A DNA stretch of 64,000 nt from Myxococcota bacterium (GCA_022710975.1 JAKLGA010000002.1:434001-498000); one strand, 5' to 3'; positions 1 through 64,000 are shown, counted from the stretch's first letter. Numbers and translations: made by a program. Notes: generated by a model from the letters alone, not told the origin.

Positions 1-384
1 GCCGTCGGGGTTGCACAGCCAGCCGGTGCCCAGGCCGGCCGGGGTCTTGACCAGCGCGATGGCCGGCCCCAGCTCCTGGACCAGGGTCTGCAGGTCCCGC
101 TGCGGCATCCGCCCCCGGGTGTACAGCTTGGCGCGCTGCAGCTCCGAGGTCTCCGCGCTCACGCCCCGCAGGGCGCGGATGCGCTGCTGCTCGACCGTGA
201 CCACGGCCCCACCCACCAGCAGCCGCACCTGCTGCTCGTCGCGCTTGAGCAGCTCGCCCTCCAGGCGGTCGCCGTTCGAGAGCTCCACCACCACCCGCTC
301 GCCGGCCGCGGCCGGGTCCCCCATAGCGAGGCAGCCCAGCGCCACGGCCACTCCCACGATCCCCATCGGTCTCCCGGCACGCAT
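1..384 (-). CDS. Secreted trypsin-like serine protease, N-terminal part (cut by window edge)
   Basis: Open from an ATG at 384 to base 1 with no stop, 128 codons visible. An AGGAGG lies 6 bases before the ATG. The product starts with a signal peptide (hydrophobic run, cleavage probably after Ala-Ala-Ala-Gly) and a small beta domain containing VELSNGDRLEGELL, the kind of SH3/Sm-like segment that often precedes secreted proteases. The visible end, ALVKTPAGLGTGWLCNPDG, matches the start of the S1C/HtrA-type trypsin fold, where the next strand would carry the catalytic His. The catalytic triad is outside the window, so activity cannot be judged. It is divergent from the next gene and shares about 110 bases of upstream DNA with it. 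Confidence 0.75.
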   Translation of the reverse strand, partial: MRAGRPMGIVGVAVALGCLAMGDPAAAGERVVVELSNGDRLEGELLKRDEQQVRLLVGGAVVTVEQQRIRALRGVSAETSELQRAKLYTRGRMPQRDLQTLVQELGPAIALVKTPAGLGTGWLCNPDG

Positions 385-396
385 GCACCGCCTCCT

Positions 397-1422
397 GTGA
401 CCCCGAAGGTAGCAGACTTTCGAGGCGGATGGCAGGTTCCCCTCGCGCGGGAACAGCCTGCCAGAAAGAGGTGTTACAATCGCGGCCAGGAGGGTGACGC
501 CACGCCGGAGTCGAGACCACGCCTGCGCAGGCTCCTGGAGCGCTGCCTGCTGCTCGCGCTGGCCGTGCTGCTGCTCGGTGAGGACGTGGAGCGCGCGCCG
601 ACCGTGCTCCCGCCGCTCGCCCGGCCGCGGCCCGCGCCGCCGCCCCCGCCGCCGCCCGAGCCGCCGCCCCCGCCACCCATCCCCGCCGGCCCGCGCTTCC
701 CCTTCGCCGGCTCCGGGCCGCGCCGGCTCGATCTCTCCCCGCGCGAGCTCGGGCAGCCCGGGGCGGACGGCCCGGGCGAAGCCGCGCAGGTGGCCGCCAT
801 GCTGCGCCGCTACCTGGAGGACGCGCAGGCCCGCGCGGCGGTCACGCGCGGCGGGGCCTCCCCGGCCTGGTGGGATCTCACCCGGCGCATCGAGACCTTC
901 TGGCGCCCGGCCTACGACCAGGTGCGCGCTCCGGCCATCGGCGAGATCGGCGGGCCGTGGCTGCTGGCGACCGCCCGGCGCTACCTGCTGGACGCGCCGC
1001 GGACCCTGACCGAGACGGGCAACACCGCGGAGGTCAGCGCGCTCGTCGAGATCCGCTTCGGCGACGCCGGCGAGGCCGAGGCCCGCCTGGTGGAGACCTC
1101 CGGCTTCAAGCTGTTCGACGCCCACGCCCTGGACTCGGCCCGCGCCGCGCTCGAGAACCCGCGCGGGGACGAGGCCCCACCCCCGCGCAGCCGCTCGCTG
1201 CTCGAGTTCCGGGCCCGCTACACCATCCTGCCCCCGGCGCCCGTGCTGGGGCTGGCCTTCGACGAGTGCACCGGGTACGTGGAGCTCATGTACCCGCTCA
1301 AGAAGCTGGTCGGCGGCACGGTGTACGTGGTGGCGGTCTACGCGCCGCCGCCCGAGGAGGCACCCGACGGCGGCACGGACGGCGGGCCCGAGCAGGCCGC
1401 GCCGCCCGCCGGGCCGCGTTGA
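397..1422 (+). CDS. TonB C-terminal-domain-like protein, start uncertain
   Basis: Membrane helix (LLLALAVLLLG), a proline-rich linker with runs of PPPP, then a globular C-terminus with VEIRFGDAGEAEARLVETSG and a following HALDSARAAL. That is the pattern of TonB-family energy-transducer C-terminal domains, which span the periplasm and contact outer-membrane partners. No ExbB/ExbD or receptor gene is nearby. The coordinates use the first standard start, GTG at 397, but this sits in the ribosome-site region of the divergent gene and gives an unlikely charged extension. A clean AGGAGG at 488-493 has no ATG/GTG/TTG in this frame at normal spacing; the codon 8 bases on is ACG (502). The frame itself is well supported; family assignment is moderate. 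Confidence 0.65.
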   Translation: MTPKVADFRGGWQVPLAREQPARKRCYNRGQEGDATPESRPRLRRLLERCLLLALAVLLLGEDVERAPTVLPPLARPRPAPPPPPPPEPPPPPPIPAGPRFPFAGSGPRRLDLSPRELGQPGADGPGEAAQVAAMLRRYLEDAQARAAVTRGGASPAWWDLTRRIETFWRPAYDQVRAPAIGEIGGPWLLATARRYLLDAPRTLTETGNTAEVSALVEIRFGDAGEAEARLVETSGFKLFDAHALDSARAALENPRGDEAPPPRSRSLLEFRARYTILPPAPVLGLAFDECTGYVELMYPLKKLVGGTVYVVAVYAPPPEEAPDGGTDGGPEQAAPPAGPR

Positions 1423-1448
1423 CAAGGGCCGCGCCAGGCCCGTACCAT
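1419..1448 (+). promoter_or_regulatory. Sigma70-type promoter for the lipoprotein at 1456
   Basis: A perfect TTGACA (1419-1424), 18-base spacer and TACCAT (1443-1448). Expected transcription start is around 1455, one base before the ATG at 1456, which would make the mRNA nearly leaderless. The -35 overlaps the stop codon of the preceding gene. Confidence 0.5.
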
Positions 1449-1455
1449 CGTGCCC

Positions 1456-1926
1456 ATGGCACCTCGGCCCGCGATCCCCTGCCCGTCCTCCCTCCTGTGG
1501 CTGCTCGCCACCGCCCCGCTGGTGCTCGGCCTGCTGGCCGGCTGCCCGCGCGACGAGTTCGGCGAGCCGGTCGCCACCTCGGTCGAGGAGCAGGCGCTGC
1601 AGTCCGAGTTCGGGTTCGAGGAGTCGGACGACAGCCTGCCCGAGTACCGGCGCGCGGCCGGGGTGAAGACGGAGGAGTGCTACCTGGCCTACCGCCACCC
1701 GACCTCGCTGACCATGTGCGTGTACACCTTCGGCGATCCGGCCCAGGCCCGCGAGGCCGCGGACCAGGCCGCCAGGCGCAAGCTGCCCTTCGGGCGCTAC
1801 CGCACCCACCTGGCGCGCGAGAGCCAGCTGTTCGTGGTGGACGGCCAGCTCAAGGACCAGCCCATCGCCGATCTGCTGCGCTCCGAGCTGGACCGCATCC
1901 ACGATCTCGTGCAGGGCGGCAAGTAG
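1456..1926 (+). CDS. Small lipoprotein of unknown function
   Basis: 156 residues from ATG 1456 (a GTG two codons earlier is possible). The N-terminus has a hydrophobic run ending in a lipobox (LLAGC), so the mature protein should be lipid-anchored. The rest is mostly charged and probably one small alpha/beta domain; two cysteines (EECYLAY and LTMCVYTF) could pair. I do not recognise the family. It is 31 bases upstream of the AMP-ligase gene, which has its own ribosome site, so the two may be co-transcribed. The start codon lies only about 8 bases after a good -10 box, consistent with leaderless translation. Confidence 0.7.
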   Translation: MAPRPAIPCPSSLLWLLATAPLVLGLLAGCPRDEFGEPVATSVEEQALQSEFGFEESDDSLPEYRRAAGVKTEECYLAYRHPTSLTMCVYTFGDPAQAREAADQAARRKLPFGRYRTHLARESQLFVVDGQLKDQPIADLLRSELDRIHDLVQGGK

Positions 1927-1957
1927 CCGCGCAGGCGCCGAGGGGGCGGGAGGACCG

Positions 1958-3664
1958 ATGGACCAGCCCGAGCTCCACCGCGAGTGCCAGCGCCGCCGGG
2001 AGGCGCTGCTGCCGCGCCTGGACGACTACGTGCGGGCCCACGCCCGCGCGCGGCCCGACGACCTGGCGCTCATCGAGCACGACACCGGGGCCGAGATCAC
2101 CTGGCGGAGGTTCGAGACCGCCGTGGAGGCCTTCGCCGCCAAGCTCCTGGCGGTCGGGCTCCGCAAGGGCGACGTGCTGGCCACCAGCCTGCCCATGCTC
2201 AAGGAGCACGTCTTCCTGGAGTACGCCGCGTTCCGGGTGGGCGTCCTGGTCGCGCCGCTCGATCTGCGGCTGAAGGCTGCCGAGGTGCTGGAGGCCTTCC
2301 GCAAGATCTCGCCCAGGGCCTACTTCTTCTTGGGCGAGACCCCGCGCGCCGACTTCCGGCCCATCGTGCGCGAGGTGATGGCGGGCAGCCCGTCCTGCCG
2401 CCTGTGGGTGCAGTTCCAGCCCTCGCCCGAGGGCCTGCTGCCGGGCGCCCAGCACGTGACCACCTTCGCCCGCGACCTCAAGCGCCGGTACCTGATCTCC
2501 CGGCTGACCGGCAGCGTGCGGCGCGCCGCCCGCCGGGTGGGCAAGCGCGATCCGGCCCTCATCATCTTCACCACCGGCTCCACCGGCAGCCCCAAGCCGG
2601 CCCTGCTGTGCCACGAGAGCATCCTGCTGCAGAACATCGGCCTGGGCGTGGGTTTCGGCTTCACCCCGCGCGACCGCATGCTGGTCAACCTGCCCCCCTC
2701 CCACGTGGGCGGCCAGACCGAGCAGCTCATGACCACGCTCTTCATGGGCGGCACGGCGGTGCTGCTGCACGTGTTCGACGCGCGCAAGTCGCTGGAGGCC
2801 ATCCAGCGCCACAAGGTCAGCCTGTGCGGGCAGATCCCCGCCCTGTTCAACCTCGAGTGGCGCCTGCCGGACTACGCCTCCTTCGACCTGTCCAGCCTGC
2901 GCTTCGCCATCTACGGCGGGCAGGCCGTGGATCGGCAGTTCCTCGAGCGCCTGCACGCCATGGCCCCGACCATGGGCACGGGCCTGGGGCTGACCGAGAC
3001 GTCCGGCTTCTGCACCTACACCCCGCTCGACTGGCAGGTGGGCGAGATCGCCGACAGCATCGGCTACGACCTGCCGCTGTGCCCCCTGTCCATCCGCGCG
3101 CCCATGGCGCCCGACGGGCGGGCCGGGGCCGAGCTCCCGGCGGGCCAGGTGGGCGAGGTGTGCTTCCGCGGGCCGCAGGTGTTCCTGGGCTACCTGAACG
3201 ACGAGGCGGCCACCCGGCGCGCCATCTCCAGCGATGGCTTCCTGTACACCGGCGATCTCGGCGCCTACGACGGGCGGGGGCTGCGCTTCGCCGGCCGCTC
3301 CAAGTTCGTACTCAAGCCCAAGGGCTACCAGGTGTTCCCGGGCGAGGTGGAGAGCTTCCTGCTCGCGGGCTTCCCCGGCCGCGTGCAGGGGGCGGGCTGC
3401 GTGGGGGTGGCGCACGGTGTCTTCAGCGAGGGCATCGTGGCCTTCCTGGAGCTCGCCCCGGGGGCCGCCCTCACGGCGGCCGAGGTCGAGGCCTACCTGG
3501 CGGGCATCGCGGCCTACAAGCGCCCCTCGCACCTGGTCTTCCTGCGGCCCGGCGAGCTGCCGCTGAACCGGGTGGCCAAGGTCGACTACCTGGCGCTCAC
3601 CGAGCGGGCCCGGGCCGAGGTGCAGGCCCTGCGCGCCCGGGGGGGCTGGGACGCCGCGGGCTGA
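1958..3664 (+). CDS. AMP-dependent acyl-CoA synthetase/ligase family protein
   Basis: 568 residues, normal for the ANL adenylating superfamily, which activates a carboxylic acid with ATP and usually transfers it to CoA. Visible motifs: A3 phosphate loop IIFTTGSTGSPKPALL (about 202-217), A5 GLGLTETSG (342-350), A7 YTGDLG (430-435), the hinge/A8 RSKFVLKPKGYQVFPGE (about 448-464) and a C-terminal lysine in PLNRVAKVDYL at the A10 position. The substrate cannot be read from sequence. The start ATG has GGGAGG 4 bases upstream. It follows the small lipoprotein with a 31-base gap. No acyl-carrier protein or other fatty-acid gene is adjacent, so a specific pathway is not supported. Confidence 0.9.
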   Translation: MDQPELHRECQRRREALLPRLDDYVRAHARARPDDLALIEHDTGAEITWRRFETAVEAFAAKLLAVGLRKGDVLATSLPMLKEHVFLEYAAFRVGVLVAPLDLRLKAAEVLEAFRKISPRAYFFLGETPRADFRPIVREVMAGSPSCRLWVQFQPSPEGLLPGAQHVTTFARDLKRRYLISRLTGSVRRAARRVGKRDPALIIFTTGSTGSPKPALLCHESILLQNIGLGVGFGFTPRDRMLVNLPPSHVGGQTEQLMTTLFMGGTAVLLHVFDARKSLEAIQRHKVSLCGQIPALFNLEWRLPDYASFDLSSLRFAIYGGQAVDRQFLERLHAMAPTMGTGLGLTETSGFCTYTPLDWQVGEIADSIGYDLPLCPLSIRAPMAPDGRAGAELPAGQVGEVCFRGPQVFLGYLNDEAATRRAISSDGFLYTGDLGAYDGRGLRFAGRSKFVLKPKGYQVFPGEVESFLLAGFPGRVQGAGCVGVAHGVFSEGIVAFLELAPGAALTAAEVEAYLAGIAAYKRPSHLVFLRPGELPLNRVAKVDYLALTERARAEVQALRARGGWDAAG

Positions 3665-3750
3665 GCCCGGCCGGCGCCTTGCCCCAACCTGCCCGCCACG
3701 GGTTGAACTCGTCGGAATTCCCGGAGTCTCCGGGCTCCAAGGAGCAACAC

Positions 3751-5808
3751 ATGCGCCGATTCACCTGGTTGCTGGTGCTGACCGTCGCGGGCTGCGACGG
3801 CGGGGGCGAACCCACCCCGGAGTGCACGGACGAGGGCTGTGGCCACGGGCGCTGCGTCGAGGGCCGCTGCGCCTGCGACCCGGGCTGGCAGCCGCGCGGG
3901 GACGGCCTGCTGTGCCTGGCCTTCCCGGCCGATGCGTGCGAGGGCGTGGACTGCTCCGGCCTGGGCGCCTGCGCGCTGGTGCCGGTCGGCCAGTACGGGC
4001 AGGAGGAGCCACGTTGCCAGTGCCAGGCCCCGGCCGTGCAGACCCCGGACGGGCTGGACTGCATCGATCCGTGCGAGGGCGTGGACTGCTCCCCGGGCGA
4101 CTGCGCCCCCAGCCCGGACACGGGCCTGGCGCTGTGCACCTGTCCGCTGGGCTACGCCCCCGAGTTCGAGCCGCCGGCCTGCCTGCCCGTGGACGCCTAC
4201 CACTACGAGCTCATCTACGAGGACGGTGGCCAGGAGTACCCCTTCGGCCACGGCTGGGTGCGCTTCCGGGAGACCGCGGAGGGCGCGGCGCTCGAGTCCC
4301 AGTCGAACCACTTCATCCAGATCTCGTACGAGGGCGGGGTGGGCGCGGCCTACCGCGGCTCGGCCCGGCTGGACGCCACTGGCGCGCTCCGCGAGGCCAG
4401 CCTGGACGAGCAGACCACCTTCGGCGCGCTCTCGGCCCGCCGGCGCATGGCCTATGGCCTCGGCCTGGAGGGCGACCAGGTCCGCCTGCGGCTGGCGCTG
4501 AACGTGCTCGGCAGCCTGTGGCGCGGCGAGCGCCCCTGGGACCGGCCCGCGCCCCTGCCGTTCGCCAGCGCCTGGGACTGGCCGAGCTGGTCCTACGGCT
4601 GCTTCGATCCGCTGTTCTACTTCCTGCTGGGCCGCACGTTGGATCTCGGGCTGGCCGGCGAGCGCGAGCTCGACGTGCTCATCGTCAGCTACGGGCTGCC
4701 CACCCGCCTGCCGGTCGTGGTCACCCCGGCCGAGGGCGGCGGCCCGGCCCGGGTGGAGCTGCCCTGGTTCGGCGCCACCGCCAGCTACCAGGCTGGCCTG
4801 CTCCAGGAGGTCGACTACGGCTGGGTCCGCTGGCGGCCGGCGGCCCAGGCCGCGGCGCTGGAGCTCAACCTGCGCCCGCTGCCGCTCACCCCGCTGCTGC
4901 ACCCGGATCCGCCGGCCGAGGCGCTGGCCGAGGAGCCCGTGGCGCTCGAGGCGGGCGACGGGGTGACGCTTTCGGGCAGCCTGGCGCTCCCGGAGGGGGC
5001 CCCGCTGGGCCCCGCCGTGCTGCTCGCTCCCGATCTGCTGCCCTCCAACCGCGATCTGGGCCACTACCACACCCGCCTGTTCCGGGATCTCGCGGCGGCC
5101 CTGGCCCGCGCGGGTCTGGCCAGCCTGCGGCTCGACGGGCGCGGCGTGGGCGAGAGCGGCGGGGACGCCCTGGCGCCGCTCGCGCGCCTCGAGGCCGACC
5201 TGGACGCGGCCCACGCCCTGCTGGCGGGGGACGCGCGCTTCGACGGGGTGGTGCTGGTGGCGCACGCCCACGCCACCCCGCTGGCGCTGGAGGCGGCCCG
5301 GCGCCTGCCGCTCCGGGGTCTGGTGCTGATCGCCCCGACGGGCGCGGACCTGGGGGAGGATCTCTTCCACCTGACCCGCGAGGTGATCGCCCGGACCGGG
5401 CTCACGGATCTGCTCCCGTACTACGAGGCTGACCACCAGCGCCACGTGCAGGGGCTGGCCGACGGCACGGACACGCAGCCGGCCTGGGGGCGCTCGGCCG
5501 CCTTCTGGCAGGCGCTGCTCGCGCGCGACCCGGACGACCCGGGCGGCATCGCCTGCCCCGTGCTGCTGCTGGCGGGCGAGGAGGAGCTGGCGCTGCCGCC
5601 GGACCACGTGGACTCCCTGGCCGCGGCCTTCCAGGCCCAGGGGACCCCGGTCGAGGCCCACCGCCTGCCGGGCCTCGGCCACCGCCTCACCCCGGGCCAG
5701 GCCGCGGACCTGCTCGAGGCCTACCACCTGCCGTGGGCCGCGGACGCCGCGGCCGCGGAGCTGCTCTCCACCTGGATCCACGCGCTGCCCGCGGGAGGTG
5801 CGCCATGA
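3751..5808 (+). CDS. EGF-repeat lipoprotein with alpha/beta-hydrolase domain lacking the nucleophile serine
   Basis: 685 residues. Lipobox TVAGC gives a lipidated Cys15; residues about 20-155 hold EGF-like cysteine clusters (CGHGRCVEGRCACDPGW and two CEGVDCS units). A middle beta-rich region follows, then an alpha/beta-hydrolase domain from about residue 400 with RLDGRGVGESGG. The nucleophile elbow, normally Gly-x-Ser-x-Gly, reads Ala504-His-Ala506-His-Ala508, so serine is absent; a C-terminal GLGH (His644) is retained. Either a pseudoenzyme or an unusual catalytic arrangement. The start ATG has AAGGAG 6 bases upstream. The stop overlaps the next start (ATGA, 5805-5808), so it is translationally coupled to the C25 peptidase, which is also cysteine-rich and secreted. 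Confidence 0.85.
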   Translation: MRRFTWLLVLTVAGCDGGGEPTPECTDEGCGHGRCVEGRCACDPGWQPRGDGLLCLAFPADACEGVDCSGLGACALVPVGQYGQEEPRCQCQAPAVQTPDGLDCIDPCEGVDCSPGDCAPSPDTGLALCTCPLGYAPEFEPPACLPVDAYHYELIYEDGGQEYPFGHGWVRFRETAEGAALESQSNHFIQISYEGGVGAAYRGSARLDATGALREASLDEQTTFGALSARRRMAYGLGLEGDQVRLRLALNVLGSLWRGERPWDRPAPLPFASAWDWPSWSYGCFDPLFYFLLGRTLDLGLAGERELDVLIVSYGLPTRLPVVVTPAEGGGPARVELPWFGATASYQAGLLQEVDYGWVRWRPAAQAAALELNLRPLPLTPLLHPDPPAEALAEEPVALEAGDGVTLSGSLALPEGAPLGPAVLLAPDLLPSNRDLGHYHTRLFRDLAAALARAGLASLRLDGRGVGESGGDALAPLARLEADLDAAHALLAGDARFDGVVLVAHAHATPLALEAARRLPLRGLVLIAPTGADLGEDLFHLTREVIARTGLTDLLPYYEADHQRHVQGLADGTDTQPAWGRSAAFWQALLARDPDDPGGIACPVLLLAGEEELALPPDHVDSLAAAFQAQGTPVEAHRLPGLGHRLTPGQAADLLEAYHLPWAADAAAAELLSTWIHALPAGGAP

Positions 5809-8216
5809 ACCGCGCGCTGCTCTCGGCCCTGCTGCTGCTCGTCACCCGGCCGCTCCTGGCCGCCCCGGAGGGGACGGTCGAGCTCGAGCTCCTGCTCGAG
5901 CCCCGGGACCTGTCCCTCGAGGCGCTGCCCGACGGCCGCCTGCAGGCCGCGCTGCCCGGCTACCCGGCCGCCGGGGACCCGGGCGACGTCCGCCTGCCGA
6001 CGCGCGTCCTGCGCCTGGCCCTGCCGCCCGGGCTCGACCTGGGCGCCCTGACCCTCGAGGTCGAGGACCTGAGCCCGCCCGTGTGGGTGCCGCTGGTGGG
6101 CGAGCTCGCCCGCGCCGAGGGCCCGCGGGTGCTGTGCCCGACCGCCGGCTGCGGCCGGGCCTTCACCCGGCCGGCCGGGCCCCGGTTGGCCGGCCAGACC
6201 GCCTGGCTCACCGGCACCGGCCGGCTCGGCCCGGTCGTGCTGGCCGAGCTGGTGCACCGCCCGCTCGGGCTGAGCCCGGATGGCCGCGGGCTGCTGCTGC
6301 ACCCGCGCCAGCGCCTGCGCCTGCGGGCGCCGCGGGTCGGCCCGGGCCAGGCCGTGGTCCCCGGCCCCGCCTCGCTGCGGCTCGTGGACCAGGCCGCCCG
6401 CCTGGTGGCCAACCCGCGGGACCTGGCCCGTTTCCACCCCGCGCCCCGCGACCTGCTGCCGGACGCCCACGGCGTGGCCGTGGTGGCGCCCGAGTGGCTG
6501 GTCCAGGCGAGCCAGGCCCTGCCCGCGTACCTGGCCGGGCTCGAGCAGCGCGGCTTCACCGTCACCCTGGTGACCGACGCCGAGCTCGCGGGCGAGGCCG
6601 GCGAGCCGCCCGACGGTCTGCCGCAGAAGCTCCGGGCCTGGCTGCAGCGCAGCCGCGAGCCGCTCGGGCTCGTGTACCTGGTGCTCCTCGGCAACCCGGA
6701 TCCGCGCCACGGCGACCTGCCCATGCAGAACACCCACCCCTACCAGCCCGGCGCCGTGGACTACGTGGAGGAGATCCCCACCGACGCCTACTACGCCGAT
6801 CTCAGCGGGGACTGGGACCTGGACGGCGATGGCCGCTTCGGTGAGTGGGACGGCGATCGCGGGCCGGGCGGGGTGGACTTCTACCCCGAGCTGCTGGTCG
6901 GGCGCATCCCGGTGTACGGGGACGCGGCCATGGCCGACCGCCTGCTCGCCCGGGCCACCGCCTACCCCCGGCCCAGCCCGGACTCGGGCTGGCGCCGCAG
7001 CCTGCTCTTGCCGGCCTCGATCCTGTTCTACCGCGACATCCCCAGCGGCTCGACGCGCATCGACGGCGCCGATCTGGCCGTGCCGGTCAAGCTCGAGTTC
7101 GAGGCGGCCGGCTTCGAGGCGCTCACCCTGGTGGAGCGGGAGGGCGTGCAGCCCTCCTTCCGCCCCGCGGATCTCGAGCTGACCGAGGAGCAGGTCCTGC
7201 GGACCTGGCGCGAGGGCTACGGGCTGGTGCTGTGGATCGGCCACGGCAGCGACGACGCGGCCTACCGCACCCTGTGGGTGGAGGACGCGGACGGAGATCT
7301 GAACGCCAGCCCCTGGGAGCAGGCCAGCGTGCCCTTCGCCCAGGCCATCCACCACGACCAGCTCCCCGCGGAGCGGCCCGCCTTCGTGTTCCACGGCTCC
7401 TGCTCCAACGGCGTCCCGGAGAACGCGGCCAACATCGCCTACACCCAGCTCAAGACCGGGGCCATCGCCTCCTACGCCTCCTCGCGGGTGGCGCTCGGCA
7501 CGGTGGCCAACCCCTGGTCGCCCGACCCCTCGAGCTGCGAGATCATGATGGCCGGCTACTACGTGGTGGCCGGGCTGCGCGACGGCCAGCCGGCCGGGCA
7601 GGCCTGGGCGGACGCGCGCGCGCTCCTGTCCGACGCCTGGTGGGGCGAGGCCTGCTGGCACACCAAGCTGGCCACCGTGCTGTACGGCGACCCGACCCTG
7701 ACGCTCACCAACTGCAGCCAGGACGCCGAGTGCGACGACGGCCTGGCCTGCACCGGGCAGGAGTCCTGCCAGTCCGGGCTGTGCGTGGCCAGCGCGCCGG
7801 TGAGCTGCGAGGGGCTGGACGGCGACTGCACCCGCGGCCGCTGCCAGGAGCCCGCGGGCGCCTGCGTCCAGGATCTCCTCGACGGCCTGCGCTGCGACGA
7901 CGGCCAGTTCTGCAGCGTGGGCGACCGCTGCCTGGCCGGGGTCTGCCAGGGCGCGCCGCGGGTCTGCGACCCCCTGGTGTCCGCCTGCATCGAGGGCGCC
8001 TGCAACGAGGAGGCCCAGGCCTGCGAGGCCGTGCGCCGGCCCGAGGGCGAGGCGTGCGTCCTGACGCAGGGCGGCGAGGAACGCGAGGGCTCCTGCGAGG
8101 CGGGCGTCTGCATCGCATCCGACCCGGATGGATGCTCCACGGGCGGGTCCGGGCCAGGGGTTTCCGGTCTCCTGCTTGCCCTCGTCCTCGTCTATCTGTC
8201 CAGATTCAAGAGATAA
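5805..8216 (+). CDS. Secreted gingipain-like C25 cysteine peptidase with Cys-rich region and MYXO-CTERM-like anchor
   Basis: 803 residues. Signal peptide (about 1-19), an N-terminal propeptide-like beta region, then the caspase-fold C25 domain with catalytic His480 in LWIGHGSDD and Cys533 in FVFHGSCSNG, the two motifs expected for gingipain-type peptidases. Residues about 636-770 are cysteine-rich (CDDGLACTGQESC, CDDGQFCSVGDRC). The C-terminus is GCSTGG (Cys777), a hydrophobic helix and the basic end SRFKR, matching the layout of MYXO-CTERM sorting signals that hold proteins at the surface until processed. The start is the ATG in the ATGA overlap with the hydrolase gene. C25 domain confidence is high; the sorting call rests on layout only. 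Confidence 0.9.
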   Translation: MNRALLSALLLLVTRPLLAAPEGTVELELLLEPRDLSLEALPDGRLQAALPGYPAAGDPGDVRLPTRVLRLALPPGLDLGALTLEVEDLSPPVWVPLVGELARAEGPRVLCPTAGCGRAFTRPAGPRLAGQTAWLTGTGRLGPVVLAELVHRPLGLSPDGRGLLLHPRQRLRLRAPRVGPGQAVVPGPASLRLVDQAARLVANPRDLARFHPAPRDLLPDAHGVAVVAPEWLVQASQALPAYLAGLEQRGFTVTLVTDAELAGEAGEPPDGLPQKLRAWLQRSREPLGLVYLVLLGNPDPRHGDLPMQNTHPYQPGAVDYVEEIPTDAYYADLSGDWDLDGDGRFGEWDGDRGPGGVDFYPELLVGRIPVYGDAAMADRLLARATAYPRPSPDSGWRRSLLLPASILFYRDIPSGSTRIDGADLAVPVKLEFEAAGFEALTLVEREGVQPSFRPADLELTEEQVLRTWREGYGLVLWIGHGSDDAAYRTLWVEDADGDLNASPWEQASVPFAQAIHHDQLPAERPAFVFHGSCSNGVPENAANIAYTQLKTGAIASYASSRVALGTVANPWSPDPSSCEIMMAGYYVVAGLRDGQPAGQAWADARALLSDAWWGEACWHTKLATVLYGDPTLTLTNCSQDAECDDGLACTGQESCQSGLCVASAPVSCEGLDGDCTRGRCQEPAGACVQDLLDGLRCDDGQFCSVGDRCLAGVCQGAPRVCDPLVSACIEGACNEEAQACEAVRRPEGEACVLTQGGEEREGSCEAGVCIASDPDGCSTGGSGPGVSGLLLALVLVYLSRFKR

Positions 8217-8236
8217 AATTAGATCACATTTTGGGA

Positions 8237-8266
8237 TTGACATCTCCGTCCGTTTGGTGGAATCTT
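8237..8266 (+). promoter_or_regulatory. Promoter of the TetR/SDR operon
   Basis: Perfect TTGACA at 8237-8242, then a 17-18-base spacer to a weak -10 (GAATCT or AATCTT, 8260-8266). It lies in a stretch that is AT-rich for this genome and just upstream of a perfect palindrome. Confidence 0.5.
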
Positions 8267-8281
8267 GCCGCATTGCGGCAA
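8265..8281. promoter_or_regulatory. Probable TetR operator: perfect 8+1+8 palindrome
   Basis: TTGCCGCA, one central T, then TGCGGCAA. The inverted repeat covers the end of the -10 and the likely transcription start, and lies 22 bases before the TTG start of the tetR-like gene. Position and size are typical of an autorepression site for a TetR dimer. Binding is inferred. Confidence 0.6.
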
Positions 8282-8303
8282 TCGGCCGCGCGGGAGATCC
8301 ACC

Positions 8304-8963
8304 TTGACCAGCGATACGCGGCAGCAGGTCGACGAGGCCCGCAAGGCGCGCACCCGGGAGAAGCTGCTGGACGCGGCCACCAAGGTGTTCATGCGCGACG
8401 GCTTCCACGCCACGCTCATCTCCGACATCGTGGCCGAGGCGGGCGTAGGCCAGGGCACCTTCTACCGCCACTTCCAGAGCAAGCGCGAGGTGTTCGAGGC
8501 CCTGCTGGAGCGCCTGGTCTCTCGCCTGCTGGTCCAGTTCCAGCCGATGAACGACCAGCTCCCGTCCACGTTCGAGGAGTACATCGAGGCCTCGCGCGGC
8601 GTGGTCACCCGCATGGCCGGGATCCTCGAGTCCCACCGGGACATGGTGCTGCTGGTGCTGCGCGAGGCGGCGGCCATCGACCGGGCCTTCGAGGCCAAGG
8701 TCGAGGAGGTCTACGACAGCTTCGCCCTCCAGACCCAGCTCTTCATCGACCACGCGGTGCGCACCGGCTTCGCCCGCCCCTGCCACACGCAGGCCGTGTC
8801 CCAGGCCCTGGTCGGCATGGGGCTCAGGCTGCTGCGGCTGTGGCTGACCAATCGGCTGCCGGCCCCGACGGTCGAGGACGCGCTGTCGGAGTTCATCGAG
8901 TTCGCCTTCCGCGGCATGGAGGCACGCCCGGCGGGCAGGGACGGGGCACCACCGGCCATCTGA
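8304..8963 (+). CDS. TetR-family transcriptional regulator
   Basis: 219 residues from TTG 8304, preceded by GGGAG 8 bases upstream; an in-frame ATG at 8265 would start inside the operator palindrome and is less likely. The N-terminal helix-turn-helix has the family signature: REKLLDAATKVFMRDGF, then TLISDIVAEAGVGQGTFYRHF and KREVFEALLE. The C-terminal ligand-binding half is all helical and diverges, as usual, so the effector is unknown. It is followed after 23 bases by the dehydrogenase gene, and both sit behind one promoter and palindrome, suggesting an autoregulated two-gene unit responding to a lipid-like or hydrophobic ligand (inference). Confidence 0.9.
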   Translation: MTSDTRQQVDEARKARTREKLLDAATKVFMRDGFHATLISDIVAEAGVGQGTFYRHFQSKREVFEALLERLVSRLLVQFQPMNDQLPSTFEEYIEASRGVVTRMAGILESHRDMVLLVLREAAAIDRAFEAKVEEVYDSFALQTQLFIDHAVRTGFARPCHTQAVSQALVGMGLRLLRLWLTNRLPAPTVEDALSEFIEFAFRGMEARPAGRDGAPPAI

Positions 8964-8986
8964 CGGCCGCACGAGGGGAGAGGATC

Positions 8987-9799
8987 ATGACGCTGGATCT
9001 GAGAGGCAAGCGGGTGCTGGTGACCGGGGGAGCCCGCGGGATCGGGCTGTGCACGGCGCGGGAGCTGGCGCGGCTGGGCGCGGAGCTCATCCTGACCGAT
9101 CTCGACGAGGCGGCGCTGGAGGCGGCCAGGCAGGAGCTCGTCCAGGCGGGCGCCAAGGTGCAGGTCCGCCGGGTGGACGTCACCGACCGCGCCGCCGTCG
9201 AGCAGCTCGCCGCCTGGGTGGAGGGCGAGCTGGGCGGCCTGGACGTGCTCATCAACAACGCCGGCATCGGCCACCACGGCGAGCTCAAGGACACCTCCCT
9301 GGACACCTGGCGGAAGCTCCTCGAGGTGAACCTGATGGGCCCGCTCCACCACCTGCACGCCTTCCTGCCGGCCATGCTGGAGCGCAAGCGCGGCAGCATC
9401 GTCAACGTGTCCTCGGGTCAGGCCTTCTTCCGCATGCCCACCTGGGGGGCCTACGCGGCCATCAAGGCGGCCCTGGGCGCGCTCTCCGAGACGCTGCACT
9501 ACGAGCTGAAACCCCACGGTGTGCACGTGACCACCGTCTACCCGTTCATGACCCGCACGGACTTCTACAAGGGCGTCGAGTCGCACACCCTCGCCGATCG
9601 CCTGTCCATGAAGCTGCTGCCGCTGTACTCGGACTCGCCCGAGAAGGTGGCGCGGAAGATCGTGGACGCCGTGCGCCACAAGAAACGCGTGGAGATGGCG
9701 AACGTGCTCAACGACCTCGGCTTCTACGCCCAGGTCATCCCCTTCATGTCCGCCATCATGGGGCACACCAGCACGTACCTGATGGCCAGGAAGGGCTGA
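8987..9799 (+). CDS. Short-chain dehydrogenase/reductase
   Basis: 270 residues, the usual length for classical SDRs. Dinucleotide-binding TGGARGIG near residue 14, structural NNAG, catalytic Ser in VNVSSGQA and the YxxxK pair in YAAIKAA. Asp after the second strand (ILTDLDE) suggests NAD(H) preference. The C-terminal third (MTRTDFYKGVE and a hydrophobic end) resembles SDRs that act on lipids or are membrane-associated, but substrate cannot be assigned. ATG has GGGGAGAGG upstream. It is the second gene of the TetR unit and ends 9 bases from the convergent gene at 9809. Confidence 0.9.
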   Translation: MTLDLRGKRVLVTGGARGIGLCTARELARLGAELILTDLDEAALEAARQELVQAGAKVQVRRVDVTDRAAVEQLAAWVEGELGGLDVLINNAGIGHHGELKDTSLDTWRKLLEVNLMGPLHHLHAFLPAMLERKRGSIVNVSSGQAFFRMPTWGAYAAIKAALGALSETLHYELKPHGVHVTTVYPFMTRTDFYKGVESHTLADRLSMKLLPLYSDSPEKVARKIVDAVRHKKRVEMANVLNDLGFYAQVIPFMSAIMGHTSTYLMARKG

Positions 9800-9808
9800 C
9801 GGCGGGCT

Positions 9809-10774
9809 TCAGTCGTCGCGCCGGTCGTCCTTGCGATCGTCGCGCCGGTCCTTGCGCTTGTCCTTGCGGTCGTCCCGCCGGTCCTTGCGATCGTCCCTGC
9901 GGTCCTTGCGGTTGTCCTTGCGGTCGTCCCGGCGATCGTCCCGGCGGTCCATGCGCTCGTCCCGGCGATCCTCGCGCCGATCGCGGCGCTCGTCGGCCCG
10001 GTGCAGGCCCGGCTCCGGCGGCCGATCGGCCTCGTGCAGGCGGCCGGGGTTGCCGTCGTGGCGGTCGCGGTCGTGGCGATCGCCGTCGTGGCGGTCGCGG
10101 TCGTGGCGATCACCGTCGTGGTGGTCGCGGTCGTGGCGATCGCGGTCGTGGCGGTCCCGATCCCGGTCGCGGTCGTGCCGGTAGTGGCGGTAGTGGCCGT
10201 GGGCGTGCTTCAGGTTGCGCAGGCTGAAGGGGAGCAGATCGACGCCGATGAGCCGCCAGTGCCAGCGGTTCCCGCGCGAGCGGTACCAGCGGCCCTCGTG
10301 GCGCAGGTAGTACCGGCCGTCGGCGTAGAACACCTCGTGACCGTAGTCGGGCACCACCATGAGGCCCGGCTCGATCTCGACCAGCGTCGGCCGGCCGCTG
10401 AACGCCACGTCGGGCCCGTCGTAGGCGTGGCGACGGTCGCGGTCCGGGTTCCAGTGGCGGTAGTGGCCGTTCGCCAGGTTCCGCAGGACGGAGGGGACGG
10501 AGGCGGGCTCCAGGTGCCGCCAGCGCCAGCGCAGGCCGCGCGAGCGGTACCAGTGGCCGTCCGCCCGCATGTAGTACCGCCCGCTGAAGAAGAACACCTC
10601 GTGCTCGTGGTTGGGCACCACCTTGACGCCCGGCACGAGGTCGACCAGCGTCGGCGGGGCGTGGAACAGCACGCCGGGCGGCGGGGGGAACGGCAACGGC
10701 TGGGCCCCGGCGGCGAGCGGCGCGAGGAGCGCGACCGCGATCGCGAGGACCGCAAGACGAACGCTCAGGGTCAT
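9809..10774 (-). CDS. Secreted protein with two aromatic repeats and a long Asp/Arg/His low-complexity tail
   Basis: 321 residues from ATG 10774 (GGGAGG 6 bases upstream). Signal peptide ending near AAGAQ. Two tandem copies of a module of about 60 residues follow; both contain PTLV(D/E)(L/I)xPG, VVP(N/D)xxHEVF, GRYY and GxWYRSRGxRW. The rest, from about residue 175, is simple sequence: first RDRHD units, then RRDDRKD units to the end. The modules look like small beta domains seen in periplasmic or surface proteins; the tail is highly charged and His-rich, so metal, polyanion or envelope binding is possible but unproven. The underlying DNA is a short tandem repeat, so copy number may vary between strains. 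Confidence 0.75.
   Translation of the reverse strand: MTLSVRLAVLAIAVALLAPLAAGAQPLPFPPPPGVLFHAPPTLVDLVPGVKVVPNHEHEVFFFSGRYYMRADGHWYRSRGLRWRWRHLEPASVPSVLRNLANGHYRHWNPDRDRRHAYDGPDVAFSGRPTLVEIEPGLMVVPDYGHEVFYADGRYYLRHEGRWYRSRGNRWHWRLIGVDLLPFSLRNLKHAHGHYRHYRHDRDRDRDRHDRDRHDRDHHDGDRHDRDRHDGDRHDRDRHDGNPGRLHEADRPPEPGLHRADERRDRREDRRDERMDRRDDRRDDRKDNRKDRRDDRKDRRDDRKDKRKDRRDDRKDDRRDD
9819..10190 (-). repeat. Low-complexity tandem repeats inside the charged-tail gene
   Basis: Two adjoining simple-sequence tracts in the coding strand: units encoding RRDDRKD (about 9819-9990) and units encoding DRHDRDRHDG (about 10050-10190). The period is a multiple of 3, so gain or loss of units would keep the reading frame. 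Confidence 0.7.
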
Positions 10775-10854
10775 GGCGAACCTCCCTTCGGATTTGCTCC
10801 GTTTGGACGAGGATACGCGCGCTCGCATTCTGGTGGAACACAATTCTGCGGGGT

Positions 10855-10883
10855 TTGCCTCCCCCGCCCTGCCCTGGTAGCCT
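10855..10883 (+). promoter_or_regulatory. Possible promoter of the glycogen synthase gene
   Basis: TTGCCT (10855-10860), 17-base spacer, TAGCCT (10878-10883); a start near 10890 leaves a 25-base leader containing GGAGGAG before the ATG at 10916. Confidence 0.35.
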
Positions 10884-10915
10884 CGCTCCCGGACCGAGCC
10901 ACCCCGGAGGAGCCG

Positions 10916-12784
10916 ATGGCCGCCAAGCGCAAGCCCGTGCCCCCGTCCGAGCCCGCCCGCAAGCTGCGCGTGGCCATGCCCGCCTGGGAGATCGGCCGGG
11001 CGCAGAGCGGCCTGGGGGCCAAGATCGGCGGCCTGGGGGTGATCGTGGAGGAGCTGCCCGCGGAGCTGGTGCGCGCCGCCGCGGCCCAGGGGCTGGAGCT
11101 CGAGGTGGAGGTGCTGTCGCCCTGCTTCGCCCACTTCGACCGGCGCCGGCTCACCCGCCGGCCCGAGACCTACACGGTCAGCCTGGACGGCCACCCCTTC
11201 GAGTTCGAGGCCTACGAGCACGTGTTCCCGGACGGCGTCAAGGTGGTCTACTTCTGGGACGCCTTCCAGCTCGGCTGGACCTCCGCCGAGGCCATCTACC
11301 CCCACGATCCCCAGGTGGGCCTGCGCATGCACGCCAGCGTGTGCCAGGCCATGGCCGGCTACATCCGCGCCCGGGGCTTCGACACCGTCCACCTGCACGA
11401 CTACCACGTGGGGCTGATCCCCTTCTACCTGGGGGACGAGCTGCTGCAGGACCTGCCGGTGCACTTCACCATCCACAACGCCACCTACCAGGGCATCACC
11501 CCCACCATCGGCGGCGGCTTCGCCTCGCTCGATCGGCTGGGGCTGCCGGGCCAGGCGCTGTACCACAAGTACTTCGACTACTTCGATCACCTCAACCTCA
11601 TGAAGGCCTGCCTGCTCAAGGTGCACGAGCAGGGCGGCAAGATCACCACGGTCAGCGGCGACGTGCGCGGCTCGTGGGGCTACGCGGCCGAGCTGCGCCA
11701 GAGCCACCAGCAGGTCTGGTCGCGGGCCTACGCGCAGAAGGGCAGCCCGCCGGGCGAGGTGTTCGTGCCCAACCGCCACCTCGACCTGTTCGAGAAGCTG
11801 CCCGTGGCCGGCATCACCAACGGCCTGGGGGCCCAGAACCGCCCCGAGCGCATGCCCGAGCTCACCCCCGGGCACCTGACCGCCCTGCGGGCCCGCCGCG
11901 GGCGGCCGATCTTCTCGAACCCCGCCGTGGAGGCGGCCATGCTCTCGGCGGATCACCGCTTCGACGCCGGGCGGCTCGAGGTCAAGGCCGAGCTCAAGCG
12001 CCTGCTGCACCTGGAGGCCTTCGGCAGCGAGCCGCTGCACGATCCAATCCTGATGACCGTGGTCGGTCGGCTGGCCGCCCAGAAGAACCTGGGGCTGGTG
12101 GCCGAGGTGGCCGAGCGGCTGCTGGCCCACGACGGCGGGGTGAAGCTCCTGGTGCTGGCCTCCGCGCCCGAGGGCGAGAAGGCCTCCGAGGCGCCCTTCT
12201 TCGACCTCGCGCGGCGCCACCCCGGCCGGGTGTGGTTCCACAACGCCTTCAACCTGCCGCTGTCGAAGCTGGTGCTGGCGGGCGGCGACTTCAGCCTGAT
12301 CCCCTCCCGGTTCGAGCCCTGCGGGCTGGTGGACTACGAGGCGGCCCTGCTCGGCAACCTGCCCATCGCCCGCGCCACCGGGGGGCTGACCAAGGTGCGC
12401 GCCTTCGGCTACCTGTACGAGTGGGAGGACGTGGCGGACAGGGCCGGCGAGGCGGCGGCCTTCCTGGCGGTGCTGAGCAAGGCGATCGACACCTACCGCC
12501 GGGAGCCCGCCTGGCACCAGGCCCGGGTGCGCGCGGCCATGGGGGTGGAGGCGTCCTGGGACGCCTCGGCCGGCCAGTACGTGCGCATGTACCGGTACGG
12601 CCTGGCGAACAAGCGCTGGCAGGCGGCGCGCCGGGAGCTGCTCCGGGGCTTCGTGCGGGGGCTGGGGCCCGAGCGGGCGCTGTTCACCGAGTTCTTCCAG
12701 CCCGGCCGGGAGGAGTACGGCGACCACTACGACTGGGACCTGTGGTGGGCCCTTGCCCAGGCGGGTCCCGACGGCTATACCTAG
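10916..12784 (+). CDS. Glycogen/starch synthase, GT5 family
   Basis: 622 residues, longer than the usual roughly 480 of bacterial GlgA. GT-B enzyme adding glucose from a nucleotide sugar to alpha-1,4-glucan. N-terminal domain has the donor-binding loop AKIGGLG (KxGGLG), then HLHDYHVGLIPF and FTIHNATYQG, typical of GT5. The C-terminal domain has GRLAAQKNLGL and the hallmark IPSRFEPCGL with the catalytic glutamate. The extra length lies mainly in the inter-domain region and the C-terminal tail (WWALAQAG). ATG has GGAGGAG at good spacing. It stands alone, but a minus-strand operon at 39-51 kb holds extracellular alpha-glucan enzymes, so the cell handles both storage and external glucan. Stop codon abuts an R1 repeat hairpin. 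Confidence 0.9.
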   Translation: MAAKRKPVPPSEPARKLRVAMPAWEIGRAQSGLGAKIGGLGVIVEELPAELVRAAAAQGLELEVEVLSPCFAHFDRRRLTRRPETYTVSLDGHPFEFEAYEHVFPDGVKVVYFWDAFQLGWTSAEAIYPHDPQVGLRMHASVCQAMAGYIRARGFDTVHLHDYHVGLIPFYLGDELLQDLPVHFTIHNATYQGITPTIGGGFASLDRLGLPGQALYHKYFDYFDHLNLMKACLLKVHEQGGKITTVSGDVRGSWGYAAELRQSHQQVWSRAYAQKGSPPGEVFVPNRHLDLFEKLPVAGITNGLGAQNRPERMPELTPGHLTALRARRGRPIFSNPAVEAAMLSADHRFDAGRLEVKAELKRLLHLEAFGSEPLHDPILMTVVGRLAAQKNLGLVAEVAERLLAHDGGVKLLVLASAPEGEKASEAPFFDLARRHPGRVWFHNAFNLPLSKLVLAGGDFSLIPSRFEPCGLVDYEAALLGNLPIARATGGLTKVRAFGYLYEWEDVADRAGEAAAFLAVLSKAIDTYRREPAWHQARVRAAMGVEASWDASAGQYVRMYRYGLANKRWQAARRELLRGFVRGLGPERALFTEFFQPGREEYGDHYDWDLWWALAQAGPDGYT

Positions 12785-12846
12785 AAACTCGAGCGCGCCT
12801 CCCCGCGCGAAGAGTTTCTTGTCCGGTGAGCGCAGCGAACCGGGCG
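12783..12846 (-). repeat. Dispersed repeat R1, copy A, with terminator-like hairpin
   Basis: Starts in the glycogen synthase stop codon. Hairpin: AGAAACTC (12783-12790) pairs with GAGTTTCT (12812-12819), inner GCGCG/CGCGC, loop CCTCCC. The rest (to 12846) is the reverse of CCCGGTTCGCTGCGCTCACCGG, also found near 24.9 and 57.9 kb. Likely acts as a transcription terminator. Confidence 0.7.
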
Positions 12847-12881
12847 AGGCTCGGCGGCGGCGGGCACCGGGAGGAACGAGG

Positions 12882-15080
12882 ATGGCCGGCACGGTCCTGG
12901 TGGTCGACGACGACCGCAACATCCACGGGTTCTTCCGCGCCATGCTGGAGCCCGAGGGGCTGGTCGTGTTGTGCGAGGCCGACGCCCAGTGGGCGCAGCG
13001 CATCTTCGAGAAGCGCGAGGTGGACTTCGTCATCCTGGGCAACCTGGGCAGCCAGCCCGACGAGTTCGAGCTGGCCAAGCGCATCAGGAAGAGCCCCAAG
13101 GGCGAGCGGGTGCCGCTGCTGATGATCGGCGGCCAGGGCTGCCGGGACGACGTGCTCCAGGCTGCGCGGAACAAGTACAAGCTGGTGGACTTCCTGACCA
13201 AACCGCTGGAGGCGGCCCGGGTGTTCGAGGCCCTGCGCACCCGCTTCGACCTCGACATGCCCTCGGTCATCGCCCGCCCCCAGCCCCCCGCCCGGTCCGC
13301 GGACAAGGCCCACGCCAAGACCCACGGCAAGACCCACGGCAAGGCGCACAGGCAGGAGCGCGGCGCGAGCCTGTCCGGGCCCGGGGACGCCGAGGAAAAG
13401 GCCGAGGTGGAGCGCGAGGCGCGCGAGTTCGGCGACAGCTCCTGGAAGGGCACGCTGGAGGAGACCCCCTTCGCCGAGGTGCTGGCGCGCCTGTACCGCG
13501 AGCGGGCCACGGGCGCGCTGCTGGTGCGCCACGAGCGGCTGAAGAAGCTGGTGTTCTTCCGGGACGGCTACCCGGCCATCATCCGCTCCAACCGGCTCCA
13601 GGAGTGCCTGGGCCAGATGATGCTGCGGGCCAAGGTGATCACCGAGGCGGAGCTCCAGGCCTCGCTGGAGAAGATGAAGGCCACCGGCCGCCAGCAGGGC
13701 ACGGTGCTGGTCGAGCAGGGCTGCGTCTCGCCCCACAGCCTGAAGCTCATGCTCGACCTCCAGCTGCAGATGAAGCTGTACGATCTCTTCGGCTGGGAGA
13801 AGGGCGCCTTCAAGTTCAAGGCCGACGTGGAGGTGCCCCCCAGCCCGGTGGCGCTGGACTCCAGCACCGCGGCGCTCATCTACAAGGGGGTGCAGAAGAA
13901 GCTGAAGCTCGAGCGGCTGAGCGAGCTCCTGTCCGCCGAGCTCGAGCGCTACCCAGCCCCCAGCCCCGAGCCGCTGATGCGCTTCCAGGACATGGGCCTG
14001 GAGGAGGCCGACGAGGCGCGCGTGGCGGCGCTCAGGGGCGAGCGCCGGCTGCGGGAGGTGTTCGCCCAGGCCGCGCCCGACGAGCTAGAGCGGCTGCACC
14101 AGCTCCTCTACGCCCTCAAGGCCTCGGGCATGCTGGTCTTCCTGGACGCCCCGAAGCGCCAGCCCGTGCTGAGCGTGCCCCCGCCGCTGCCGGCCTCCAG
14201 GCGCGCGGCGCCCCTGCCGCCGCCGCCGCTGGCCTGCGGGCCGGAGGAGGCGGAGGTGCCCGATCTCAGCGAGGAGGAGACGCAGGCCGAGGTGGACGCG
14301 CTGGCCCCGGCGGAGGCGCCCGCGGCCCCGGCCCGCCCCGGCAAGAAGAGCGGGCTCACCCAGGTCCGCAAGGCCATCGCGCAGAAGATCGAGGACCTGG
14401 CCTCCAAGGACTACTTCGAGATCCTGGGCGTGGCCAGGGACGCCACCCGCGACGCGGTCACCAAGGCCTTCCTGACGCTGGCGCGGCGCTACCACCCGGA
14501 CCGGGCCGCGGGCGGCGACTCGACCCAGGTGCGCACCCTGTCGGCGGACCTCTTCCGGCTGATCTGCCAGGCCCACGAGACGCTGAGCGACGAGGCTCGC
14601 CGGCGCGAGTACCTCGAGCACCTCAGGCTGCAGCGGGAGTCGCCCTCCAAGGTGGCGGCCAGGAAGGCGCTGGACGCGGAGGCGGCCTTCAAGCAGGGCG
14701 AGCGGGCCTACCGGCGCAAGGACTTCGCCGAGGCGCGCGAGGCCTTCAAGACCGCGGTGGCGCTGTGCCCGGGCGAGGGCGAGTACCACACCTACCTGGG
14801 CATGGCCATCTACCTGGCCCGGCCGACCCACAAGCAGAGCCTGCTGGAGGCCCGCGAGGAGCTGAACCGGGCCATCTCCCAGAGCCCGACCCACGACCTG
14901 CCCCACCTGTACCTGGCCTACGTGTACCGGGCGCTGGGCCACAGGCAGATGGCGGTGGGCGAGTTCGAGGCGGCGGTGCAGTGCAACCCGGACTGCGTGG
15001 AGGCCCTGCGGGAGCTCAGGCTGCTGCGGCTCCGCCAGAAGGCGCAGAAGAAGAAGCCCGGCCTGTTCGGGAAGAAGTGA
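12882..15080 (+). CDS. Receiver-like / PATAN (DUF4388) / DnaJ / TPR regulatory protein
   Basis: 732 residues. N-terminal receiver fold (about 1-120) keeps the acidic pair (VVDDDRN) and the switch lysine (FLTKPL), but the phospho-acceptor position after DFVIL is Gly53, so classical phosphorylation is unlikely. Residues about 185-300 form a PATAN/DUF4388 domain (SWKGTLEETPFAEVLARLY, TGALLVRHERLKKLVFF). A proline/alanine linker leads to a J domain (DYFEILGVARDATRDAV from 510; HPD at 538-540), which should bind a DnaK-type chaperone, then TPR-like helices to a basic end. Such fusions are characteristic of Myxococcota. ATG preceded by GGGAGGAACGAGG. The longer upstream frame reads through repeat R1 and is rejected as the start. 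Confidence 0.85.
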   Translation: MAGTVLVVDDDRNIHGFFRAMLEPEGLVVLCEADAQWAQRIFEKREVDFVILGNLGSQPDEFELAKRIRKSPKGERVPLLMIGGQGCRDDVLQAARNKYKLVDFLTKPLEAARVFEALRTRFDLDMPSVIARPQPPARSADKAHAKTHGKTHGKAHRQERGASLSGPGDAEEKAEVEREAREFGDSSWKGTLEETPFAEVLARLYRERATGALLVRHERLKKLVFFRDGYPAIIRSNRLQECLGQMMLRAKVITEAELQASLEKMKATGRQQGTVLVEQGCVSPHSLKLMLDLQLQMKLYDLFGWEKGAFKFKADVEVPPSPVALDSSTAALIYKGVQKKLKLERLSELLSAELERYPAPSPEPLMRFQDMGLEEADEARVAALRGERRLREVFAQAAPDELERLHQLLYALKASGMLVFLDAPKRQPVLSVPPPLPASRRAAPLPPPPLACGPEEAEVPDLSEEETQAEVDALAPAEAPAAPARPGKKSGLTQVRKAIAQKIEDLASKDYFEILGVARDATRDAVTKAFLTLARRYHPDRAAGGDSTQVRTLSADLFRLICQAHETLSDEARRREYLEHLRLQRESPSKVAARKALDAEAAFKQGERAYRRKDFAEAREAFKTAVALCPGEGEYHTYLGMAIYLARPTHKQSLLEAREELNRAISQSPTHDLPHLYLAYVYRALGHRQMAVGEFEAAVQCNPDCVEALRELRLLRLRQKAQKKKPGLFGKK

Positions 15081-15287
15081 GGCGTCGGCCTCCTAGAGCA
15101 GCAGCCCCAGAATCGGCACCAACCTCGCGCTCATATCCATTGCTTGGATGGGCAGAACCCAATCTAGTAACTGACGTTTTCTCCCAGTGCGTCCTCTTTT
15201 CTTCTGGACACATGCTATTCAGCCTGGATACCCCATATCAACATGCCTGTGACCCAACATCATTGGCAGAGAGGGGACGAAGGGCCG

Positions 15288-16349
15288 CTATTCCGGATCG
15301 AGCGCCTCCTCTTCACAGTTGACCTCGACAGCATGCATCATCTGCTGCAGATAGGAGGGTGCTGCAGGCTTGGTCGATGGCTGCGGCAGAACCGCGGTCC
15401 CTGAAGTGAAGTGACGAAAGAAGATCCTCATGACATGGGAGATACCTTCTTCCGTGACTGACCGGAGGTCTTCTGCGAAATACTTGCCACGCGAGAAAGC
15501 CCCTGTAATGACTTCATAGGAGGGGAAGTACGCAACATCGGGGCGTCGAGCGATGATCTCCTCAGCCGCAACACGCAACACGGCCTTGGAGTATGTGGTC
15601 GAGACCAACACGTGTTTGCCGGGCACGGCTGTTGCCACCAGAGGTACTGGCGAAACGGTCAGGATCGTCCTTGCCTTCGGGTTCAACGAACGCAAGCGGT
15701 CGATGACCCAGAGCATGTCGTTGGTGATCTCGGTGACCGATAGGTTCTTGAACACATATCGCTTCGCATCGAAGCTTCCGCCAGCAACACCAGGGCAGAG
15801 AGGAAACACCGCCCCGTCCTCTGTGGATAGCCAGCACTCGGTCAGTCCGAGTGTAAAGACAAAATAGTCGAGCTCTTGCAGCATGGTGCGGACAGCCCCC
15901 AGGTGCTGGCTTCGATCTGCCCGGAGCTCGTCCACGGACAGGAACCCGCCAGGCTGGATCTGGGGGCGGAACGGGTCGACGAAGTGTCCATCGGAATCTT
16001 TCCACTCGCCTTCGATAGGCACGAACTCATTGAAGGCCCTACAAATCAGCTGCCTCAGCTGCGCCGATGTGTAGATGTTGCCGTAGCGAGCCGAAAAGGT
16101 GCCGTAGTTGAATGCTATCGCCAATTTCTCCGACATCAATTCATGCGCGGGCTCGGTGACGAAGTAGTTGAAACCGCTCTGTTTGAGATGCCGTGCAATG
16201 TGCTGAGCAAAGCAACTGCCGGCCGTCGCAACCTTGTCGGCTGGCGTTATCTGGAGCGGGCTTGCAATGACCGGATCGACTTCCAGTGCGTTGGCGACCG
16301 CACGCCGCCAGAAGGCCTGGTCGGGGAGATGTTTGTACGGGTTGGTCAT
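15288..16349 (-). CDS. GSCFA-domain protein (SGNH-like hydrolase/esterase)
   Basis: 353 residues with the family-naming GSCFA at 44-48, followed by FNYFVTEPAHELM, FNYGTFSARYGNIYT and FTLGLTECW, all typical of GSCFA proteins. The domain is related to SGNH hydrolases, with the Ser of GSCFA as probable nucleophile, and is often linked to acyl modification of glycans. It ends the minus-strand glycan cluster and begins 1 base after the stop of the next SGNH-like gene upstream. Base composition is clearly lower in GC, with A/T-ending codons, than in genes on either side, pointing to recent acquisition. Substrate unknown. Confidence 0.85.
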   Translation of the reverse strand: MTNPYKHLPDQAFWRRAVANALEVDPVIASPLQITPADKVATAGSCFAQHIARHLKQSGFNYFVTEPAHELMSEKLAIAFNYGTFSARYGNIYTSAQLRQLICRAFNEFVPIEGEWKDSDGHFVDPFRPQIQPGGFLSVDELRADRSQHLGAVRTMLQELDYFVFTLGLTECWLSTEDGAVFPLCPGVAGGSFDAKRYVFKNLSVTEITNDMLWVIDRLRSLNPKARTILTVSPVPLVATAVPGKHVLVSTTYSKAVLRVAAEEIIARRPDVAYFPSYEVITGAFSRGKYFAEDLRSVTEEGISHVMRIFFRHFTSGTAVLPQPSTKPAAPSYLQQMMHAVEVNCEEEALDPE

Positions 16350-17123
16350 CTAGATACCTTCTGACAGGCAAAAATACTGCTCGAGTTGCCTGAGAACACA
16401 TTCCCCATACCAGACGTTTCCGTGCGTCGGGTCTCTCCACGCCTTCTGAATGAGAAAGCCATCCTCCCCAACTGCATCCTTGGGTGCGAGCAAGAAGTCG
16501 CATCCTTCTTCTCTTGCCACTTCCTCGAACAAATCAGACTGTACACGCCACATGGCGTATCGGCTGGATGCGTTCACAACGCCAAACTTCGCAATCGATT
16601 CACCATAGACTCCCGGGGTAGATCGGATGGCGTCTTCAGAAGAAACCGGCGGAGGAGATTGCAGTTGCGGAAGCGGACGACCCAGCGCTCGTGCAAGACC
16701 CCGAAGAACCAGGAGTTGATAAGAGAGTGCTTCCCTCATCATCTCTTTGATCAATGTGAATGGCAAGAGCCTGCCAACTGACTCGCGTTCAGGTTTCCAC
16801 GGATTGAAGAACGAGAAGGGGTCCGGGTGTTTTGTCAGCCCAATCACGTTATGCATCGCACCACCAATGGACAGTGCGAACAGAGCGGTCGGGTCCTCGG
16901 TCTTGATTCTGGAAATCTCTTCCTGGAGCTCAGCTCGCAGACGAATATCACCCTTGTCAACCCTGGCCGAAGATTTGAATCGTGCATCGTTGAGGTCGAC
17001 AAACGAGAAGACAGCGTTTGTCTTGGTCTTTCCTGCCGCCGCTGCGATTGTGCGAATGTGGCTATGGCCGAGCACCACGATTCTCGGGTTGATTGGCAGC
17101 ATGTTCCTTGCGCACTCCATCAT
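16350..17123 (-). CDS. SGNH/GDSL-like hydrolase-family protein
   Basis: 257 residues. Start taken at ATG 17123, which shares its A with the TGA of the upstream gene (TGATG); longer upstream frames are shadows of that gene. Near the N-terminus VVLGHSHIRTI occupies the block I position of SGNH esterases, with Gly-His-Ser in place of Gly-Asp-Ser; FALSIGGAMHN could be block II/III; near the C-terminus DPTHGN fits the catalytic Asp-x-x-His motif. Probably an intracellular or cell-surface deacylase/acetyl-esterase linked to glycan assembly. Composition is low in GC, like its downstream GSCFA neighbour, and changes abruptly at its 5' end although the start is fused to a high-GC gene. Confidence 0.7.
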   Translation of the reverse strand: MMECARNMLPINPRIVVLGHSHIRTIAAAAGKTKTNAVFSFVDLNDARFKSSARVDKGDIRLRAELQEEISRIKTEDPTALFALSIGGAMHNVIGLTKHPDPFSFFNPWKPERESVGRLLPFTLIKEMMREALSYQLLVLRGLARALGRPLPQLQSPPPVSSEDAIRSTPGVYGESIAKFGVVNASSRYAMWRVQSDLFEEVAREEGCDFLLAPKDAVGEDGFLIQKAWRDPTHGNVWYGECVLRQLEQYFCLSEGI

Positions 17124-17959
17124 CACCGCGAGGTGGATTCCGACCTCTCCAGCACCTCCAGAATCAGCGCCTGGAGCTCGCGGCCGTGCTCGAGCTCGCC
17201 CTCGCGGGTCAGGTGATGGATGTCCTGGCTGCCGTCGGGGTTCTTCTTGAACCCGTGCTTGGCCAGCAGGTGCTCGTTCTCGTAGTAGGTCCCGCCACGC
17301 CGGGCCACGGCCTCGCGCAGCAGCTCCCGGACCCTGGCGCGGGTCGCGGAGCGGAAGCCGGGGTGGTTGAAGTGGGAGGTGAAGATCACCGGCCGCGGCG
17401 CGCACAGCGCGAGGATCGCGGCCACATTGTCCTCGACCTCGGTGAGCTCCTCCTGCCCTACCTCCACGTCCAGCTCCGGGGCAAACTTCGCGTAGAAGCC
17501 CTCGGCGCCGAAGTCGGCGTAGGCCACGCCGGGTTTGTAGAGGTTGGGGTTGGCGACGTAGCACAGCCCGCTCCGCCGGCTGCGCTGGCGGGTCAGCGAG
17601 CAGATCTCCACCAGGAACACGTCGATGGCCGGGAGCTCCGCCAGCCGCAGATCCGGGGGCACACCCGTCTGGATGGCCCGGGTGATGGCGTCATAGAACT
17701 CGTTGTGCGGGGTGGTCGGCGGCGGCTCCTTGCGGAAGACGAGCCGACACTCCTCGGCTGGCACGACGAGCTCGCCCTTCAGGATGCGCAGCGCCTGGCG
17801 TACCTCGCCCGAGCAATGGAAGAAGCCGAGCCGCGGATAGACCACCCGGATCCCCGGCTGGACGTTGTCCACCAGCGTGCGTTTCCCGTCCGCCTCCTGG
17901 TGGTAGGCGCACAGCGGGCGATAGATGCGGCAGGTGCCGAGCGGCAGGACGAGCTTCAC
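17123..17959 (-). CDS. Putative SGNH-superfamily or glycan-cluster protein
   Basis: 278 residues, high GC. The N-terminus LPLGTCRIYRPL resembles a GSCFA-like first block (Gly-Thr-Cys), VFLVEICS could be a second block, and the end NPDGSQDIHHLTREGE has the Asp-x-x-His layout of SGNH enzymes. I place it in that superfamily only tentatively. It sits between the three-domain glycosyltransferase (stop 30 bases upstream of this start) and the SGNH-like gene, whose start overlaps its stop by one base. So the operon ends with three consecutive SGNH/GSCFA-type proteins. No signal peptide visible; probably cytoplasmic. Confidence 0.55.
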   Translation of the reverse strand: MKLVLPLGTCRIYRPLCAYHQEADGKRTLVDNVQPGIRVVYPRLGFFHCSGEVRQALRILKGELVVPAEECRLVFRKEPPPTTPHNEFYDAITRAIQTGVPPDLRLAELPAIDVFLVEICSLTRQRSRRSGLCYVANPNLYKPGVAYADFGAEGFYAKFAPELDVEVGQEELTEVEDNVAAILALCAPRPVIFTSHFNHPGFRSATRARVRELLREAVARRGGTYYENEHLLAKHGFKKNPDGSQDIHHLTREGELEHGRELQALILEVLERSESTSR

Positions 17960-17989
17960 GAACGCTTCCTCTCTCCCCTCGCCCGTGGA

Positions 17990-20935
17990 TCAGATCAGCT
18001 CCTGGAGCTCGGACACGCCGGTCTCCAGGGACACGTAGGCCGGTCGCAGCCGAGCGGCGAGCTCCCGGTGGAACGCGGAGCAGCCATCCGGCGAGCACGG
18101 GGCCTCGCGGGTCGATCGGCACCAGACCAGCCCCGGCTCGGGCGCCGACGCCAGGGCATCCGGCCCGGCCACGAGCCTCAGCCGCGTCAGGTACTCGGTC
18201 AGTCCGGCTGCGCCCAGCGGCAGGCAGCCGCCGAGCTGGTCCACGGCGGTCCGGCGCAGCATGGCGGCCTCGGCGGGAAACTCGGGCGGACCTGCCGAGT
18301 GCGCCCTCGCGAACTGCAGCAGCCTCTCCGCCGCGCACAGATCCCCGGGGGCCGGACAGGCGACAGGCAGCGCGCTCCCCAGGGCGCCGAGCGATTGCGT
18401 CCGCTCCTGCAGGCACACGAGCAGGGCCTCGAGCCGCTCGGGCGTCGACACGGCGCTCGCAGGCTGGAAGGCGACGAACTCGCCCCGGCAGCGGGCGATG
18501 AGGGCGTTGAGGCCCAGGGCGGGATCGATCCGCGACGGCACGCGGAACGTGCGCAGGCGCGTATCGATCTGGCGGGCCCAGCTCAACACCGTGGGGGTCC
18601 GATCCTGGCTGGCGTTGTCCAGGGCCATGATCTCCAGCTTGCCATGGGTCTGGAAACGCAGAGACAGGAGCGCGTCCGCCAGGGTCTCCTCGTCGTCCTG
18701 GCACACCAGCAGGACGCTCACCAGCCCTTCCTTGCCCAGCTCCTTACCCAGGTGCTCTCCCGCCACGGCGCGCCTGAAGCGGCGTGGCAGGTACTGATCC
18801 AGCTCCCAGCGCGCGCGAGCCGCGAAGTCCTGCATGTTGCGGTCGGCGCGGATGGCGCTCCTGGAGACGTCGGCGATGATCAGGTTGGGCTTGAGGGCCA
18901 CGGTCTGCTCGGGGTGCGCCCGCTCGGCCTCTCGCAGCGCCCCGGAGTCGAAAGGCGAATCCGCGCGCCGCAGGCTGGCCAGCACCCCGTCGAACGCCGA
19001 GGCGTGCAGCGCGTAGGCGTAGCTGCCGTTGGCGGACTGCCCCGGCCGGTAGGTGTGCGGGCTGACCTCCACGGCCGCGCCCCAGTCTGTCTGCGTGCAA
19101 CCCAGGTAGACGAGCTTCCAGTCCGGCGGAACCTCGCGCCAGGCCTCCGCGGCCTGGGCCTGGAGATCCTTGTGCAGCATGGCGTCGTCGTCCAGGGCCA
19201 GCAGGCGCTGCAGCCTGCGTTCCTTGGCCTGGGTGAGCAGTCGCTCCTTGGAGAGCAGGTAGGCCCAGGCGCCCGGCGACTGGAGGAGTCGGCGGTTGAG
19301 CTGGCGCTCCAGCGGCAGGACCAGCCCGGCGGCGTTGTAATCCCGCCACCTGGCGGCGTGCTCCTCGAGGTTGCCGTCGACGGCAGGCGCGCGCTCGAAC
19401 GGGATGCCGGCGCGCGCCAGCGCCTCGGCGGACAACGCCCACTTCTCCACATCGTGGGCCAGGTTGAGCACGAAGACCGCGTCGAAGCGCTCCGCCAGGC
19501 CTGAGATCGAGGTGAAGTGAGGGGTGGCCAGGAGGGCGTCCGCCAGCGCCTGGTCCGCTGGCCACAGGCGAAACCGGCTGCGCGAGCGGGCAGCATCGTC
19601 GCGCACGTCAGGCACGAGCAACCGGGCCTCGTCCCGGATGACGGCCATGCGCCGGGCGCGCTCCTCGGGCCCCAGCACCTTCTTGATGTGCTCGCTGTTC
19701 CAGTCCGTCAGGTCGTGGTAGCCCTCCCTGGGCCACATCGAGACCAGGCTCTCCGAGCCTGCGGCGTCCCACAGCGTGTCGGCCTGGTTGAAGCCCGCCC
19801 GGCAGCAACGCACGGTCCAGTCGATGTGAGCGTGCCCACGGACCGGGAAGTTCCGCACGTCAAGGAAGCCGACCCGCTCCAGGACCGCCGGGCTGAAGGT
19901 GTACAGGCAGCCCATGCAGTCCAGGGCGGACACCCGGGAGACCAGCCCCTCCCGCTGCGCGTCGTGCTTCGCCGGCTTCCACCCGGTGTTGTGGTAGACC
20001 AGGTGGGCGAAACCAGTCTTCTGGGCGGCGTCGAAGTACAGGCTGTCCCAGCCGGGTGCGACGAAGAAGATGTCGTCGTCGCACTTGGCACCGAAGTCGA
20101 ACCCAAGCGCCTGGGCGACCCGGAACATGGTGTTGGCCTGTCCGGCGATGCCCCGGCGCTTGTTCTCCAGGACCACCAGCTGGCAACCCTCGGGACGCAG
20201 CGCGCGGAGGTAGTCGAGCGTGCCGTCGGTGGAGCCGTCGTCCCCCACCACCAGCGCCCAGCGGAACCTCTCGCCACGTGTGGCCAGGAAGGAGTCCACG
20301 AAGCGCTGCAGGTAGGCGAGCCGGTTGAAGGTGCTCACGCAGACCACGAACAGCGGTCGCCCGTCACGAGGGCGGGCCACCGTGGGGCTGGCCTCGGGTG
20401 GGCGGTCCTCGGGTTTCCTGACCGTCGCCTGCGCACCAGGGGGCAGGGCCGGGCGGATCGGCCCCGGGGGCAGAGGACCGACCGGCTGGGCCGCGGGCTT
20501 GCGCCGGCGCAGCCAGCCGCGCGGCGCCTGCACGAGCCGCGCCAGCGCCCTGGCCAGCCGGTAGGAACGACTGCGCTCCAGCCGCTGCCGCTGCAGCTGG
20601 GCCCTGGCCAGGGCGTGGAGCAGCTCGGCCTGCTCGCGCTGGAGCGCCTCGACCCGGGCGCGGAGGTCAGCCTCGGCGCCCTGGGTGGCCTCACCCTTCG
20701 CGCTCTGGCTCGCTGTGCGCGGGCGCTCCTGCTCGAGCCGTCTGCGCAGCCTGGCGTGGGCCTCGCGTTCTGCCTGCAGCTCGCGGGTGCGCTCGGCGAG
20801 GCGGGAGTCGAGATCGATCAACGCGGCGCGCACCTCGGCGAGCAGCTCACGCTCCGTGGCCTTGACCTGCTCGAGCCAGGCCTGCAACCCCTGCGCCGGC
20901 GCGGGCGGGCGCCCGCCAGATCCGGGTGCGGTCAT
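17990..20935 (-). CDS. Three-domain glycosyltransferase (GT2 - GT25-like - GT2)
   Basis: 981 residues from ATG 20935 (ATGA overlap with the methyltransferase). Residues about 10-150 are charged and coiled-coil-like. Domain 1 (about 190-420) is GT2/GT-A: VCVSTFNRLAYL, GDDGSTDGT, then AKCDDDIFF with the metal-binding acidic motif. Domain 2 (about 483-700) has FDAVFVLNLAHDVEKW and ALDDDAML (near 580), the pattern of GT25/LPS-type transferases. Domain 3 (from about 738) is a second GT2-like fold, VSVLLVCQDDEETL and LDNASQDRTP, shorter and lacking an obvious second acidic motif. One polypeptide may therefore add two or three sugars in sequence. Cytoplasmic, probably membrane-peripheral, in a surface-glycan operon with methyl- and acyl-modifying neighbours. 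Confidence 0.85.
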   Translation of the reverse strand: MTAPGSGGRPPAPAQGLQAWLEQVKATERELLAEVRAALIDLDSRLAERTRELQAEREAHARLRRRLEQERPRTASQSAKGEATQGAEADLRARVEALQREQAELLHALARAQLQRQRLERSRSYRLARALARLVQAPRGWLRRRKPAAQPVGPLPPGPIRPALPPGAQATVRKPEDRPPEASPTVARPRDGRPLFVVCVSTFNRLAYLQRFVDSFLATRGERFRWALVVGDDGSTDGTLDYLRALRPEGCQLVVLENKRRGIAGQANTMFRVAQALGFDFGAKCDDDIFFVAPGWDSLYFDAAQKTGFAHLVYHNTGWKPAKHDAQREGLVSRVSALDCMGCLYTFSPAVLERVGFLDVRNFPVRGHAHIDWTVRCCRAGFNQADTLWDAAGSESLVSMWPREGYHDLTDWNSEHIKKVLGPEERARRMAVIRDEARLLVPDVRDDAARSRSRFRLWPADQALADALLATPHFTSISGLAERFDAVFVLNLAHDVEKWALSAEALARAGIPFERAPAVDGNLEEHAARWRDYNAAGLVLPLERQLNRRLLQSPGAWAYLLSKERLLTQAKERRLQRLLALDDDAMLHKDLQAQAAEAWREVPPDWKLVYLGCTQTDWGAAVEVSPHTYRPGQSANGSYAYALHASAFDGVLASLRRADSPFDSGALREAERAHPEQTVALKPNLIIADVSRSAIRADRNMQDFAARARWELDQYLPRRFRRAVAGEHLGKELGKEGLVSVLLVCQDDEETLADALLSLRFQTHGKLEIMALDNASQDRTPTVLSWARQIDTRLRTFRVPSRIDPALGLNALIARCRGEFVAFQPASAVSTPERLEALLVCLQERTQSLGALGSALPVACPAPGDLCAAERLLQFARAHSAGPPEFPAEAAMLRRTAVDQLGGCLPLGAAGLTEYLTRLRLVAGPDALASAPEPGLVWCRSTREAPCSPDGCSAFHRELAARLRPAYVSLETGVSELQELI

Positions 20936-22239
20936 GCGCGCCTCCGCAAGACCGCGGTGCCTTTCTCGTGGGGCAGGAGCTCGAGCTCGAACTCGGGGAA
21001 CTCGCGTTGCCAGCGGGCGACCACCTGCGTCTCCCCTTCGCGTCTGGCGTCGTCCAGCAGGACGATGGCCTTCGGAGAGAGCTTCCCGTGCAGGACGGGC
21101 ACGGCGGGGTATCGCACCAGCGGGTGCACGGTGCGCGGCGGGCCGTCGACCACCAGCAGGTCGATGGGCTCCCCCAACGCGTCTGCGGAGAAGTCGTACC
21201 ACGCCCAGGTCTCTCCCTGAAGCCGGTGCTCTCGCAGGGGAGCGTGGCGCACCTCGACCCGATCCTCGAGGCCGGCCAGGGCGATCTGCTGGCGGGTCCG
21301 TGCGGCGAACGTGGCGTCGCTCTCCAGCGACAGGAGCTGGCCCCGCCCGATCCGCCGCAGCATCATACCGATGACCAGGCTGGACAGCCCCGAGCCCAGC
21401 TCCACGACCAGGCCGGGCCGGTGGGTTAGCAGGAGCCCCGCCAGCGAGAGCGCGAAATCAGGAGAGATGGCCCAGTCCCGGAAGGGTGGCAGCGGCGTGT
21501 CCCCGGGCAGCACACGCTGGAGCTGGAGCAGCGCCTCGAGCTGCCGGTACTCGTTCTCGCTCGCGGCGGTCTGGCCCTTGAGCCCCGCCAACAAGGCGTC
21601 CAGCCCCTGGGTCAGCTTGCGCTCCAGGGCTGCTTGCTCGCTCCCGAGTTGCAGGAATCGGTCCTGCTGGACGGTCCCCTGGACCGCCAGGGCCGCCTCG
21701 AGGTGCTCTGCGGCGGAGGACATCCCGGCCTGAAGCTGAGCCACCGACTCGAGGACCGCCATGTCCTTGAGCCGCTCCATCGCGTCGAGCCTCAGGCGAA
21801 GCACGGCCGCGAGCAGCTCCTCCCTGGCGCGCTCGGCGGCCAGGGTCTGTCCCTGGATGCGTCCCTCGATCCGGTCGACCCCCTCGCGGACCGACGCCAC
21901 GACCTGGTTCGCCAGGTGGTCGTGCGCCAGGTGGTTGACCACCACAGTGCGCACGAGGTCCAGGTTGTGGCTCATGCGGCGCAGCGCATCCGCGTGGTAC
22001 TCCTCGAGTTTGAGGATCTTGCGGAGCAACGTCAGGGTGGCCTGCCGAATCTTGGCCTGATCCCTCACGGCCAGGAGCAACACCGCAGCCAGGCAGGCCG
22101 CGGACAGGATGGCGCTGCCCAGGGCAGCCCAGAGGGTCATGGGGAGTTCGTGCCCGGTCGGACCGCCGAAGAAGACGAAGGCGAAGACGAGGGCGAGGCA
22201 GCCCGCAGCCGCGGACAGGATGGAGAGCCTCGTCTTCAT
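20932..22239 (-). CDS. Membrane-anchored coiled-coil SAM-dependent methyltransferase
   Basis: 435 residues from ATG 22239, preceded by GGGAGG; the longer frame to 22338 has no ribosome site. Two transmembrane helices (about 5-25 and 33-55), a long helical coiled-coil region (about 60-225), then a class I methyltransferase domain with VELGSGLSSLVIGM (SAM-binding motif I, about 279), SLESD, and LLVVDGPPRT; similar to methyltransferase_24-type sugar methylases. Probably methylates a glycan at the inner membrane. First gene of the minus-strand glycan operon, with ATGA coupling to the glycosyltransferase. Divergent from the gene at 22412. Confidence 0.8.
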   Translation of the reverse strand: MKTRLSILSAAAGCLALVFAFVFFGGPTGHELPMTLWAALGSAILSAACLAAVLLLAVRDQAKIRQATLTLLRKILKLEEYHADALRRMSHNLDLVRTVVVNHLAHDHLANQVVASVREGVDRIEGRIQGQTLAAERAREELLAAVLRLRLDAMERLKDMAVLESVAQLQAGMSSAAEHLEAALAVQGTVQQDRFLQLGSEQAALERKLTQGLDALLAGLKGQTAASENEYRQLEALLQLQRVLPGDTPLPPFRDWAISPDFALSLAGLLLTHRPGLVVELGSGLSSLVIGMMLRRIGRGQLLSLESDATFAARTRQQIALAGLEDRVEVRHAPLREHRLQGETWAWYDFSADALGEPIDLLVVDGPPRTVHPLVRYPAVPVLHGKLSPKAIVLLDDARREGETQVVARWQREFPEFELELLPHEKGTAVLRRRA

Positions 22240-22411
22240 TCGCGCCTCCCTGCTGCACACCGCCGTGGCCGGGTTCCCCTGCGAATTCCCGACGCTGGCG
22301 GCACTGGCAAGAGACCACGGAACTCCGCGGGTAGTCAACCTCCCGTCAGATTTTATGAGTTTCGCCTCGGCCCTCCGTGGTAGGCTGCGCTGACCCGGGA
22401 GGACCGTCCGG

Positions 22412-23092
22412 ATGCCCCTGCTGCTGCTCGCGCCCCGCGACGATCAAGACCGCAGCCGCCTGGCGGCGGCCCTGGCGCGGGTGCGCGCGCAGGTGCCTGG
22501 CACCTTCCTGCTGGTGGCGTGCGAGGGGCCGCCTCCCGCGCTCGCTCCCGCGGAAGACCTCGACTGGGTCAGCCTGCCGGGGCTGGTCGGCACGCCCGAG
22601 GCGACAGCCTACTGCGGCTGGCTGGCGCGCGCCTACGGGGCGGACGCCACGCTGGACCTGGGGACGGAGGACCTCTCCGAAGCCAAGCTCGACGGCCTGG
22701 TGGCCGGCCTGCCCTTCGAGGCCTTCGCCCGGCCCGGTCTGGACGGGGACGGCGGACAGGCCGTACTGGCACGGCTGCGGGCCCGCTTGAGGCATGGAGC
22801 CATTCCCACCTCCCGCCTCCTGTGGCTCGGGCCGATGGGGACGGAGGTCACCGAATTCGCTGAAAAGTTGATGGAAACAGGAAACGCACCGCTGGAGGTT
22901 CGGTTCCCTACCTCTACCCTGCAGACCCCATGGCGCAGGCCCGCGGCCTGGCTGGCGTTCCTGCGTGCGGTACTTCGCCCCTCCCAAGGAATCTCCTTCC
23001 GGCTGGTCTCTGCCTCTCAGGATGTGCGCGTCCAGGCGGCAGTCGGAGCGCTGAACCGGTTGCTCCACCTGGCGTCGCGGGGGGCTCTATGA
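22412..23092 (+). CDS. Unknown protein coupled to a glycosyltransferase
   Basis: 226 residues from ATG 22412 with GGGAGG 9 bases upstream. N-terminal MPLLLLAPRDDQDRSRL and VPGTFLLVACEG read as alternating strands and helices of a Rossmann-like domain; a second half begins near TSRLLWLGPMGTE. No catalytic motif I can name. It starts a plus-strand unit in which each stop overlaps the next start (ATGA at 23089-23092 and at 24177-24180), so it probably works with the MurG-like transferase. It could be a degenerate glycosyltransferase half or an accessory subunit. Confidence 0.65.
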   Translation: MPLLLLAPRDDQDRSRLAAALARVRAQVPGTFLLVACEGPPPALAPAEDLDWVSLPGLVGTPEATAYCGWLARAYGADATLDLGTEDLSEAKLDGLVAGLPFEAFARPGLDGDGGQAVLARLRARLRHGAIPTSRLLWLGPMGTEVTEFAEKLMETGNAPLEVRFPTSTLQTPWRRPAAWLAFLRAVLRPSQGISFRLVSASQDVRVQAAVGALNRLLHLASRGAL

Positions 23093-24180
23093 GGGTGCTC
23101 GGCCTGGCCATCGACGGCCGCGGACTCGGCCACCTGAGCCGCGTCCGGCTGCTGGCGCGGCTCATCCGCGAGCTCCGCCCGGAGGCCGAGGTCCGCCTGG
23201 CCACCGAGTCGCCGGCGGCCTGGACCGCCTCCGGGGACGGCCTGCCCGTGCTCAAGTTGCCCGAGTGCCTGCACCCGGCTGGCGCCCTGAACCACGCGCG
23301 CTCGCGGGGGGCGCTCCTGTCCGAGCTGCTGGGCCCCCTCCTCGGAGGCTGGCGGCCCGAGCTGGCGGTGGTCGACCACGTGGTGGATCTCGCGCTCTTC
23401 CAGGCCCTGCGGCGCCTCGGTTGCCGAGTATGGGTGGTGCTCAGGCGCATGCGCCCCGCGCCCATGCGGGCGCTCCTGCGCGCGCCAGCCGCTTCCCTGG
23501 TCGAAGCCTGGCTCCTGCCCCACGCGCCGGACGAGCTCCCGGGAATGGATCTGCCGCGGAGCTTTCGCCGCCGCTGCCACCACCTGGGGCCTCTGGCGCG
23601 CCCGATCGACCTGGACCGGGTGGAGGTGCTGCGCCGGGCCTCGCCCCACCCCCTGCTGCTCGCCGCCCTGGGCGGCGGGGGCGCGGCCGAGGCGCGGTCT
23701 CTGGCCGGGGTGTGCATCGAGGCGTTCGAGCGGCTGCACCGCGCGCGTCCCGATCTGGCGGCCCGCCTGGTGTGCGGCCCGCTCTTCCCGGGCCCGCTGC
23801 CCGCGGGTGGGCCTGGCCTCGAGGTTCTGAGCCACGAGCCCGAGCTGGCCGAGTGGATGGCCGCGGCCGACGTGGTGATCACGCAGGCGGGTTACAACAG
23901 CGTCCAGGAGCTGCTATCCTCCGGCACGCCGGGTCTGCTGCTGCCGATCGCGAGCCCGGGCCGGGACGACCAGACCGCGCGGGCGGCCGAGGTGGCCGCG
24001 CTCGGCCGGGCCCGTGTGGTGGCGGCCGAACCGGAGGCACTGGCCTCGGCCCTGCTGGCGGTGCTCGCGGGCAAGGGGCCCCCGCGGGCGCTGCCCCGCC
24101 AGCCCGATCTCGCCCCGGCCCGCGCCGCCCTCGGGCGGCTGCTCGACCAGACCTTCCCCACGAGGAGCACGAGCCCATGA
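23089..24180 (+). CDS. MurG/GT28-like glycosyltransferase
   Basis: 363 residues, GT-B fold. N-terminal LAIDGRGLGHLSRVRLLARL is the acceptor-side glycine motif typical of MurG/GT28-like and antibiotic glycosyltransferases. The C-terminal nucleotide-sugar site is ADVVITQAGYNSVQELLSSG followed by GLLLPI. Length matches MurG, but absence of any division or peptidoglycan gene nearby, and the divergent glycan operon, argue for a surface polysaccharide or glycolipid role rather than peptidoglycan synthesis. Start ATG overlaps the previous stop (ATGA) and its stop overlaps the RNase HI start (ATGA). Confidence 0.85.
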   Translation: MRVLGLAIDGRGLGHLSRVRLLARLIRELRPEAEVRLATESPAAWTASGDGLPVLKLPECLHPAGALNHARSRGALLSELLGPLLGGWRPELAVVDHVVDLALFQALRRLGCRVWVVLRRMRPAPMRALLRAPAASLVEAWLLPHAPDELPGMDLPRSFRRRCHHLGPLARPIDLDRVEVLRRASPHPLLLAALGGGGAAEARSLAGVCIEAFERLHRARPDLAARLVCGPLFPGPLPAGGPGLEVLSHEPELAEWMAAADVVITQAGYNSVQELLSSGTPGLLLPIASPGRDDQTARAAEVAALGRARVVAAEPEALASALLAVLAGKGPPRALPRQPDLAPARAALGRLLDQTFPTRSTSP

Positions 24181-24896
24181 CCGATCTCCGTCGAACCGAG
24201 TTCACCTGCGACACCTGCGGCGCCTCCTTCCAGATCCCCGAGGCCACCCTGGCCCGCTTCCCCGGCTGGGAGCCCAGGGAGTGCCTGCCCTGCAAGAAGG
24301 CCCGCGAGCAGGCCTCCGACGCGCAGAAGCTGGCCCGCGCCCGGGTCACCCGCCTGCCGCCGGCCCTGGCCCCGGGCGAGAAGGCCAAGCCCAAGCCCAG
24401 GGCCCGCCGGGGCGCCGCGGCCGAGACCCGGGCAGCGGACCTGGCCGAGGGGCCGGGGGACGGCTGCTACACCGACGGCAGCGCCCAGCCCAACCCCGGC
24501 CCGGGCGGCTGGGGCGTGGTGTGGGTGGTGCACGGCCAGGTGGCCGCGGAGCGCTCGGGCGGCGAGGCCCGCACCACCAACAACCGCATGGAGCTGACCG
24601 CGCTCATCCAGGCCTACCGCCTGAGCCCGGCCGGGGTGGGCTGCGGCGTGTGGACCGACTCCCAGCTGTGCGTCAGGAGCATGCTGGAGTGGGCCCCGGG
24701 CTGGGCCAGGAACGGCTGGAAGCGCAAGACCGGCCCGATCCAGAACCTGGACCTGGTCCAGGAGCTCTACGCCCTGGTCCAGTCCCGGCCGGAGCTCCAG
24801 CTCGGCTGGCTGCGCGGCCACGCCGGGACCCGCTGGAACGAGTACGCCGACGAGCTGGCCACCGCGGCCACCCGGCTCGCCGCCGGGCGCGGCTAG
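24177..24896 (+). CDS. RNase HI with N-terminal zinc-ribbon
   Basis: 239 residues. Residues 1-45 carry two CxxC pairs (Cys11/Cys14 and Cys36/Cys39), a probable zinc ribbon; a basic Lys/Arg linker follows. The C-terminal ribonuclease HI domain starts near 97 with YTDGSAQPNPGPGGWG and contains all four metal-binding acids: Asp100, Glu139 (NNRMEL), Asp161 (WTDSQ), Asp225 (NEYAD), plus GHAGTRWN. It should cut RNA in RNA/DNA hybrids, as in R-loops and primers. The zinc ribbon replaces the hybrid-binding domain seen in some type I enzymes and may aid nucleic-acid binding. Coupling to a glycosyltransferase is unexpected. Its stop abuts repeat R1. Confidence 0.9.
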   Translation: MTDLRRTEFTCDTCGASFQIPEATLARFPGWEPRECLPCKKAREQASDAQKLARARVTRLPPALAPGEKAKPKPRARRGAAAETRAADLAEGPGDGCYTDGSAQPNPGPGGWGVVWVVHGQVAAERSGGEARTTNNRMELTALIQAYRLSPAGVGCGVWTDSQLCVRSMLEWAPGWARNGWKRKTGPIQNLDLVQELYALVQSRPELQLGWLRGHAGTRWNEYADELATAATRLAAGRG

Positions 24897-24940
24897 CCCG
24901 GTTCACTCCGCTCACCGGCCAGCCAGCTCTTCGCGCGATC
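24895..24940 (+). repeat. Dispersed repeat R1, copy B (partial)
   Basis: Begins at the TAG stop of the RNase HI gene and continues CCCGGTTCACTCCGCTCACC, then GGCCAG; the same block lies at 57918-57946 with two mismatches. The palindromic half is degenerate here (CTCTTCGCGCG only). Confidence 0.6.
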
Positions 24941-24943
24941 CAC

Positions 24944-24973
24944 TCGACAGCCGCGGGGGGCCGGCGCTACCAT
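24944..24973 (+). promoter_or_regulatory. Possible promoter of the diguanylate cyclase gene
   Basis: TCGACA (24944-24949), 18-base spacer, TACCAT (24968-24973), the same architecture as the promoter at 1419. The -10 covers the ATG at 24972, which argues for translation from the ATG at 25005. Confidence 0.4.
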
Positions 24974-25004
24974 GGCGCCCGAAAGGCAGGCGCGCGCCGC
25001 GAGC

Positions 25005-26369
25005 ATGGGTCTGCGAGCCAAGATCATCCTGGTGGTGTCCCTGGTGGTGGCGTTGAGCTTCCTGGGCGCCAGCATGCTGACCGTACGCCAGAGCGAGCAG
25101 CTCATGCTCGACGCGGTCAAGGTGCGCGGCCGGGCGCTGCTGGAGGCCATGGCCTCGCCCTGCGCCATCGGCATGGCCAACGGGGACTTCGAGTCGGTCG
25201 ACAACTACCTCGGCCAGGTGAGCGAGGCCCACGTGGCCAGCGCGCTCGGCATCGAGCACGTGCTCATCCTGGACGAGCGCGGGCGGGTGTACTCCCACTC
25301 CGACCCCACCCAGTTCGGCACCACCCCGGTCGGGCCGTTCTACGCCCGGGCGCTCCGCGCGCAGGGCCCCACCTTCCACCGCCTTGAGCTGCCGGGTCGC
25401 GCGCCCCTCCTGGAGGCCGCGGCCCCCATCATGGCGGGGGTGCGCTGGGGCACGCTGGTGGTGGGCTTCTCGCTGGCGCGCGAGGAGGCGACGATGGCCC
25501 GCGTGCGCCAGCGCGTCCTGGTCACCGCGCTCGGGCTGGCCGGGGCCTCGGCCCTGGTGGTCTTCCTGTTGCTGACCTTCGCGGTGCTGGCCCCGCTGCA
25601 GCGCCTGGCCGGCGCCGCCGAGGCCCTGGCGCGGGGCGAGCTCGAGCGGCGCCTGCGGGTGAACGGGCGGGACGAGCTGGCGCAGCTCGGCCGCCGCTTC
25701 AACCACATGGCCGAGGAGCTGTCCGCCCACACCTACGATCTGGAGAACCGGGTCCGCGAGCGCGCCCGCGATCTGATCAAGAAGAACGAGGAGCTCAGCC
25801 AGGTGAACCAGCAGCTGGCCGAGGCGGTCGGCTTGCTGGAGAAGCTGGCCATCACCGACGGCCTGACCGGGCTCTACAACCGCCGCCGCTTCGAGGAGGC
25901 GCTGCTGCAGGAGATCCGCCGCAACCTCCGGCGCGAGCACCCCTTCGGCCTGCTGATGATCGACGTCGATCACTTCAAGGACTACAACGACGCCCACGGC
26001 CACCAGGCCGGGGACGAGGTGCTGCGGCGGCTCGCCCAGCTCTTCCACCAGACCTTCCGCACCCTCGACCTGGTGGCGCGCTACGGGGGCGAGGAGTTCG
26101 TGGTGCTGCTGCTGGAGACGGAGCTGCCCGGGGCCCGGGTGGCGGCGGAGAAGATCCGCGCGGCGGTGGCGGGCGCGCTGTTCCCCTTCGGCGGCGACCA
26201 GCCCAGCGGCCGGGTCACCATCAGCGTGGGGGTGGCGGCCTTCCCGGAGCACGCCCAGGAGCCCGAGGGCATGGTGGCCGCGGCGGATCAGGCCCTGTAC
26301 GCCGCCAAGCACCAGGGGCGCAACCGCGTGGTGGCGGCGACGCGCCAGGAGGCGGGTAAGCATGCCTAG
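25005..26369 (+). CDS. Membrane diguanylate cyclase with HAMP and GGDEF domains
   Basis: 454 residues from ATG 25005 (ATG 24972 is in frame but lies in a -10-like box). Makes cyclic di-GMP from two GTP. N-terminal helix (IILVVSLVVALSFLG), a periplasmic sensor of about 140 residues, second helix (about 165-190, GLAGASALVVFLLLTFAVL), HAMP (LQRLAGAAEALARGELERRL), a coiled-coil linker, then GGDEF with the active-site variant GGEEF at 361-365, which is common in active enzymes. RTLD at 352-355 matches the RxxD inhibitory site five residues before GGEEF, so product inhibition is likely. It overlaps the next gene, a PhnD-like binding protein, by 8 bases. Confidence 0.9.
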   Translation: MGLRAKIILVVSLVVALSFLGASMLTVRQSEQLMLDAVKVRGRALLEAMASPCAIGMANGDFESVDNYLGQVSEAHVASALGIEHVLILDERGRVYSHSDPTQFGTTPVGPFYARALRAQGPTFHRLELPGRAPLLEAAAPIMAGVRWGTLVVGFSLAREEATMARVRQRVLVTALGLAGASALVVFLLLTFAVLAPLQRLAGAAEALARGELERRLRVNGRDELAQLGRRFNHMAEELSAHTYDLENRVRERARDLIKKNEELSQVNQQLAEAVGLLEKLAITDGLTGLYNRRRFEEALLQEIRRNLRREHPFGLLMIDVDHFKDYNDAHGHQAGDEVLRRLAQLFHQTFRTLDLVARYGGEEFVVLLLETELPGARVAAEKIRAAVAGALFPFGGDQPSGRVTISVGVAAFPEHAQEPEGMVAAADQALYAAKHQGRNRVVAATRQEAGKHA

Positions 26370-27318
26370 GCTCCCTCGCCGCCGGCTGTCCGCTGCCTGG
26401 GCCGTCCTCGGGGCGCTGCTCGGCGCCGCGGGCTGCCAGGAGCTCGACCTGTTCGGGGAGCCGGTGGAGCTGGAGCCCCAGCCGAGCGAGGAGGTCGTCC
26501 CGCCGGCCTGGCCCACCGACCAGGTGCCCCGCTTCCGCTTCGGCACCGTGCCGGTCATCGGGGTGGAGGAGACCCGCCAGGTGTACCAGCCGCTGGTCGA
26601 CCACCTGGCCGGCCGGCTGGGGGTGCCGGGCGAGCTGGTGGTCACCGCCGACTACGCCGAGCTGGTCTCGCTGCTGTCGCGCGCCGAGCTGGACGCCGGG
26701 CTGTTCACCGCGCTGTCCTACGTGGAGGCCAAGGAGAGCCTGCCCGGGCTGCGGCTGGTGCTGAAGCAGGTGGTGTCCGGCGCCGGCTCCTACCTGGGGT
26801 ACGTGTACACCACGGACGAGAGCCGCGCCGAGGGGCTGGCCGATCTGGCCGGCAAGAGCATGTGCTACATCGATCTCCAGTCCACCTCGGGCTACCTCTA
26901 CCCGCGCGCGCTGCTGCGGCAGAAGGGCTTCGACCCGGACCACTTCTTCGGCCGGGTCGAGTTCGGAGGCAACCACCTGACCTGCCTGGAGCGGGTGCTG
27001 GCGGGCCAGGTGGACGCCTCGGCCGCCTACGCCGGGGCCTTCGCCTTCGGCCGCAGCAGGGGCCTGCCGATCGATCGGATCCGCATCGTCGGCAAGACCC
27101 AGCGCATCCCCTACAACGCCCTGGCGGTGAGGCCCGGCCTGCCGCGGGAGGTCGAGCTCAGGCTGCGCCACGAGCTGGTGGGCCTGTCCACCCAATCGGC
27201 CGCGGGCCAGCGGGTGTTCAGCCACGAGGCGCGGCTGAACGCCTGGGTGCCGGCGCTGGAGACCGAGTACGCCGAGGTGCGCGAGGTGCTGGCGAGGGAG
27301 CGGAGCCAGGGGAACTGA
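26362..27318 (+). CDS. PhnD-like periplasmic binding lipoprotein
   Basis: 318 residues with lipobox GAAGC (Cys25). The mature part has the PhnD/phosphate-phosphonate binding-protein pattern: RFGTVPVIGVEETRQVYQPL, LDAGLFTALSYVEA, then LADLAGKSMCYIDLQSTSGY and VDASAAYAGAF. In ABC importers this protein delivers phosphonate or phosphite; here no permease or ATPase follows. Instead its start overlaps the diguanylate cyclase end by 8 bases. The likely role is ligand sensing: the loaded binding protein docks on the periplasmic domain of the cyclase. Convergent with the next gene. Confidence 0.85.
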   Translation: MPRLPRRRLSAAWAVLGALLGAAGCQELDLFGEPVELEPQPSEEVVPPAWPTDQVPRFRFGTVPVIGVEETRQVYQPLVDHLAGRLGVPGELVVTADYAELVSLLSRAELDAGLFTALSYVEAKESLPGLRLVLKQVVSGAGSYLGYVYTTDESRAEGLADLAGKSMCYIDLQSTSGYLYPRALLRQKGFDPDHFFGRVEFGGNHLTCLERVLAGQVDASAAYAGAFAFGRSRGLPIDRIRIVGKTQRIPYNALAVRPGLPREVELRLRHELVGLSTQSAAGQRVFSHEARLNAWVPALETEYAEVREVLARERSQGN

Positions 27319-27348
27319 GCTGGGGCGGACGAGGCGGGCGGGGCCGGC

Positions 27349-27879
27349 TCACAGGCCGCACATGGCCGCGGGCTGGTCGTCGACCACCACCTGGCCGCTG
27401 CCCTGGGAGAGGTCCAGGCTGCCCTCCCACACCGTGCCCGAGCCCTCGGCCCAGTCGCTCACCAGCAGCTCCAGCCGGAGCTGGATCTCGCCGGCCGGGA
27501 TGCCCGTGGCGGTGACCGCGAAGTCGAAGGTGCACATGCAGGCGCAGCGGGCGTCCCCGAACTCCGGATCGTCCGTCTCGGTCAGCACGTACACCCCGTC
27601 CACCAGGGCGAGCGTCGCGTCGTGCAGGCCGCAGCAGTTGAGGCTCACGCGCTGGTCGGTCAGGCTCAGCACCTGGCTCCCGGCGTCGTACTCCCAGCGC
27701 AGGAGCTCGGCGTCGCAGTAGCCGGCCGGCACGTCGCGGAGCGCCCCGCCGGCGGCGCCGAACCCGCCGCAGTCGCTGACCTCGGCCTGCTGCTCGAACA
27801 GCTCCGGCCGCTCCGAGCCCCCGCAGCCGACCAGGCCCACCAGCGCCACCAGAGCCACCAGCTTCATCGCGGTCTTCAT
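27349..27879 (-). CDS. Cys-rich lipoprotein, paralogue 1
   Basis: 176 residues from ATG 27879 with AGGAGG 8 bases upstream. Lipobox GLVGC. The mature protein has conserved features shared with its upstream neighbour: CDAELL, LNCCG, DDPEFGDARCACMC(T/V)FDF, VSDWxEGxG and VWEGxLDL, giving about half identical residues. Adjacent Cys-Cys and CACMC suggest several disulfides or a metal site. Family not recognised. It is the last gene of the sigma/anti-sigma/caspase operon and ends 30 bases from the convergent binding-protein gene. Confidence 0.8.
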   Translation of the reverse strand: MKTAMKLVALVALVGLVGCGGSERPELFEQQAEVSDCGGFGAAGGALRDVPAGYCDAELLRWEYDAGSQVLSLTDQRVSLNCCGLHDATLALVDGVYVLTETDDPEFGDARCACMCTFDFAVTATGIPAGEIQLRLELLVSDWAEGSGTVWEGSLDLSQGSGQVVVDDQPAAMCGL

Positions 27880-27964
27880 GAGTTCATCCTCCTCGAGGCC
27901 TTGGTTTGTGTGCCTCTCACTCCCCTTTACCCGGCGGCCTCGAATCGTGGGAACCCCGGCGGGA

Positions 27965-28519
27965 TCAATCCTCGGGCGGCTGGCACCAGTTGGGCTCAGG
28001 CTCCGGATCCACCACGACAAATCCGCTACCCAGGGTGAGGTCGAGCTCGCCCTCCCAGACCGCCCCCGTGCCCTCCGGCCAGTCGCTCACCACCCGCTCG
28101 ACGCGCAGCTGGATGGGCTCCTCCGGGATGCCCTCGGCGATCACCTCGAAGTCGAACACGCACATGCAGGCGCAGCGGGCGTCCCCGAACTCCGGATCGT
28201 CCGTCTCCAGCATGACGAACACCCCGTCCTGGTAGGACAGGCGGGTGTGGTGCTCGCCGCAGCAGTTCAGCAGCGCCCGGGCGTCCCGCAGGGTGAGCCG
28301 CGCGGCGTCCCGGTCGTACCAGTAGATCAGCAGCTCGGCGTCGCAGTAGGCGGGCGGCACGGCCCGCAGCCCGAGCGCCTGTCCGGCGGCCTCCAGGCCG
28401 CCGCAGGGGCTCAGCCGCTCGGCTTGCGGGAACAGGGGCTCGCCGGTGAACTGCCCGCAGCCCGCGCCGGCAAGCGCCAGGGCGAGCAGCCACCGTCCGA
28501 CAGCGCGCGTTCGTTCCAC
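27965..28519 (-). CDS. Cys-rich lipoprotein, paralogue 2
   Basis: 184 residues from GTG 28519, which has GGAGG 7 bases upstream; a GTG two codons earlier is too close to it. Lipobox AGAGC. Shares with paralogue 1 the CDAELL, LNCCG, DPEFGDARCACMC and VSDWxEG motifs, so the two arose by tandem duplication. The C-terminus differs (EPEPNWCQPPED). It begins 17 bases after the caspase-like gene, so it is part of the same transcript. Function unknown; the double Cys and CACMC motifs are the obvious points for a metal or disulfide role. Confidence 0.8.
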   Translation of the reverse strand: MERTRAVGRWLLALALAGAGCGQFTGEPLFPQAERLSPCGGLEAAGQALGLRAVPPAYCDAELLIYWYDRDAARLTLRDARALLNCCGEHHTRLSYQDGVFVMLETDDPEFGDARCACMCVFDFEVIAEGIPEEPIQLRVERVVSDWPEGTGAVWEGELDLTLGSGFVVVDPEPEPNWCQPPED

Positions 28520-28536
28520 GGCCACACCTCCGGCGA

Positions 28537-30105
28537 TCAGAACTGGTAACCCAGCCCCAGGCTGCCCTCGAGCGCCAGGCGGTGGGCGAGCCGTCCGTCC
28601 TGCTGGAACAGGTGGCCGCCCACCAGCCAGAACACCTGCGCCGACAGCCCCTCCCACAGGGGCACGTCCAGCCCGGCCAGGCCCTGGTAGGTGAACAGGC
28701 CGCCCTCGAGCAGGCTCCCGTCCGGCATGCTCTGGCGCCCGTACGCTCCGCCCAGGCCGAGCCCCACGAACAGATCGAGCGCCGACAGCTCGAAGCGCCA
28801 GGCCACCAGGACGCTCCCGGCCAGCAGCCTCAGCCGGTAGCGCAGCAGATCCTGGTCGACCGACGACTCGCCGTAGCTCAGGCGCGGCAGCAGGCTCACC
28901 GGACCCAAGTCCCAGCGCAGGCCGACCACCCCCAGGTGCAGCACGCCGAGCCCCTCGAGGGCCCCGGCCCCCAGGCCGTAGGCCGCGTACAGCCCGAGCG
29001 GACCGCGCGGGACGGCGGCGCCCTTGACCGCCGCCACCAGGCTCCCGGTCTCCTCGAGCGCGGCGGCCGCGAGCGGCAGCTCCAGCCCCTCGGTGAGGAC
29101 GAGCTCGGCCTGGAACACCCGGCCGCCCCGGCGCAGCGCCACGCGGTAGCTGCCCGCGGGCAGGGCCAGCCGCCGCCGCTCGCCGAGCGCCTTGCGCACC
29201 TCCCCCACCACCTGGCCGCCCTCGGCCGAGAGCACCAGCAGCTCCCCGGCCAGCTCCGGGCCGAGCAGCAGCGCCGAGCGCCGCCGGGTGAGGTCGGTGA
29301 GCACCACCCCACCCTGGCCGATCAGCCGCATCTCATAGGTCGGGTGCTGGGGGCCGGCCAGGGTGCGCGCGGTGTCCTCCAGCGTGCGCGCGTAGGCGTA
29401 CTGGTACACCTCGGCCAGCGTCACCCGCCGGTCGCCGTCCAGGTCGGCGGCGCCCCGCAGGCCCGAGAGCAGGTAGGTGGTGAAGAACGAGCCCTGCACC
29501 TCGGCCGACTCCTGGGAGAGCTCGCCCGCCGCGCTCGAGGTGAGGAAGGCGGTGCCCTCCGCCTCCAGGCGCTCGTCGGGCAGCAACTCGAAGGCCGGGG
29601 CGGGCCGGCCGCCCTTGGCCCCGGTGAGCGCGCCGCTCTGGCAGGCGTCCACCAGCCCGATCCTGATCCTGGCGCGGGAGGCCAGCAGCCGCTCGCGCAG
29701 CGTGGCGAAGGGCAGCTGCTCGCGGCCGAGCTCCAGCGCCACCCCGTCCGCGTGGCCCGAGAAGTAGAACAGGAGCAGCCCGTCCCCGCGCCCGTCCCGG
29801 ACGAGCTCGGCCTCGGCCCCGTCCAGCGCGGCCAGCACGTCGTCCGGCCCGCCGCCCAGCACCAGACGCACCCGCCCGGGCTCGAAGCCGCCCAGCTCGA
29901 CGAGCAGCCCGGCCACCCGCCGGGCGTCCGCCTCGGCGTAGCGCAGCGACGCGCGCCGCTCCCCGCCCCGATCGTTGCCGGCCACCACCGCCAGCCGCAG
30001 CGGCTGGGCCCTGGCCGGGCCCGGAGCGGCCAGCAGCCCGACCAGCAGCCCGGCCAGCAGGGCGCCCAGCGGGATGAGTGGCGGGTGGCGCGCGGCGTGG
30101 GTCAT
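28537..30105 (-). CDS. Secreted caspase-like (C14) protein with C-terminal probable beta-barrel
   Basis: 522 residues. Signal peptide to about residue 33 (PGPARAQ). Caspase-like domain about 35-275: AVVAGNDRGG, FYFSGHADG with His118, and LVDACQSGAL with Cys155, the catalytic pair of clan CD. The C-terminal 230 residues contain a PEGA-like stretch (LPAGSYRVALRRGG) and then alternating strands rich in Gly and aromatics, ending in LGLGYQF; a terminal Phe is the usual outer-membrane barrel signature. So this is probably an outer-membrane-anchored caspase-fold protease. It lies 10 bases downstream of the anti-sigma gene, within one operon, suggesting controlled expression under envelope signals. 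Confidence 0.85.
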   Translation of the reverse strand: MTHAARHPPLIPLGALLAGLLVGLLAAPGPARAQPLRLAVVAGNDRGGERRASLRYAEADARRVAGLLVELGGFEPGRVRLVLGGGPDDVLAALDGAEAELVRDGRGDGLLLFYFSGHADGVALELGREQLPFATLRERLLASRARIRIGLVDACQSGALTGAKGGRPAPAFELLPDERLEAEGTAFLTSSAAGELSQESAEVQGSFFTTYLLSGLRGAADLDGDRRVTLAEVYQYAYARTLEDTARTLAGPQHPTYEMRLIGQGGVVLTDLTRRRSALLLGPELAGELLVLSAEGGQVVGEVRKALGERRRLALPAGSYRVALRRGGRVFQAELVLTEGLELPLAAAALEETGSLVAAVKGAAVPRGPLGLYAAYGLGAGALEGLGVLHLGVVGLRWDLGPVSLLPRLSYGESSVDQDLLRYRLRLLAGSVLVAWRFELSALDLFVGLGLGGAYGRQSMPDGSLLEGGLFTYQGLAGLDVPLWEGLSAQVFWLVGGHLFQQDGRLAHRLALEGSLGLGYQF

Positions 30106-30115
30106 GTCCTCCCGC

Positions 30116-30886
30116 TCACTCCTTCCACACCAGCAGGCTGGCCTGCTCGAGCTCGCCCGGCAGCACGGCCAGCGCCTCCAGCGAGCCAGCCGCCCGCAGG
30201 CCCTCGGCCGCGGCGGCCTCCACCTCCCCGAGCTCGAACTCCCGGGTGGAGAAGAGCAGCCACAGGCGCTCCGGCCCGCGGCTCTCGTCCAGCTCGATGC
30301 TGCCCGGCAGGGCCGGCGCGCCCAGCGGCGGCCGCACGGCCGCGGCCCGGCCCCCGGCGGGCGGGTGGTACGGGCTGACCTTCCCCCGCGCGTCCACCGA
30401 GACGATCATCATGTAGCCGGGCCCGGGCAGGAGCGGCACGAAGCGCAGCAGATCGCCCGCGCGCAGCCGCGCCCCCGGCCCCACCGGGAAGACGCGCTCC
30501 CCACGGCGGGCCCACACCTGCAGCGAGGCCCCGCCCTTCACCCCGACGTAGCTGGCTGGGGGGGGGTCCTCGCCGCCGCGCCACCACAGGAGCCCCGCCA
30601 GCGACAGCAGCAGGACGCCCGCGGCCACGCCCAGCAGCGCCGGCCGCAGCAGCCACGCGAGCCAGCCCGCCCCGGGCCGCGCCCGCTCGCCGGCCGCCTC
30701 CAGCGCGGCCAGGGTGACCGGGTAGACCTCGCGCACGAACCGTTCCCGGGCCTGGTCCCGCTCGGCCAGGCGCGCGCGGCAGCGGCCGCAGCCGGCCAGG
30801 TGGGCCTGGAGGCCGTGGTCGGCCGGGCGGCCCGCGAGCTCGAACGCGTCCAGCTCGAGCTCCGAGGGGCAGCGCTCTGCGCTCAT
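30116..30886 (-). CDS. Transmembrane anti-sigma factor with HxxxCxxC motif
   Basis: 256 residues. N-terminal zinc-binding anti-sigma motif in LQAHLAGCGRCRARL (His-x3-Cys-x2-Cys), a linker, one transmembrane helix (about 80-105, LLGVAAGVLLLSLAGLLW) and a periplasmic beta-rich domain containing YVGVKGG, LRAGDLLRFVPLLPG and SVDARGKVS, like the sensor domains of DUF4384-type proteins. It should hold the ECF sigma factor inactive at the membrane until a periplasmic signal arrives. Its ATG overlaps the sigma stop (ATGA at 30886-30883). Confidence 0.85.
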   Translation of the reverse strand: MSAERCPSELELDAFELAGRPADHGLQAHLAGCGRCRARLAERDQARERFVREVYPVTLAALEAAGERARPGAGWLAWLLRPALLGVAAGVLLLSLAGLLWWRGGEDPPPASYVGVKGGASLQVWARRGERVFPVGPGARLRAGDLLRFVPLLPGPGYMMIVSVDARGKVSPYHPPAGGRAAAVRPPLGAPALPGSIELDESRGPERLWLLFSTREFELGEVEAAAAEGLRAAGSLEALAVLPGELEQASLLVWKE

Positions 30887-31398
30887 GCCTCACCCCCGCC
30901 CTGCGCCTCGCGCCAGCGCCGCGCGAGCTCCTCCACCCGGGCCAGCTTCTTGCCGATCGTCTTCCGGGACAGGCCCATCACCCCGGCGATCTCCTCCTGG
31001 GTCATCTCGTCCATCCAGGCGTGCACCGCGATCTGGGCCGCGTCGTCGTCGAGCTGGCCGAGCAGGCCGAGCACCGCGCGCCGGGCCGAGAGCCAGTCCT
31101 CCGCCGCCGGCCCCGCCCCGCCCGCCCCCTCCCCCCCCGCGGCCAGCCGCTCCAGCCCCTCGGAGTCCTCGGGCCGGCGATCGCGCAGCCGGTTCAGGCA
31201 CAGGTTGGTCGCCACCCGGTAGAGCCAGGGCAGGCAGCCCCGGTCCCACATCAGCTCGGGGGCGTGACGCAGCGCGCGCACGAAGACCTCCTGGGTCGCG
31301 TCCCGGGCGTTCTCCGGGTGCCGGAGGAGCCGCAGGCAGCGCCGGTGGACCAGCGGGCCGAGCTCGCGGTAGAGCCTGGCGATGTCGTCGCGGTCCAT
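30883..31398 (-). CDS. ECF-type RNA polymerase sigma factor
   Basis: 171 residues. Region 2: RDATQEVFVRALRHAPE and WLYRVATNLCLNRLRDR, matching the -10 recognition helix. A glycine/alanine-rich linker follows, then region 4 with MTQEEIAGVMGLSRKTIGKKLARVEEL for -35 recognition. Typical ECF length. First gene of an operon with its anti-sigma, a caspase-like protein and two lipoproteins. No clear GGAAC/GTC-type autoregulatory promoter is obvious in the 69 bases upstream. Confidence 0.9.
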   Translation of the reverse strand: MDRDDIARLYRELGPLVHRRCLRLLRHPENARDATQEVFVRALRHAPELMWDRGCLPWLYRVATNLCLNRLRDRRPEDSEGLERLAAGGEGAGGAGPAAEDWLSARRAVLGLLGQLDDDAAQIAVHAWMDEMTQEEIAGVMGLSRKTIGKKLARVEELARRWREAQGGGEA

Positions 31399-31467
31399 CG
31401 TCCTCTCGTCCTTACCCGCGAGCCGCGCCGGGTGGGAACCCCCCCGCGGGCAGCCGGGCCAGAGGCC

Positions 31468-32847
31468 TCACGGCCGCCCGGGCCGCACGAGCCGCACGCT
31501 CTCGACCGGCTTGGCCTCGTTGTCGCAGGCGAAGAGCTGGTCCATGGCCGGCGAGCAGGCCCCGCCCCCGGGCACGCGCTCCGCGACCCAGCGCTCCATG
31601 CGCAGCGCCCAGCGGTAGCGGAGCTCCGCCGGCACGGGCTCGGCCGGCTCGGCCTGGAGCCCGGGCAGCAGCCAGTGATCCACGCCGGCCCCGTCGGCCA
31701 CCACCACGGCCAGGGCGTCGAACTGGGTCGGCGAGGCGAAGTCCGGGTTGAAGGGCACGCCCTCCATGTGCAGCAGGGCCAGGCGGGGGGCCAGGCCGGC
31801 CTCCTCCAGGGCGCGGAAGGCGAGCAGCGCGATGGACCCGGCCGAGCCGCGGCCCGCGGCCGCGGTGACCTCGAGCGGCTCGCGCGGCAGCCAGCGCATC
31901 CACAGGGACACCTCGGCCGGTACGGGCGTGAAGCCCCGCAGCCAGCCCTTGACCGCCAGCACCCGCGCCGTGCGCTCCTCGGACGTGCCCACCGGCGCCA
32001 CCAGCTCCGGGGGGAGCTCCGGCCGGCCGTCCCGGGCCGCCCAGAGCGGCAGCAGGAAGACGCGCGCCTGCAGGTACTCGAACCCCCGGCAGCGCCCGGT
32101 GCGGGTCACGTAGGGCACCCGCTCCGGCGGCAGCGCCGGGAGGGGCCGGGTGCTCTCGAACACCATCGGGTGGACCCCATCTGCGCTGGCGCGCTCCACC
32201 AGGCCGGTCGCGTCGACCAGCAGCGCGTCCATGCCCAGGAGCTGCGAGTTGGTGTCCTCCGGGTGCCCGAAGGTCACCCGGGAGGCGAGCACGCAGAAGC
32301 GCGGATCGGCGAAGCTCCAGGTCTCCTGCTCCGGGCCGGACAGCGGATAGCGCACCTCGAAGGTGTCGCCGGGGTTGATCGGCCCCAGGCGGAACGTGGT
32401 CCGCCGCGGGACCTCCATGGTGCAGCGCCAGTCGGCCACCACCTCGGTCCTGGTCGCCTCCACGTTCATCGGGCGCTGCCTGCCGTCCGCGGTCCAGGCC
32501 ACCGCCTCCACGATCGGAGGTTGCTCCTTGGTGTGCAGCACCTCGAGCCGGGACAGGGCCGCCGCGGCCTCCCGGGTCTCCACCTTGAAGACCGTGCGGC
32601 GGAAGACCTCGGGCACGGTCAGCCCCCCCACGGCTCCCGCCTGGGCCAGGAGCCTCGCCCGCCAGGGGTCGTAGCCCTTCCAGGAGTAGTCCTCGTAGTG
32701 CTCGTCCGAGACGATCACCGCCCCGGCCTCCTGGCAGCGCGCCAGGAGCTCGGCCGGCACGCGCGCGGGGTCGAAGGTGGGCACGGGTCGCGCGCAGCCC
32801 GCGGCCAGCGCGGCCGCGAGCGCGATCAGGGCCAGGCGTGGGCTCAT
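31468..32847 (-). CDS. Transglutaminase-like lipoprotein lacking catalytic residues
   Basis: 459 residues from ATG 32847 (ATGA with the M50B-like gene). Lipobox LAAGC (Cys18). N-terminal half is beta-rich (RRTTFRLGPINPGDTFEVRY), similar in layout to DUF3857. Residues about 345-400 (GSAGSIALLAFRALEEAGLAPRLALL, in two blocks) resemble the core of bacterial transglutaminase-like domains, in which a GxC motif starts the helix; here the Cys position is Ser/Ala and the expected His after the strand is not seen. So probably a non-catalytic homologue used for binding. Assignment is by pattern only and moderate. Partner of the membrane protease through coupled translation. Confidence 0.6.
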   Translation of the reverse strand: MSPRLALIALAAALAAGCARPVPTFDPARVPAELLARCQEAGAVIVSDEHYEDYSWKGYDPWRARLLAQAGAVGGLTVPEVFRRTVFKVETREAAAALSRLEVLHTKEQPPIVEAVAWTADGRQRPMNVEATRTEVVADWRCTMEVPRRTTFRLGPINPGDTFEVRYPLSGPEQETWSFADPRFCVLASRVTFGHPEDTNSQLLGMDALLVDATGLVERASADGVHPMVFESTRPLPALPPERVPYVTRTGRCRGFEYLQARVFLLPLWAARDGRPELPPELVAPVGTSEERTARVLAVKGWLRGFTPVPAEVSLWMRWLPREPLEVTAAAGRGSAGSIALLAFRALEEAGLAPRLALLHMEGVPFNPDFASPTQFDALAVVVADGAGVDHWLLPGLQAEPAEPVPAELRYRWALRMERWVAERVPGGGACSPAMDQLFACDNEAKPVESVRLVRPGRP

Positions 32848-33572
32848 GGCTTGCCTCCCGCGGCCGCGGGGGCCGCCGCCTCGCCGGCCGGCGCGGGCTT
32901 GCGCTTGCAGGCCAGCACCAGGAACACCAGCGCGGCCAGCACGGCGATGGCGATCCAGATGCCCCCCCAGAAGCGGGTGGGCAGGCCGGTCAGCTCCGAC
33001 AGCATGGCCGCGTCCGAGAGCGCCTCGGGCCGGTCGAGGACGTCGCTCTTGATGTCCAGCACGGCGTACAGGCACGAGGTCAGCCCGACCGCGCGCAGCA
33101 GGTAGTCGTTGAAGGCCTCGGGCAGCTTCCAGCCGCTCACCCCCAGCACCGCGGCGGTGGCCAGGCCGAAGCCGAAGCCGAAGGAGACCACCGGGCGCAT
33201 GAACAGGAGCGTCACCAGCAGCACCACCCCGCCCAGCGCGATGGCCACCCCGCGATCCCAGCGGGTGCGGGCGGCCAGCAGCAGGACGAGCCCGCCGAAC
33301 ACCAGGCTGCCCAGGTAGCCGGCCGACAGGATGACGAAGCGGCTGCCGCCCATGGTGTAGCAGAAGCCGCCCTCCTGGGCGACCAGCGCGATGCGGTCGA
33401 TCTTGCCGCCGGTCACCAGCGCGGCCAGGCCGTGGCTGAGCTCGTGGAAGAAGACCACCAGGATCTTGAGCGGGTAGACCGCCCAGGTGTCCCACAGGAA
33501 GGCCACCGGGATCATCAACCCGACGAGGGTGAGCAGCACCTTCCAGTCCACATTGGAGAAGAGCTTGCGCAT
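32844..33572 (-). CDS. M50B-like membrane zinc peptidase
   Basis: 242 residues from ATG 33572. HELSH at 43-47 sits within a transmembrane helix (KILVVFFHELSHGLAALVTGG), the pattern of the peptidase M50B family. Further helices at about 75-100, 105-130, 145-165 and 205-225; LDIKSD (about 180) supplies a possible third metal ligand. M50B members are integral metallopeptidases of poorly known substrate, related to site-2 proteases. A cytoplasmic Ala/Pro/Lys tail ends the protein. Its stop overlaps the start of the transglutaminase-like lipoprotein; it is divergent from the VWA gene across a repeat-rich 175-base region. Confidence 0.85.
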   Translation of the reverse strand: MRKLFSNVDWKVLLTLVGLMIPVAFLWDTWAVYPLKILVVFFHELSHGLAALVTGGKIDRIALVAQEGGFCYTMGGSRFVILSAGYLGSLVFGGLVLLLAARTRWDRGVAIALGGVVLLVTLLFMRPVVSFGFGFGLATAAVLGVSGWKLPEAFNDYLLRAVGLTSCLYAVLDIKSDVLDRPEALSDAAMLSELTGLPTRFWGGIWIAIAVLAALVFLVLACKRKPAPAGEAAAPAAAGGKP

Positions 33573-33617
33573 GGCACCCCGGCCTCCCCGCGCCGGCGCC
33601 CCAAGTGTGTCAAAACC

Positions 33618-33631
33618 TCCCTCGCGAGGGA
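33618..33631. repeat. 14-bp perfect palindrome in a divergent intergenic region
   Basis: TCCCTCGCGAGGGA lies between the M50B-like gene and the VWA gene, 10 bases before the GATC array. A TTGACA on the minus strand lies at 33613-33608. Could be an operator; not proven. Confidence 0.5.
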
Positions 33632-33645
33632 AGATGAAACAGACC

Positions 33646-33685
33646 GATCGGTCGGATCGGACCGATCGGGCGGATCGGTCCGATC
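33646..33685. repeat. GATC array 1: five 9-bp units upstream of the VWA promoter
   Basis: GATC begins at 33646, 33655, 33664, 33673 and 33682, exact 9-base spacing, unit GATCGGNCS. The array stops three bases before the TTGACG -35 box of the downstream gene. Confidence 0.85.
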
Positions 33686-33688
33686 GCC

Positions 33689-33718
33689 TTGACGTTTCCG
33701 GCCGGGCTCCCCTATCCT
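33689..33718 (+). promoter_or_regulatory. Promoter of the VWA lipoprotein gene
   Basis: TTGACG (33689-33694), 18-base spacer, TATCCT (33713-33718); leader of about 25 bases with GAGGAGCG before ATG 33748. The GATC array sits directly upstream, where an activator would bind. Confidence 0.5.
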
Positions 33719-33747
33719 GCCGGTGGACTTCCACCCGAGGAGCGACC

Positions 33748-34737
33748 ATGCTGCGAGCGTCGATCCTGTCTCTCTCCCTGGCCCTGGCCCTGGGGGGCTG
33801 CGCCGGGCTGCGCCTCGAGCTCCACAACCAGGCCGCGGCCAAGCCCAGCAACGTGGCGGTGTACTTCTCGGCCGAGACGCGCGACGGCGCCCCGGTGGCC
33901 GGCGTACCCGCCGAGGCCTTCCGCATCTACGAGGACGGCCAGCTCATCTCGGCCTTCGAGAGCAAGCAGACCATCCTGAACCCCGAGGTGGCGGTCAGCC
34001 ACCACATCGCGCTCCTGCTCGACCTGTCCGGCAGCATCACCGGGTCGGGCTCGCTGCCCGGCCTGGTCGCCGCGGCCAGCGCGTTCGCCGAGCGCATCTC
34101 CAAGGCCCACCAGGTCGGGGTGTTCGGCTTCGACGGCGGCGCGAAGCTCATCCCGCTGGTGGACTTCACCTCCAACCCGCGCGCGGTCCAGGCCGGGCTC
34201 AACGCGCTCTCGGCCCGCAAGGCCAAGGACCCCTCGACCAACCTGCACGGGGCGGTGGTGGAGGCGCTCGGGGTCGCGGAGGAGCGCATGGCGCGCTCCA
34301 CCCAGCCCCTGCGCTTCGCGACCCTGGTCGTGTTCACCGACGGCACCGACCGCGCCCACCGGGTGAACGAGGTGGAGATGCTGAAGGCGGTCGACCGCTC
34401 GGCGGTCAACGTGTTCGTGATCGGGCTGGGGGTCGAGGTGAGCGAGAAGCAGCTCAACCGCCTGGGCCGGGACGGCTTCGTGCGGGCCTCGGAGCTGGGC
34501 GCGCTGGGCAAGGCCTTCGACGAGGTGGCCGCGCGCATCGAGGCCGCCGGGAGGAAGTTCTACCTGCTGTCCTACTGCTCCCCGGCCCGGGCCGGCCTGC
34601 GGAAGCTCAAGATCGAGCTCGAGCGCGACGGGCTGAAGGGCTCGCTGGAGCAGACCTTCCAGGCCGACGGCTTCGCCCCCGGCTGCGACCCCGCCCAGAA
34701 GCCCGCCTTCGGCGTGGGCAAGATCCGGCTGAGGTAG
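33748..34737 (+). CDS. VWA-domain lipoprotein
   Basis: 329 residues from ATG 33748. Lipobox LGGC (Cys18). A short beta region (YFSAETRDGAPVAGV) leads to a von Willebrand A domain with a complete MIDAS: Asp92-Leu-Ser94-Gly-Ser96, a Thr in DPSTNLHG, and Asp in VFTDGTD. It therefore likely binds a divalent metal and a protein ligand at the cell surface or periplasm. The last 50 residues are charged with a single Cys in each of YCSPARAG and PGCDPAQ. Both flanks carry 9-bp GATC-phased arrays not seen elsewhere in this window. Monocistronic by appearance. Confidence 0.85.
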   Translation: MLRASILSLSLALALGGCAGLRLELHNQAAAKPSNVAVYFSAETRDGAPVAGVPAEAFRIYEDGQLISAFESKQTILNPEVAVSHHIALLLDLSGSITGSGSLPGLVAAASAFAERISKAHQVGVFGFDGGAKLIPLVDFTSNPRAVQAGLNALSARKAKDPSTNLHGAVVEALGVAEERMARSTQPLRFATLVVFTDGTDRAHRVNEVEMLKAVDRSAVNVFVIGLGVEVSEKQLNRLGRDGFVRASELGALGKAFDEVAARIEAAGRKFYLLSYCSPARAGLRKLKIELERDGLKGSLEQTFQADGFAPGCDPAQKPAFGVGKIRLR

Positions 34738-34739
34738 CT

Positions 34740-34788
34740 GATCGGACCGATCCGACCGATCCAACCGATCGGTCCGATCGGTCCGATG
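34740..34788. repeat. GATC array 2: 9-bp units and hairpin after the VWA gene
   Basis: GATC begins at 34740, 34749, 34758, 34767 and 34776, and a GATG at 34785, again exact 9-base spacing. ATCGGACCGATC (34741-34752) is the reverse complement of GATCGGTCCGAT (34767-34778 and 34776-34787), so it can fold into a long stem and may terminate transcription. Confidence 0.85.
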
Positions 34789-34827
34789 CCGTTGTGCTCC
34801 CGGGGCGGAGGGCATAGGCTCCAGGCC

Positions 34828-35646
34828 ATGGACGAACCGTCCGCGAGGCCGCCCGAGACGCAGCCAGAGGAGACCGCGAACCAGGTCGGCCTGGTGCTCC
34901 GGGCCGTGGGCCGCGGGCTGTGGCGCGGCACCCGGGCGGTCGGCCTGGGGGTGGCCGCGGCCTGGCAGGCCATCGACCCGGACGTGCGCCGCCACCTGCT
35001 GCAGGTGCCGCTGCTGCTCTACTCCCCGCTCGGCTCCCGGGCCCGGCCGGTGGTCGCGGGGGTGCCCGACGGCCACCCGCCGCTCGTCCTGGTGCACGGC
35101 CTGGGGGGCACGCGCGGGGACCTCCTGCCGCTGGCGCTCTACCTGGCGCTGCACGGCCGCAAGCGCTCCTACCGGGTCGGCTTCTCCTTCAAGCAGGACC
35201 TGCCGGCCCAGGCCGCGGCGCTGGCCGCCTTCGTGCGCCAGGTGCTCGAGGTGACCGGCGAGCCGAGGGTGGACATGGTGACCCACAGCCTGGGCGGCCT
35301 GGTGGCCCGCCTGGCGCTGGCCGACGCGGAGCTGGCGGGCCGGGTGGGCACGCTGGTCACCCTGGGCGCACCCCACGGCGGCACCTACACGGCGCGCTAC
35401 GCCGACACCACGAACACCCGCGTCCTCAGGCCGGACAGCGAGCTCATCCGCGAGCTGGCCCGGGCCGGGCTGCCGGCCGGGGTGCGGGTGGTGGCCTGCT
35501 GGAGCCGGGCGGACGTGTTCGTGCTGCCGCCCGAGTCGGCCGTGCCCGCGGGGGCCGAGGCCGTGGAGCTCACCGGCACCCACTACGGCTATCTGCTGTC
35601 CCCCACGAGCTGGGAGGCCGTCCGCCGGGCCCTGGCCGGCGGCTAA
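34828..35646 (+). CDS. Lipase/esterase, alpha/beta-hydrolase fold
   Basis: 272 residues from ATG 34828; an ATG at 34786 lies in GATC array 2 and is less likely. Oxyanion-loop VLVHGLGG (about 87-94), nucleophile elbow VTHSLGG with Ser154, acid Asp229 (WSRADVF) and His252 (GTHYGYL), a complete triad. Resembles triacylglycerol lipase/LipA-type intracellular esterases with an N-terminal helical region (GLWRGTRAVGLGVAAAW). No signal peptide. Stop codons of this gene and the convergent MFS gene overlap by 4 bases. Confidence 0.8.
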   Translation: MDEPSARPPETQPEETANQVGLVLRAVGRGLWRGTRAVGLGVAAAWQAIDPDVRRHLLQVPLLLYSPLGSRARPVVAGVPDGHPPLVLVHGLGGTRGDLLPLALYLALHGRKRSYRVGFSFKQDLPAQAAALAAFVRQVLEVTGEPRVDMVTHSLGGLVARLALADAELAGRVGTLVTLGAPHGGTYTARYADTTNTRVLRPDSELIRELARAGLPAGVRVVACWSRADVFVLPPESAVPAGAEAVELTGTHYGYLLSPTSWEAVRRALAGG

Positions 35647-37055
35647 CCGGCCGCGACCGCCTTGCCGCCCCTGAGAGCCGCGGCCAGCGCGCCCAGCACC
35701 GCCACCCCGGCGGACACCGCGAGCGCCATCCGGAAGGCGCTGAAGTCGGCCACGCCCCAGGGCTGGCCGGTGCGCCCGCCCGCGGCGGAGAACACCGCCG
35801 CGGCCAGCGACACCCCGACGAGCATCCCCAGGACGCGCGCCTCGGCCATCACGCTGCTGGCCGTGCCCTGCCGCTCCGCCGGCGCCGCGCCCATGAGCGC
35901 GCTCGAGTTGGGCGAGATGAACACCCCCGTGCCCAGGCCGATCACCCCCAGGCAGGCCGCCACCGCGGCGTCCCCGGCCCCCGCGCCCAGGCCGCCCAGG
36001 GCGTACAGCCCGCCGGCCATGAGGAGCTGGCCCAGGGTGGCCAGCAGCCGGCTGCCCAGGCGGTCCGACAGCCAGCCGGCCGGCGAGGCCACCAGGGCCA
36101 TGACCGCGAACTGGACCGACAGCAGCAGGCCGGTGTGGGACGGCGTGCGGCCCAGCCCCTCCTCCAGGTAGAAGGGCATCAGGATGGTGACCGCGAACAG
36201 CGCCACGTAGTTGGCCAGGGCGCTGAGCACCGAGCCCGAGAACAGCCGGTTGCGAAACAGCGCCAGGTCCAGGAGCCCGCCCCGGGTGCGCCGCTCGACC
36301 CACACGAAGGCCGCCAGGCCCGCCAGCCCGGCCCCCAGGGCGCCCAGCGTCCAGGCCGAGCCCCAGCCCCAGCGCCGGCCCTCGCTCAGCGCCAGCAGCA
36401 GGAAGGGCAGGCCGAGCAGCAGCGCGCCGGCGCCCCCCCAGTCGAAGCGCGCCCCCAACCGGGGCGCGGCCCGCGGCAGCCAGGCCAGCCCGGCGGCCAG
36501 GATGATCCCGATCAGCGGCACGTTGAGCAGGAAGCACCAGCGCCAGCCGAGCGTGGCGACCAGGAACCCGCCCAGCGGTGGCCCCAGGGTCAGCCCCACG
36601 TAGGTGGCGGTCGAGACCAGCCCCAGCACCCGGCCGCGCTGGCCGGCCGGGAAGGTGGTGGTCAGGATGGCCGGCCCGACGGCCATGGTGGCCGCCCCCG
36701 CCACCCCCTGCACGGCTCGCGCGACCAGCAGGACATCGAGGCGGGTGGCCAGGCCGGCCCCGAGGGAGGCCAGCCCGAACAGGCCCAGGCCGAACAGGTA
36801 GACCGGCCGGTGGCCCCACATGTCGCCGAGCCGGCCGGCCGCCAGCAGGCACACGCCCGTGGCCAGCAGGAAGCTCTGCACCACCCAGCGCGAGTCCTCG
36901 AGCGTGATGCCCAGGTCCGTGCCGAGCGCCGGCAGCGCCAGGTTGACCACCGAGCCGGCCAGCGAGCTGAGCAGCGTGCCGACCGCCACCGCGGCCAGCA
37001 CCGCCCCGCGCCTGCCCGTCTCCGCGCCGCCCGGCAGCGCCTGGCTGTTTGCCAC
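35643..37055 (-). CDS. MFS drug-efflux transporter, 14-helix DHA2-like
   Basis: 470 residues. Start placed at GTG 37055, 9 bases after GGGAGG; a GTG at 37064 overlaps that site. Many hydrophobic helices, consistent with the 14-TM proton antiporters of the EmrB/QacA type. Motif A variant AAGRLGDMWGHRPVY between helices 2 and 3; motif C-like GLTLGPPLGGFL in helix 5; RARAVQG-like ARAVQGVAGA in helix 4. Likely exports hydrophobic toxic compounds. The adjacent divergent gene is the CorA-like transporter; no regulator is beside it. Confidence 0.9.
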   Translation of the reverse strand: MANSQALPGGAETGRRGAVLAAVAVGTLLSSLAGSVVNLALPALGTDLGITLEDSRWVVQSFLLATGVCLLAAGRLGDMWGHRPVYLFGLGLFGLASLGAGLATRLDVLLVARAVQGVAGAATMAVGPAILTTTFPAGQRGRVLGLVSTATYVGLTLGPPLGGFLVATLGWRWCFLLNVPLIGIILAAGLAWLPRAAPRLGARFDWGGAGALLLGLPFLLLALSEGRRWGWGSAWTLGALGAGLAGLAAFVWVERRTRGGLLDLALFRNRLFSGSVLSALANYVALFAVTILMPFYLEEGLGRTPSHTGLLLSVQFAVMALVASPAGWLSDRLGSRLLATLGQLLMAGGLYALGGLGAGAGDAAVAACLGVIGLGTGVFISPNSSALMGAAPAERQGTASSVMAEARVLGMLVGVSLAAAVFSAAGGRTGQPWGVADFSAFRMALAVSAGVAVLGALAAALRGGKAVAAG

Positions 37056-37139
37056 CCGGACCACCTCCCGGCCCGCCCCCGGGCACCATGCCCCGCCCGG
37101 CGCGGGATGTCAAAGCCGCAGAATTCCCGGGAAAAGGCC

Positions 37140-37168
37140 TTGAGGCCGGTGGGGACAGGGTGTATAGG
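37140..37168 (+). promoter_or_regulatory. Promoter of the CorA-like gene
   Basis: TTGAGG (37140-37145), 17-base spacer, TATAGG (37163-37168). Leader of roughly 45 bases carries GAGGAGGG at 37204-37211. Confidence 0.45.
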
Positions 37169-37218
37169 GCGGCCTGGGTAGGGGCCCGAGGCCCGCAGCC
37201 AGCGAGGAGGGTGCAGCC

Positions 37219-38142
37219 ATATACAGGCACTACAAGCTCGAGGCCGGGAAGATCGTGGACTCCCAGACGCCCGCGCAGGTGCTGGTGTGCGTCGCCCCGA
37301 CCGAGGCCGAGACACGGGAGCTGCTCGAGGTCCACAAGCTCGATCCCCACACGCTGCAATCGGCCCTCGACCCGGACGAGCAGGGCCGCGTGGAGTTCGA
37401 GGAGGACCACCTGGCGCTCATCATCCGGCGGCCGTGCAGCTACACCTCTGCCGACAACTACCTCTTCAAGGTCATGTCCGCCGGCGTGTTCCTGTTCAAG
37501 GACAAGCTGATCATCGTCATGGCCAAGGACGTACCCCTGTTCGAGGGCAAGCAGTCCGTCAAGCTGGTCAGCCTGCACGACGTGCTGCTGAAGCTCCTGC
37601 GGGTGGTCATCAACCACTTCATGGGCCACCTGCGGGTGATCAACCTGATCTCGGACGAGCTGGAGCAGAAGGCCAGCCACTCGGCCGAGAACAAGCACCT
37701 GCTGAACATGTTCACCCTGGAGAAGAGCCTGGTCTACTTCCTCAACGCGCTGAACGACAACGGCACGGTGGCCACCAAGCTCAAGAACAGCGCGGCCAAG
37801 ATCGGCTTCAGCACCGACCACGTCGAGCTGCTCGACGACATCGCCATCGACAACGCGCAGTGCCTCACCCTGGCCCAGACCTACTCGAACATCCTGTCGT
37901 CCCTCATGGACGCGCGCGCCTCCCTGGTCAGCAACAACCTCAACGTGATGATGAAGAACCTCAACGCCCTGGTCATCGCCGTGGCCGTGCCCAGCTTCTT
38001 CGCGGCCGTGGGCGGGATGAGCGAATTCACCCAGATGGCGGGGCCGGAGCGCTGGTACGTCGCCTACCCCGTCTTCCTGGGCGCCATGGGTGGCCTGGGG
38101 GCGCTCACCTACTGGATCGTCAAGCGACTCGAGCGGCACTAG
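37219..38142 (+). CDS. CorA-like divalent-cation transporter with apparent AUA start
   Basis: 307 residues if read from ATA 37219, which lies 7 bases after a strong GAGGAGGG (37204-37211) and gives an N-terminus xYRHYKLEAGKIV. The first ordinary start, GTG 37255, has no ribosome site and would remove that segment. The body fits CorA: helical cytoplasmic funnel (LLKLLRVVINHFMGHLRVI), then two C-terminal transmembrane helices. The GMN selectivity motif at the end of TM1 reads GMS (VGGMSEF), so Mg2+ selectivity may differ. Stop overlaps the convergent ion-channel gene by 4 bases. The ATA could also be a sequencing error for ATG. Confidence 0.8.
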   Translation: MYRHYKLEAGKIVDSQTPAQVLVCVAPTEAETRELLEVHKLDPHTLQSALDPDEQGRVEFEEDHLALIIRRPCSYTSADNYLFKVMSAGVFLFKDKLIIVMAKDVPLFEGKQSVKLVSLHDVLLKLLRVVINHFMGHLRVINLISDELEQKASHSAENKHLLNMFTLEKSLVYFLNALNDNGTVATKLKNSAAKIGFSTDHVELLDDIAIDNAQCLTLAQTYSNILSSLMDARASLVSNNLNVMMKNLNALVIAVAVPSFFAAVGGMSEFTQMAGPERWYVAYPVFLGAMGGLGALTYWIVKRLERH

Positions 38143-39233
38143 GCCAGCAGGGAGACCCACAGGCAGACGCTGACGAACAGCGCGGTCAGGGTGCCGAAGG
38201 AGCAGCGGTCGAGCAGGCGCGAGGTCTCCTCCCGCCCCTTGTAGAACAGGGCCAGGGAGATGGTCGACTCGACCAGGGTCAGCAGGATCACCACCATGGA
38301 GACCATGTGCAGCGCGTCCGCGGTGGAGATCACGTCCGAGTTGGGCAGGTGGCCGGAGATCACGTACTCGTTCGCCACCGAGGCGAACAGGGCCGCCGCG
38401 CCCAGCCCGAAGCGCGGGTCCAGGTCGGTCGGCCGGATCCACAGCGCCAGCAGCGCGATGGCGGTCGCCACGAACAGCGCGATCAGCAGCTTCAGGAAGT
38501 AGGTCACGCCCGCCCGGCGGAACTCCATGCTGTAGTTGAAGCGTGAGTAGACCGACTCGCTGCCCGTGGGCAGGCTCAGATCGCCGAAGTTCGAGCAGTA
38601 GCGGTGCTCGTCGACCGTGGCCTCGGTGCCGCCCAGCTTCCAGCCGGGCACCACGATGTTGGAGTCCATGGAGCAGTTGGCCACGTCCGCCACGTAGCGC
38701 AGGCGGTGGGCCTCGCTGTCCTTGTCCTCGAGCTGGATGTGGATGGCCTGGTCGTCGAAGGGGAACGCCCCCACGTCGAAGCTCTGCGTGGCCTCGATGG
38801 ACAGCTTGCAGGAGGCGTACTGCAGCCCGTCCCGCAGGCCGTGCTCGCTGCACTCCTTGGCGGCGATGCGGGCCCCGGGGATCTCGAAGGTCTCGGTCGG
38901 CTTCAGCTCGGGGTCGGACCAGTGGAACCAGACCCACACGTCGGCTTTGAAGCTGTTGTCGCGGATGCTCAGCGAGTACAGGTTGACCACGTACATGCCC
39001 ACCCGCACGTCCGCGGGCTTGCCCGGGGCGGACTCCCCGGCGGGCTGCGCCGGCGCCGCCTTGGCCGCGGGCCGGCAGGCCTCGCTGGCGGCCCGCCTGA
39101 GCGGGCTCGCCCGCGGGACCGTGGTCAGCCAGGCCGCGCCCAGCCCGAACAGCGTGCCGAGCAGCGCGCCGAGCAGGCCGGCCTTGGTGGCGCGCCAGCG
39201 GCGGCGCGAGGTCTGCAGGGCTTCGTCGGGCAT
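38139..39233 (-). CDS. Pentameric ligand-gated ion channel homologue (Cys-loop family)
   Basis: 364 residues. Start ATG has GGAGGAGGGG upstream. One N-terminal signal/anchor helix (about 18-40), then an extracellular ligand-binding domain: VGMYVVNLYSLSIRDNSFKA and WVWFHWSDPEL, and the conserved FPFDDQ loop. Four transmembrane helices: TYFLKLLIALFVATAIALL, FGLGAAALFASVANEY (pore-lining), MVSMVVILLTLVESTISLAL and TLTALFVSVCLWVSLLA. Channels of this type (GLIC, ELIC) are homopentamers gated by ligands or protons. Extra cysteines (AKECSEHG, YASCKLS, VANCSMDS, YCSNFGD) suggest disulfides outside. Last gene of the alpha-glucan operon, 27 bases after a lipoprotein gene. Confidence 0.85.
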   Translation of the reverse strand: MPDEALQTSRRRWRATKAGLLGALLGTLFGLGAAWLTTVPRASPLRRAASEACRPAAKAAPAQPAGESAPGKPADVRVGMYVVNLYSLSIRDNSFKADVWVWFHWSDPELKPTETFEIPGARIAAKECSEHGLRDGLQYASCKLSIEATQSFDVGAFPFDDQAIHIQLEDKDSEAHRLRYVADVANCSMDSNIVVPGWKLGGTEATVDEHRYCSNFGDLSLPTGSESVYSRFNYSMEFRRAGVTYFLKLLIALFVATAIALLALWIRPTDLDPRFGLGAAALFASVANEYVISGHLPNSDVISTADALHMVSMVVILLTLVESTISLALFYKGREETSRLLDRCSFGTLTALFVSVCLWVSLLA

Positions 39234-39260
39234 GCGTCCCCTCCTCCTGGTCGGACGGAC

Positions 39261-40205
39261 TCAGGGTAGCTTGAACTCGAGCCGCACCCAGCCCGCGCGG
39301 GTGGGCAGCGGCGCCTCGGCCGGCAGGTGCGCGCGCAGGCAGGCGGGCGTGGGCAGGCCGCGGCCGAGGCGCAGCGAGGCCACCCGGCCGGCCTGTACGT
39401 GCAGCTCCACCAGCACCAGCGTCGGCCGGACCTCCGCGGGCACGCCCGCGACGACCTGCTCCAGGCAGTCCAGCCAGCCCGGATCGCCGGCCAGGGCGGC
39501 CAGCCAGGCCGGCAGCTCCTTCTGGATGACCCAGGCCCCGGCCCGGCGCACGGTCAGCGCGTCGGCCACGCTCGCGCCGCGGGCGTCGCCGTCGCCCTCG
39601 GCCCCCAGGATCTTGAGCGTCCCGGCGGTCCCGGGCTCGACGCCCGCGGGTCCGGGCGCGTCCGCGGCCGGCTCCTGTTCTCCGAAGTCCCGCATCGCCT
39701 TGTGGCCGTGCAGGGGGCGCTCGCCCTTCTGCGCCGCTCGCTCCTCCTGGGGCGCGGGCGCGCGCGCCGCGCTGAGCCCCGCGCGCCAGCCGGCGATGCG
39801 CTCGGCCGAGGCCAGCTCCTCGGGGGTGAGCAGCCTGGCGATCTGCTCGGCCAGGCCGTCCCTGGCCGGCGGGGCGTCGAGCATCACCACGTCCCCCAGG
39901 CCCAGCTCGGTCTCCTCGTCCAGCCGCACCAGGTAGCCGTTCTTCAGCGCGAGCACGGTGAAGGCCCCGCCGGCGGCCACCCGCAGGCTGTCTCCGCGCA
40001 GCAGCTGCTCGCCGGGCCGGGCCTGGAAGGCGTAGCCGTTCGCGGCCAGGACCTGGGTCGGGCCGCCGAGCAGCAGCACCTCGGCCACCACCGGACCGGC
40101 GCCGGCCAGCGAGGGCCGGGCCACCTCCGGAGCGCCGCCGGACGAGGCCTGGCAGGCGAGCAGGAGCGCCAGCGGGCCGAGCGCGAGGAAGTGCTTGCGG
40201 ATCAT
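39261..40205 (-). CDS. FecR-like lipoprotein
   Basis: 314 residues with lipobox LLLAC (Cys18). Residues about 50-110 (QARPGEQLLRGDSLRVAAGG, ALKNGYLVRLDEETEL) follow the FecR-domain pattern, a small beta fold found in iron-signalling and many other envelope proteins. The middle is acidic/Ala-rich and disordered; the C-terminus (RPTLVLVELHVQAGRVASL) resembles AgmX/TonB-C strands. Role uncertain: perhaps a structural or sensing part of the glucan system, since it sits 33 bases downstream of the five-module lipoprotein and 27 bases upstream of the ion channel gene. Confidence 0.65.
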   Translation of the reverse strand: MIRKHFLALGPLALLLACQASSGGAPEVARPSLAGAGPVVAEVLLLGGPTQVLAANGYAFQARPGEQLLRGDSLRVAAGGAFTVLALKNGYLVRLDEETELGLGDVVMLDAPPARDGLAEQIARLLTPEELASAERIAGWRAGLSAARAPAPQEERAAQKGERPLHGHKAMRDFGEQEPAADAPGPAGVEPGTAGTLKILGAEGDGDARGASVADALTVRRAGAWVIQKELPAWLAALAGDPGWLDCLEQVVAGVPAEVRPTLVLVELHVQAGRVASLRLGRGLPTPACLRAHLPAEAPLPTRAGWVRLEFKLP

Positions 40206-40238
40206 GGTTCCACCCCCGTGGAGGCCCCGCCGCGGGCC

Positions 40239-42677
40239 TCACTGGACCGTCAAGGTCCCCTGATCCGACGGCAGGAACCCGTCCGGGGATCCGGCCCGAT
40301 CGCAGTAGCTCCAGGTCGCGCCGTTGTCGCCCGAGAAGCGGAACAGGAAACGGTAGACCCCGGCCTGGGCCGGCGCGGTCAGCGGCGCCTGGTACTCGTC
40401 GTTGTCGTCCTCGGTGTGGCCCGGGTTGTAGCCGGCCGCGAACCAGCTGAAGGCCCCGGGGTCCGCGGACGGATCGATCCCGTCCGGGCCCAGGCCCAGC
40501 TCCCCCCGCAGCCCCTGGCACCCGGCCGCCCCGGCCGTGCACTGGTCCACGAACACCCGCCCGAAGAAGTCCCCGGCCGGCTGGCCCGCCGCGAGGGTGA
40601 GCTCGGTGGGGAACTGCAGCCCGCACCAGCCGACGGTCCGATCGGCCGCGGTCAGCGCGCCCATGCGCTGGAAGTCAAAGCCGTTGTCCGTGCCGTCCAG
40701 GTCGCAGGCCGTCCAGGTGGTGCCGCCGTCGGTCGAGAAGCGGTAGGCGTAGGCGTAGGCGCCGTCCGCGGCCGGGGTGAGCCGGGCGGTGTACTCGTCG
40801 TTGTCGTCTCCGGTGTGGCCGGGGTTGTAGGTGGCCGCCACCCAGGCGTAGGCCTGCGGCACGTCCACCGGCGAGAGCGCCGGATCGCCCAGGCCCACCT
40901 CGGCCCGCACCGCCTGGCACTCCAGATCCCCCGTGCTGCACCCCTCGACGAACACGCGGCCGTAGATCGGCTCGCTGGGCAGGCCGGCCACGGTGCTGGT
41001 CGCGGCCGGGTGCTGCAGGATGCACCAGCCCACCGGCGGCGGCGCGGCGCCCACGCGCCACACCCCCTGCTGGCCGGGCTGGAAGCCGTTCAGCGAGCCG
41101 TCGAGATCGCAGTAGTGCCAGCGCGCGCCCCCGTCGGCGCTGAAGCGGTAGGCGTAGGCGTAGGTGCCGGCGCCGGCCGTGCTGAGGGTGCTCAGGTACT
41201 CGTCGTTGTCGTCGCCGGTGTGCTGGTCGTTGTAGGCGGCCGCCACCCACTGGAAGTCGCCGGGCGCGGACGAGGGATCCGCCCCCGCGGCGCCGAAGCC
41301 GAGCTCGGCGGTGACCTCCGCGCAGCGGGCCGCGCCGTCGGTGCAGCCAGCCGCGAACACCTGGCCGTAGACCGCGGGGCTGGCCTGCCCGGGCTCGGAG
41401 TCCATCTGCGCCGGCCACTGCAGGGCGCAGTAGGAGATGCTCACCGCGGCGGCCTGGACGGTGAGCGAACCCATCTCGGCGCGCTGGAAGCCGTCCGCGG
41501 AGCCGTTCCGGTCGCAGTAGGTCCAGCTCGCCCCGCCGTCCGCGCTGAAGCGGTAGACGTAGGCGAACAGCCCCTCGGCGGGCGGGGTGAGCGCGGCCAG
41601 GTACTCGTCGTTGTCGTCGTCGGCGTGGGCGGCGTTGTAGGCGGCCGCCAGCCACTCGAAGGCGGCCGGGTCCTGGGAGGGGTTCTCGGCCGGATCGCCC
41701 CAGCCGAGCTCGGCCTGGAGGGCGCCGCAGTGCGCCCCGCCCTCGGTGCAGCCGGCCGCGTACACCCGGCCGTAGATCGGCTCGGTGGACACGCCCGGGG
41801 CCACGCTGGTGGCCGCGGGCCAGTGCAGGCCGCACCAGCCGATGGTGACGTCCTGCGTCGCCACGGTCAGGGCGCCGAGTTGCCCGGCTTGGAAGCCGTT
41901 CGCCAGGCCGTCCAGATCGCAGTAGGCCCAGCTCGCGCCGCCGTCCACGCTGAACCGGTAGGCGTAGGCGTAGCTGCCCGCCGCGGGCACGCTCAGGCTG
42001 GCCTGGTACTCGTCGTTGTCGTCCCCGGTGTGCCCGGGGTTGTAGGCCGCCGTCACCCACTGGAAGCTCTGCGGCGCCTGGCTGGGATCGGCCCCCACCG
42101 CCCCGTAGCCCAGCTCGCCCTGCAGGAGGCCGCACTGGGCGCTGCCCTCGCTGCAGCCCAGCACCCACGCCCAGCCGTAGATCGGCTCGCTGGCCGTCCC
42201 GGGCGCGGCCTGGGTGGCGGCCGGGTGGTGCAGCCCGCACCAGCCCACCTCGGGGCGCTGCGCCTCCTGGTACTCGAAGCCGTCCGGCAGGCTGGCGCTC
42301 TCCCCGCCGGGGTTCTGCACCCGGACCGCCACCCGCCCGGGCGCGCCGGGGGCCGCGGGCGTGGTGGCCCGCAGCGCCGTGGCCGAGAGGTACTCGACGC
42401 CCGTGCCGGCGCTCGCGCCGAAGGACACGCCGGCCCCGGGCTGGAACCCGCGGCCGGTCAGCGTCACCAGGGTGCCGCCCTCGACCGGGCCGTAGGCCGG
42501 GTTGACCGAGAGCAGGGCGAGCACCACCTGCCCGTCGTCGCCGTCGCGGCCGTCGCCGTCCTGCCCGTCCGCGGCGTCACCGTCCCCGCCGTCGGTGCCT
42601 CCTCCGCCGCCGCCGTCGCAGCCCGCGCCCAGCAGGCTCACCAGACCCAGGATCATCGCCAGCCAGAGTCTCCGCAT
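40239..42677 (-). CDS. Lipoprotein with IPT/TIG domain and five copies of an unnamed ~125-residue module
   Basis: 812 residues from ATG 42677 (GAGG 8 bases upstream). Lipobox GAGC, Gly/Asp-rich linker, IPT/TIG fold (NPAYGPVEGGTLVTLTGRGF), then five tandem modules. Each starts (V/I)xxC-x-L-(H/Q)-x-P, has YGxVxxxxC, a YNxxHTxDDNDEY segment, then YAYxYRFSxDGGxxWxYCDxxG and xGF. The DDNDEY block suggests calcium binding and the aromatic-rich strands a sugar-binding surface. The module resembles starch-binding beta-sandwiches in spirit, but I cannot place it in a named family. Between two glucan genes, 14 bases after the amylase: candidate functional equivalent of SusE/SusF. Confidence 0.75.
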   Translation of the reverse strand: MRRLWLAMILGLVSLLGAGCDGGGGGGTDGGDGDAADGQDGDGRDGDDGQVVLALLSVNPAYGPVEGGTLVTLTGRGFQPGAGVSFGASAGTGVEYLSATALRATTPAAPGAPGRVAVRVQNPGGESASLPDGFEYQEAQRPEVGWCGLHHPAATQAAPGTASEPIYGWAWVLGCSEGSAQCGLLQGELGYGAVGADPSQAPQSFQWVTAAYNPGHTGDDNDEYQASLSVPAAGSYAYAYRFSVDGGASWAYCDLDGLANGFQAGQLGALTVATQDVTIGWCGLHWPAATSVAPGVSTEPIYGRVYAAGCTEGGAHCGALQAELGWGDPAENPSQDPAAFEWLAAAYNAAHADDDNDEYLAALTPPAEGLFAYVYRFSADGGASWTYCDRNGSADGFQRAEMGSLTVQAAAVSISYCALQWPAQMDSEPGQASPAVYGQVFAAGCTDGAARCAEVTAELGFGAAGADPSSAPGDFQWVAAAYNDQHTGDDNDEYLSTLSTAGAGTYAYAYRFSADGGARWHYCDLDGSLNGFQPGQQGVWRVGAAPPPVGWCILQHPAATSTVAGLPSEPIYGRVFVEGCSTGDLECQAVRAEVGLGDPALSPVDVPQAYAWVAATYNPGHTGDDNDEYTARLTPAADGAYAYAYRFSTDGGTTWTACDLDGTDNGFDFQRMGALTAADRTVGWCGLQFPTELTLAAGQPAGDFFGRVFVDQCTAGAAGCQGLRGELGLGPDGIDPSADPGAFSWFAAGYNPGHTEDDNDEYQAPLTAPAQAGVYRFLFRFSGDNGATWSYCDRAGSPDGFLPSDQGTLTVQ

Positions 42678-42691
42678 GGCTCTCACCTCGC

Positions 42692-44974
42692 TCAGCCCTG
42701 GCGCGCCTCGAGCGTGAGCTCGAGCGGTCCGGCGCCCTCGGGCACGTACACGAAACGGTTCTCACCCTGCTCCCAGCGCTCCCGCCCGTCCACCCCGCGC
42801 ACCACCAGCTTGAAGGCGTACACCTGGCTCGTGGGCAGCGCCACCGAGGCGCACAGGGCGTCCCCGCGCGGCGAGAGCGGCCCCAGGCCGCCGGCGGGCT
42901 GCCAGCCGCCCAGCTCGGGCGGGTTGCCCACCACCAGCAGGGTCTCCCCGCCGCCGAGCGCCGCGCCGCGCACCTGGATGTCCACCGCCCGGGCCGGTCC
43001 CGTCCCGGGTCGCGCGAAGGCGGCGAAGGCGCCGGGCGTGGCGGGCTCGAGCCTGAGCAGGCGCACCTCACCGGCCGCCAGGCCGGAGCGCGCGGACGCG
43101 GGCTCGCCGGTGAGCGCGTCCCTCACCCTGGACGCGGCCAGCGCCTCGGGCAGGGCGAAGTCCCGCCGCGCGCCGGCGGAGTTCACCAGCAGCACGAAGG
43201 CCTCGTCCGGCAGCGCGCGCAACACGGCCAGCAGCCCGTCCTGGTACAGCAGGCTGCGGGTCGCGCCCCGCACAAGGGCCGGGTGGGCAGCGCGCAGCGC
43301 CAGCATCCGGGCGATGAGCGCGCGCAGGCCGTCCGCCTCGGGGGCGCTGAAGGTCATGTCACCGCGGTTCTGGGGCTCCGGCCCGCCCTGCAGCCCGACC
43401 TCGGTGCCGTAGTTCAGGCAGGGCGTGCCGCGGAGGCTGAGCAGCGCGGTCAGCGCCCGCGCCACCCGCTCGAGCTCGCCGCCGCAGGCCGTGCGCACGC
43501 GCGGTACGTCGTGGTTGTCCACGAAGGTGACCAGCCGCAGGGCGTCGGTGTACAGGCGGTCGTCCGCCAGCACCGCCCCCAGCAGCCCGGCCGGCCGGCC
43601 GTCGCAGAACACGTCCCGCAGCGCGAAGGCCAGCGGGAAGTCGAACATGTGGGTGAAGGCGCCCCGCCGCCACACCTCGTCCACCGCGCGCGGCGAGCCC
43701 TCGTAGTGCTCGCCCAGCAGCGTGAGCCCGGGGCGCAGCGAGGCCAGCTCGTGGTTGTAGCGCCCCCAGAAGTCGAGCCCGACGTGCTTGACCGCGTCCA
43801 GGCGGAAGCCGTCCACCTCGAGCTCCACGAGCCAGCGCCGGGCGGCGGACAGCAGGTGGGCGTGCACCTCCGGGTTCTCCTGGGCGAGATCCGGCAGCCC
43901 GTGCACCTCGCGCCGCACGAGCTGCACCGGATCGTCCCAGTCCTGGATGGTGCCCTCGTGGTGGAACCAGGCCGGGCGCTCGGCGACCAGCGGGGCCTCG
44001 TAGCCCACGTGGTTCACCACCCAGTCGAGCAGCACCCGCAGGCCGCGCCGGTGCGCCTCGGCGACCAGCGCGCGCAGGGCCCCCTCGCCGCCGAAGCGGG
44101 GGTCCACCCGGCCGAGGTCCTCCACCCAGTAGCCGTGGAAGGCCCCGTGGCCCATGAAGTCCGCCGCGCGGCCCTGGAACACCGGCGACAGCCACAGGCT
44201 CTTCACCCCCAGGGCCTGGAGCCAGTCGAGGCGCGCGCGCACCCCCTGCAGGTCGCCCCCGTGCCAGCCGGCCGGATCGGCGGGCGCCACGCCCCGATCG
44301 TTGGCCGGCTCCCCGTTGGCGAAGCGGTCCACCAGGATGAAGTAGATGGCGTCGGCCCCGGCCGCGCCCGGCGCGGCGGCCGGGGCGGGCGCCTGGATGG
44401 CACGGCCCGGCTCCAGCCGGCCGCCGAAGTAGTCGTCGGCCAGCGAGCCCACCCGCTTGGCCAGCGCCTCGGCGGCGGCGGTGAGCGCCGCGGGCTCCCG
44501 CTGGTGGGCGAAGCTCAGCACCACCGGCAGCTCGAGGCTCTGGCCGAGCGCGGCCGCCTCGGCGCCCCGCTCGGCCAGCGACAGCTTGGCGTACACCGTC
44601 CAGCGGAAGCTGCCCGAGAGCTGGGAGTAGAACACCACCTGGGTCTCCACCAGCAGCAGCGCCTCGGCCTGCGGCTCGGCCGCGGCCAGGAGCTCCAGCC
44701 GGCGGGTGGTGTCGCGCACCCGGCCGAAGTCCGCGAGCGCCGCCTCGGGCAGGTGGCTGGCCACCAGGTTGCGCTCGGCCAGCGCCGCGTCCAGGCGGGC
44801 GCGGAGCTCCTCCGGGGCCGGCAGCGCGGCCTTGCGGTGCACCTCGTCCATGACCACGGCCACGGCCACCCGGGTGGGCCGGTCGAGGCGCACCACCTCG
44901 GCCGGCCGCAGGCAGGCGGCCAGCCCGAGCAGGCCCAGGCACACGGGGAGCAGCGTACGGCGGGTGGTAGCCAT
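42692..44974 (-). CDS. GH13 alpha-amylase lipoprotein with C-terminal CBM20-like domain
   Basis: 760 residues from ATG 44974, which shares its A with the porin stop (TGATG). Lipobox LAAC. Residues 30-200 form a separate N-terminal domain (CsgG-like in layout, not identified). The GH13 barrel then shows IYFILVDRFANG, LLDWVVNHVGYEAP, GFRLDAVKH (nucleophile Asp), LLGEHYEGS (acid Glu) and TFVDNHDVPR (third Asp), so all catalytic residues are present. Cuts alpha-1,4-glucan. C-terminal about 100 residues (VVGNPPELGGWQPAGGLGPL, KLVVRGVDGRERWEQGENR) match a CBM20-like starch-binding domain. Outer-membrane anchored, third hydrolase of the operon. Confidence 0.9.
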   Translation of the reverse strand: MATTRRTLLPVCLGLLGLAACLRPAEVVRLDRPTRVAVAVVMDEVHRKAALPAPEELRARLDAALAERNLVASHLPEAALADFGRVRDTTRRLELLAAAEPQAEALLLVETQVVFYSQLSGSFRWTVYAKLSLAERGAEAAALGQSLELPVVLSFAHQREPAALTAAAEALAKRVGSLADDYFGGRLEPGRAIQAPAPAAAPGAAGADAIYFILVDRFANGEPANDRGVAPADPAGWHGGDLQGVRARLDWLQALGVKSLWLSPVFQGRAADFMGHGAFHGYWVEDLGRVDPRFGGEGALRALVAEAHRRGLRVLLDWVVNHVGYEAPLVAERPAWFHHEGTIQDWDDPVQLVRREVHGLPDLAQENPEVHAHLLSAARRWLVELEVDGFRLDAVKHVGLDFWGRYNHELASLRPGLTLLGEHYEGSPRAVDEVWRRGAFTHMFDFPLAFALRDVFCDGRPAGLLGAVLADDRLYTDALRLVTFVDNHDVPRVRTACGGELERVARALTALLSLRGTPCLNYGTEVGLQGGPEPQNRGDMTFSAPEADGLRALIARMLALRAAHPALVRGATRSLLYQDGLLAVLRALPDEAFVLLVNSAGARRDFALPEALAASRVRDALTGEPASARSGLAAGEVRLLRLEPATPGAFAAFARPGTGPARAVDIQVRGAALGGGETLLVVGNPPELGGWQPAGGLGPLSPRGDALCASVALPTSQVYAFKLVVRGVDGRERWEQGENRFVYVPEGAGPLELTLEARQG

Positions 44975-46484
44975 CAGAACCAGGCCTCCGCTTCCAGGGA
45001 GATGACCGAGTGCCAGCGACGATCCTCGCTCTCGGGGAACTCGTCGTACTGGTCCAGGCTCTCGACGAACGAGTTGCCGAAGGCGTTGTGCATGTTCGAC
45101 CACTGCAGGCCGTACAGCAGGCGGATGGACGGCCGGGTGAAGATGCCCTGGCCGGTCGGGTTGAGCACCAGGCCGGCCTTGAGCTGCCAGGTGTCGCGCT
45201 GGTCCAGATCGCCGAACTGGAGCCCGCGCTGGTCGGCGATGCCGTCCTGGCTCTGGAAGATCGAGTCGTGGTGCCCGCGCCACAGGTTGCCGTTCAGCGA
45301 GCGCTCCTGGGCGAAGGAGGACTCGGTCAGCCAGTGCAGGGTGTCGGTCAGGTAGAGCTGGAAGCGCCCGACCACCGACCAGTACAGGCGGTTGTCCTCA
45401 CCTGCGGCCACGGAGTTGTCCGCGTTCCAGTGGTAGCCCACCAGGCAGGCGGCGGTGAGATCCAGCCAGCCGGGCACCAGGGTGAGCTGCAGCTCGTCGC
45501 CCGCGTTGATCTGGTAGCGCTGGTCGGTCAGGTCGTGCAGGTAGATGTGGTAGTCCACCCCCTGGAAGCTCTCGGTCCTCACGCTGTCGGGCAGCTGCCG
45601 CAGGAAGTTCACGTACAGGTTGTTCCAGCGGAAGAAGCCCCAGCCACCGAAGCCCAGGTAGGCCACCGCCTTGAAGGCCAGGCCGGGGACCGGCTCGGGC
45701 TTGGGAAACTGGTCGAGCTGGCCGGGGAACAGGTCGTCGAAGGTCTCGACCACCTCCCCGCGCCAGTACTCCTCGTAGCCGATGCCGGCGGGCAGCACGG
45801 TGCGGTGCGGCCCGTTGCGGTTGCCCTCGACCTCCGGCTCGTAGAAGAACTGGCCGCCCAGGCCGATCTCCAGGCCCTGCGCGGGCTTCAGCTTCACGCT
45901 GCCGCCCACGCTGAGCACGGTCGAGTAGGCGCTGCCGCGCACGGGATAGCCGGCGTCGCCGAAGCCCACCAGCACCTCCACCACCGGGTGTTGCCACAGG
46001 GCCGAGAGCCCGAGCGTCTCCCAGAACAGCTCCGCCGGACGCATGTCGTACAGCCCCAGGTCCCCGAAGTAGGTGTGCAGCGTGCCGAGCTGCCAGATCA
46101 CGTCCGGGAACAGCACGTTGCCGGCCTTCACGTAGAGCTGGCTCAGGCCGAACTGGCTGAGCGAGCCGTTGTGCTGATCGGCGCCGCGCACCGAGCCGCC
46201 CTCGAGCTTGGCGTGCACGCTGGTCCAGACCGCGTCCGAGCCGGGCTCGGGCGGCAGGACGTCGAGCTTCAGCTCCAGCGCCCCCCAGGGGCCCTCGTTG
46301 AGCAGCCGGCCCGACAGGTTCCACAGGCCCAGCCGGCTCCAGCCGCCCTCGAAGTCCGGGCGGGCCATGATGCGGAAGTAGCCGGCCGCGCTGAAGCGAT
46401 CACGGCTGGCCTCGGCCCGGACGAGCGCCGGGGCCGCCAGCAGGCAGGCCAGCGCCAGGGCCAGGGTGCGCGGGAGGGAGCGGT

Positions 46485-46488
<4 letters not shown>
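44974..46488 (-). CDS. Maltoporin-like outer-membrane barrel
   Basis: 504 residues from GTG 46488 (GTGA overlap with the debranching-enzyme stop). Signal peptide LALALACLLAAPALVRAEA. The remainder is amphipathic strands with many Gly/Tyr/Trp and ends in LEAEAWF; a terminal Phe is the outer-membrane barrel recognition signal. Motifs such as AGYFRIMARPDFEGG, FDDLFPGQLDQFP and DTLHWLTESSFAQE are compatible with LamB-type maltodextrin porins but the identity is low, so the specificity is inferred from operon position between two glucan hydrolases. No TonB box is seen, so diffusion rather than active transport is likely. Confidence 0.75.
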
Positions 46489-48890
<2,402 letters not shown>

Positions 48891-48904
48891 CGACAGCCTC
48901 CTGG

Positions 48905-51478
48905 TCATCGGATCACCCACACCCCCGCGGTCCGGCCGGGCAGCTCCACCTGGAGGGCGCCGGCCTGCACGCTCGCCTCCGCTGCCGTGAGGACCTCGTC
49001 GAGCGTCGCCCCGTCCGCGAGCCCGAGCGCGCCCACATCCAGGGAGCGGCTGCGGGCCTCCGGGGCCCGGTTCAGCGCCACCACGACCAGGTCGTCCCCG
49101 CTCTCCAGGGCGTAGGCCCACAGCAGCCGGTCCCCGTCGAGCAGCAGCGTGCTCCGGGTGCCCGCGCGCATGGCCGGGTGGACGCGGCGCGCCGCGAGCA
49201 GGCGCTGGACCGCCTCCAGGGTGGCCTGCTGGGCCGGGCTCAGCCCGGGGGCGAACTGCATCATCCGCCGGTTGTCGGGATCGCCCGCGCCGGGCACGCC
49301 CAGCTCGTCGCCGTAGTAGATGAGCGGCACGCCGGGCGAGGTGAGCAAGAAGGCCCAGGCCAGGCGCAGGCGCTGGAAGGGCCCCTCGTCGGCCGGCAGC
49401 CCGGGCGGGTCCGACCAGCCCTGCTCCTTGCCGCCGTTGCACCACATGTCGCCGAACTCCCCCGCGGCGTGGGACAGGGCGCGGCACACGTCGTGGTTGC
49501 CCAGGAAGGTGCTCATGATCGCGAACTCGCCGTACCGGCCGTCGTTCTCGCGCAGCATGCCCTCGAGGGCGCCGAGGTCGCGCTCCTCGCGCAGCAGCAC
49601 CGACAGCGTCTGCCAGTAGAGGGGGAAGTCGAACTGCCCGTCCAGCATGTCCGGGCCGATGTAGCGCCCGAGCAGGTCGAACTCGCCCTCGCCGGTGAAG
49701 GTCTCGCCCACCATGTAGAAGCGCTCTCCGGTCATGCGCAGCCGCTCGGACACGCGCCCGCGCAGCTCCAGCACGAAGTCGTCGATCATGTGCTTGACCG
49801 CGTCGAGGCGGAAGCCGTCCACGCCGGTCTCCTCGATCAGCCACACGGCGTGCTCGACCAGCGCGGCCAGGGCCGCGCCGTTCGTGTAGTCGAGGTCCGG
49901 CAGGTAGGGGGCGAACCAGCAGGTGATCGGCCGCGCCCAGTCGATGTCCTGGCACACCTCGACCGGCTGGTAGAACCAGGCCGGCTGGTCGGCCTGGTGC
50001 TGGCTCCACAGCGGGCTGTCCTGGTGCACGTGGTTGGCCACCAGGTCGACCAGCACCCGCAGGCCACGGGCGTGTGCCACGCGCACCAGCTCCTGGAACT
50101 CGGCCAGGCTGCCGAAGTGGGGATCGACCGGCAGCACGCCCGGGAGCGGGGCGTCGCCGCGCCAGCCGGTGGAAATGGGCCAGTAGGAGTGGTAGCCGGC
50201 CGAGCTGCGGTTGAAGTCGCCCACCCAGCCCCCGGCCGTGTTCTGGCTGATCGAGGACAGCCACAGGGTGTTCACCCCCAGCGCCTCGAAGTAGCCCTGC
50301 TCGACGGCCTGCCGCAGCCCGGCGAAGTCGCCGCCCTGCCAGTTGGCCTTGGGATCCACCCCGGCCACCGGGGCGTCGTTGGCCTGGTCGCCGTTCAGGA
50401 AACGATCGGTGAGCGCGAAGTACAGCACCGCGTCGCGCCAGTCGAAGGGCGCGGCGTCCTCCCCCGCGGCCACCCACACCGGCACGAACAGGCGCTCGGC
50501 CTGGCGCCCGGCCGCATCGGCCGCCGCGAGGTGGTAGAGGTGCTTGCCGGCCGGGAGCGCGCCCTCGTCCACCCGCAACACGCCGCTCGTGCCGTCCCAG
50601 GCCAGCGCGGCGGGGTCCACGGGCAGGCCGTCGCGGGTGACCCGCACCCCGTCCGGGCCCAGGCCGGCCGCGGCCGCCCCGTCCAGGTACTGGACGGCGA
50701 AGCGCGCCCTGCCGGCGCGCCCGTCGGGCCGGCCGAGCAGCCACAGCAGCGGGCGCTGGCAGTCGGGCACGCGCAGCCGGGAGTTGCGCTCTCCGCCCAC
50801 CCACCGGTGGAACGGGTTCCCGGGATCCTCGAACCAGCGCTCGCCCGCCGGGCTGAAGAGCTTGTAGGCGTACTCGCCCGCGGCGAGCTGCAGGTCGAGC
50901 GAGAAGCGCCCGTCCGCCCCGTGCGTCATGGGGTGGGTCAGGCCCCAGGCGTTGAACTCGCCGCGCACGTACAGCTCGGCGAAGGCCTCGGCGCCCGGAT
51001 CGAAGACCACGCGCGCGGCGCAGGTGCGGGTACCGGCCAGCAGCGGCAGCCCGGACGAGTCGTCGCACGGCTGGCTCGCCAGCGTGGGCGCGCCCGCGAG
51101 CGCGGCGGCGCAGGTGGGCCAGCAGGCGCCGTCGCCGTCGAGATCCTGGGCGTCCGCGTCGCAGGCGCAGGTGTGGCCGCCGGCGCCGTCCGGCGCGCAC
51201 ACGCCCCGCTGGGGCTCGGTGCAGGGGTTGGGCTGGCAGGGATCGGGGCCGTCGGGCAGGCAGTCGTCGCCCTCGCGGTGGTAGCCCGCCTCGCAGCCAC
51301 CGCAGCGCTCGCCCTGGTAGCCCGCGTCGCACAGGCAGGCCTCGCGGCCCTGGACGATCACGCAGGTGCCGTGCTCCGTGCACGCGAGCTCGCAGGGCTG
51401 GTCCGGGGTGTCCCCGGGGCAGCCGGACAGCCAGGCCGCGGTCGCCGACAGCAGGGCCAACGCCAGGTAAGTCCTCAT
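48905..51478 (-). CDS. EGF-repeat GH13 alpha-amylase lipoprotein
   Basis: 857 residues. Lipobox WLSGC (Cys20). Residues about 28-125 hold EGF-like units (CTEHGTCVIVQGREACLCD, CQPNPCTEPQRGVC) and a Cys-rich end. Then a CBM48-like carbohydrate domain (YVRGEFNAWGLTHPM) and the GH13 barrel: YFALTDRFLNGDQ, LVDLVANHVHQDS, GFRLDAVKH (nucleophile), MVGETFTGEG (acid), FLGNHDVCR (third Asp). The catalytic set is intact. First gene of the seven-gene operon, directly behind the promoter at 51521-51549. Probably makes the first cut in external starch at the surface. EGF-like repeats on a bacterial amylase are a lineage-specific display feature. Confidence 0.9.
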   Translation of the reverse strand: MRTYLALALLSATAAWLSGCPGDTPDQPCELACTEHGTCVIVQGREACLCDAGYQGERCGGCEAGYHREGDDCLPDGPDPCQPNPCTEPQRGVCAPDGAGGHTCACDADAQDLDGDGACWPTCAAALAGAPTLASQPCDDSSGLPLLAGTRTCAARVVFDPGAEAFAELYVRGEFNAWGLTHPMTHGADGRFSLDLQLAAGEYAYKLFSPAGERWFEDPGNPFHRWVGGERNSRLRVPDCQRPLLWLLGRPDGRAGRARFAVQYLDGAAAAGLGPDGVRVTRDGLPVDPAALAWDGTSGVLRVDEGALPAGKHLYHLAAADAAGRQAERLFVPVWVAAGEDAAPFDWRDAVLYFALTDRFLNGDQANDAPVAGVDPKANWQGGDFAGLRQAVEQGYFEALGVNTLWLSSISQNTAGGWVGDFNRSSAGYHSYWPISTGWRGDAPLPGVLPVDPHFGSLAEFQELVRVAHARGLRVLVDLVANHVHQDSPLWSQHQADQPAWFYQPVEVCQDIDWARPITCWFAPYLPDLDYTNGAALAALVEHAVWLIEETGVDGFRLDAVKHMIDDFVLELRGRVSERLRMTGERFYMVGETFTGEGEFDLLGRYIGPDMLDGQFDFPLYWQTLSVLLREERDLGALEGMLRENDGRYGEFAIMSTFLGNHDVCRALSHAAGEFGDMWCNGGKEQGWSDPPGLPADEGPFQRLRLAWAFLLTSPGVPLIYYGDELGVPGAGDPDNRRMMQFAPGLSPAQQATLEAVQRLLAARRVHPAMRAGTRSTLLLDGDRLLWAYALESGDDLVVVALNRAPEARSRSLDVGALGLADGATLDEVLTAAEASVQAGALQVELPGRTAGVWVIR

Positions 51479-51520
51479 GAACTCGATCTCTCCAGCGCGG
51501 GGGTCATCCGAATCCGGGCC

Positions 51521-51549
51521 ACTCTAGCACCCGCTCCCCGGCTCGACAA
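51521..51549 (-). promoter_or_regulatory. Promoter of the alpha-glucan operon
   Basis: On the minus strand: TTGTCG (51549-51544), exact 17-base spacer, TAGAGT (51526-51521); a start near 51514 leaves a 35-base leader with GGAGAG before ATG 51478. No operator palindrome is obvious. Confidence 0.55.
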
Positions 51550-51591
51550 GCACGCGTGGCAGGGGGTATCCTGCACGCCAGGAGGCCCCGC

Positions 51592-52767
51592 GTGGTCAAG
51601 CCCCGGACCGCCCGCGAGTACGAGGCCGAGATCTCCGCCCTGCGGCTGGAGCTCGAGTCGCTCAAGACCAGCCAGACCGTGGTGGTGTCGGGCGCCTCCT
51701 CCTCCACCGGCAGCCAGGATGGCACCCTGAGCGGCGCCGAGGAGATGATCCTCCAGGTGGCGCTCGACAACACCATCGACTACGTCAACGCCCAGATGGC
51801 GACCCTGCTGGATCTCCCCGACCGGAGGGCGGCCCTGGGCACGCCGCTGCGGCAGTGGGACCGCGGCCCGCTGGGCGAGGGAACGCTCACCATGGTGGTC
51901 GAGGTGGCCCGGCTGACCCCTCAGGCCCACGTGGTGGAGCGGAGCTTTCCCGGGCTACCCCCCGCGCGCCTGCCCGGCTCGGACAACCCGCGGCCCGCGG
52001 TGGATCCCATCCTGCGTTTCCGAGCCCAGGCCACGGAGGGCCGGGTGCAGCTCGTGGCCCAGGACGTGACCCGGGTGCGCTGGCTGGAGCAGACCTTCTC
52101 GCGCTACGTCTCGCCCGCCATCATCGAGCAGATGCTGTCGCTGCCCGCCAGCCGCTTCATGAGCATGGAGCGGCGCGAGGTGACCGTCCTGTTCGGCGAC
52201 CTCAGGGGCTTCACCAACCTCTGCCAGCACCTGGCCCCGGAGCAGGTCCAGGAGATGATCAACTCCTTCCTGGGCGAGATGGTGCAGGCCATCGAGGGCC
52301 TGGACGGCACGGTGGACAAGTTCGTGGGGGACGAGGTGATGGCCATCTTCGGCGCGCCCGTGCCCCAGCCGGACCACGCGCTGCGGGCGATGGTGTGCGC
52401 GGCCGAGATGCAGCGGCTCAACCGAGGGTGGATGCAGCGCCGCGAGGCCGCCGGCCTGCCCGCCCGCCCCGTGGGCATCGGGCTGGCCTCGGGCCCGGCC
52501 GTGGTGGGCAACGTGGGCAGCCCCCACCGGCTCGACTACACCGTGCTCGGGCACACGGTGAACCTGGCCTCCCGGCTGTGCAACGCGGCCGAGGGGAACG
52601 AGACCCTGACCAACGAGGCCACCCACCAGGCCGCCCAGGCCGCCCTGCCCGCGCGCGCCTTCAAGCAACCCGTGCCGCGCATGCACTTCGAGCCCAAGGG
52701 CGAGATGACCTTCAAGCACGTGGACGAGCCGGTGAAGGTGATCGCGGTGTCGGTGAAGCCGGGCTAG
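51592..52767 (+). CDS. Class III adenylate/guanylate cyclase with N-terminal sensory region
   Basis: 391 residues from GTG 51592 (AGGAGG 6 bases upstream); a GTG at 51556 lacks one. A helix (REYEAEISALRLELES) and a small PAS-like region (TIDYVNAQMATLLDL) precede the cyclase, which starts after TFSRYVSPAIIEQML. Metal-binding Asp residues occur in VLFGDLRGFT and KFVGDEVMAIFGAP, and GPAVVGNVGSPHR/YTVLGHTVNLASRL complete the fold, so it is probably active. cAMP versus cGMP is not decided. No transmembrane helix, so cytoplasmic. Divergent from the alpha-glucan operon with only 113 bases between them, so a regulatory link is possible but unproven. Confidence 0.9.
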   Translation: MVKPRTAREYEAEISALRLELESLKTSQTVVVSGASSSTGSQDGTLSGAEEMILQVALDNTIDYVNAQMATLLDLPDRRAALGTPLRQWDRGPLGEGTLTMVVEVARLTPQAHVVERSFPGLPPARLPGSDNPRPAVDPILRFRAQATEGRVQLVAQDVTRVRWLEQTFSRYVSPAIIEQMLSLPASRFMSMERREVTVLFGDLRGFTNLCQHLAPEQVQEMINSFLGEMVQAIEGLDGTVDKFVGDEVMAIFGAPVPQPDHALRAMVCAAEMQRLNRGWMQRREAAGLPARPVGIGLASGPAVVGNVGSPHRLDYTVLGHTVNLASRLCNAAEGNETLTNEATHQAAQAALPARAFKQPVPRMHFEPKGEMTFKHVDEPVKVIAVSVKPG

Positions 52768-52776
52768 GCCGGGCCG

Positions 52777-53205
52777 CTAGCCGCAGGGCACGCTGGTCAC
52801 CGTGAAGGCGGCCGTGCCGGTGGCGACCAGCCGGCCCGAGGCGGAGCGCACCTCCATGTCGCACACCGCCTGGCTCGACCCGGCCCGCACCAGCCGGCCG
52901 GTGGCGCGCAGCGCCTCCTTCCGGGAGGGCTCGAGCAGGCGCACGTGCAGATCGGTGGTGGCGATCCAGGTGTCGTATTTCACCGCCGCGGTGAACCAGC
53001 CGGCGTTGTCGAGCAGGGTCGCGATCACCCCGCCGTGGGTGTCCCCCAGGGCGTGCTCGAAGGCCGGGTTGTGCGGCATATCGAAGACCGCGCGCAGCTC
53101 CGCGTCGTAGGAGAGCACCATCCCGGTGGTGCGCTGGAGCGGCGCGCCGGCGAACAACCGCACCAGCGCCTCGGCCCGGGCGCGCCTGTCAGCAACTCCT
53201 GTCAT
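52777..53205 (-). CDS. Hotdog-fold thioesterase (PaaI-like)
   Basis: 142 residues from ATG 53205 (GAGGG 5 bases upstream). Hotdog fold with the PaaI/YdiI-type signature LGDTHGGVIATLLDNAGWFTA, in which His and the helix-borne Asp/Asn form the active site, followed by TTDLHVRLLEPSR and DMEVRSASGRLVATG strands. Expected to hydrolyse an acyl-CoA; substrate unknown. Length is normal. Convergent with the cyclase gene, 9 bases apart, and separated from the C69 gene by repeat R1 copy C, which probably terminates the C69 transcript. Confidence 0.85.
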   Translation of the reverse strand: MTGVADRRARAEALVRLFAGAPLQRTTGMVLSYDAELRAVFDMPHNPAFEHALGDTHGGVIATLLDNAGWFTAAVKYDTWIATTDLHVRLLEPSRKEALRATGRLVRAGSSQAVCDMEVRSASGRLVATGTAAFTVTSVPCG

Positions 53206-53224
53206 GCACACCCTCAGCCCAGCT

Positions 53225-53316
53225 CCGCTTCGCTGCGCTGGACAAGCAGGACTTTCAGCGCGCCTCCGGCGCTTGAAAGTCCAGTCTTCGCGCTGCGAAT
53301 CGCGCTCGAGTTTCTA
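53225..53316. repeat. Dispersed repeat R1, copy C, with hairpin
   Basis: GGACTTTCAGCGC (53249-53261) pairs with GCGCTTGAAAGTCC (53269-53282) around a CCTCC loop, one bulge. The end CGCGCTCGAGTTTCTAG (53300-53316) contains the C69 stop codon, read on the minus strand as TAGAAACTCGAGCGCG, identical to the sequence following the glycogen synthase stop. Confidence 0.7.
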
Positions 53317-55254
53317 GTGCCCCGCCGACTCGGTGAGCAGCGGGCGCTTCTCGCCCTTCGGGATGCGCACCAGCCAGGCCGGCGCGCCGCAGGGGTCCTT
53401 GGTCCCCTCGGGCGGGACCAGGTGCAGCTTCTTGGTGGCCGGGTCCTCCTTGGGCGCGAGGCAGCAGCGCGGCGGCTTGCCGCAGGCGTCCGTCCCGGGC
53501 AGGAGCACGAGCTTCTCCTTGTCCCAGGGGAAGTCGGCCGGCACCTGGGCCTTGAGCGGGGCCACCTCCTCGACCGAGTGGAAGTAGCCGGTCACGTGGA
53601 GCGGCGTGTCCTCGACCACCTCGCCGGGCAGGCGGCGCTTGAGGAGCGTCTCGCCGTCCTCGGTCGCGATGCGCTTCAGCCACTCCTCCGGGTAGCCCGG
53701 CTGGGTCAGCCCGCCCAGCTCGTCCTTCACGTTGCCGTCCACGTACTTGACCAGCAGCTCCTCGCCCAGCTTGCGCCAGCGCTTGACCGTGCGCGCGGCC
53801 GCCTCGGCCGAGTAGCCCGTCAGGTAGTCGCGGGCCAGCTCGGGCGAGCGCTTGTAGAGCTCGAGCGCGGCCGCGTCCACCGCGGCCTGGCGCCCGAGGA
53901 AGTCGCCCTCGAGCTCGCGCTGCACCTTCTGCACGTCCACGATCATGTCGCGGTAGCGCGAGTAGGTGAAGTTGGCCACCCAGTTGAACACCCACCAGGC
54001 CGACTCCCAGTCGAAGCGCTGGAACGCGCCCGTGCCCACGGCGAAGTTGTGCGGGGCCCTGCGGATGCCCGCGTACATGGGCACGTACACGGTCGAGGCG
54101 GTGTCGTCCACCCCGAACCAGAGCACCCCGCCGATCGGCCCGGGCAGCTGCGCGCGGAGCTGCGACACGAAGGAGAACCCGGTCTGCTGGGTCGAGGTCG
54201 AGCGCTCGTTGATGTACTCCTTGCCGCCCACCTTGAAGTAGAGCGGTCGCCAGCGGTAGGGCAGGCCGTAGGGCCCGGCGCCCACGCCCTTGGACAGGTC
54301 CATGGAGCTGCCCTCGAAGTGATCGCGCATCAGCTCCATCACGTCCTTGGGGGTCAGCTTGCGCTCGGGCTTGATCCACATCGGCAGCGGCTTGTAGGCG
54401 GCCTTTCCCAGCACGCTCTCCTCGGGCGGGGTGGCCTTGGGGGCCACCCGGCGGAACATGCTCCACACCCGCGCCTCGCAGATGCGCAGCCCCTCGAAGG
54501 TCATCGGCTGGTAGGCGTCCTGGAAGGAGAAGTCCTCGTCCTTGCCCTTGAAGTAGCCCTTCTCCCGGGCGAAGGAGATCACCTCCTTCGCGTACAGGGC
54601 GTTCTTGGAGTCCCTGAGCGGGAAGGTCCGGATGCGGGACTGGTTGGCGTGGGCCGAGACGTACCCGTCCGGGATGCGCACCGCCACCCAGACCGCGCCG
54701 TGGCCGCCCGGGCCCTTGCCGATCATGTCCATGATCCAGGCCTCGTTCGGGTCGGCGATGGAGAAGCTCTCGCCGTCGGACGCGTAGCCGTGCTCGTTGG
54801 CCAGCGAGGTCATCACCTCGATGGCCTCGCGGGCGGTGCGGGCGCGCTCGAGCGCGATGTACATCAGGGTGCCGTAGTCGATGCCGCCCAGCGGATCCTT
54901 GAGCTCCGGGCGGCCGCCGAAGGTGGTCTCGCCCACGCTCACCTGGTGCTCGTTGATGTTGCCGACCGCGGAGTAGGTGTGGGGGATCTGGGGGATGCGC
55001 CCCAGGAACTTGCCCGTGTCCCACTCGATGACGTCGCGCAGCTCGCCGGGCGCGTGGTCGGCCGCCGGGGTGTAGTACAGCTCGCCGTACAGGACGTGGC
55101 TGTCGGCCGCGTAGGTGATCATGGTGGAGCCGTCCGCGCTGGCGCCCCGGGTCACCAGGAAGTTGGTGCAGGCCCAGGCGGCCGGGGCGATCCACAGGCA
55201 GGTCGCCGCGGCCAGCGCGGCGAGCGTCCGAGAGTGCGTGGTCCCATGTGGCAT
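53314..55254 (-). CDS. Secreted dipeptidase, peptidase family C69
   Basis: 646 residues. Signal peptide 1-28; the mature protein begins with Cys29 (CTNFLVTRGASADGSTMITY), the autoprocessed N-terminal nucleophile of the Ntn-type C69 family, so signal cleavage itself exposes the catalytic residue. Further family motifs: SVGETTFGG, GTLMYIALERARTAREAI, and GESFSIADPNEAWIMDMIG. Similar to PepD-like dipeptidases and choloylglycine-hydrolase relatives. C-terminal 150 residues are an extension with GTDACGKPPRCC. Probably periplasmic or secreted peptide breakdown. Stop lies within repeat R1 copy C. Confidence 0.9.
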   Translation of the reverse strand: MPHGTTHSRTLAALAAATCLWIAPAAWACTNFLVTRGASADGSTMITYAADSHVLYGELYYTPAADHAPGELRDVIEWDTGKFLGRIPQIPHTYSAVGNINEHQVSVGETTFGGRPELKDPLGGIDYGTLMYIALERARTAREAIEVMTSLANEHGYASDGESFSIADPNEAWIMDMIGKGPGGHGAVWVAVRIPDGYVSAHANQSRIRTFPLRDSKNALYAKEVISFAREKGYFKGKDEDFSFQDAYQPMTFEGLRICEARVWSMFRRVAPKATPPEESVLGKAAYKPLPMWIKPERKLTPKDVMELMRDHFEGSSMDLSKGVGAGPYGLPYRWRPLYFKVGGKEYINERSTSTQQTGFSFVSQLRAQLPGPIGGVLWFGVDDTASTVYVPMYAGIRRAPHNFAVGTGAFQRFDWESAWWVFNWVANFTYSRYRDMIVDVQKVQRELEGDFLGRQAAVDAAALELYKRSPELARDYLTGYSAEAAARTVKRWRKLGEELLVKYVDGNVKDELGGLTQPGYPEEWLKRIATEDGETLLKRRLPGEVVEDTPLHVTGYFHSVEEVAPLKAQVPADFPWDKEKLVLLPGTDACGKPPRCCLAPKEDPATKKLHLVPPEGTKDPCGAPAWLVRIPKGEKRPLLTESAGH

Positions 55255-55335
55255 GTGGGGGTCCTCTCCTGTTCGAACTTCCGGGCCAGCCTATCCAGTG
55301 GCCCGTGCGGATGCAAGGGAAGCCGGATCTTCTGC

Positions 55336-55341
55336 TAGAAT
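55336..55341 (+). promoter_or_regulatory. -10 box before the PHP lipoprotein gene
   Basis: TAGAAT, close to consensus, 19 bases before the ATG at 55361; no convincing -35. GGAGGGG at 55352-55358 is the ribosome site. Confidence 0.35.
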
Positions 55342-55360
55342 GGCCCCACCTGGAGGGGAC

Positions 55361-57913
55361 ATGAAGCGCCTCGCCCTGGCCTGGCTGCTGTCGTGGTCGC
55401 TGGCCGCCTGCGAAGCGGGCGATCTCCACCGGGCCGATCCCGTGGCCCGGGCCGTGCGCATCACCTCCGAGGACGAGCTGCTCTCGGGCCGCACCGCGCG
55501 CGGGCAGGTGGGCGACTACAAGCTGTGGAACGACAGGGTGGCCTTCGTGCTGAGCGACGTCGGGCTGGACGACGGCTACCAGCGCTACGGCGGCCTGCCG
55601 GTGGACGCGGACGTCGTGCGCGCCCCGGGCGAGCCCGGCGCGAGCCAGCTCGGGCCCATCTTCTTCGGCTTCGACCAGCGCCTGTTCGAGCCCGTGGCGG
55701 CCGAGGTGGTGGCCGACGGGGACGGCGGCGAGACGGGCGACCGGGCGGTGGTGCGCTTCACCGGCCAGGACGGCCACTTCCCCTGGCTGGCCTCCTTCAT
55801 GAGCGGGGTCTTCCCCACCGAGACCATCGACTGCGACCTCACCTTCGAGTACTCGCTGGGGCCCGGGGACGAGGCGCTGCGCATCGACATCACCGTCCAC
55901 AACCGGGCGCGCGCGGAGCAATTCGTGGACATGAACGAGGTGGCCCTCATCATCGGAGACGGCCTGAAGCCCTTCTTCATGGGTCCAGGCTTCGACGAGG
56001 AGGAGCAGCAGGGGGAGTTCTCCTACTGGCTGGGCATGGGCGATCGGCTGTCCTACGCGCTGCTGGCCGAGGACGGCCCGCTGGAGATGCTGCTCAACAT
56101 CTCCAACGTGGCCTTCGGCACCCTGCCCTCCTTCAGCGTCCCGCGCCGCGGGGAGATCCGGCTCACCCGCCACCTGGCCGTGGCCGAGGGCGGCCTGGAC
56201 GTGGTGCAGCACGCCCTGCGGCTGATGGACGTGCTCGTCCCCGAGCCGACCGGCTACCTCCAGGGCGTGGTGGCCTGCCCGGACCTCGACCTGGCCGGCA
56301 GCCCGGTTCGCATCCACGTGCTCGACGAGGCCGGCGCCCACCGCTCGGTGATCCGCCCCACGCCCGCGGACGCTGGCACCTGGACTTACTCCAGCGTGCT
56401 GCCCGCAGGCCATTACACGCTGATCGCCAAGGCCGACGGCTTCGCCCCCTCGCCCGCGGTCGCGGTCGAGGTGGCCGCGGGCAGCCCGGCCCGCGCCGAT
56501 CTCGAGCTGAGCGCGCCCGCGCCGGTCACCTACCGGCTGGAGGACGGGGCCGGGGCGCCCGCGCCCGGCCGGCTGACCTTCCTGTGGCAGGCCGGGGAAC
56601 CGCCCACGAAGCTCCCCCCGGGCTACGGCGAGGAGCGCTACCCGAACAACAGCGCGCTGACCGTCTGGTCCGGCACGGGTGAGGGCGAGGCGCGCCTGCC
56701 GCCCGGCAGCTACGAGGTGATCGCCACCCGCGGCAGCGAGCGGGAGCAGGCCCGCCAGGCGCTCGAGCTGGGCGCGGCCGGGGCCGATCTCACCTTCGAG
56801 CTCGCGAGCCCGGTGGACAGCGCGGGCTGGCTGGCGGGCGACTTCCACATCCACGCCCAGTACAGCCCGGACGCGGACATCTCGCCCGAGTTCAGGGTGC
56901 GCACCGGCCTGTCGGAGGGGCTCGAGCTGCTGGTGATGACCGAGCACGACACCCTCCGGGACTTCACCCCGGACGTGGAGGCCATCCCCGGCGCCAGCGC
57001 GCACCTCCGGGCCATCGTCGCCTCCGAGATCACCACCTACCTGTACGGGCACTTCCAGGCCTGGCCGCTGACCGTGAAGCCGGACCAGCTCAACCAGGGC
57101 GGCATCGACTGGTTCGACACCCCGGCCCCGGAGCTGTTCGCCCGCATCCGCGCCTCCGAGGCGGCCCCGGTGATCATCCAGCCCAACCACCCCCGCGGCG
57201 TGTCCGCGGGCTCCTACTTCACCGCGCTGGGCCTCAGCCGCGAGTCCGGCACGATCGAGAACTGGGAGCTGTGGTCGGACGACTTCGACTCCATCGAGGT
57301 GTTCAACGGCGGCTGCTCGAACGGCGACTCCGAGGCCAAGCTCGACTTCTACGACATGCTCAACCGAGGCTACCGCGTGTCGGTGTCCGCCGGCACGGAC
57401 TCGCACAGCCAGTCCTCGACCCTGGGCGCGCCGCGGGTGTACGTCCCCAGCCCCCACGCCCCGGCCGAGCTCGACCCCCAGGAGCTGGTGACGGCCTTCC
57501 AGGAGCAGCGGGTGTACGTGAGCTGCGGGCCGGTGGTCGGCTTCCAGGTGGAGGGCCGGGGGCTCGGCGAGCAGGCCCCGGCCGCGGGCGGCCAGGTCAC
57601 GGCCCACCTGAGGGTGCAGGCGCCCACCTGGATGACCCTGGCCGAGGCGCGCATCGTCAGGAACGGCCAGGTGGCCTGGACGCTGCCGGCCGCGGACTGG
57701 ACCGGCGGCGCCGGGGGCGTGCGGCTCGAGCTCGACGTGCCGGTGGCCGTGGACGGGGACGCCTGGCTGGCGCTCGAGGTCACCGGGCAGGGCTCGCTGT
57801 GGCCCATCGACGGGGACGCCCCCTACGCCCTCACCAACCCGATCTACGTGGACGCGGACGGCGACGGGCGGTGGACCCCGCCCGGCCTGCCCTACCGGCC
57901 GAGGACGCCCTGA
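55361..57913 (+). CDS. PHP-superfamily metallohydrolase lipoprotein (CehA/McbA-like)
   Basis: 850 residues. Lipobox LAAC (Cys17). Residues about 20-390 form a beta-rich N-terminal region with FFMGPGFDEEEQQGEF; then PEGA/Ig-like segments (LPAGHYTLIAKADGF, LPPGSYEVIATRGS). The PHP-type domain starts near 494: DFHIHAQYSPDA (HxH), LLVMTEHDT, IIQPNHPRG and SAGTDSHSQ supply the expected metal ligands, as in the CehA/McbA family. These are usually phosphoesterases or amidases; the real substrate is unknown. The C-terminus is a beta domain. RBS GGAGGGG 2 bases before the ATG, with a good -10. Convergent with the next gene, sharing R1 copy D. Confidence 0.85.
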   Translation: MKRLALAWLLSWSLAACEAGDLHRADPVARAVRITSEDELLSGRTARGQVGDYKLWNDRVAFVLSDVGLDDGYQRYGGLPVDADVVRAPGEPGASQLGPIFFGFDQRLFEPVAAEVVADGDGGETGDRAVVRFTGQDGHFPWLASFMSGVFPTETIDCDLTFEYSLGPGDEALRIDITVHNRARAEQFVDMNEVALIIGDGLKPFFMGPGFDEEEQQGEFSYWLGMGDRLSYALLAEDGPLEMLLNISNVAFGTLPSFSVPRRGEIRLTRHLAVAEGGLDVVQHALRLMDVLVPEPTGYLQGVVACPDLDLAGSPVRIHVLDEAGAHRSVIRPTPADAGTWTYSSVLPAGHYTLIAKADGFAPSPAVAVEVAAGSPARADLELSAPAPVTYRLEDGAGAPAPGRLTFLWQAGEPPTKLPPGYGEERYPNNSALTVWSGTGEGEARLPPGSYEVIATRGSEREQARQALELGAAGADLTFELASPVDSAGWLAGDFHIHAQYSPDADISPEFRVRTGLSEGLELLVMTEHDTLRDFTPDVEAIPGASAHLRAIVASEITTYLYGHFQAWPLTVKPDQLNQGGIDWFDTPAPELFARIRASEAAPVIIQPNHPRGVSAGSYFTALGLSRESGTIENWELWSDDFDSIEVFNGGCSNGDSEAKLDFYDMLNRGYRVSVSAGTDSHSQSSTLGAPRVYVPSPHAPAELDPQELVTAFQEQRVYVSCGPVVGFQVEGRGLGEQAPAAGGQVTAHLRVQAPTWMTLAEARIVRNGQVAWTLPAADWTGGAGGVRLELDVPVAVDGDAWLALEVTGQGSLWPIDGDAPYALTNPIYVDADGDGRWTPPGLPYRPRTP

Positions 57914-57916
57914 GCC

Positions 57917-57976
57917 CCTAGCCCGGTTCGCTCCGCTCACCGGACAGGCAGCGCCTCGCGCGGGGAGGCGCGCTCG
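57917..57976 (+). repeat. Dispersed repeat R1, copy D
   Basis: CTAGCCCGGTTCGCTCCGCT onwards matches copies A and B; AGCGCCTC (57950-57957) pairs with GAGGCGCGCT (57965-57974). It lies between convergent genes and contains the stop codon of the minus-strand protease (57937-57939), so it may end transcripts from both sides. Confidence 0.7.
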
Positions 57977-58815
57977 CGCTGCTCGGGCAGGCCGCCCTCC
58001 CAGGCCAGGAACACGGGCCAGTCCACGAAGCGCGCCAGCACCTCGCGCTGGCCCGCCTCGGTGGCCGGCGCGGCGCGGAGGGCGGCCAGGAAGGCGCGCA
58101 GCTCGCCGCGCGAGTCGAGGTGGAGCAGCAGGAAGCGCCCCAGGCTGTAGAAGGCCCGGCTGCGCGCGCCGTACACGCTCCGCCCGGTCGAGCGCGCCAG
58201 CTCCGCGAGATCGGGCAGCGTCCCGGCCTCCCGGGCGGCCCGGAGCTGGTCCAGCCGGTAGGTCCGGCCGAGCTCGAGCCCACCCTCCACCGGGCGGGCC
58301 TCGTTGTAGAGGGAGGCCAGGCCCTCGTCGAGCCAGGCCGGCAGCGGCCCGAGCGCGTCCGCGACCAGCGCGTGCACGATCTCGTGCCGCAGGTGGCCCG
58401 GGGGCATGTCCAGGTTCGCGGCCACCACGCGCCGGTAGGGGTTGAAGAGCCCCAGGTCGTTCTCTCCGTGCCCGGGCCCGAGCAGCGCGTCGAGGAAGGC
58501 CCGGTAGCGCGCGGTGTCGGCCAGCAGGCACACGTCCACGGGCTGGAGCCCCGCGGGCGCGGGCGGCAGGAAACGCCGGCGGGCGTCCTGGGCCGCGGCC
58601 CGGACCAGGCGCACGAGCTCCGCGGCCTTCGCGGCCGGGACCTCCCCGCGCAGGACGAGCACGGCCGCGCCCGGCTCCTCGAGCCTGGCGAGCTCGGGCA
58701 GCGCCCGGGCGGCCTCGCTGCGGCCGGGCTCCCGGGCCTCCAGGGTGAACCCCCGGGCCGGCCCGGCCGCCACCAGCCCGCAGCCGATCACGGCCATGCA
58801 CCAGGCGACTCGCAT
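57937..58815 (-). CDS. Secreted HExxH zinc peptidase (gluzincin-like)
   Basis: 292 residues from ATG 58815; no convincing ribosome site. Signal peptide about 1-22 (IGCGLVAAGPARG). HEIVH at 144-148 with Glu164 in LDEGLASLYNE gives HExxH plus a downstream Glu, the zinc ligands of gluzincins; layout matches MA-clan DUF1570-like or secreted aminopeptidase-like families. The preceding RRVVAANLDMPPGHLR supports the same fold. The last residues, SPREALPVR, are encoded inside repeat R1 copy D, so the repeat has supplied the C-terminus. Convergent with the PHP gene. Confidence 0.8.
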   Translation of the reverse strand: MRVAWCMAVIGCGLVAAGPARGFTLEAREPGRSEAARALPELARLEEPGAAVLVLRGEVPAAKAAELVRLVRAAAQDARRRFLPPAPAGLQPVDVCLLADTARYRAFLDALLGPGHGENDLGLFNPYRRVVAANLDMPPGHLRHEIVHALVADALGPLPAWLDEGLASLYNEARPVEGGLELGRTYRLDQLRAAREAGTLPDLAELARSTGRSVYGARSRAFYSLGRFLLLHLDSRGELRAFLAALRAAPATEAGQREVLARFVDWPVFLAWEGGLPEQRERASPREALPVR

Positions 58816-58903
58816 GCGCTCGAGTGTGCACCCTTCACGGGGAAGGTGGAAGGTGTAATGCTCGGAGCGCGAGCAGGGTTGGATCTGACGAGGAGGTGCG
58901 CCC

Positions 58904-59911
58904 ATGTCCACGACCAGCCGCACGCCTGCGCACGCGCTTTTCGGGGTCCTGTCAGCTCGTCTTCCCCCGCGGTGCTCGCCCGCCACGCCCTGGAAACCGG
59001 GCGCAGCGGGGCTGTGCGCCGCGGGGGACCCCCTACTCGCTGCCACCCCTCCTCGGTTGTTCCGGTCTTCACCCTCAAGGAGCCTTCTCCTCGCTGCCTT
59101 CTTCATGCTCTCGTGGTTCGGACCAGGCGCCGCCCGGGCCAACCTCCGGGCGCCCATCATGGTGCCCAAGCCGCCCTCCTCGGCGCTCTTGCCGGCGGGC
59201 GACAAGCTGGCGGTGGCGCGCGAGGAGCTGCGGCTCACCTGCGGCCCGGAGCTGTGCCGGGTCGAGGCCACCTACCACCTGGACGTGTCCGCGGCGCTCG
59301 AGGTGGAGCTCGAGTTCGTGCTGCCCACGCCCAGCCCCATCACCGTGCTGGTGGGCGGCGCGCCGACCCCGAGCCAGGCGGTGAAGGCCGCGCTGCCCGT
59401 CCCCGCCGGCGCGGAGCCCGAGCGCGGGCCGGGCCCGCCCTGGGGGGACACCTACCGCGCCCGGTTCCGGGTCTCCCTGGCGCAAGGCGCGGCGGTGCTC
59501 AAGGTGTCCTACGACCAGCCGCTGTCGGCCTACGAGACCGACTACGGCTACTTCAAGGACGGCCGCTTCGTGCACCACCTGGACTACGAGCTGTGGCCGC
59601 TGAAGGAGTGGCGCCGGCTGCCCGGGTTCCGCATCGACCTCACGGTCAGCCTGCCGCGCGAGCCGCCCGGCGCCTGGGCGCGCACCTTCGGCGATCCGTT
59701 CGCCTTCCGCTGCGTGGGAGACGACCGGCCGGGGAAGGACGCCCAGGGCGGCTACCTGCCGGGCCGGCGCGTGTTCCTGCCCGAGCCCGCCCAGCAGGGG
59801 GGGCTGCTCGTGCTCCGGGCCCGGCTGGACCGGGCCGGGGACTTCACCGACGGGTTGACCTGCTTCTTCGCCGACTCGGATCTGCTCCCGGAGCTGCCCG
59901 GCGGGGATTGA
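58904..59911 (+). CDS. Secreted protein of unknown family; start separated from the signal peptide by a repeat
   Basis: 335 residues from ATG 58904, which has the only strong ribosome site (GAGGAGG, 8 bases upstream). The first 55 residues are encoded largely by repeat R2 and look unnatural; a normal signal peptide (SLLLAAFFMLSWFGPGAARA) begins near residue 58. TTG 59057 (284 residues) would place it at the N-terminus but lacks a ribosome site. The mature part is beta-rich: ATYHLDVSAALEVELEFVLP, VLKVSYDQPLSAYETDYGY, FRIDLTVSLPREPP, with a probable disulfide (TCGPELC). Distant similarity to DUF4424-type periplasmic proteins is possible; I do not assign a function. Confidence 0.6.
   Translation: MSTTSRTPAHALFGVLSARLPPRCSPATPWKPGAAGLCAAGDPLLAATPPRLFRSSPSRSLLLAAFFMLSWFGPGAARANLRAPIMVPKPPSSALLPAGDKLAVAREELRLTCGPELCRVEATYHLDVSAALEVELEFVLPTPSPITVLVGGAPTPSQAVKAALPVPAGAEPERGPGPPWGDTYRARFRVSLAQGAAVLKVSYDQPLSAYETDYGYFKDGRFVHHLDYELWPLKEWRRLPGFRIDLTVSLPREPPGAWARTFGDPFAFRCVGDDRPGKDAQGGYLPGRRVFLPEPAQQGGLLVLRARLDRAGDFTDGLTCFFADSDLLPELPGGD
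58941..59053. repeat. Dispersed repeat R2, copy 1
   Basis: Begins TCGGGGTCCTGTCAGCTCGT, then a C/G-rich stretch and GCGGGGGACCCCCT, ending CCACCCCT. The same order of blocks recurs at 63371-63462. Here it lies within an open frame between a ribosome site and a signal peptide. Confidence 0.65.
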
Positions 59912-59968
59912 GGCCTCCCCTCCCCGTCCCATCCGCGCTAGGATGGCCTCGAACCCGAGGGGGTCCCC

Positions 59969-60508
59969 ATGCGCCGATCCTGGCTCGCGCCGATCCTGTC
60001 CCTGGGCCTGCTCGCCAGCCCGACCGCCCTGGCCGCGGACCCGGCCCCGCCGCCCGCCGCCCAGGTGACCATCCTCTGGCCGCGCATCATCCCGTCCGGC
60101 GACGCGGCCGCGCTGCGCGTCCAGGCGGAGGTGCTCCAGGCGAGCCTGCTGCAGCGCCTGGGCAAGGCCCTGCCGGGCCAGCGGGCGGAGCTCCGGCCCG
60201 AACCCGAGCGCCGCTGCCCCCACGACCGCTGCGAGCGCCTCACCCTGGGGGCGCTGCTGCTCCACCGCGGCCAGGGCTGCGCGGTGGTGGCCACCGTCCA
60301 CCAGCCCCGGGGCGGGGCCGTGCGGCTCGCGCCCTGGGCCGGGAAGCTGCGCCTGAAGGCCTACCAGCTCCAGGCCGGCCAGCGGCCCGAGGACTTCGTG
60401 ACCGTGGAGGACTTCGCCCCCTGCGCCGGGCTGGTCGAGGCGCTCGCCGCGGGCGACGCGGACGTGGAGCGAGAGATCCGCGCCGGCGCCGCCCCGGCCA
60501 AGCCCTGA
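59969..60508 (+). CDS. Small secreted protein of unknown function
   Basis: 179 residues. Signal peptide ILSLGLLASPTALAADP. The mature protein has VTILWPRIIPSGDAAALRVQ and CPHDRCERLTLGALLLHRG, with a CPHDRC pair likely disulfide-bonded, and ends in a charged, Ala-rich tail. Length and layout resemble many myxobacterial periplasmic proteins, but I cannot name a family. A TAGGAT -10-like box lies at 59939-59944; GAGGGGG precedes the ATG. It ends 7 bases before the next gene, so the two are probably co-transcribed. Confidence 0.65.
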   Translation: MRRSWLAPILSLGLLASPTALAADPAPPPAAQVTILWPRIIPSGDAAALRVQAEVLQASLLQRLGKALPGQRAELRPEPERRCPHDRCERLTLGALLLHRGQGCAVVATVHQPRGGAVRLAPWAGKLRLKAYQLQAGQRPEDFVTVEDFAPCAGLVEALAAGDADVEREIRAGAAPAKP

Positions 60509-60515
60509 GGTCGCC

Positions 60516-63323
60516 ATGAGGCAATGGAAACTCCTCCCGCTGCTCGCCCTGACCTGCTCCAGCCTGGCCTGGATGGCCTGCGAGGACTCGAACCGCTGCG
60601 GCTCGGACGCGGACTGCCCGGCCGGCCTGGCGTGCCGCGACGGGGTGTGCACCCAGCCCGACCCGTGCGAGCTGCTCACCTGCGATCCGGGTGAGCACTG
60701 CATCGGCGGGGAGTGTGTGCCGGCCACCTGCGACTCGCCCGAGGACTGCGCGCACCCGACCGGGAGCCCGAGCTGCTACGACCTCCCGGCCCCGTGCCAG
60801 GGCGGCCTGTGCGTCTACGCGCCGGCCGCCGGGCGGAACTGCGACGACGGCGAGCTGTGCACAACCTCCGACGCCTGCGGCGAGGACGGGCTGTGCGCGG
60901 GCATCCCGCGCAGCTGCGACGCGCCGCCCGCGGCCGAGTGCGCCGACGGCGACAACCTCCGGGTATACGCCGCCCCGGGCCAGTGCGCGGCCGGGGCGTG
61001 CACCTACCCCAGCGCCCTGGTGCCCTGCCCCGAGGGTTGCGCCGCGGGGGTGTGCCAGGGCTGTGAGCCGGCCTGCGCCGGCAGAGAGTGCGGCGGGGAC
61101 GGCTGCGGGGGGAGCTGCGGGAGCTGCGCGGCCGGCTCGAGCTGCGACGGGGCCGGCCAGTGCCAGCCCGACTGCGTGCCCGACTGCGGCGCGCGCGAGT
61201 GTGGCATGGACCCGATCTGCGGCACAGAGTACTGCGGCACCTGCGAGGCGCCGACCTGCGTCTGCAACGGCGTGACCGGGATGTGCGATTGCGGCTGCGT
61301 GCCCGACTGCGGCGCCCGCGAGTGCGGCCCGGACCCGGTCTGCGGCTCCCAGATCTGCGGCACCTGCGAGGTGGGGTGCAACTGCAACGCGAACGGATAC
61401 TGTGAGGGTGCCTGCAGCTGTGTGCCCGACTGCGCCGGACGGACCTGTGGTGACGACGGCTGCGGCGCCTCATGTGGCGGCTGCCCGGCCGGGGAGAGCT
61501 GCGACGCCTCGGGCCAGTGCGTCGGTGGGGGGTGCGCCGGCTGCGGGCCGGCCGAGGCCTGCGTGCTCGGGCGCTGCGCGCCCGTGGCCGTGCTGTACGG
61601 CGGGGACGGCGACGCGCCCAGCGGGGTGTGCCCCGCGGGCTACCAGCAGGCCGGCCGCTGGCGCACCGGGCCCTTCGCCGCCGACGGCGCCGCCGAGGGC
61701 AGCGACGTGCACGGCCTGGGAGTGGACGCGGGCTGGATGTGGCTGTGCTCGGCCGATCCGGCCCGGGTGCGGGCCATCGCCGGGGTGAACGACTGCGGCG
61801 GGGCCACCACGGCCTGCGGGGGCGAGCTGCGGGGCCACTGGCACGTGGGCGCGGGCTGCAGCGGCACGGCCGCGGTGGACGCGGACGGGCTGGCGCTCGC
61901 GGGCGGCTGGCTGCGGCTGTGCGTGGCGGCCGGGACCACGGTGTTCGTCGAGGCCGCCGGACACGACTGCGGCGCCGCCGGCCCCGGCTGCGGCGGCACC
62001 CGCTGGGCCGGCGCCTGGCACACCAGCCCGGCGGTGTGCGGCGCGGGCGACACCGGGGTGGGCGACTCGGGCGCCAGCATCCAGACCGGCTGGATGGAGC
62101 TGTGCGTGGGCAGCCCGGCCTGGCCGCCCGTGTCCGCGGACGGGCTGCTCGGCAAGGCGTTGGCCGGTTACCAGGGCTGGTTCGCCGCGCCCGGGGACGG
62201 CTCGGCCTGGAACGCCTGGATCCACTGGTTCCGCAGCCAGGACCCGAGCGCGGTGAACGCCACCTTCGACCTGTGGCCGGATCTGCGCGAGTACGAGGCC
62301 GACGAGCTGTTCCAGACCGCCATGACCTACGCCGGCGGCGGCGCGGTCGGCCTGTTCTCGGCCCACACCCCGAAGACCGTCTCGCGCCACTTCCGCTGGA
62401 TGGCCGAGCACGGCCTGGACGGGGTGTTCCTGCAGCGTTTCCTGCACGAGGCGGTCCTGGAGGTGCCCGGCGCCTTCCGCGATCAGGTCACCCGCAACGT
62501 GCGGGCCGCGGCCGAGGCCCACGGCCGGGTGTTCGCGGTCGAGTACGACATCTCCGGCTCCACCGACGACATGCTGCCCCAGGCGCTCATCGACGACTGG
62601 AAGCACCTGGTGGACGACCTGGGGGTGACCGCCAGCGACCGCTACCTGCGCCACCAGGGCCGGCCGCTGGTGGCCGTGTGGGGGCTGGGCTTCGACGATC
62701 GGGCCGGACTGCCAGAGGACGTGCTCGCGCTCATGGACTTCTTCCACAACGCGCCCGAGGAGCGCTACCGCGCGACCGTCATGGGCGGGGTACCCGAGGG
62801 CTGGCGCACGGGCACGGGCAGCTCGAAGCCCGGGTTCGGCGCGGCCTACCGGACCTACGACGTGATCAACCCCTGGATGGTGGGGCGCTACGCGGACGAG
62901 GCCGGGGTGGCCGCGTTCGACCGCGACTTCATCGAGCCGGACCTGGCCGAGTGCGCGAGCCTGGGCAAGGACTACATGCCGGTGCTCTTCCCGGGCTTCT
63001 CCTGGGCCAACCTGACCGGAGACGACGGCACCTACAACCTGATCCCCCGCCGGGGCGGGGCCTTCTACTGGCGCCAGTTCCGGGAGTTCCTGGGGAGCGG
63101 CTGCCCGACGCTGTTCCTGGCCATGTTCGACGAGGTGGACGAGGGCACGGCCATCCTGAAGGCCGCGCCCAGCCAGGCGGACGTGCCGGTCCAGGGGCGC
63201 TTCCTGGCGCTGGACGCGGACGGGCAGAGCCTGCCCGCGGACTGGTACCTGAGGCTGGCCGGCGCCGGCACCAAGACGCTCCAGGGCGTCCGCCCGCTGT
63301 CCACTGCCCTCCCCATCCGCTGA
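60516..63323 (+). CDS. Large Cys-rich secreted protein with GH99/GH71-like C-terminal domain
   Basis: 935 residues. Signal sequence with possible lipid site at Cys22 (weak lipobox, AWMAC). Residues about 25-350 are Cys-rich: first short CxxDxDCPAGLxC units, then repeats such as CGGDGCGGSCGSC and CVPDCGARECGPDPVC. A region of about 360-530 has internally repeated GWMWLC/GWLRLC/GWMELC segments (lectin-like, unnamed). From about 543, LAGYQGWF, FDLWPDLREYEADELF, GLDGVFLQRFL and FAVEYDISGS match the TIM barrel of GH99/GH71-like proteins, often annotated xylosidase/arabinosidase in this phylum. Substrate unproven; probably a surface enzyme for polysaccharide or glycan breakdown. Confidence 0.75.
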   Translation: MRQWKLLPLLALTCSSLAWMACEDSNRCGSDADCPAGLACRDGVCTQPDPCELLTCDPGEHCIGGECVPATCDSPEDCAHPTGSPSCYDLPAPCQGGLCVYAPAAGRNCDDGELCTTSDACGEDGLCAGIPRSCDAPPAAECADGDNLRVYAAPGQCAAGACTYPSALVPCPEGCAAGVCQGCEPACAGRECGGDGCGGSCGSCAAGSSCDGAGQCQPDCVPDCGARECGMDPICGTEYCGTCEAPTCVCNGVTGMCDCGCVPDCGARECGPDPVCGSQICGTCEVGCNCNANGYCEGACSCVPDCAGRTCGDDGCGASCGGCPAGESCDASGQCVGGGCAGCGPAEACVLGRCAPVAVLYGGDGDAPSGVCPAGYQQAGRWRTGPFAADGAAEGSDVHGLGVDAGWMWLCSADPARVRAIAGVNDCGGATTACGGELRGHWHVGAGCSGTAAVDADGLALAGGWLRLCVAAGTTVFVEAAGHDCGAAGPGCGGTRWAGAWHTSPAVCGAGDTGVGDSGASIQTGWMELCVGSPAWPPVSADGLLGKALAGYQGWFAAPGDGSAWNAWIHWFRSQDPSAVNATFDLWPDLREYEADELFQTAMTYAGGGAVGLFSAHTPKTVSRHFRWMAEHGLDGVFLQRFLHEAVLEVPGAFRDQVTRNVRAAAEAHGRVFAVEYDISGSTDDMLPQALIDDWKHLVDDLGVTASDRYLRHQGRPLVAVWGLGFDDRAGLPEDVLALMDFFHNAPEERYRATVMGGVPEGWRTGTGSSKPGFGAAYRTYDVINPWMVGRYADEAGVAAFDRDFIEPDLAECASLGKDYMPVLFPGFSWANLTGDDGTYNLIPRRGGAFYWRQFREFLGSGCPTLFLAMFDEVDEGTAILKAAPSQADVPVQGRFLALDADGQSLPADWYLRLAGAGTKTLQGVRPLSTALPIR

Positions 63324-63618
63324 CGCGATTGCGGGAACAGAATCAGGGTCCTGCCGGCTCGAGAACAGGGTCGGGGTCCTGTCGGCTCGTTCCCCACCCG
63401 TGCTCCCTCGCTTCGCTCGGTCTGCGCGGGCGGGGGCCCCCTCCCCGCCACCCCTCTGCGATCCTCACGCGAATCCTACGCTCCAGGCATCCATCTCCAG
63501 CTTCCTCGTCTTTCACCCTTTTAGACTCCTCTCCTCTTCTCCCTGCCAATCTGCCTTCGTTGACTGACCTTCCGGGCCGTGAGAACGTCGGTACGGAGCG
63601 AGCGAAGGAGGCTTGGCC
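63324..63618. repeat. Intergenic region with dispersed repeat R2, copy 2 (with an internal partial duplicate)
   Basis: 295 bases. AGGGTCCTGCCGGCTCG (63345-63361) and GGGTCCTGTCGGCTCG (63374-63389) are adjacent near-copies of the R2 start; GCGGGGGCCCCCT and CCACCCCT complete the longer copy to about 63462. The rest is pyrimidine-rich. Nothing gene-like. An AGGAGG at 63606-63611 serves the next gene. Confidence 0.6.
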
Positions 63619-64000
63619 ATGCTGCGCCGGGTCTGGGTGATCGGGCTGGTCGGGGGGACGCTGGCCGCGCTGGTCGGCGCGTGCGCGGACTACGGCCCCA
63701 ACCCCGCGCAGGCGGCCTGCGAGGCCATGCTGGCCGCGCTGGGCCGGGCGCCCGCCGCGGGTTCGACCCCGGGCTGCCAGAACCTGGCCCAGGCCGTGGC
63801 CGACGGCGGCATCGTGTTCGACCCGTCCCTGCAGACGGCCTGCCAGGCGGAGGCCCGCGCGGCCACCCCGCCCGGGCTGCTCACCCCGAGCTGGCTCCGC
63901 CAGAACCTGCCGAGCTGCGCGGCGATGTTCTCCGGCCGGCGCCGTGTCGACGAGGGCTGCCGGGTGACCCTGGAGTGCGCCGCGGAGGGCTACTGCGACA
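63619..64000 (+). CDS. Cys-containing lipoprotein, N-terminal part (cut by window edge)
   Basis: Open from ATG 63619 to the window end, 127 codons. AGGAGG 7 bases before the ATG. Signal sequence IGLVGGTLAALVGAC gives lipidated Cys22 (lipobox LVGAC). The mature part shows a Cys about every 20-30 residues (QAACEAML, PGCQNLAQ, QTACQAEAR, PSCAAMF, EGCRVTLECAAEGYCD), typical of secreted proteins from this phylum that use disulfides for stability. The visible end begins a CxxTLECxxxGYC unit as in Cys-rich repeats. No function can be assigned. Confidence 0.7.
   Translation, partial: MLRRVWVIGLVGGTLAALVGACADYGPNPAQAACEAMLAALGRAPAAGSTPGCQNLAQAVADGGIVFDPSLQTACQAEARAATPPGLLTPSWLRQNLPSCAAMFSGRRRVDEGCRVTLECAAEGYCD

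What the first reader, a model, noticed from the sequence alone, without database searches (positions are those of the whole stretch)
38139..51478. Seven-gene surface alpha-glucan operon built from lipoproteins and a porin
Seen: one promoter and seven minus-strand genes with gaps or overlaps of at most 33 bases: GH13/EGF lipoprotein, GlgX-type debranching lipoprotein, maltoporin-like barrel, GH13/CBM20 lipoprotein, five-module lipoprotein, FecR-like lipoprotein, ligand-gated channel. Three hydrolases have intact catalytic residues and lipoboxes. Known: Bacteroidetes use SusC/SusD/SusE/SusF/SusG for the same task. Inference: this is a Sus analogue made from unrelated parts, with debranching moved to the surface. 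No SusC/SusD pair is present.
Basis: partly seen in the sequence, partly recalled or inferred. Interest (0 to 1): 0.65.

Follow-up and report, generated by a model that had tools for sequence, protein, structure and literature searches.

The report
Myxobacterial maltoporin–lipoprotein alpha-glucan uptake operon
A row of bacterial genes codes for enzymes that cut starch- or glycogen-like sugar chains and for a matching outer-membrane pore; its core recurs across the myxobacterial phylum next to a maltose importer, so it is best read as that phylum's sugar-chain uptake system, with a previously unnamed small protein domain almost always made together with the pore.

Summary
The seven minus-strand genes are real, but they are not one conserved unit. 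The core is GlgX-type lipoprotein – maltoporin-fold porin – lipoprotein carrying GH13/CBM20. It recurs in order across Myxococcota: the GlgX gene lies upstream in 66 of 76 testable loci and the GH13 gene downstream in 68 of 73. In 24 of 44 fully flanked loci, including M. xanthus, a maltose ABC transporter (MalK, MalE-F fusion, MalG) lies alongside. The window's genome has that transporter on another contig. The five-gene order g1–g5 is shared by close relatives. g6 and g7 (pLGIC) accompany the core in none of 56 loci. AlphaFold gives an 18-strand barrel whose best PDB matches are maltoporin and sucrose porin. No SusD family exists in the genome.

The function is therefore maltodextrin/alpha-glucan uptake. 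It works more like the Klebsiella mal/pul arrangement than like Sus. Surface display is plausible but unproven.

Two things were missed at the first stage. The porin's stop overlaps the start codon of the next lipoprotein in 73 of 77 loci. That lipoprotein carries an unnamed ~155-aa domain in 74 of 78 proteins, free or fused to GH13. In five loci an exact A10 run breaks the frame at that fusion point, and one extra base restores it, so slippage-controlled expression is a candidate.

The parts
48905..51478 (-). g1: lipoprotein, EGF-like repeats, weak CBM48-type (AMPK1_CBM) domain, GH13 amylase with intact triad
   Evidence: co-directional g1-like GH13 upstream of the core in 15 of 80 loci
46485..48908 (-). 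g2: GlgX/isoamylase-type debranching lipoprotein (CBM48 + GH13), intact triad
   Evidence: (TIGR02100 E 1e-136, below equivalog cut-off); separate clade from GlgX proteins without signal peptide
44974..46488 (-). g3: maltoporin-fold 18-strand outer-membrane porin, GTG start, C-terminal Trp-Phe
   Evidence: Pfam LamB E 2.9e-7 and 17 of 20 homologues; AlphaFold pLDDT 89; Foldseek top five = maltoporin and sucrose porin
42692..44974 (-). g4: lipoprotein = unnamed porin-partner domain + GH13 amylase + CBM20
44429..44893 (-). porin-partner domain of g4 (residues ~28-182), no Pfam, NCBIfam or PDB relative
   Evidence: HMM found it in 74 of 78 porin-coupled proteins
42734..42961 (-). CBM20 starch-binding domain of g4
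   Evidence: Pfam PF00686 E 2.1e-9
40239..42680 (-). g5: lipoprotein, TIG domain plus five ~133-aa all-beta modules
   Evidence: directly downstream of g4 in L141, L142, L157 and after the partner gene in L150
41853..42254 (-). first g5 module, Ig-like beta sandwich
   Evidence: AlphaFold pLDDT 95.8; Foldseek mixed: sulfite oxidase Ig domain, then starch-binding CBM21 and N-domains of GlgE/MalZ
39261..40205 (-). g6: lipoprotein of unknown family; homologues often sit beside CHASE2-adenylate cyclases; probably not part of the system
   Evidence: 0 of 56 cassette loci
38139..39233 (-). g7: pentameric ligand-gated ion channel (GLIC-like); probably not part of the system
   Evidence: 0 of 56 cassette loci

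Best explanation
An envelope-spanning maltodextrin (alpha-glucan) uptake system of Myxococcota. Outer-membrane lipoproteins (GlgX-type debranching enzyme, GH13 amylases with starch-binding domains, a multi-module accessory lipoprotein) bind glycogen or starch, cut the branches and shorten the chains. The resulting linear malto-oligosaccharides pass through an 18-strand maltoporin-fold barrel. A MalE-F/MalG/MalK ABC transporter, encoded elsewhere in this genome and next door in many relatives, takes them into the cell. The barrel is translationally coupled to a lipoprotein with a dedicated ~155-aa domain, which in this window carries the amylase. That coupling implies (inference) a porin-lipoprotein complex that holds the enzyme at the pore. 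g6 and g7 are a local addition downstream. Shown: gene order, domains, predicted fold, conservation, gene overlap. Inferred: surface exposure, physical complex, substrate (prey or environmental glycogen/starch).
For: Catalytic triads and lipoboxes intact. Porin: LamB Pfam hit, 18-strand AlphaFold model, maltoporin and sucrose porin as best structural matches. The g2-g3-g4 order is conserved in Myxococcota. The maltose ABC transporter is adjacent in relatives (24 of 44 fully flanked loci) and present in the own genome. Five-gene order g1-g5 in L141, L142, L157. Overlapping porin stop / lipoprotein start in 73 of 77 loci. The codon before Trp-Phe ends in A in 45 of 76 loci against 5.7 expected from the same genes' own codon use (not corrected for kinship). 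Partner domain in 74 of 78 coupled proteins. None of the lipoproteins has the +2 Lys that marks inner-membrane retention in M. xanthus (rule from PMC3222651).
Against: Surface exposure has no direct support. In relatives the separate GH13 is sometimes a lipoprotein, sometimes has a plain signal peptide and sometimes none, so its location is not strictly conserved. T2SS GspD is present but no GspN. MalEFGK is not adjacent in the window. GlgX-type enzymes usually act on short branches, and the true substrate is not known. The partner domain's fold is unknown.
Confidence: 0.72

Rival explanations
1. The lipoproteins face the periplasm: short branched or linear dextrins made by other secreted amylases enter through the porin, and g2/g4 trim them in the periplasm (as E. 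coli MalS does) before the ABC transporter.
For: Lipobox alone does not give surface display; some relatives carry the GH13 with a plain signal peptide (L177, L210, L212); no GspN and no known surface-lipoprotein signal.
Against: A GlgX-type debranching enzyme and CBM20 fit polymeric, branched substrates that cannot pass a maltoporin; EGF-fused GH13, GH31 and GH57 lipoproteins elsewhere in this genome look like exposed enzymes.
Confidence: 0.27
2. A true SusCD-like machine: porin and partner lipoprotein form a tight lid-and-barrel complex that actively handles long glucans.
For: Nearly invariant overlap of porin stop and lipoprotein start, partner domain in 74 of 78 coupled proteins, fusion of that domain to the amylase.
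Against: No TonB-dependent barrel, no plug, no SusD family; the partner domain shows no relation to known folds by profile.
Confidence: 0.2
3. All seven genes are one functional unit, with g6 and g7 sensing alpha-glucan products or membrane state.
For: Same strand, gaps of 33 and 27 nt, no strong terminator.
Against: 0 of 56 cassette loci contain g6 or g7 relatives; in L157 the operon continues from g5 into MalK; in L141 no g6 start lies in the 191 nt after g5; g6 kin occur with CHASE2 cyclases instead.
Confidence: 0.12
4. The cassette remodels the cell's own surface or matrix alpha-glucan rather than feeding.
For: Many members are in social, matrix-forming myxobacteria; lipoproteins could act on own exopolymer (own knowledge, not tested).
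Against: Adjacent maltose ABC importer in 24 of 44 fully flanked loci points to uptake.
Confidence: 0.06

Closest known systems
Klebsiella pullulanase/maltose regulon (PulA surface lipoprotein, LamB, MalEFGK)
   Same: Debranching GH13 enzyme as lipoprotein, maltoporin-fold pore, maltose ABC transporter (PMC7857515, PMC12802150; mal genes from own knowledge)
   Different: GlgX/isoamylase-type rather than PulA-type enzyme; porin coupled to a lipoprotein with an unnamed domain; amylase fused to it; MalE and MalF fused in relatives; GspN not found
Bacteroidetes Sus system (SusCDEFG)
   Same: Same task; several glucan-binding/cutting lipoproteins in one operon; multi-module accessory lipoprotein reminiscent of SusE/F
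   Different: No SusD family in the genome, no TonB-dependent barrel; pore is a diffusion-type maltoporin fold
LamB / sucrose porin family (PF02264)
   Same: 18 strands, Pfam and Foldseek match
   Different: ~12% identity to solved members; trimerisation and greasy slide not checked
GlgX / isoamylase (GH13_11), e.g. TreX, isoamylase 1BF2
   Same: CBM48+GH13, triad
   Different: Lipoprotein, below the GlgX equivalog cut-off, own clade

Membership tests
Sus starch-utilisation system | SusC-type TonB-dependent barrel | tested here: not met
   The barrel is LamB-fold
Sus starch-utilisation system | SusD lipoprotein lid | tested here: not met
   PF07980 absent from the whole genome; control Bacteroides rings
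Sus starch-utilisation system | Surface GH13 amylase lipoprotein (SusG-like) | tested here: inconclusive
   GH13 and lipobox present; location not testable
LamB sugar porin family | Sequence profile match | tested here: met
   PF02264 31.2 bits against cut-off 25.1; 17 of 20 homologues at E <= 0.01
LamB sugar porin family | 18-strand barrel | tested here: met
   18 long strands in the AlphaFold model, maltoporin best match
LamB sugar porin family | Homotrimer and aromatic greasy slide | not tested
   No multimer job; identity too low to map residues safely
mal/pul type maltodextrin uptake | Maltose ABC importer linked or present | tested here: met
   Adjacent in 24 of 44 fully flanked loci; own copy at G000:C3 ~36.1-40.6 kb
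mal/pul type maltodextrin uptake | T2SS with GspN for surface lipoprotein export | tested here: inconclusive
   GspD present, GspN not found by Pfam
GlgX/isoamylase GH13_11 | CBM48 + GH13 with intact triad | tested here: met
GlgX/isoamylase GH13_11 | NCBIfam GlgX equivalog score | tested here: not met
   456 bits against cut-off 640.9: family member, not GlgX equivalog
pentameric ligand-gated ion channel (g7) | pLGIC ligand-binding and channel domain homology | tested here: met
   PF02931 just over cut-off; GLIC match E 1e-9
FecR family (g6) | FecR domain profile | tested here: not met
   No Pfam hit for g6 or four homologues
LptE-like lipoproteins (partner domain) | Profile similarity | tested here: not met
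   3 of 54 members weak Pfam LptE hits, but hhalign probability 1.5%

The most novel reading that the evidence does not exclude
A previously undescribed lipoprotein domain is the dedicated, stoichiometric partner of a maltoporin-fold barrel throughout Myxococcota. It docks glucan hydrolases at the pore and makes a porin-lipoprotein uptake device distinct from both Sus and mal. In several lineages a conserved A10 tract at the domain junction produces, by transcriptional slippage or -1 frameshifting, both the free partner and the partner-amylase fusion from one gene.
Probability: 0.4. Interest if true: 0.72.

Novelty: new variant of a known kind. Interest (0 to 1): 0.55.

Why it matters
It gives a testable, phylum-wide explanation of how predatory and soil Myxococcota could take up glycogen and starch, an ability known only as counts of amylase genes in the papers I could search. 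The constant lipoprotein partner of the porin, its overlapping gene start and the A10 junction are clean genetic handles. If the complex is real it would be another independent solution to feeding polysaccharide products to an outer-membrane pore, between simple maltoporins and Sus-type transporters.

Tried and rejected
Seven-gene unit: rejected for g6 and g7. FecR for g6: no profile support. LptE fold for the partner domain: weak Pfam hits in 3 of 54, not supported by hhalign. A GC-rich hairpin between g5 and g6 is not unusual for its composition (z -0.93). Rfam: nothing. A promoter scan was uninformative. Glucan specificity of the g5 module is not shown: single copies occur in other large proteins of the genome and its best fold hits are mixed. 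Papers on M. xanthus porins, vesicles and transporters did not mention a maltoporin, and CAZyme surveys mentioned no such operon.

Full report
WHAT IS THERE. The seven minus-strand genes between 38139 and 51478 are real ORFs with tight spacing. g1 is an EGF-repeat lipoprotein with a GH13 domain. g2 is a CBM48-GH13 lipoprotein of GlgX/isoamylase type. g3 is an outer-membrane protein ending in Trp-Phe. g4 is a lipoprotein with GH13 and CBM20. g5 is a lipoprotein with one TIG domain and five ~133-aa modules. g6 is a lipoprotein without a recognised family. g7 is a pentameric ligand-gated channel close to GLIC. The catalytic Asp-Glu-Asp triads of g1, g2 and g4 are intact. The claim of one promoter could not be confirmed: the scan shows no minus-strand site, and by eye there is only an 8/12 extended -10-like site upstream of g1.

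THE PORE. Pfam LamB matches the last third of g3 (E 2.9e-7, above cut-off) and 17 of 20 homologues. An AlphaFold model on 64 sequences (mean pLDDT 89) has 18 long strands. The first five Foldseek matches in the PDB are maltoporin and sucrose porin, ahead of AlgE and others. This is a maltoporin-fold barrel, not a SusC-type TonB-dependent one. SusD is absent from the whole genome.

CONSERVATION. The porin occurs in 68 of 195 Myxococcota genomes and the GlgX-type protein in 74 at E<=1e-100. A genome-contig scan gave 80 loci, with titles pointing to Myxococcota or loosely named 'delta'/proteobacterial MAGs. Around the porin, the GlgX gene is immediately upstream on the same strand in 66 of 76 testable loci (63 by the script plus three with overlapping ends). 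The GH13 gene is downstream in 68 of 73. A g1-like GH13 lies co-directional upstream in 15 loci. L141 and L142 (about 60% porin identity) have the full order g1-g2-g3-g4-g5, and L157 has it followed by MalK and the MalE-F fusion. None of 56 loci longer than 15 kb contains g6, g7 or the flanking CorA and cyclase genes. In L141 no g6 start lies in the 191 nt after g5, where the contig ends. g6 kin sit beside CHASE2-adenylate cyclases elsewhere. So g1-g5 are the system, g2-g3-g4 its core, and g6-g7 local.

THE IMPORTER. In M. xanthus (L181) the core is divergent from genes for MalK (ABC + OB_MalK), a solute-binding-protein/permease fusion and a second permease. The binding-protein/permease fusion is found in 24 of 44 loci with full flanks, usually with MalK and MalG, upstream divergent or downstream co-directional. 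The window's genome carries the trio on another contig (G000:C3). This ties the cassette to maltodextrin uptake better than any single gene does.

PORIN AND PARTNER (not in the original finding). In 73 of 77 loci the gene after the porin starts by overlapping the porin's stop, usually with the start codon inside the terminal ...(A/G)TGG TT(C/T) stop sequence. The base before that Trp codon is A in 45 of 76 loci, where the same amino acids' codon use in the same genes predicts 5.7, so a start codon appears to be selected there (the rows are related, so the P value is not to be taken literally). The window itself uses the neighbouring TGATG. The coupled protein is a lipoprotein with a ~155-aa domain (window g4 residues ~28-182) in 74 of 78 cases. 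In about 40 it is fused to GH13 (usually with CBM20); in about 30 it stands alone, and the GH13 is then usually the next gene. Some loci have the partner and no GH13. The domain has no Pfam or NCBIfam family and no PDB relative. LptE similarity was tested and not supported. A domain that is nearly always made with the pore, and is fused to the enzyme in many lineages, is most simply a docking partner. That step is inference.

A10 JUNCTION (not in the original finding). In L147, L155 and L010 (related genomes), L140 (a near relative of the window) and L148 (cattle-colon MAG), an exact run of ten A lies at the partner/GH13 junction. As written, the frame ends 3-14 codons later and gives a 198-225-aa lipoprotein. 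One extra A (or a -1 frameshift) gives the partner-GH13 fusion (745-781 aa where complete), the same direction in all five. The four of these loci that belong to L139-L218 hold the only A/T runs of ten or more in those 1.35 Mb. Bacterial transcriptional slippage on such runs is documented (PMC1088944). Phase variation or assembly error cannot be excluded. The window's own g4 is fused without such a run.

LOCATION. The lipoproteins lack the +2 Lys that marks inner-membrane retention in M. xanthus (PMC3222651), so outer-membrane anchoring is likely. Which face is unknown. GspD is present and GspN not found; GspN/PulN is what sends PulA to the surface in Klebsiella (PMC12802150). Separate GH13s in relatives have lipobox, plain or no signal peptides. 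A separate GlgX without signal peptide persists elsewhere in the genome in another clade.

JUDGEMENT. The system works like a maltose/pullulanase-type alpha-glucan uptake route assembled from myxobacterial parts. It is not a member of Sus (SusC and SusD tested, not met). The g5 modules are Ig-like beta sandwiches (pLDDT 95.8), with starch-binding domains among, but not on top of, the structural matches. Novelty lies in the arrangement, the lipoprotein GlgX clade and above all the porin partner; hence a new variant of a known kind.

Noticed in passing
L147:12080, L155:12026, L140:4110, L148:12421 (and L010 at +573 after the porin): Exact A10 runs at the junction of the porin-partner lipoprotein domain and GH13; the frame stops soon after, and one extra base restores a full fusion in all five. 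Candidate programmed slippage or -1 frameshift.
   Followed up: partly
L166, L167, L168, L202, L207, L172, L189, 0.5 kb after the porin stop: GH13 begins exactly at the partner gene's stop (GTGA, TTGA, or in-frame TGA-TTG) without a signal peptide; unclear whether it is cytosolic, reinitiated or read through.
   Followed up: partly
G000:C7 ~90-101 kb (L223): Second alpha-glucan locus in the same genome: MFS transporter, EGF-GH31 lipoprotein, a classical LamB porin (E 1e-26) and a GH13 lipoprotein.
   Followed up: partly
G000:C7 ~40.5-47.4 kb (L222): Two adjacent proteins with EGF repeats fused to GH57 and to GH13 (52% identical to g1): EGF-tagged glucan hydrolases as a class.
   Followed up: partly
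window 39261-40205 and L129, L132, L133, L134: g6 homologues lie beside CHASE2-adenylate/guanylate cyclases, suggesting an unnamed lipoprotein partner family of these cyclases.
   Followed up: partly
window 51556-52767, plus strand: Class III adenylate/guanylate cyclase gene divergent from g1, only about 80 nt apart; not conserved with the cassette.
   Followed up: no
Genome contigs records CAMAWH010000021.1, CAMASI010000018.1, CAMCWU010000062.1, BNCN01000001.1: Records titled Klebsiella pneumoniae or Comamonas carry this myxobacterial cassette; the titles look mislabelled.
   Followed up: no
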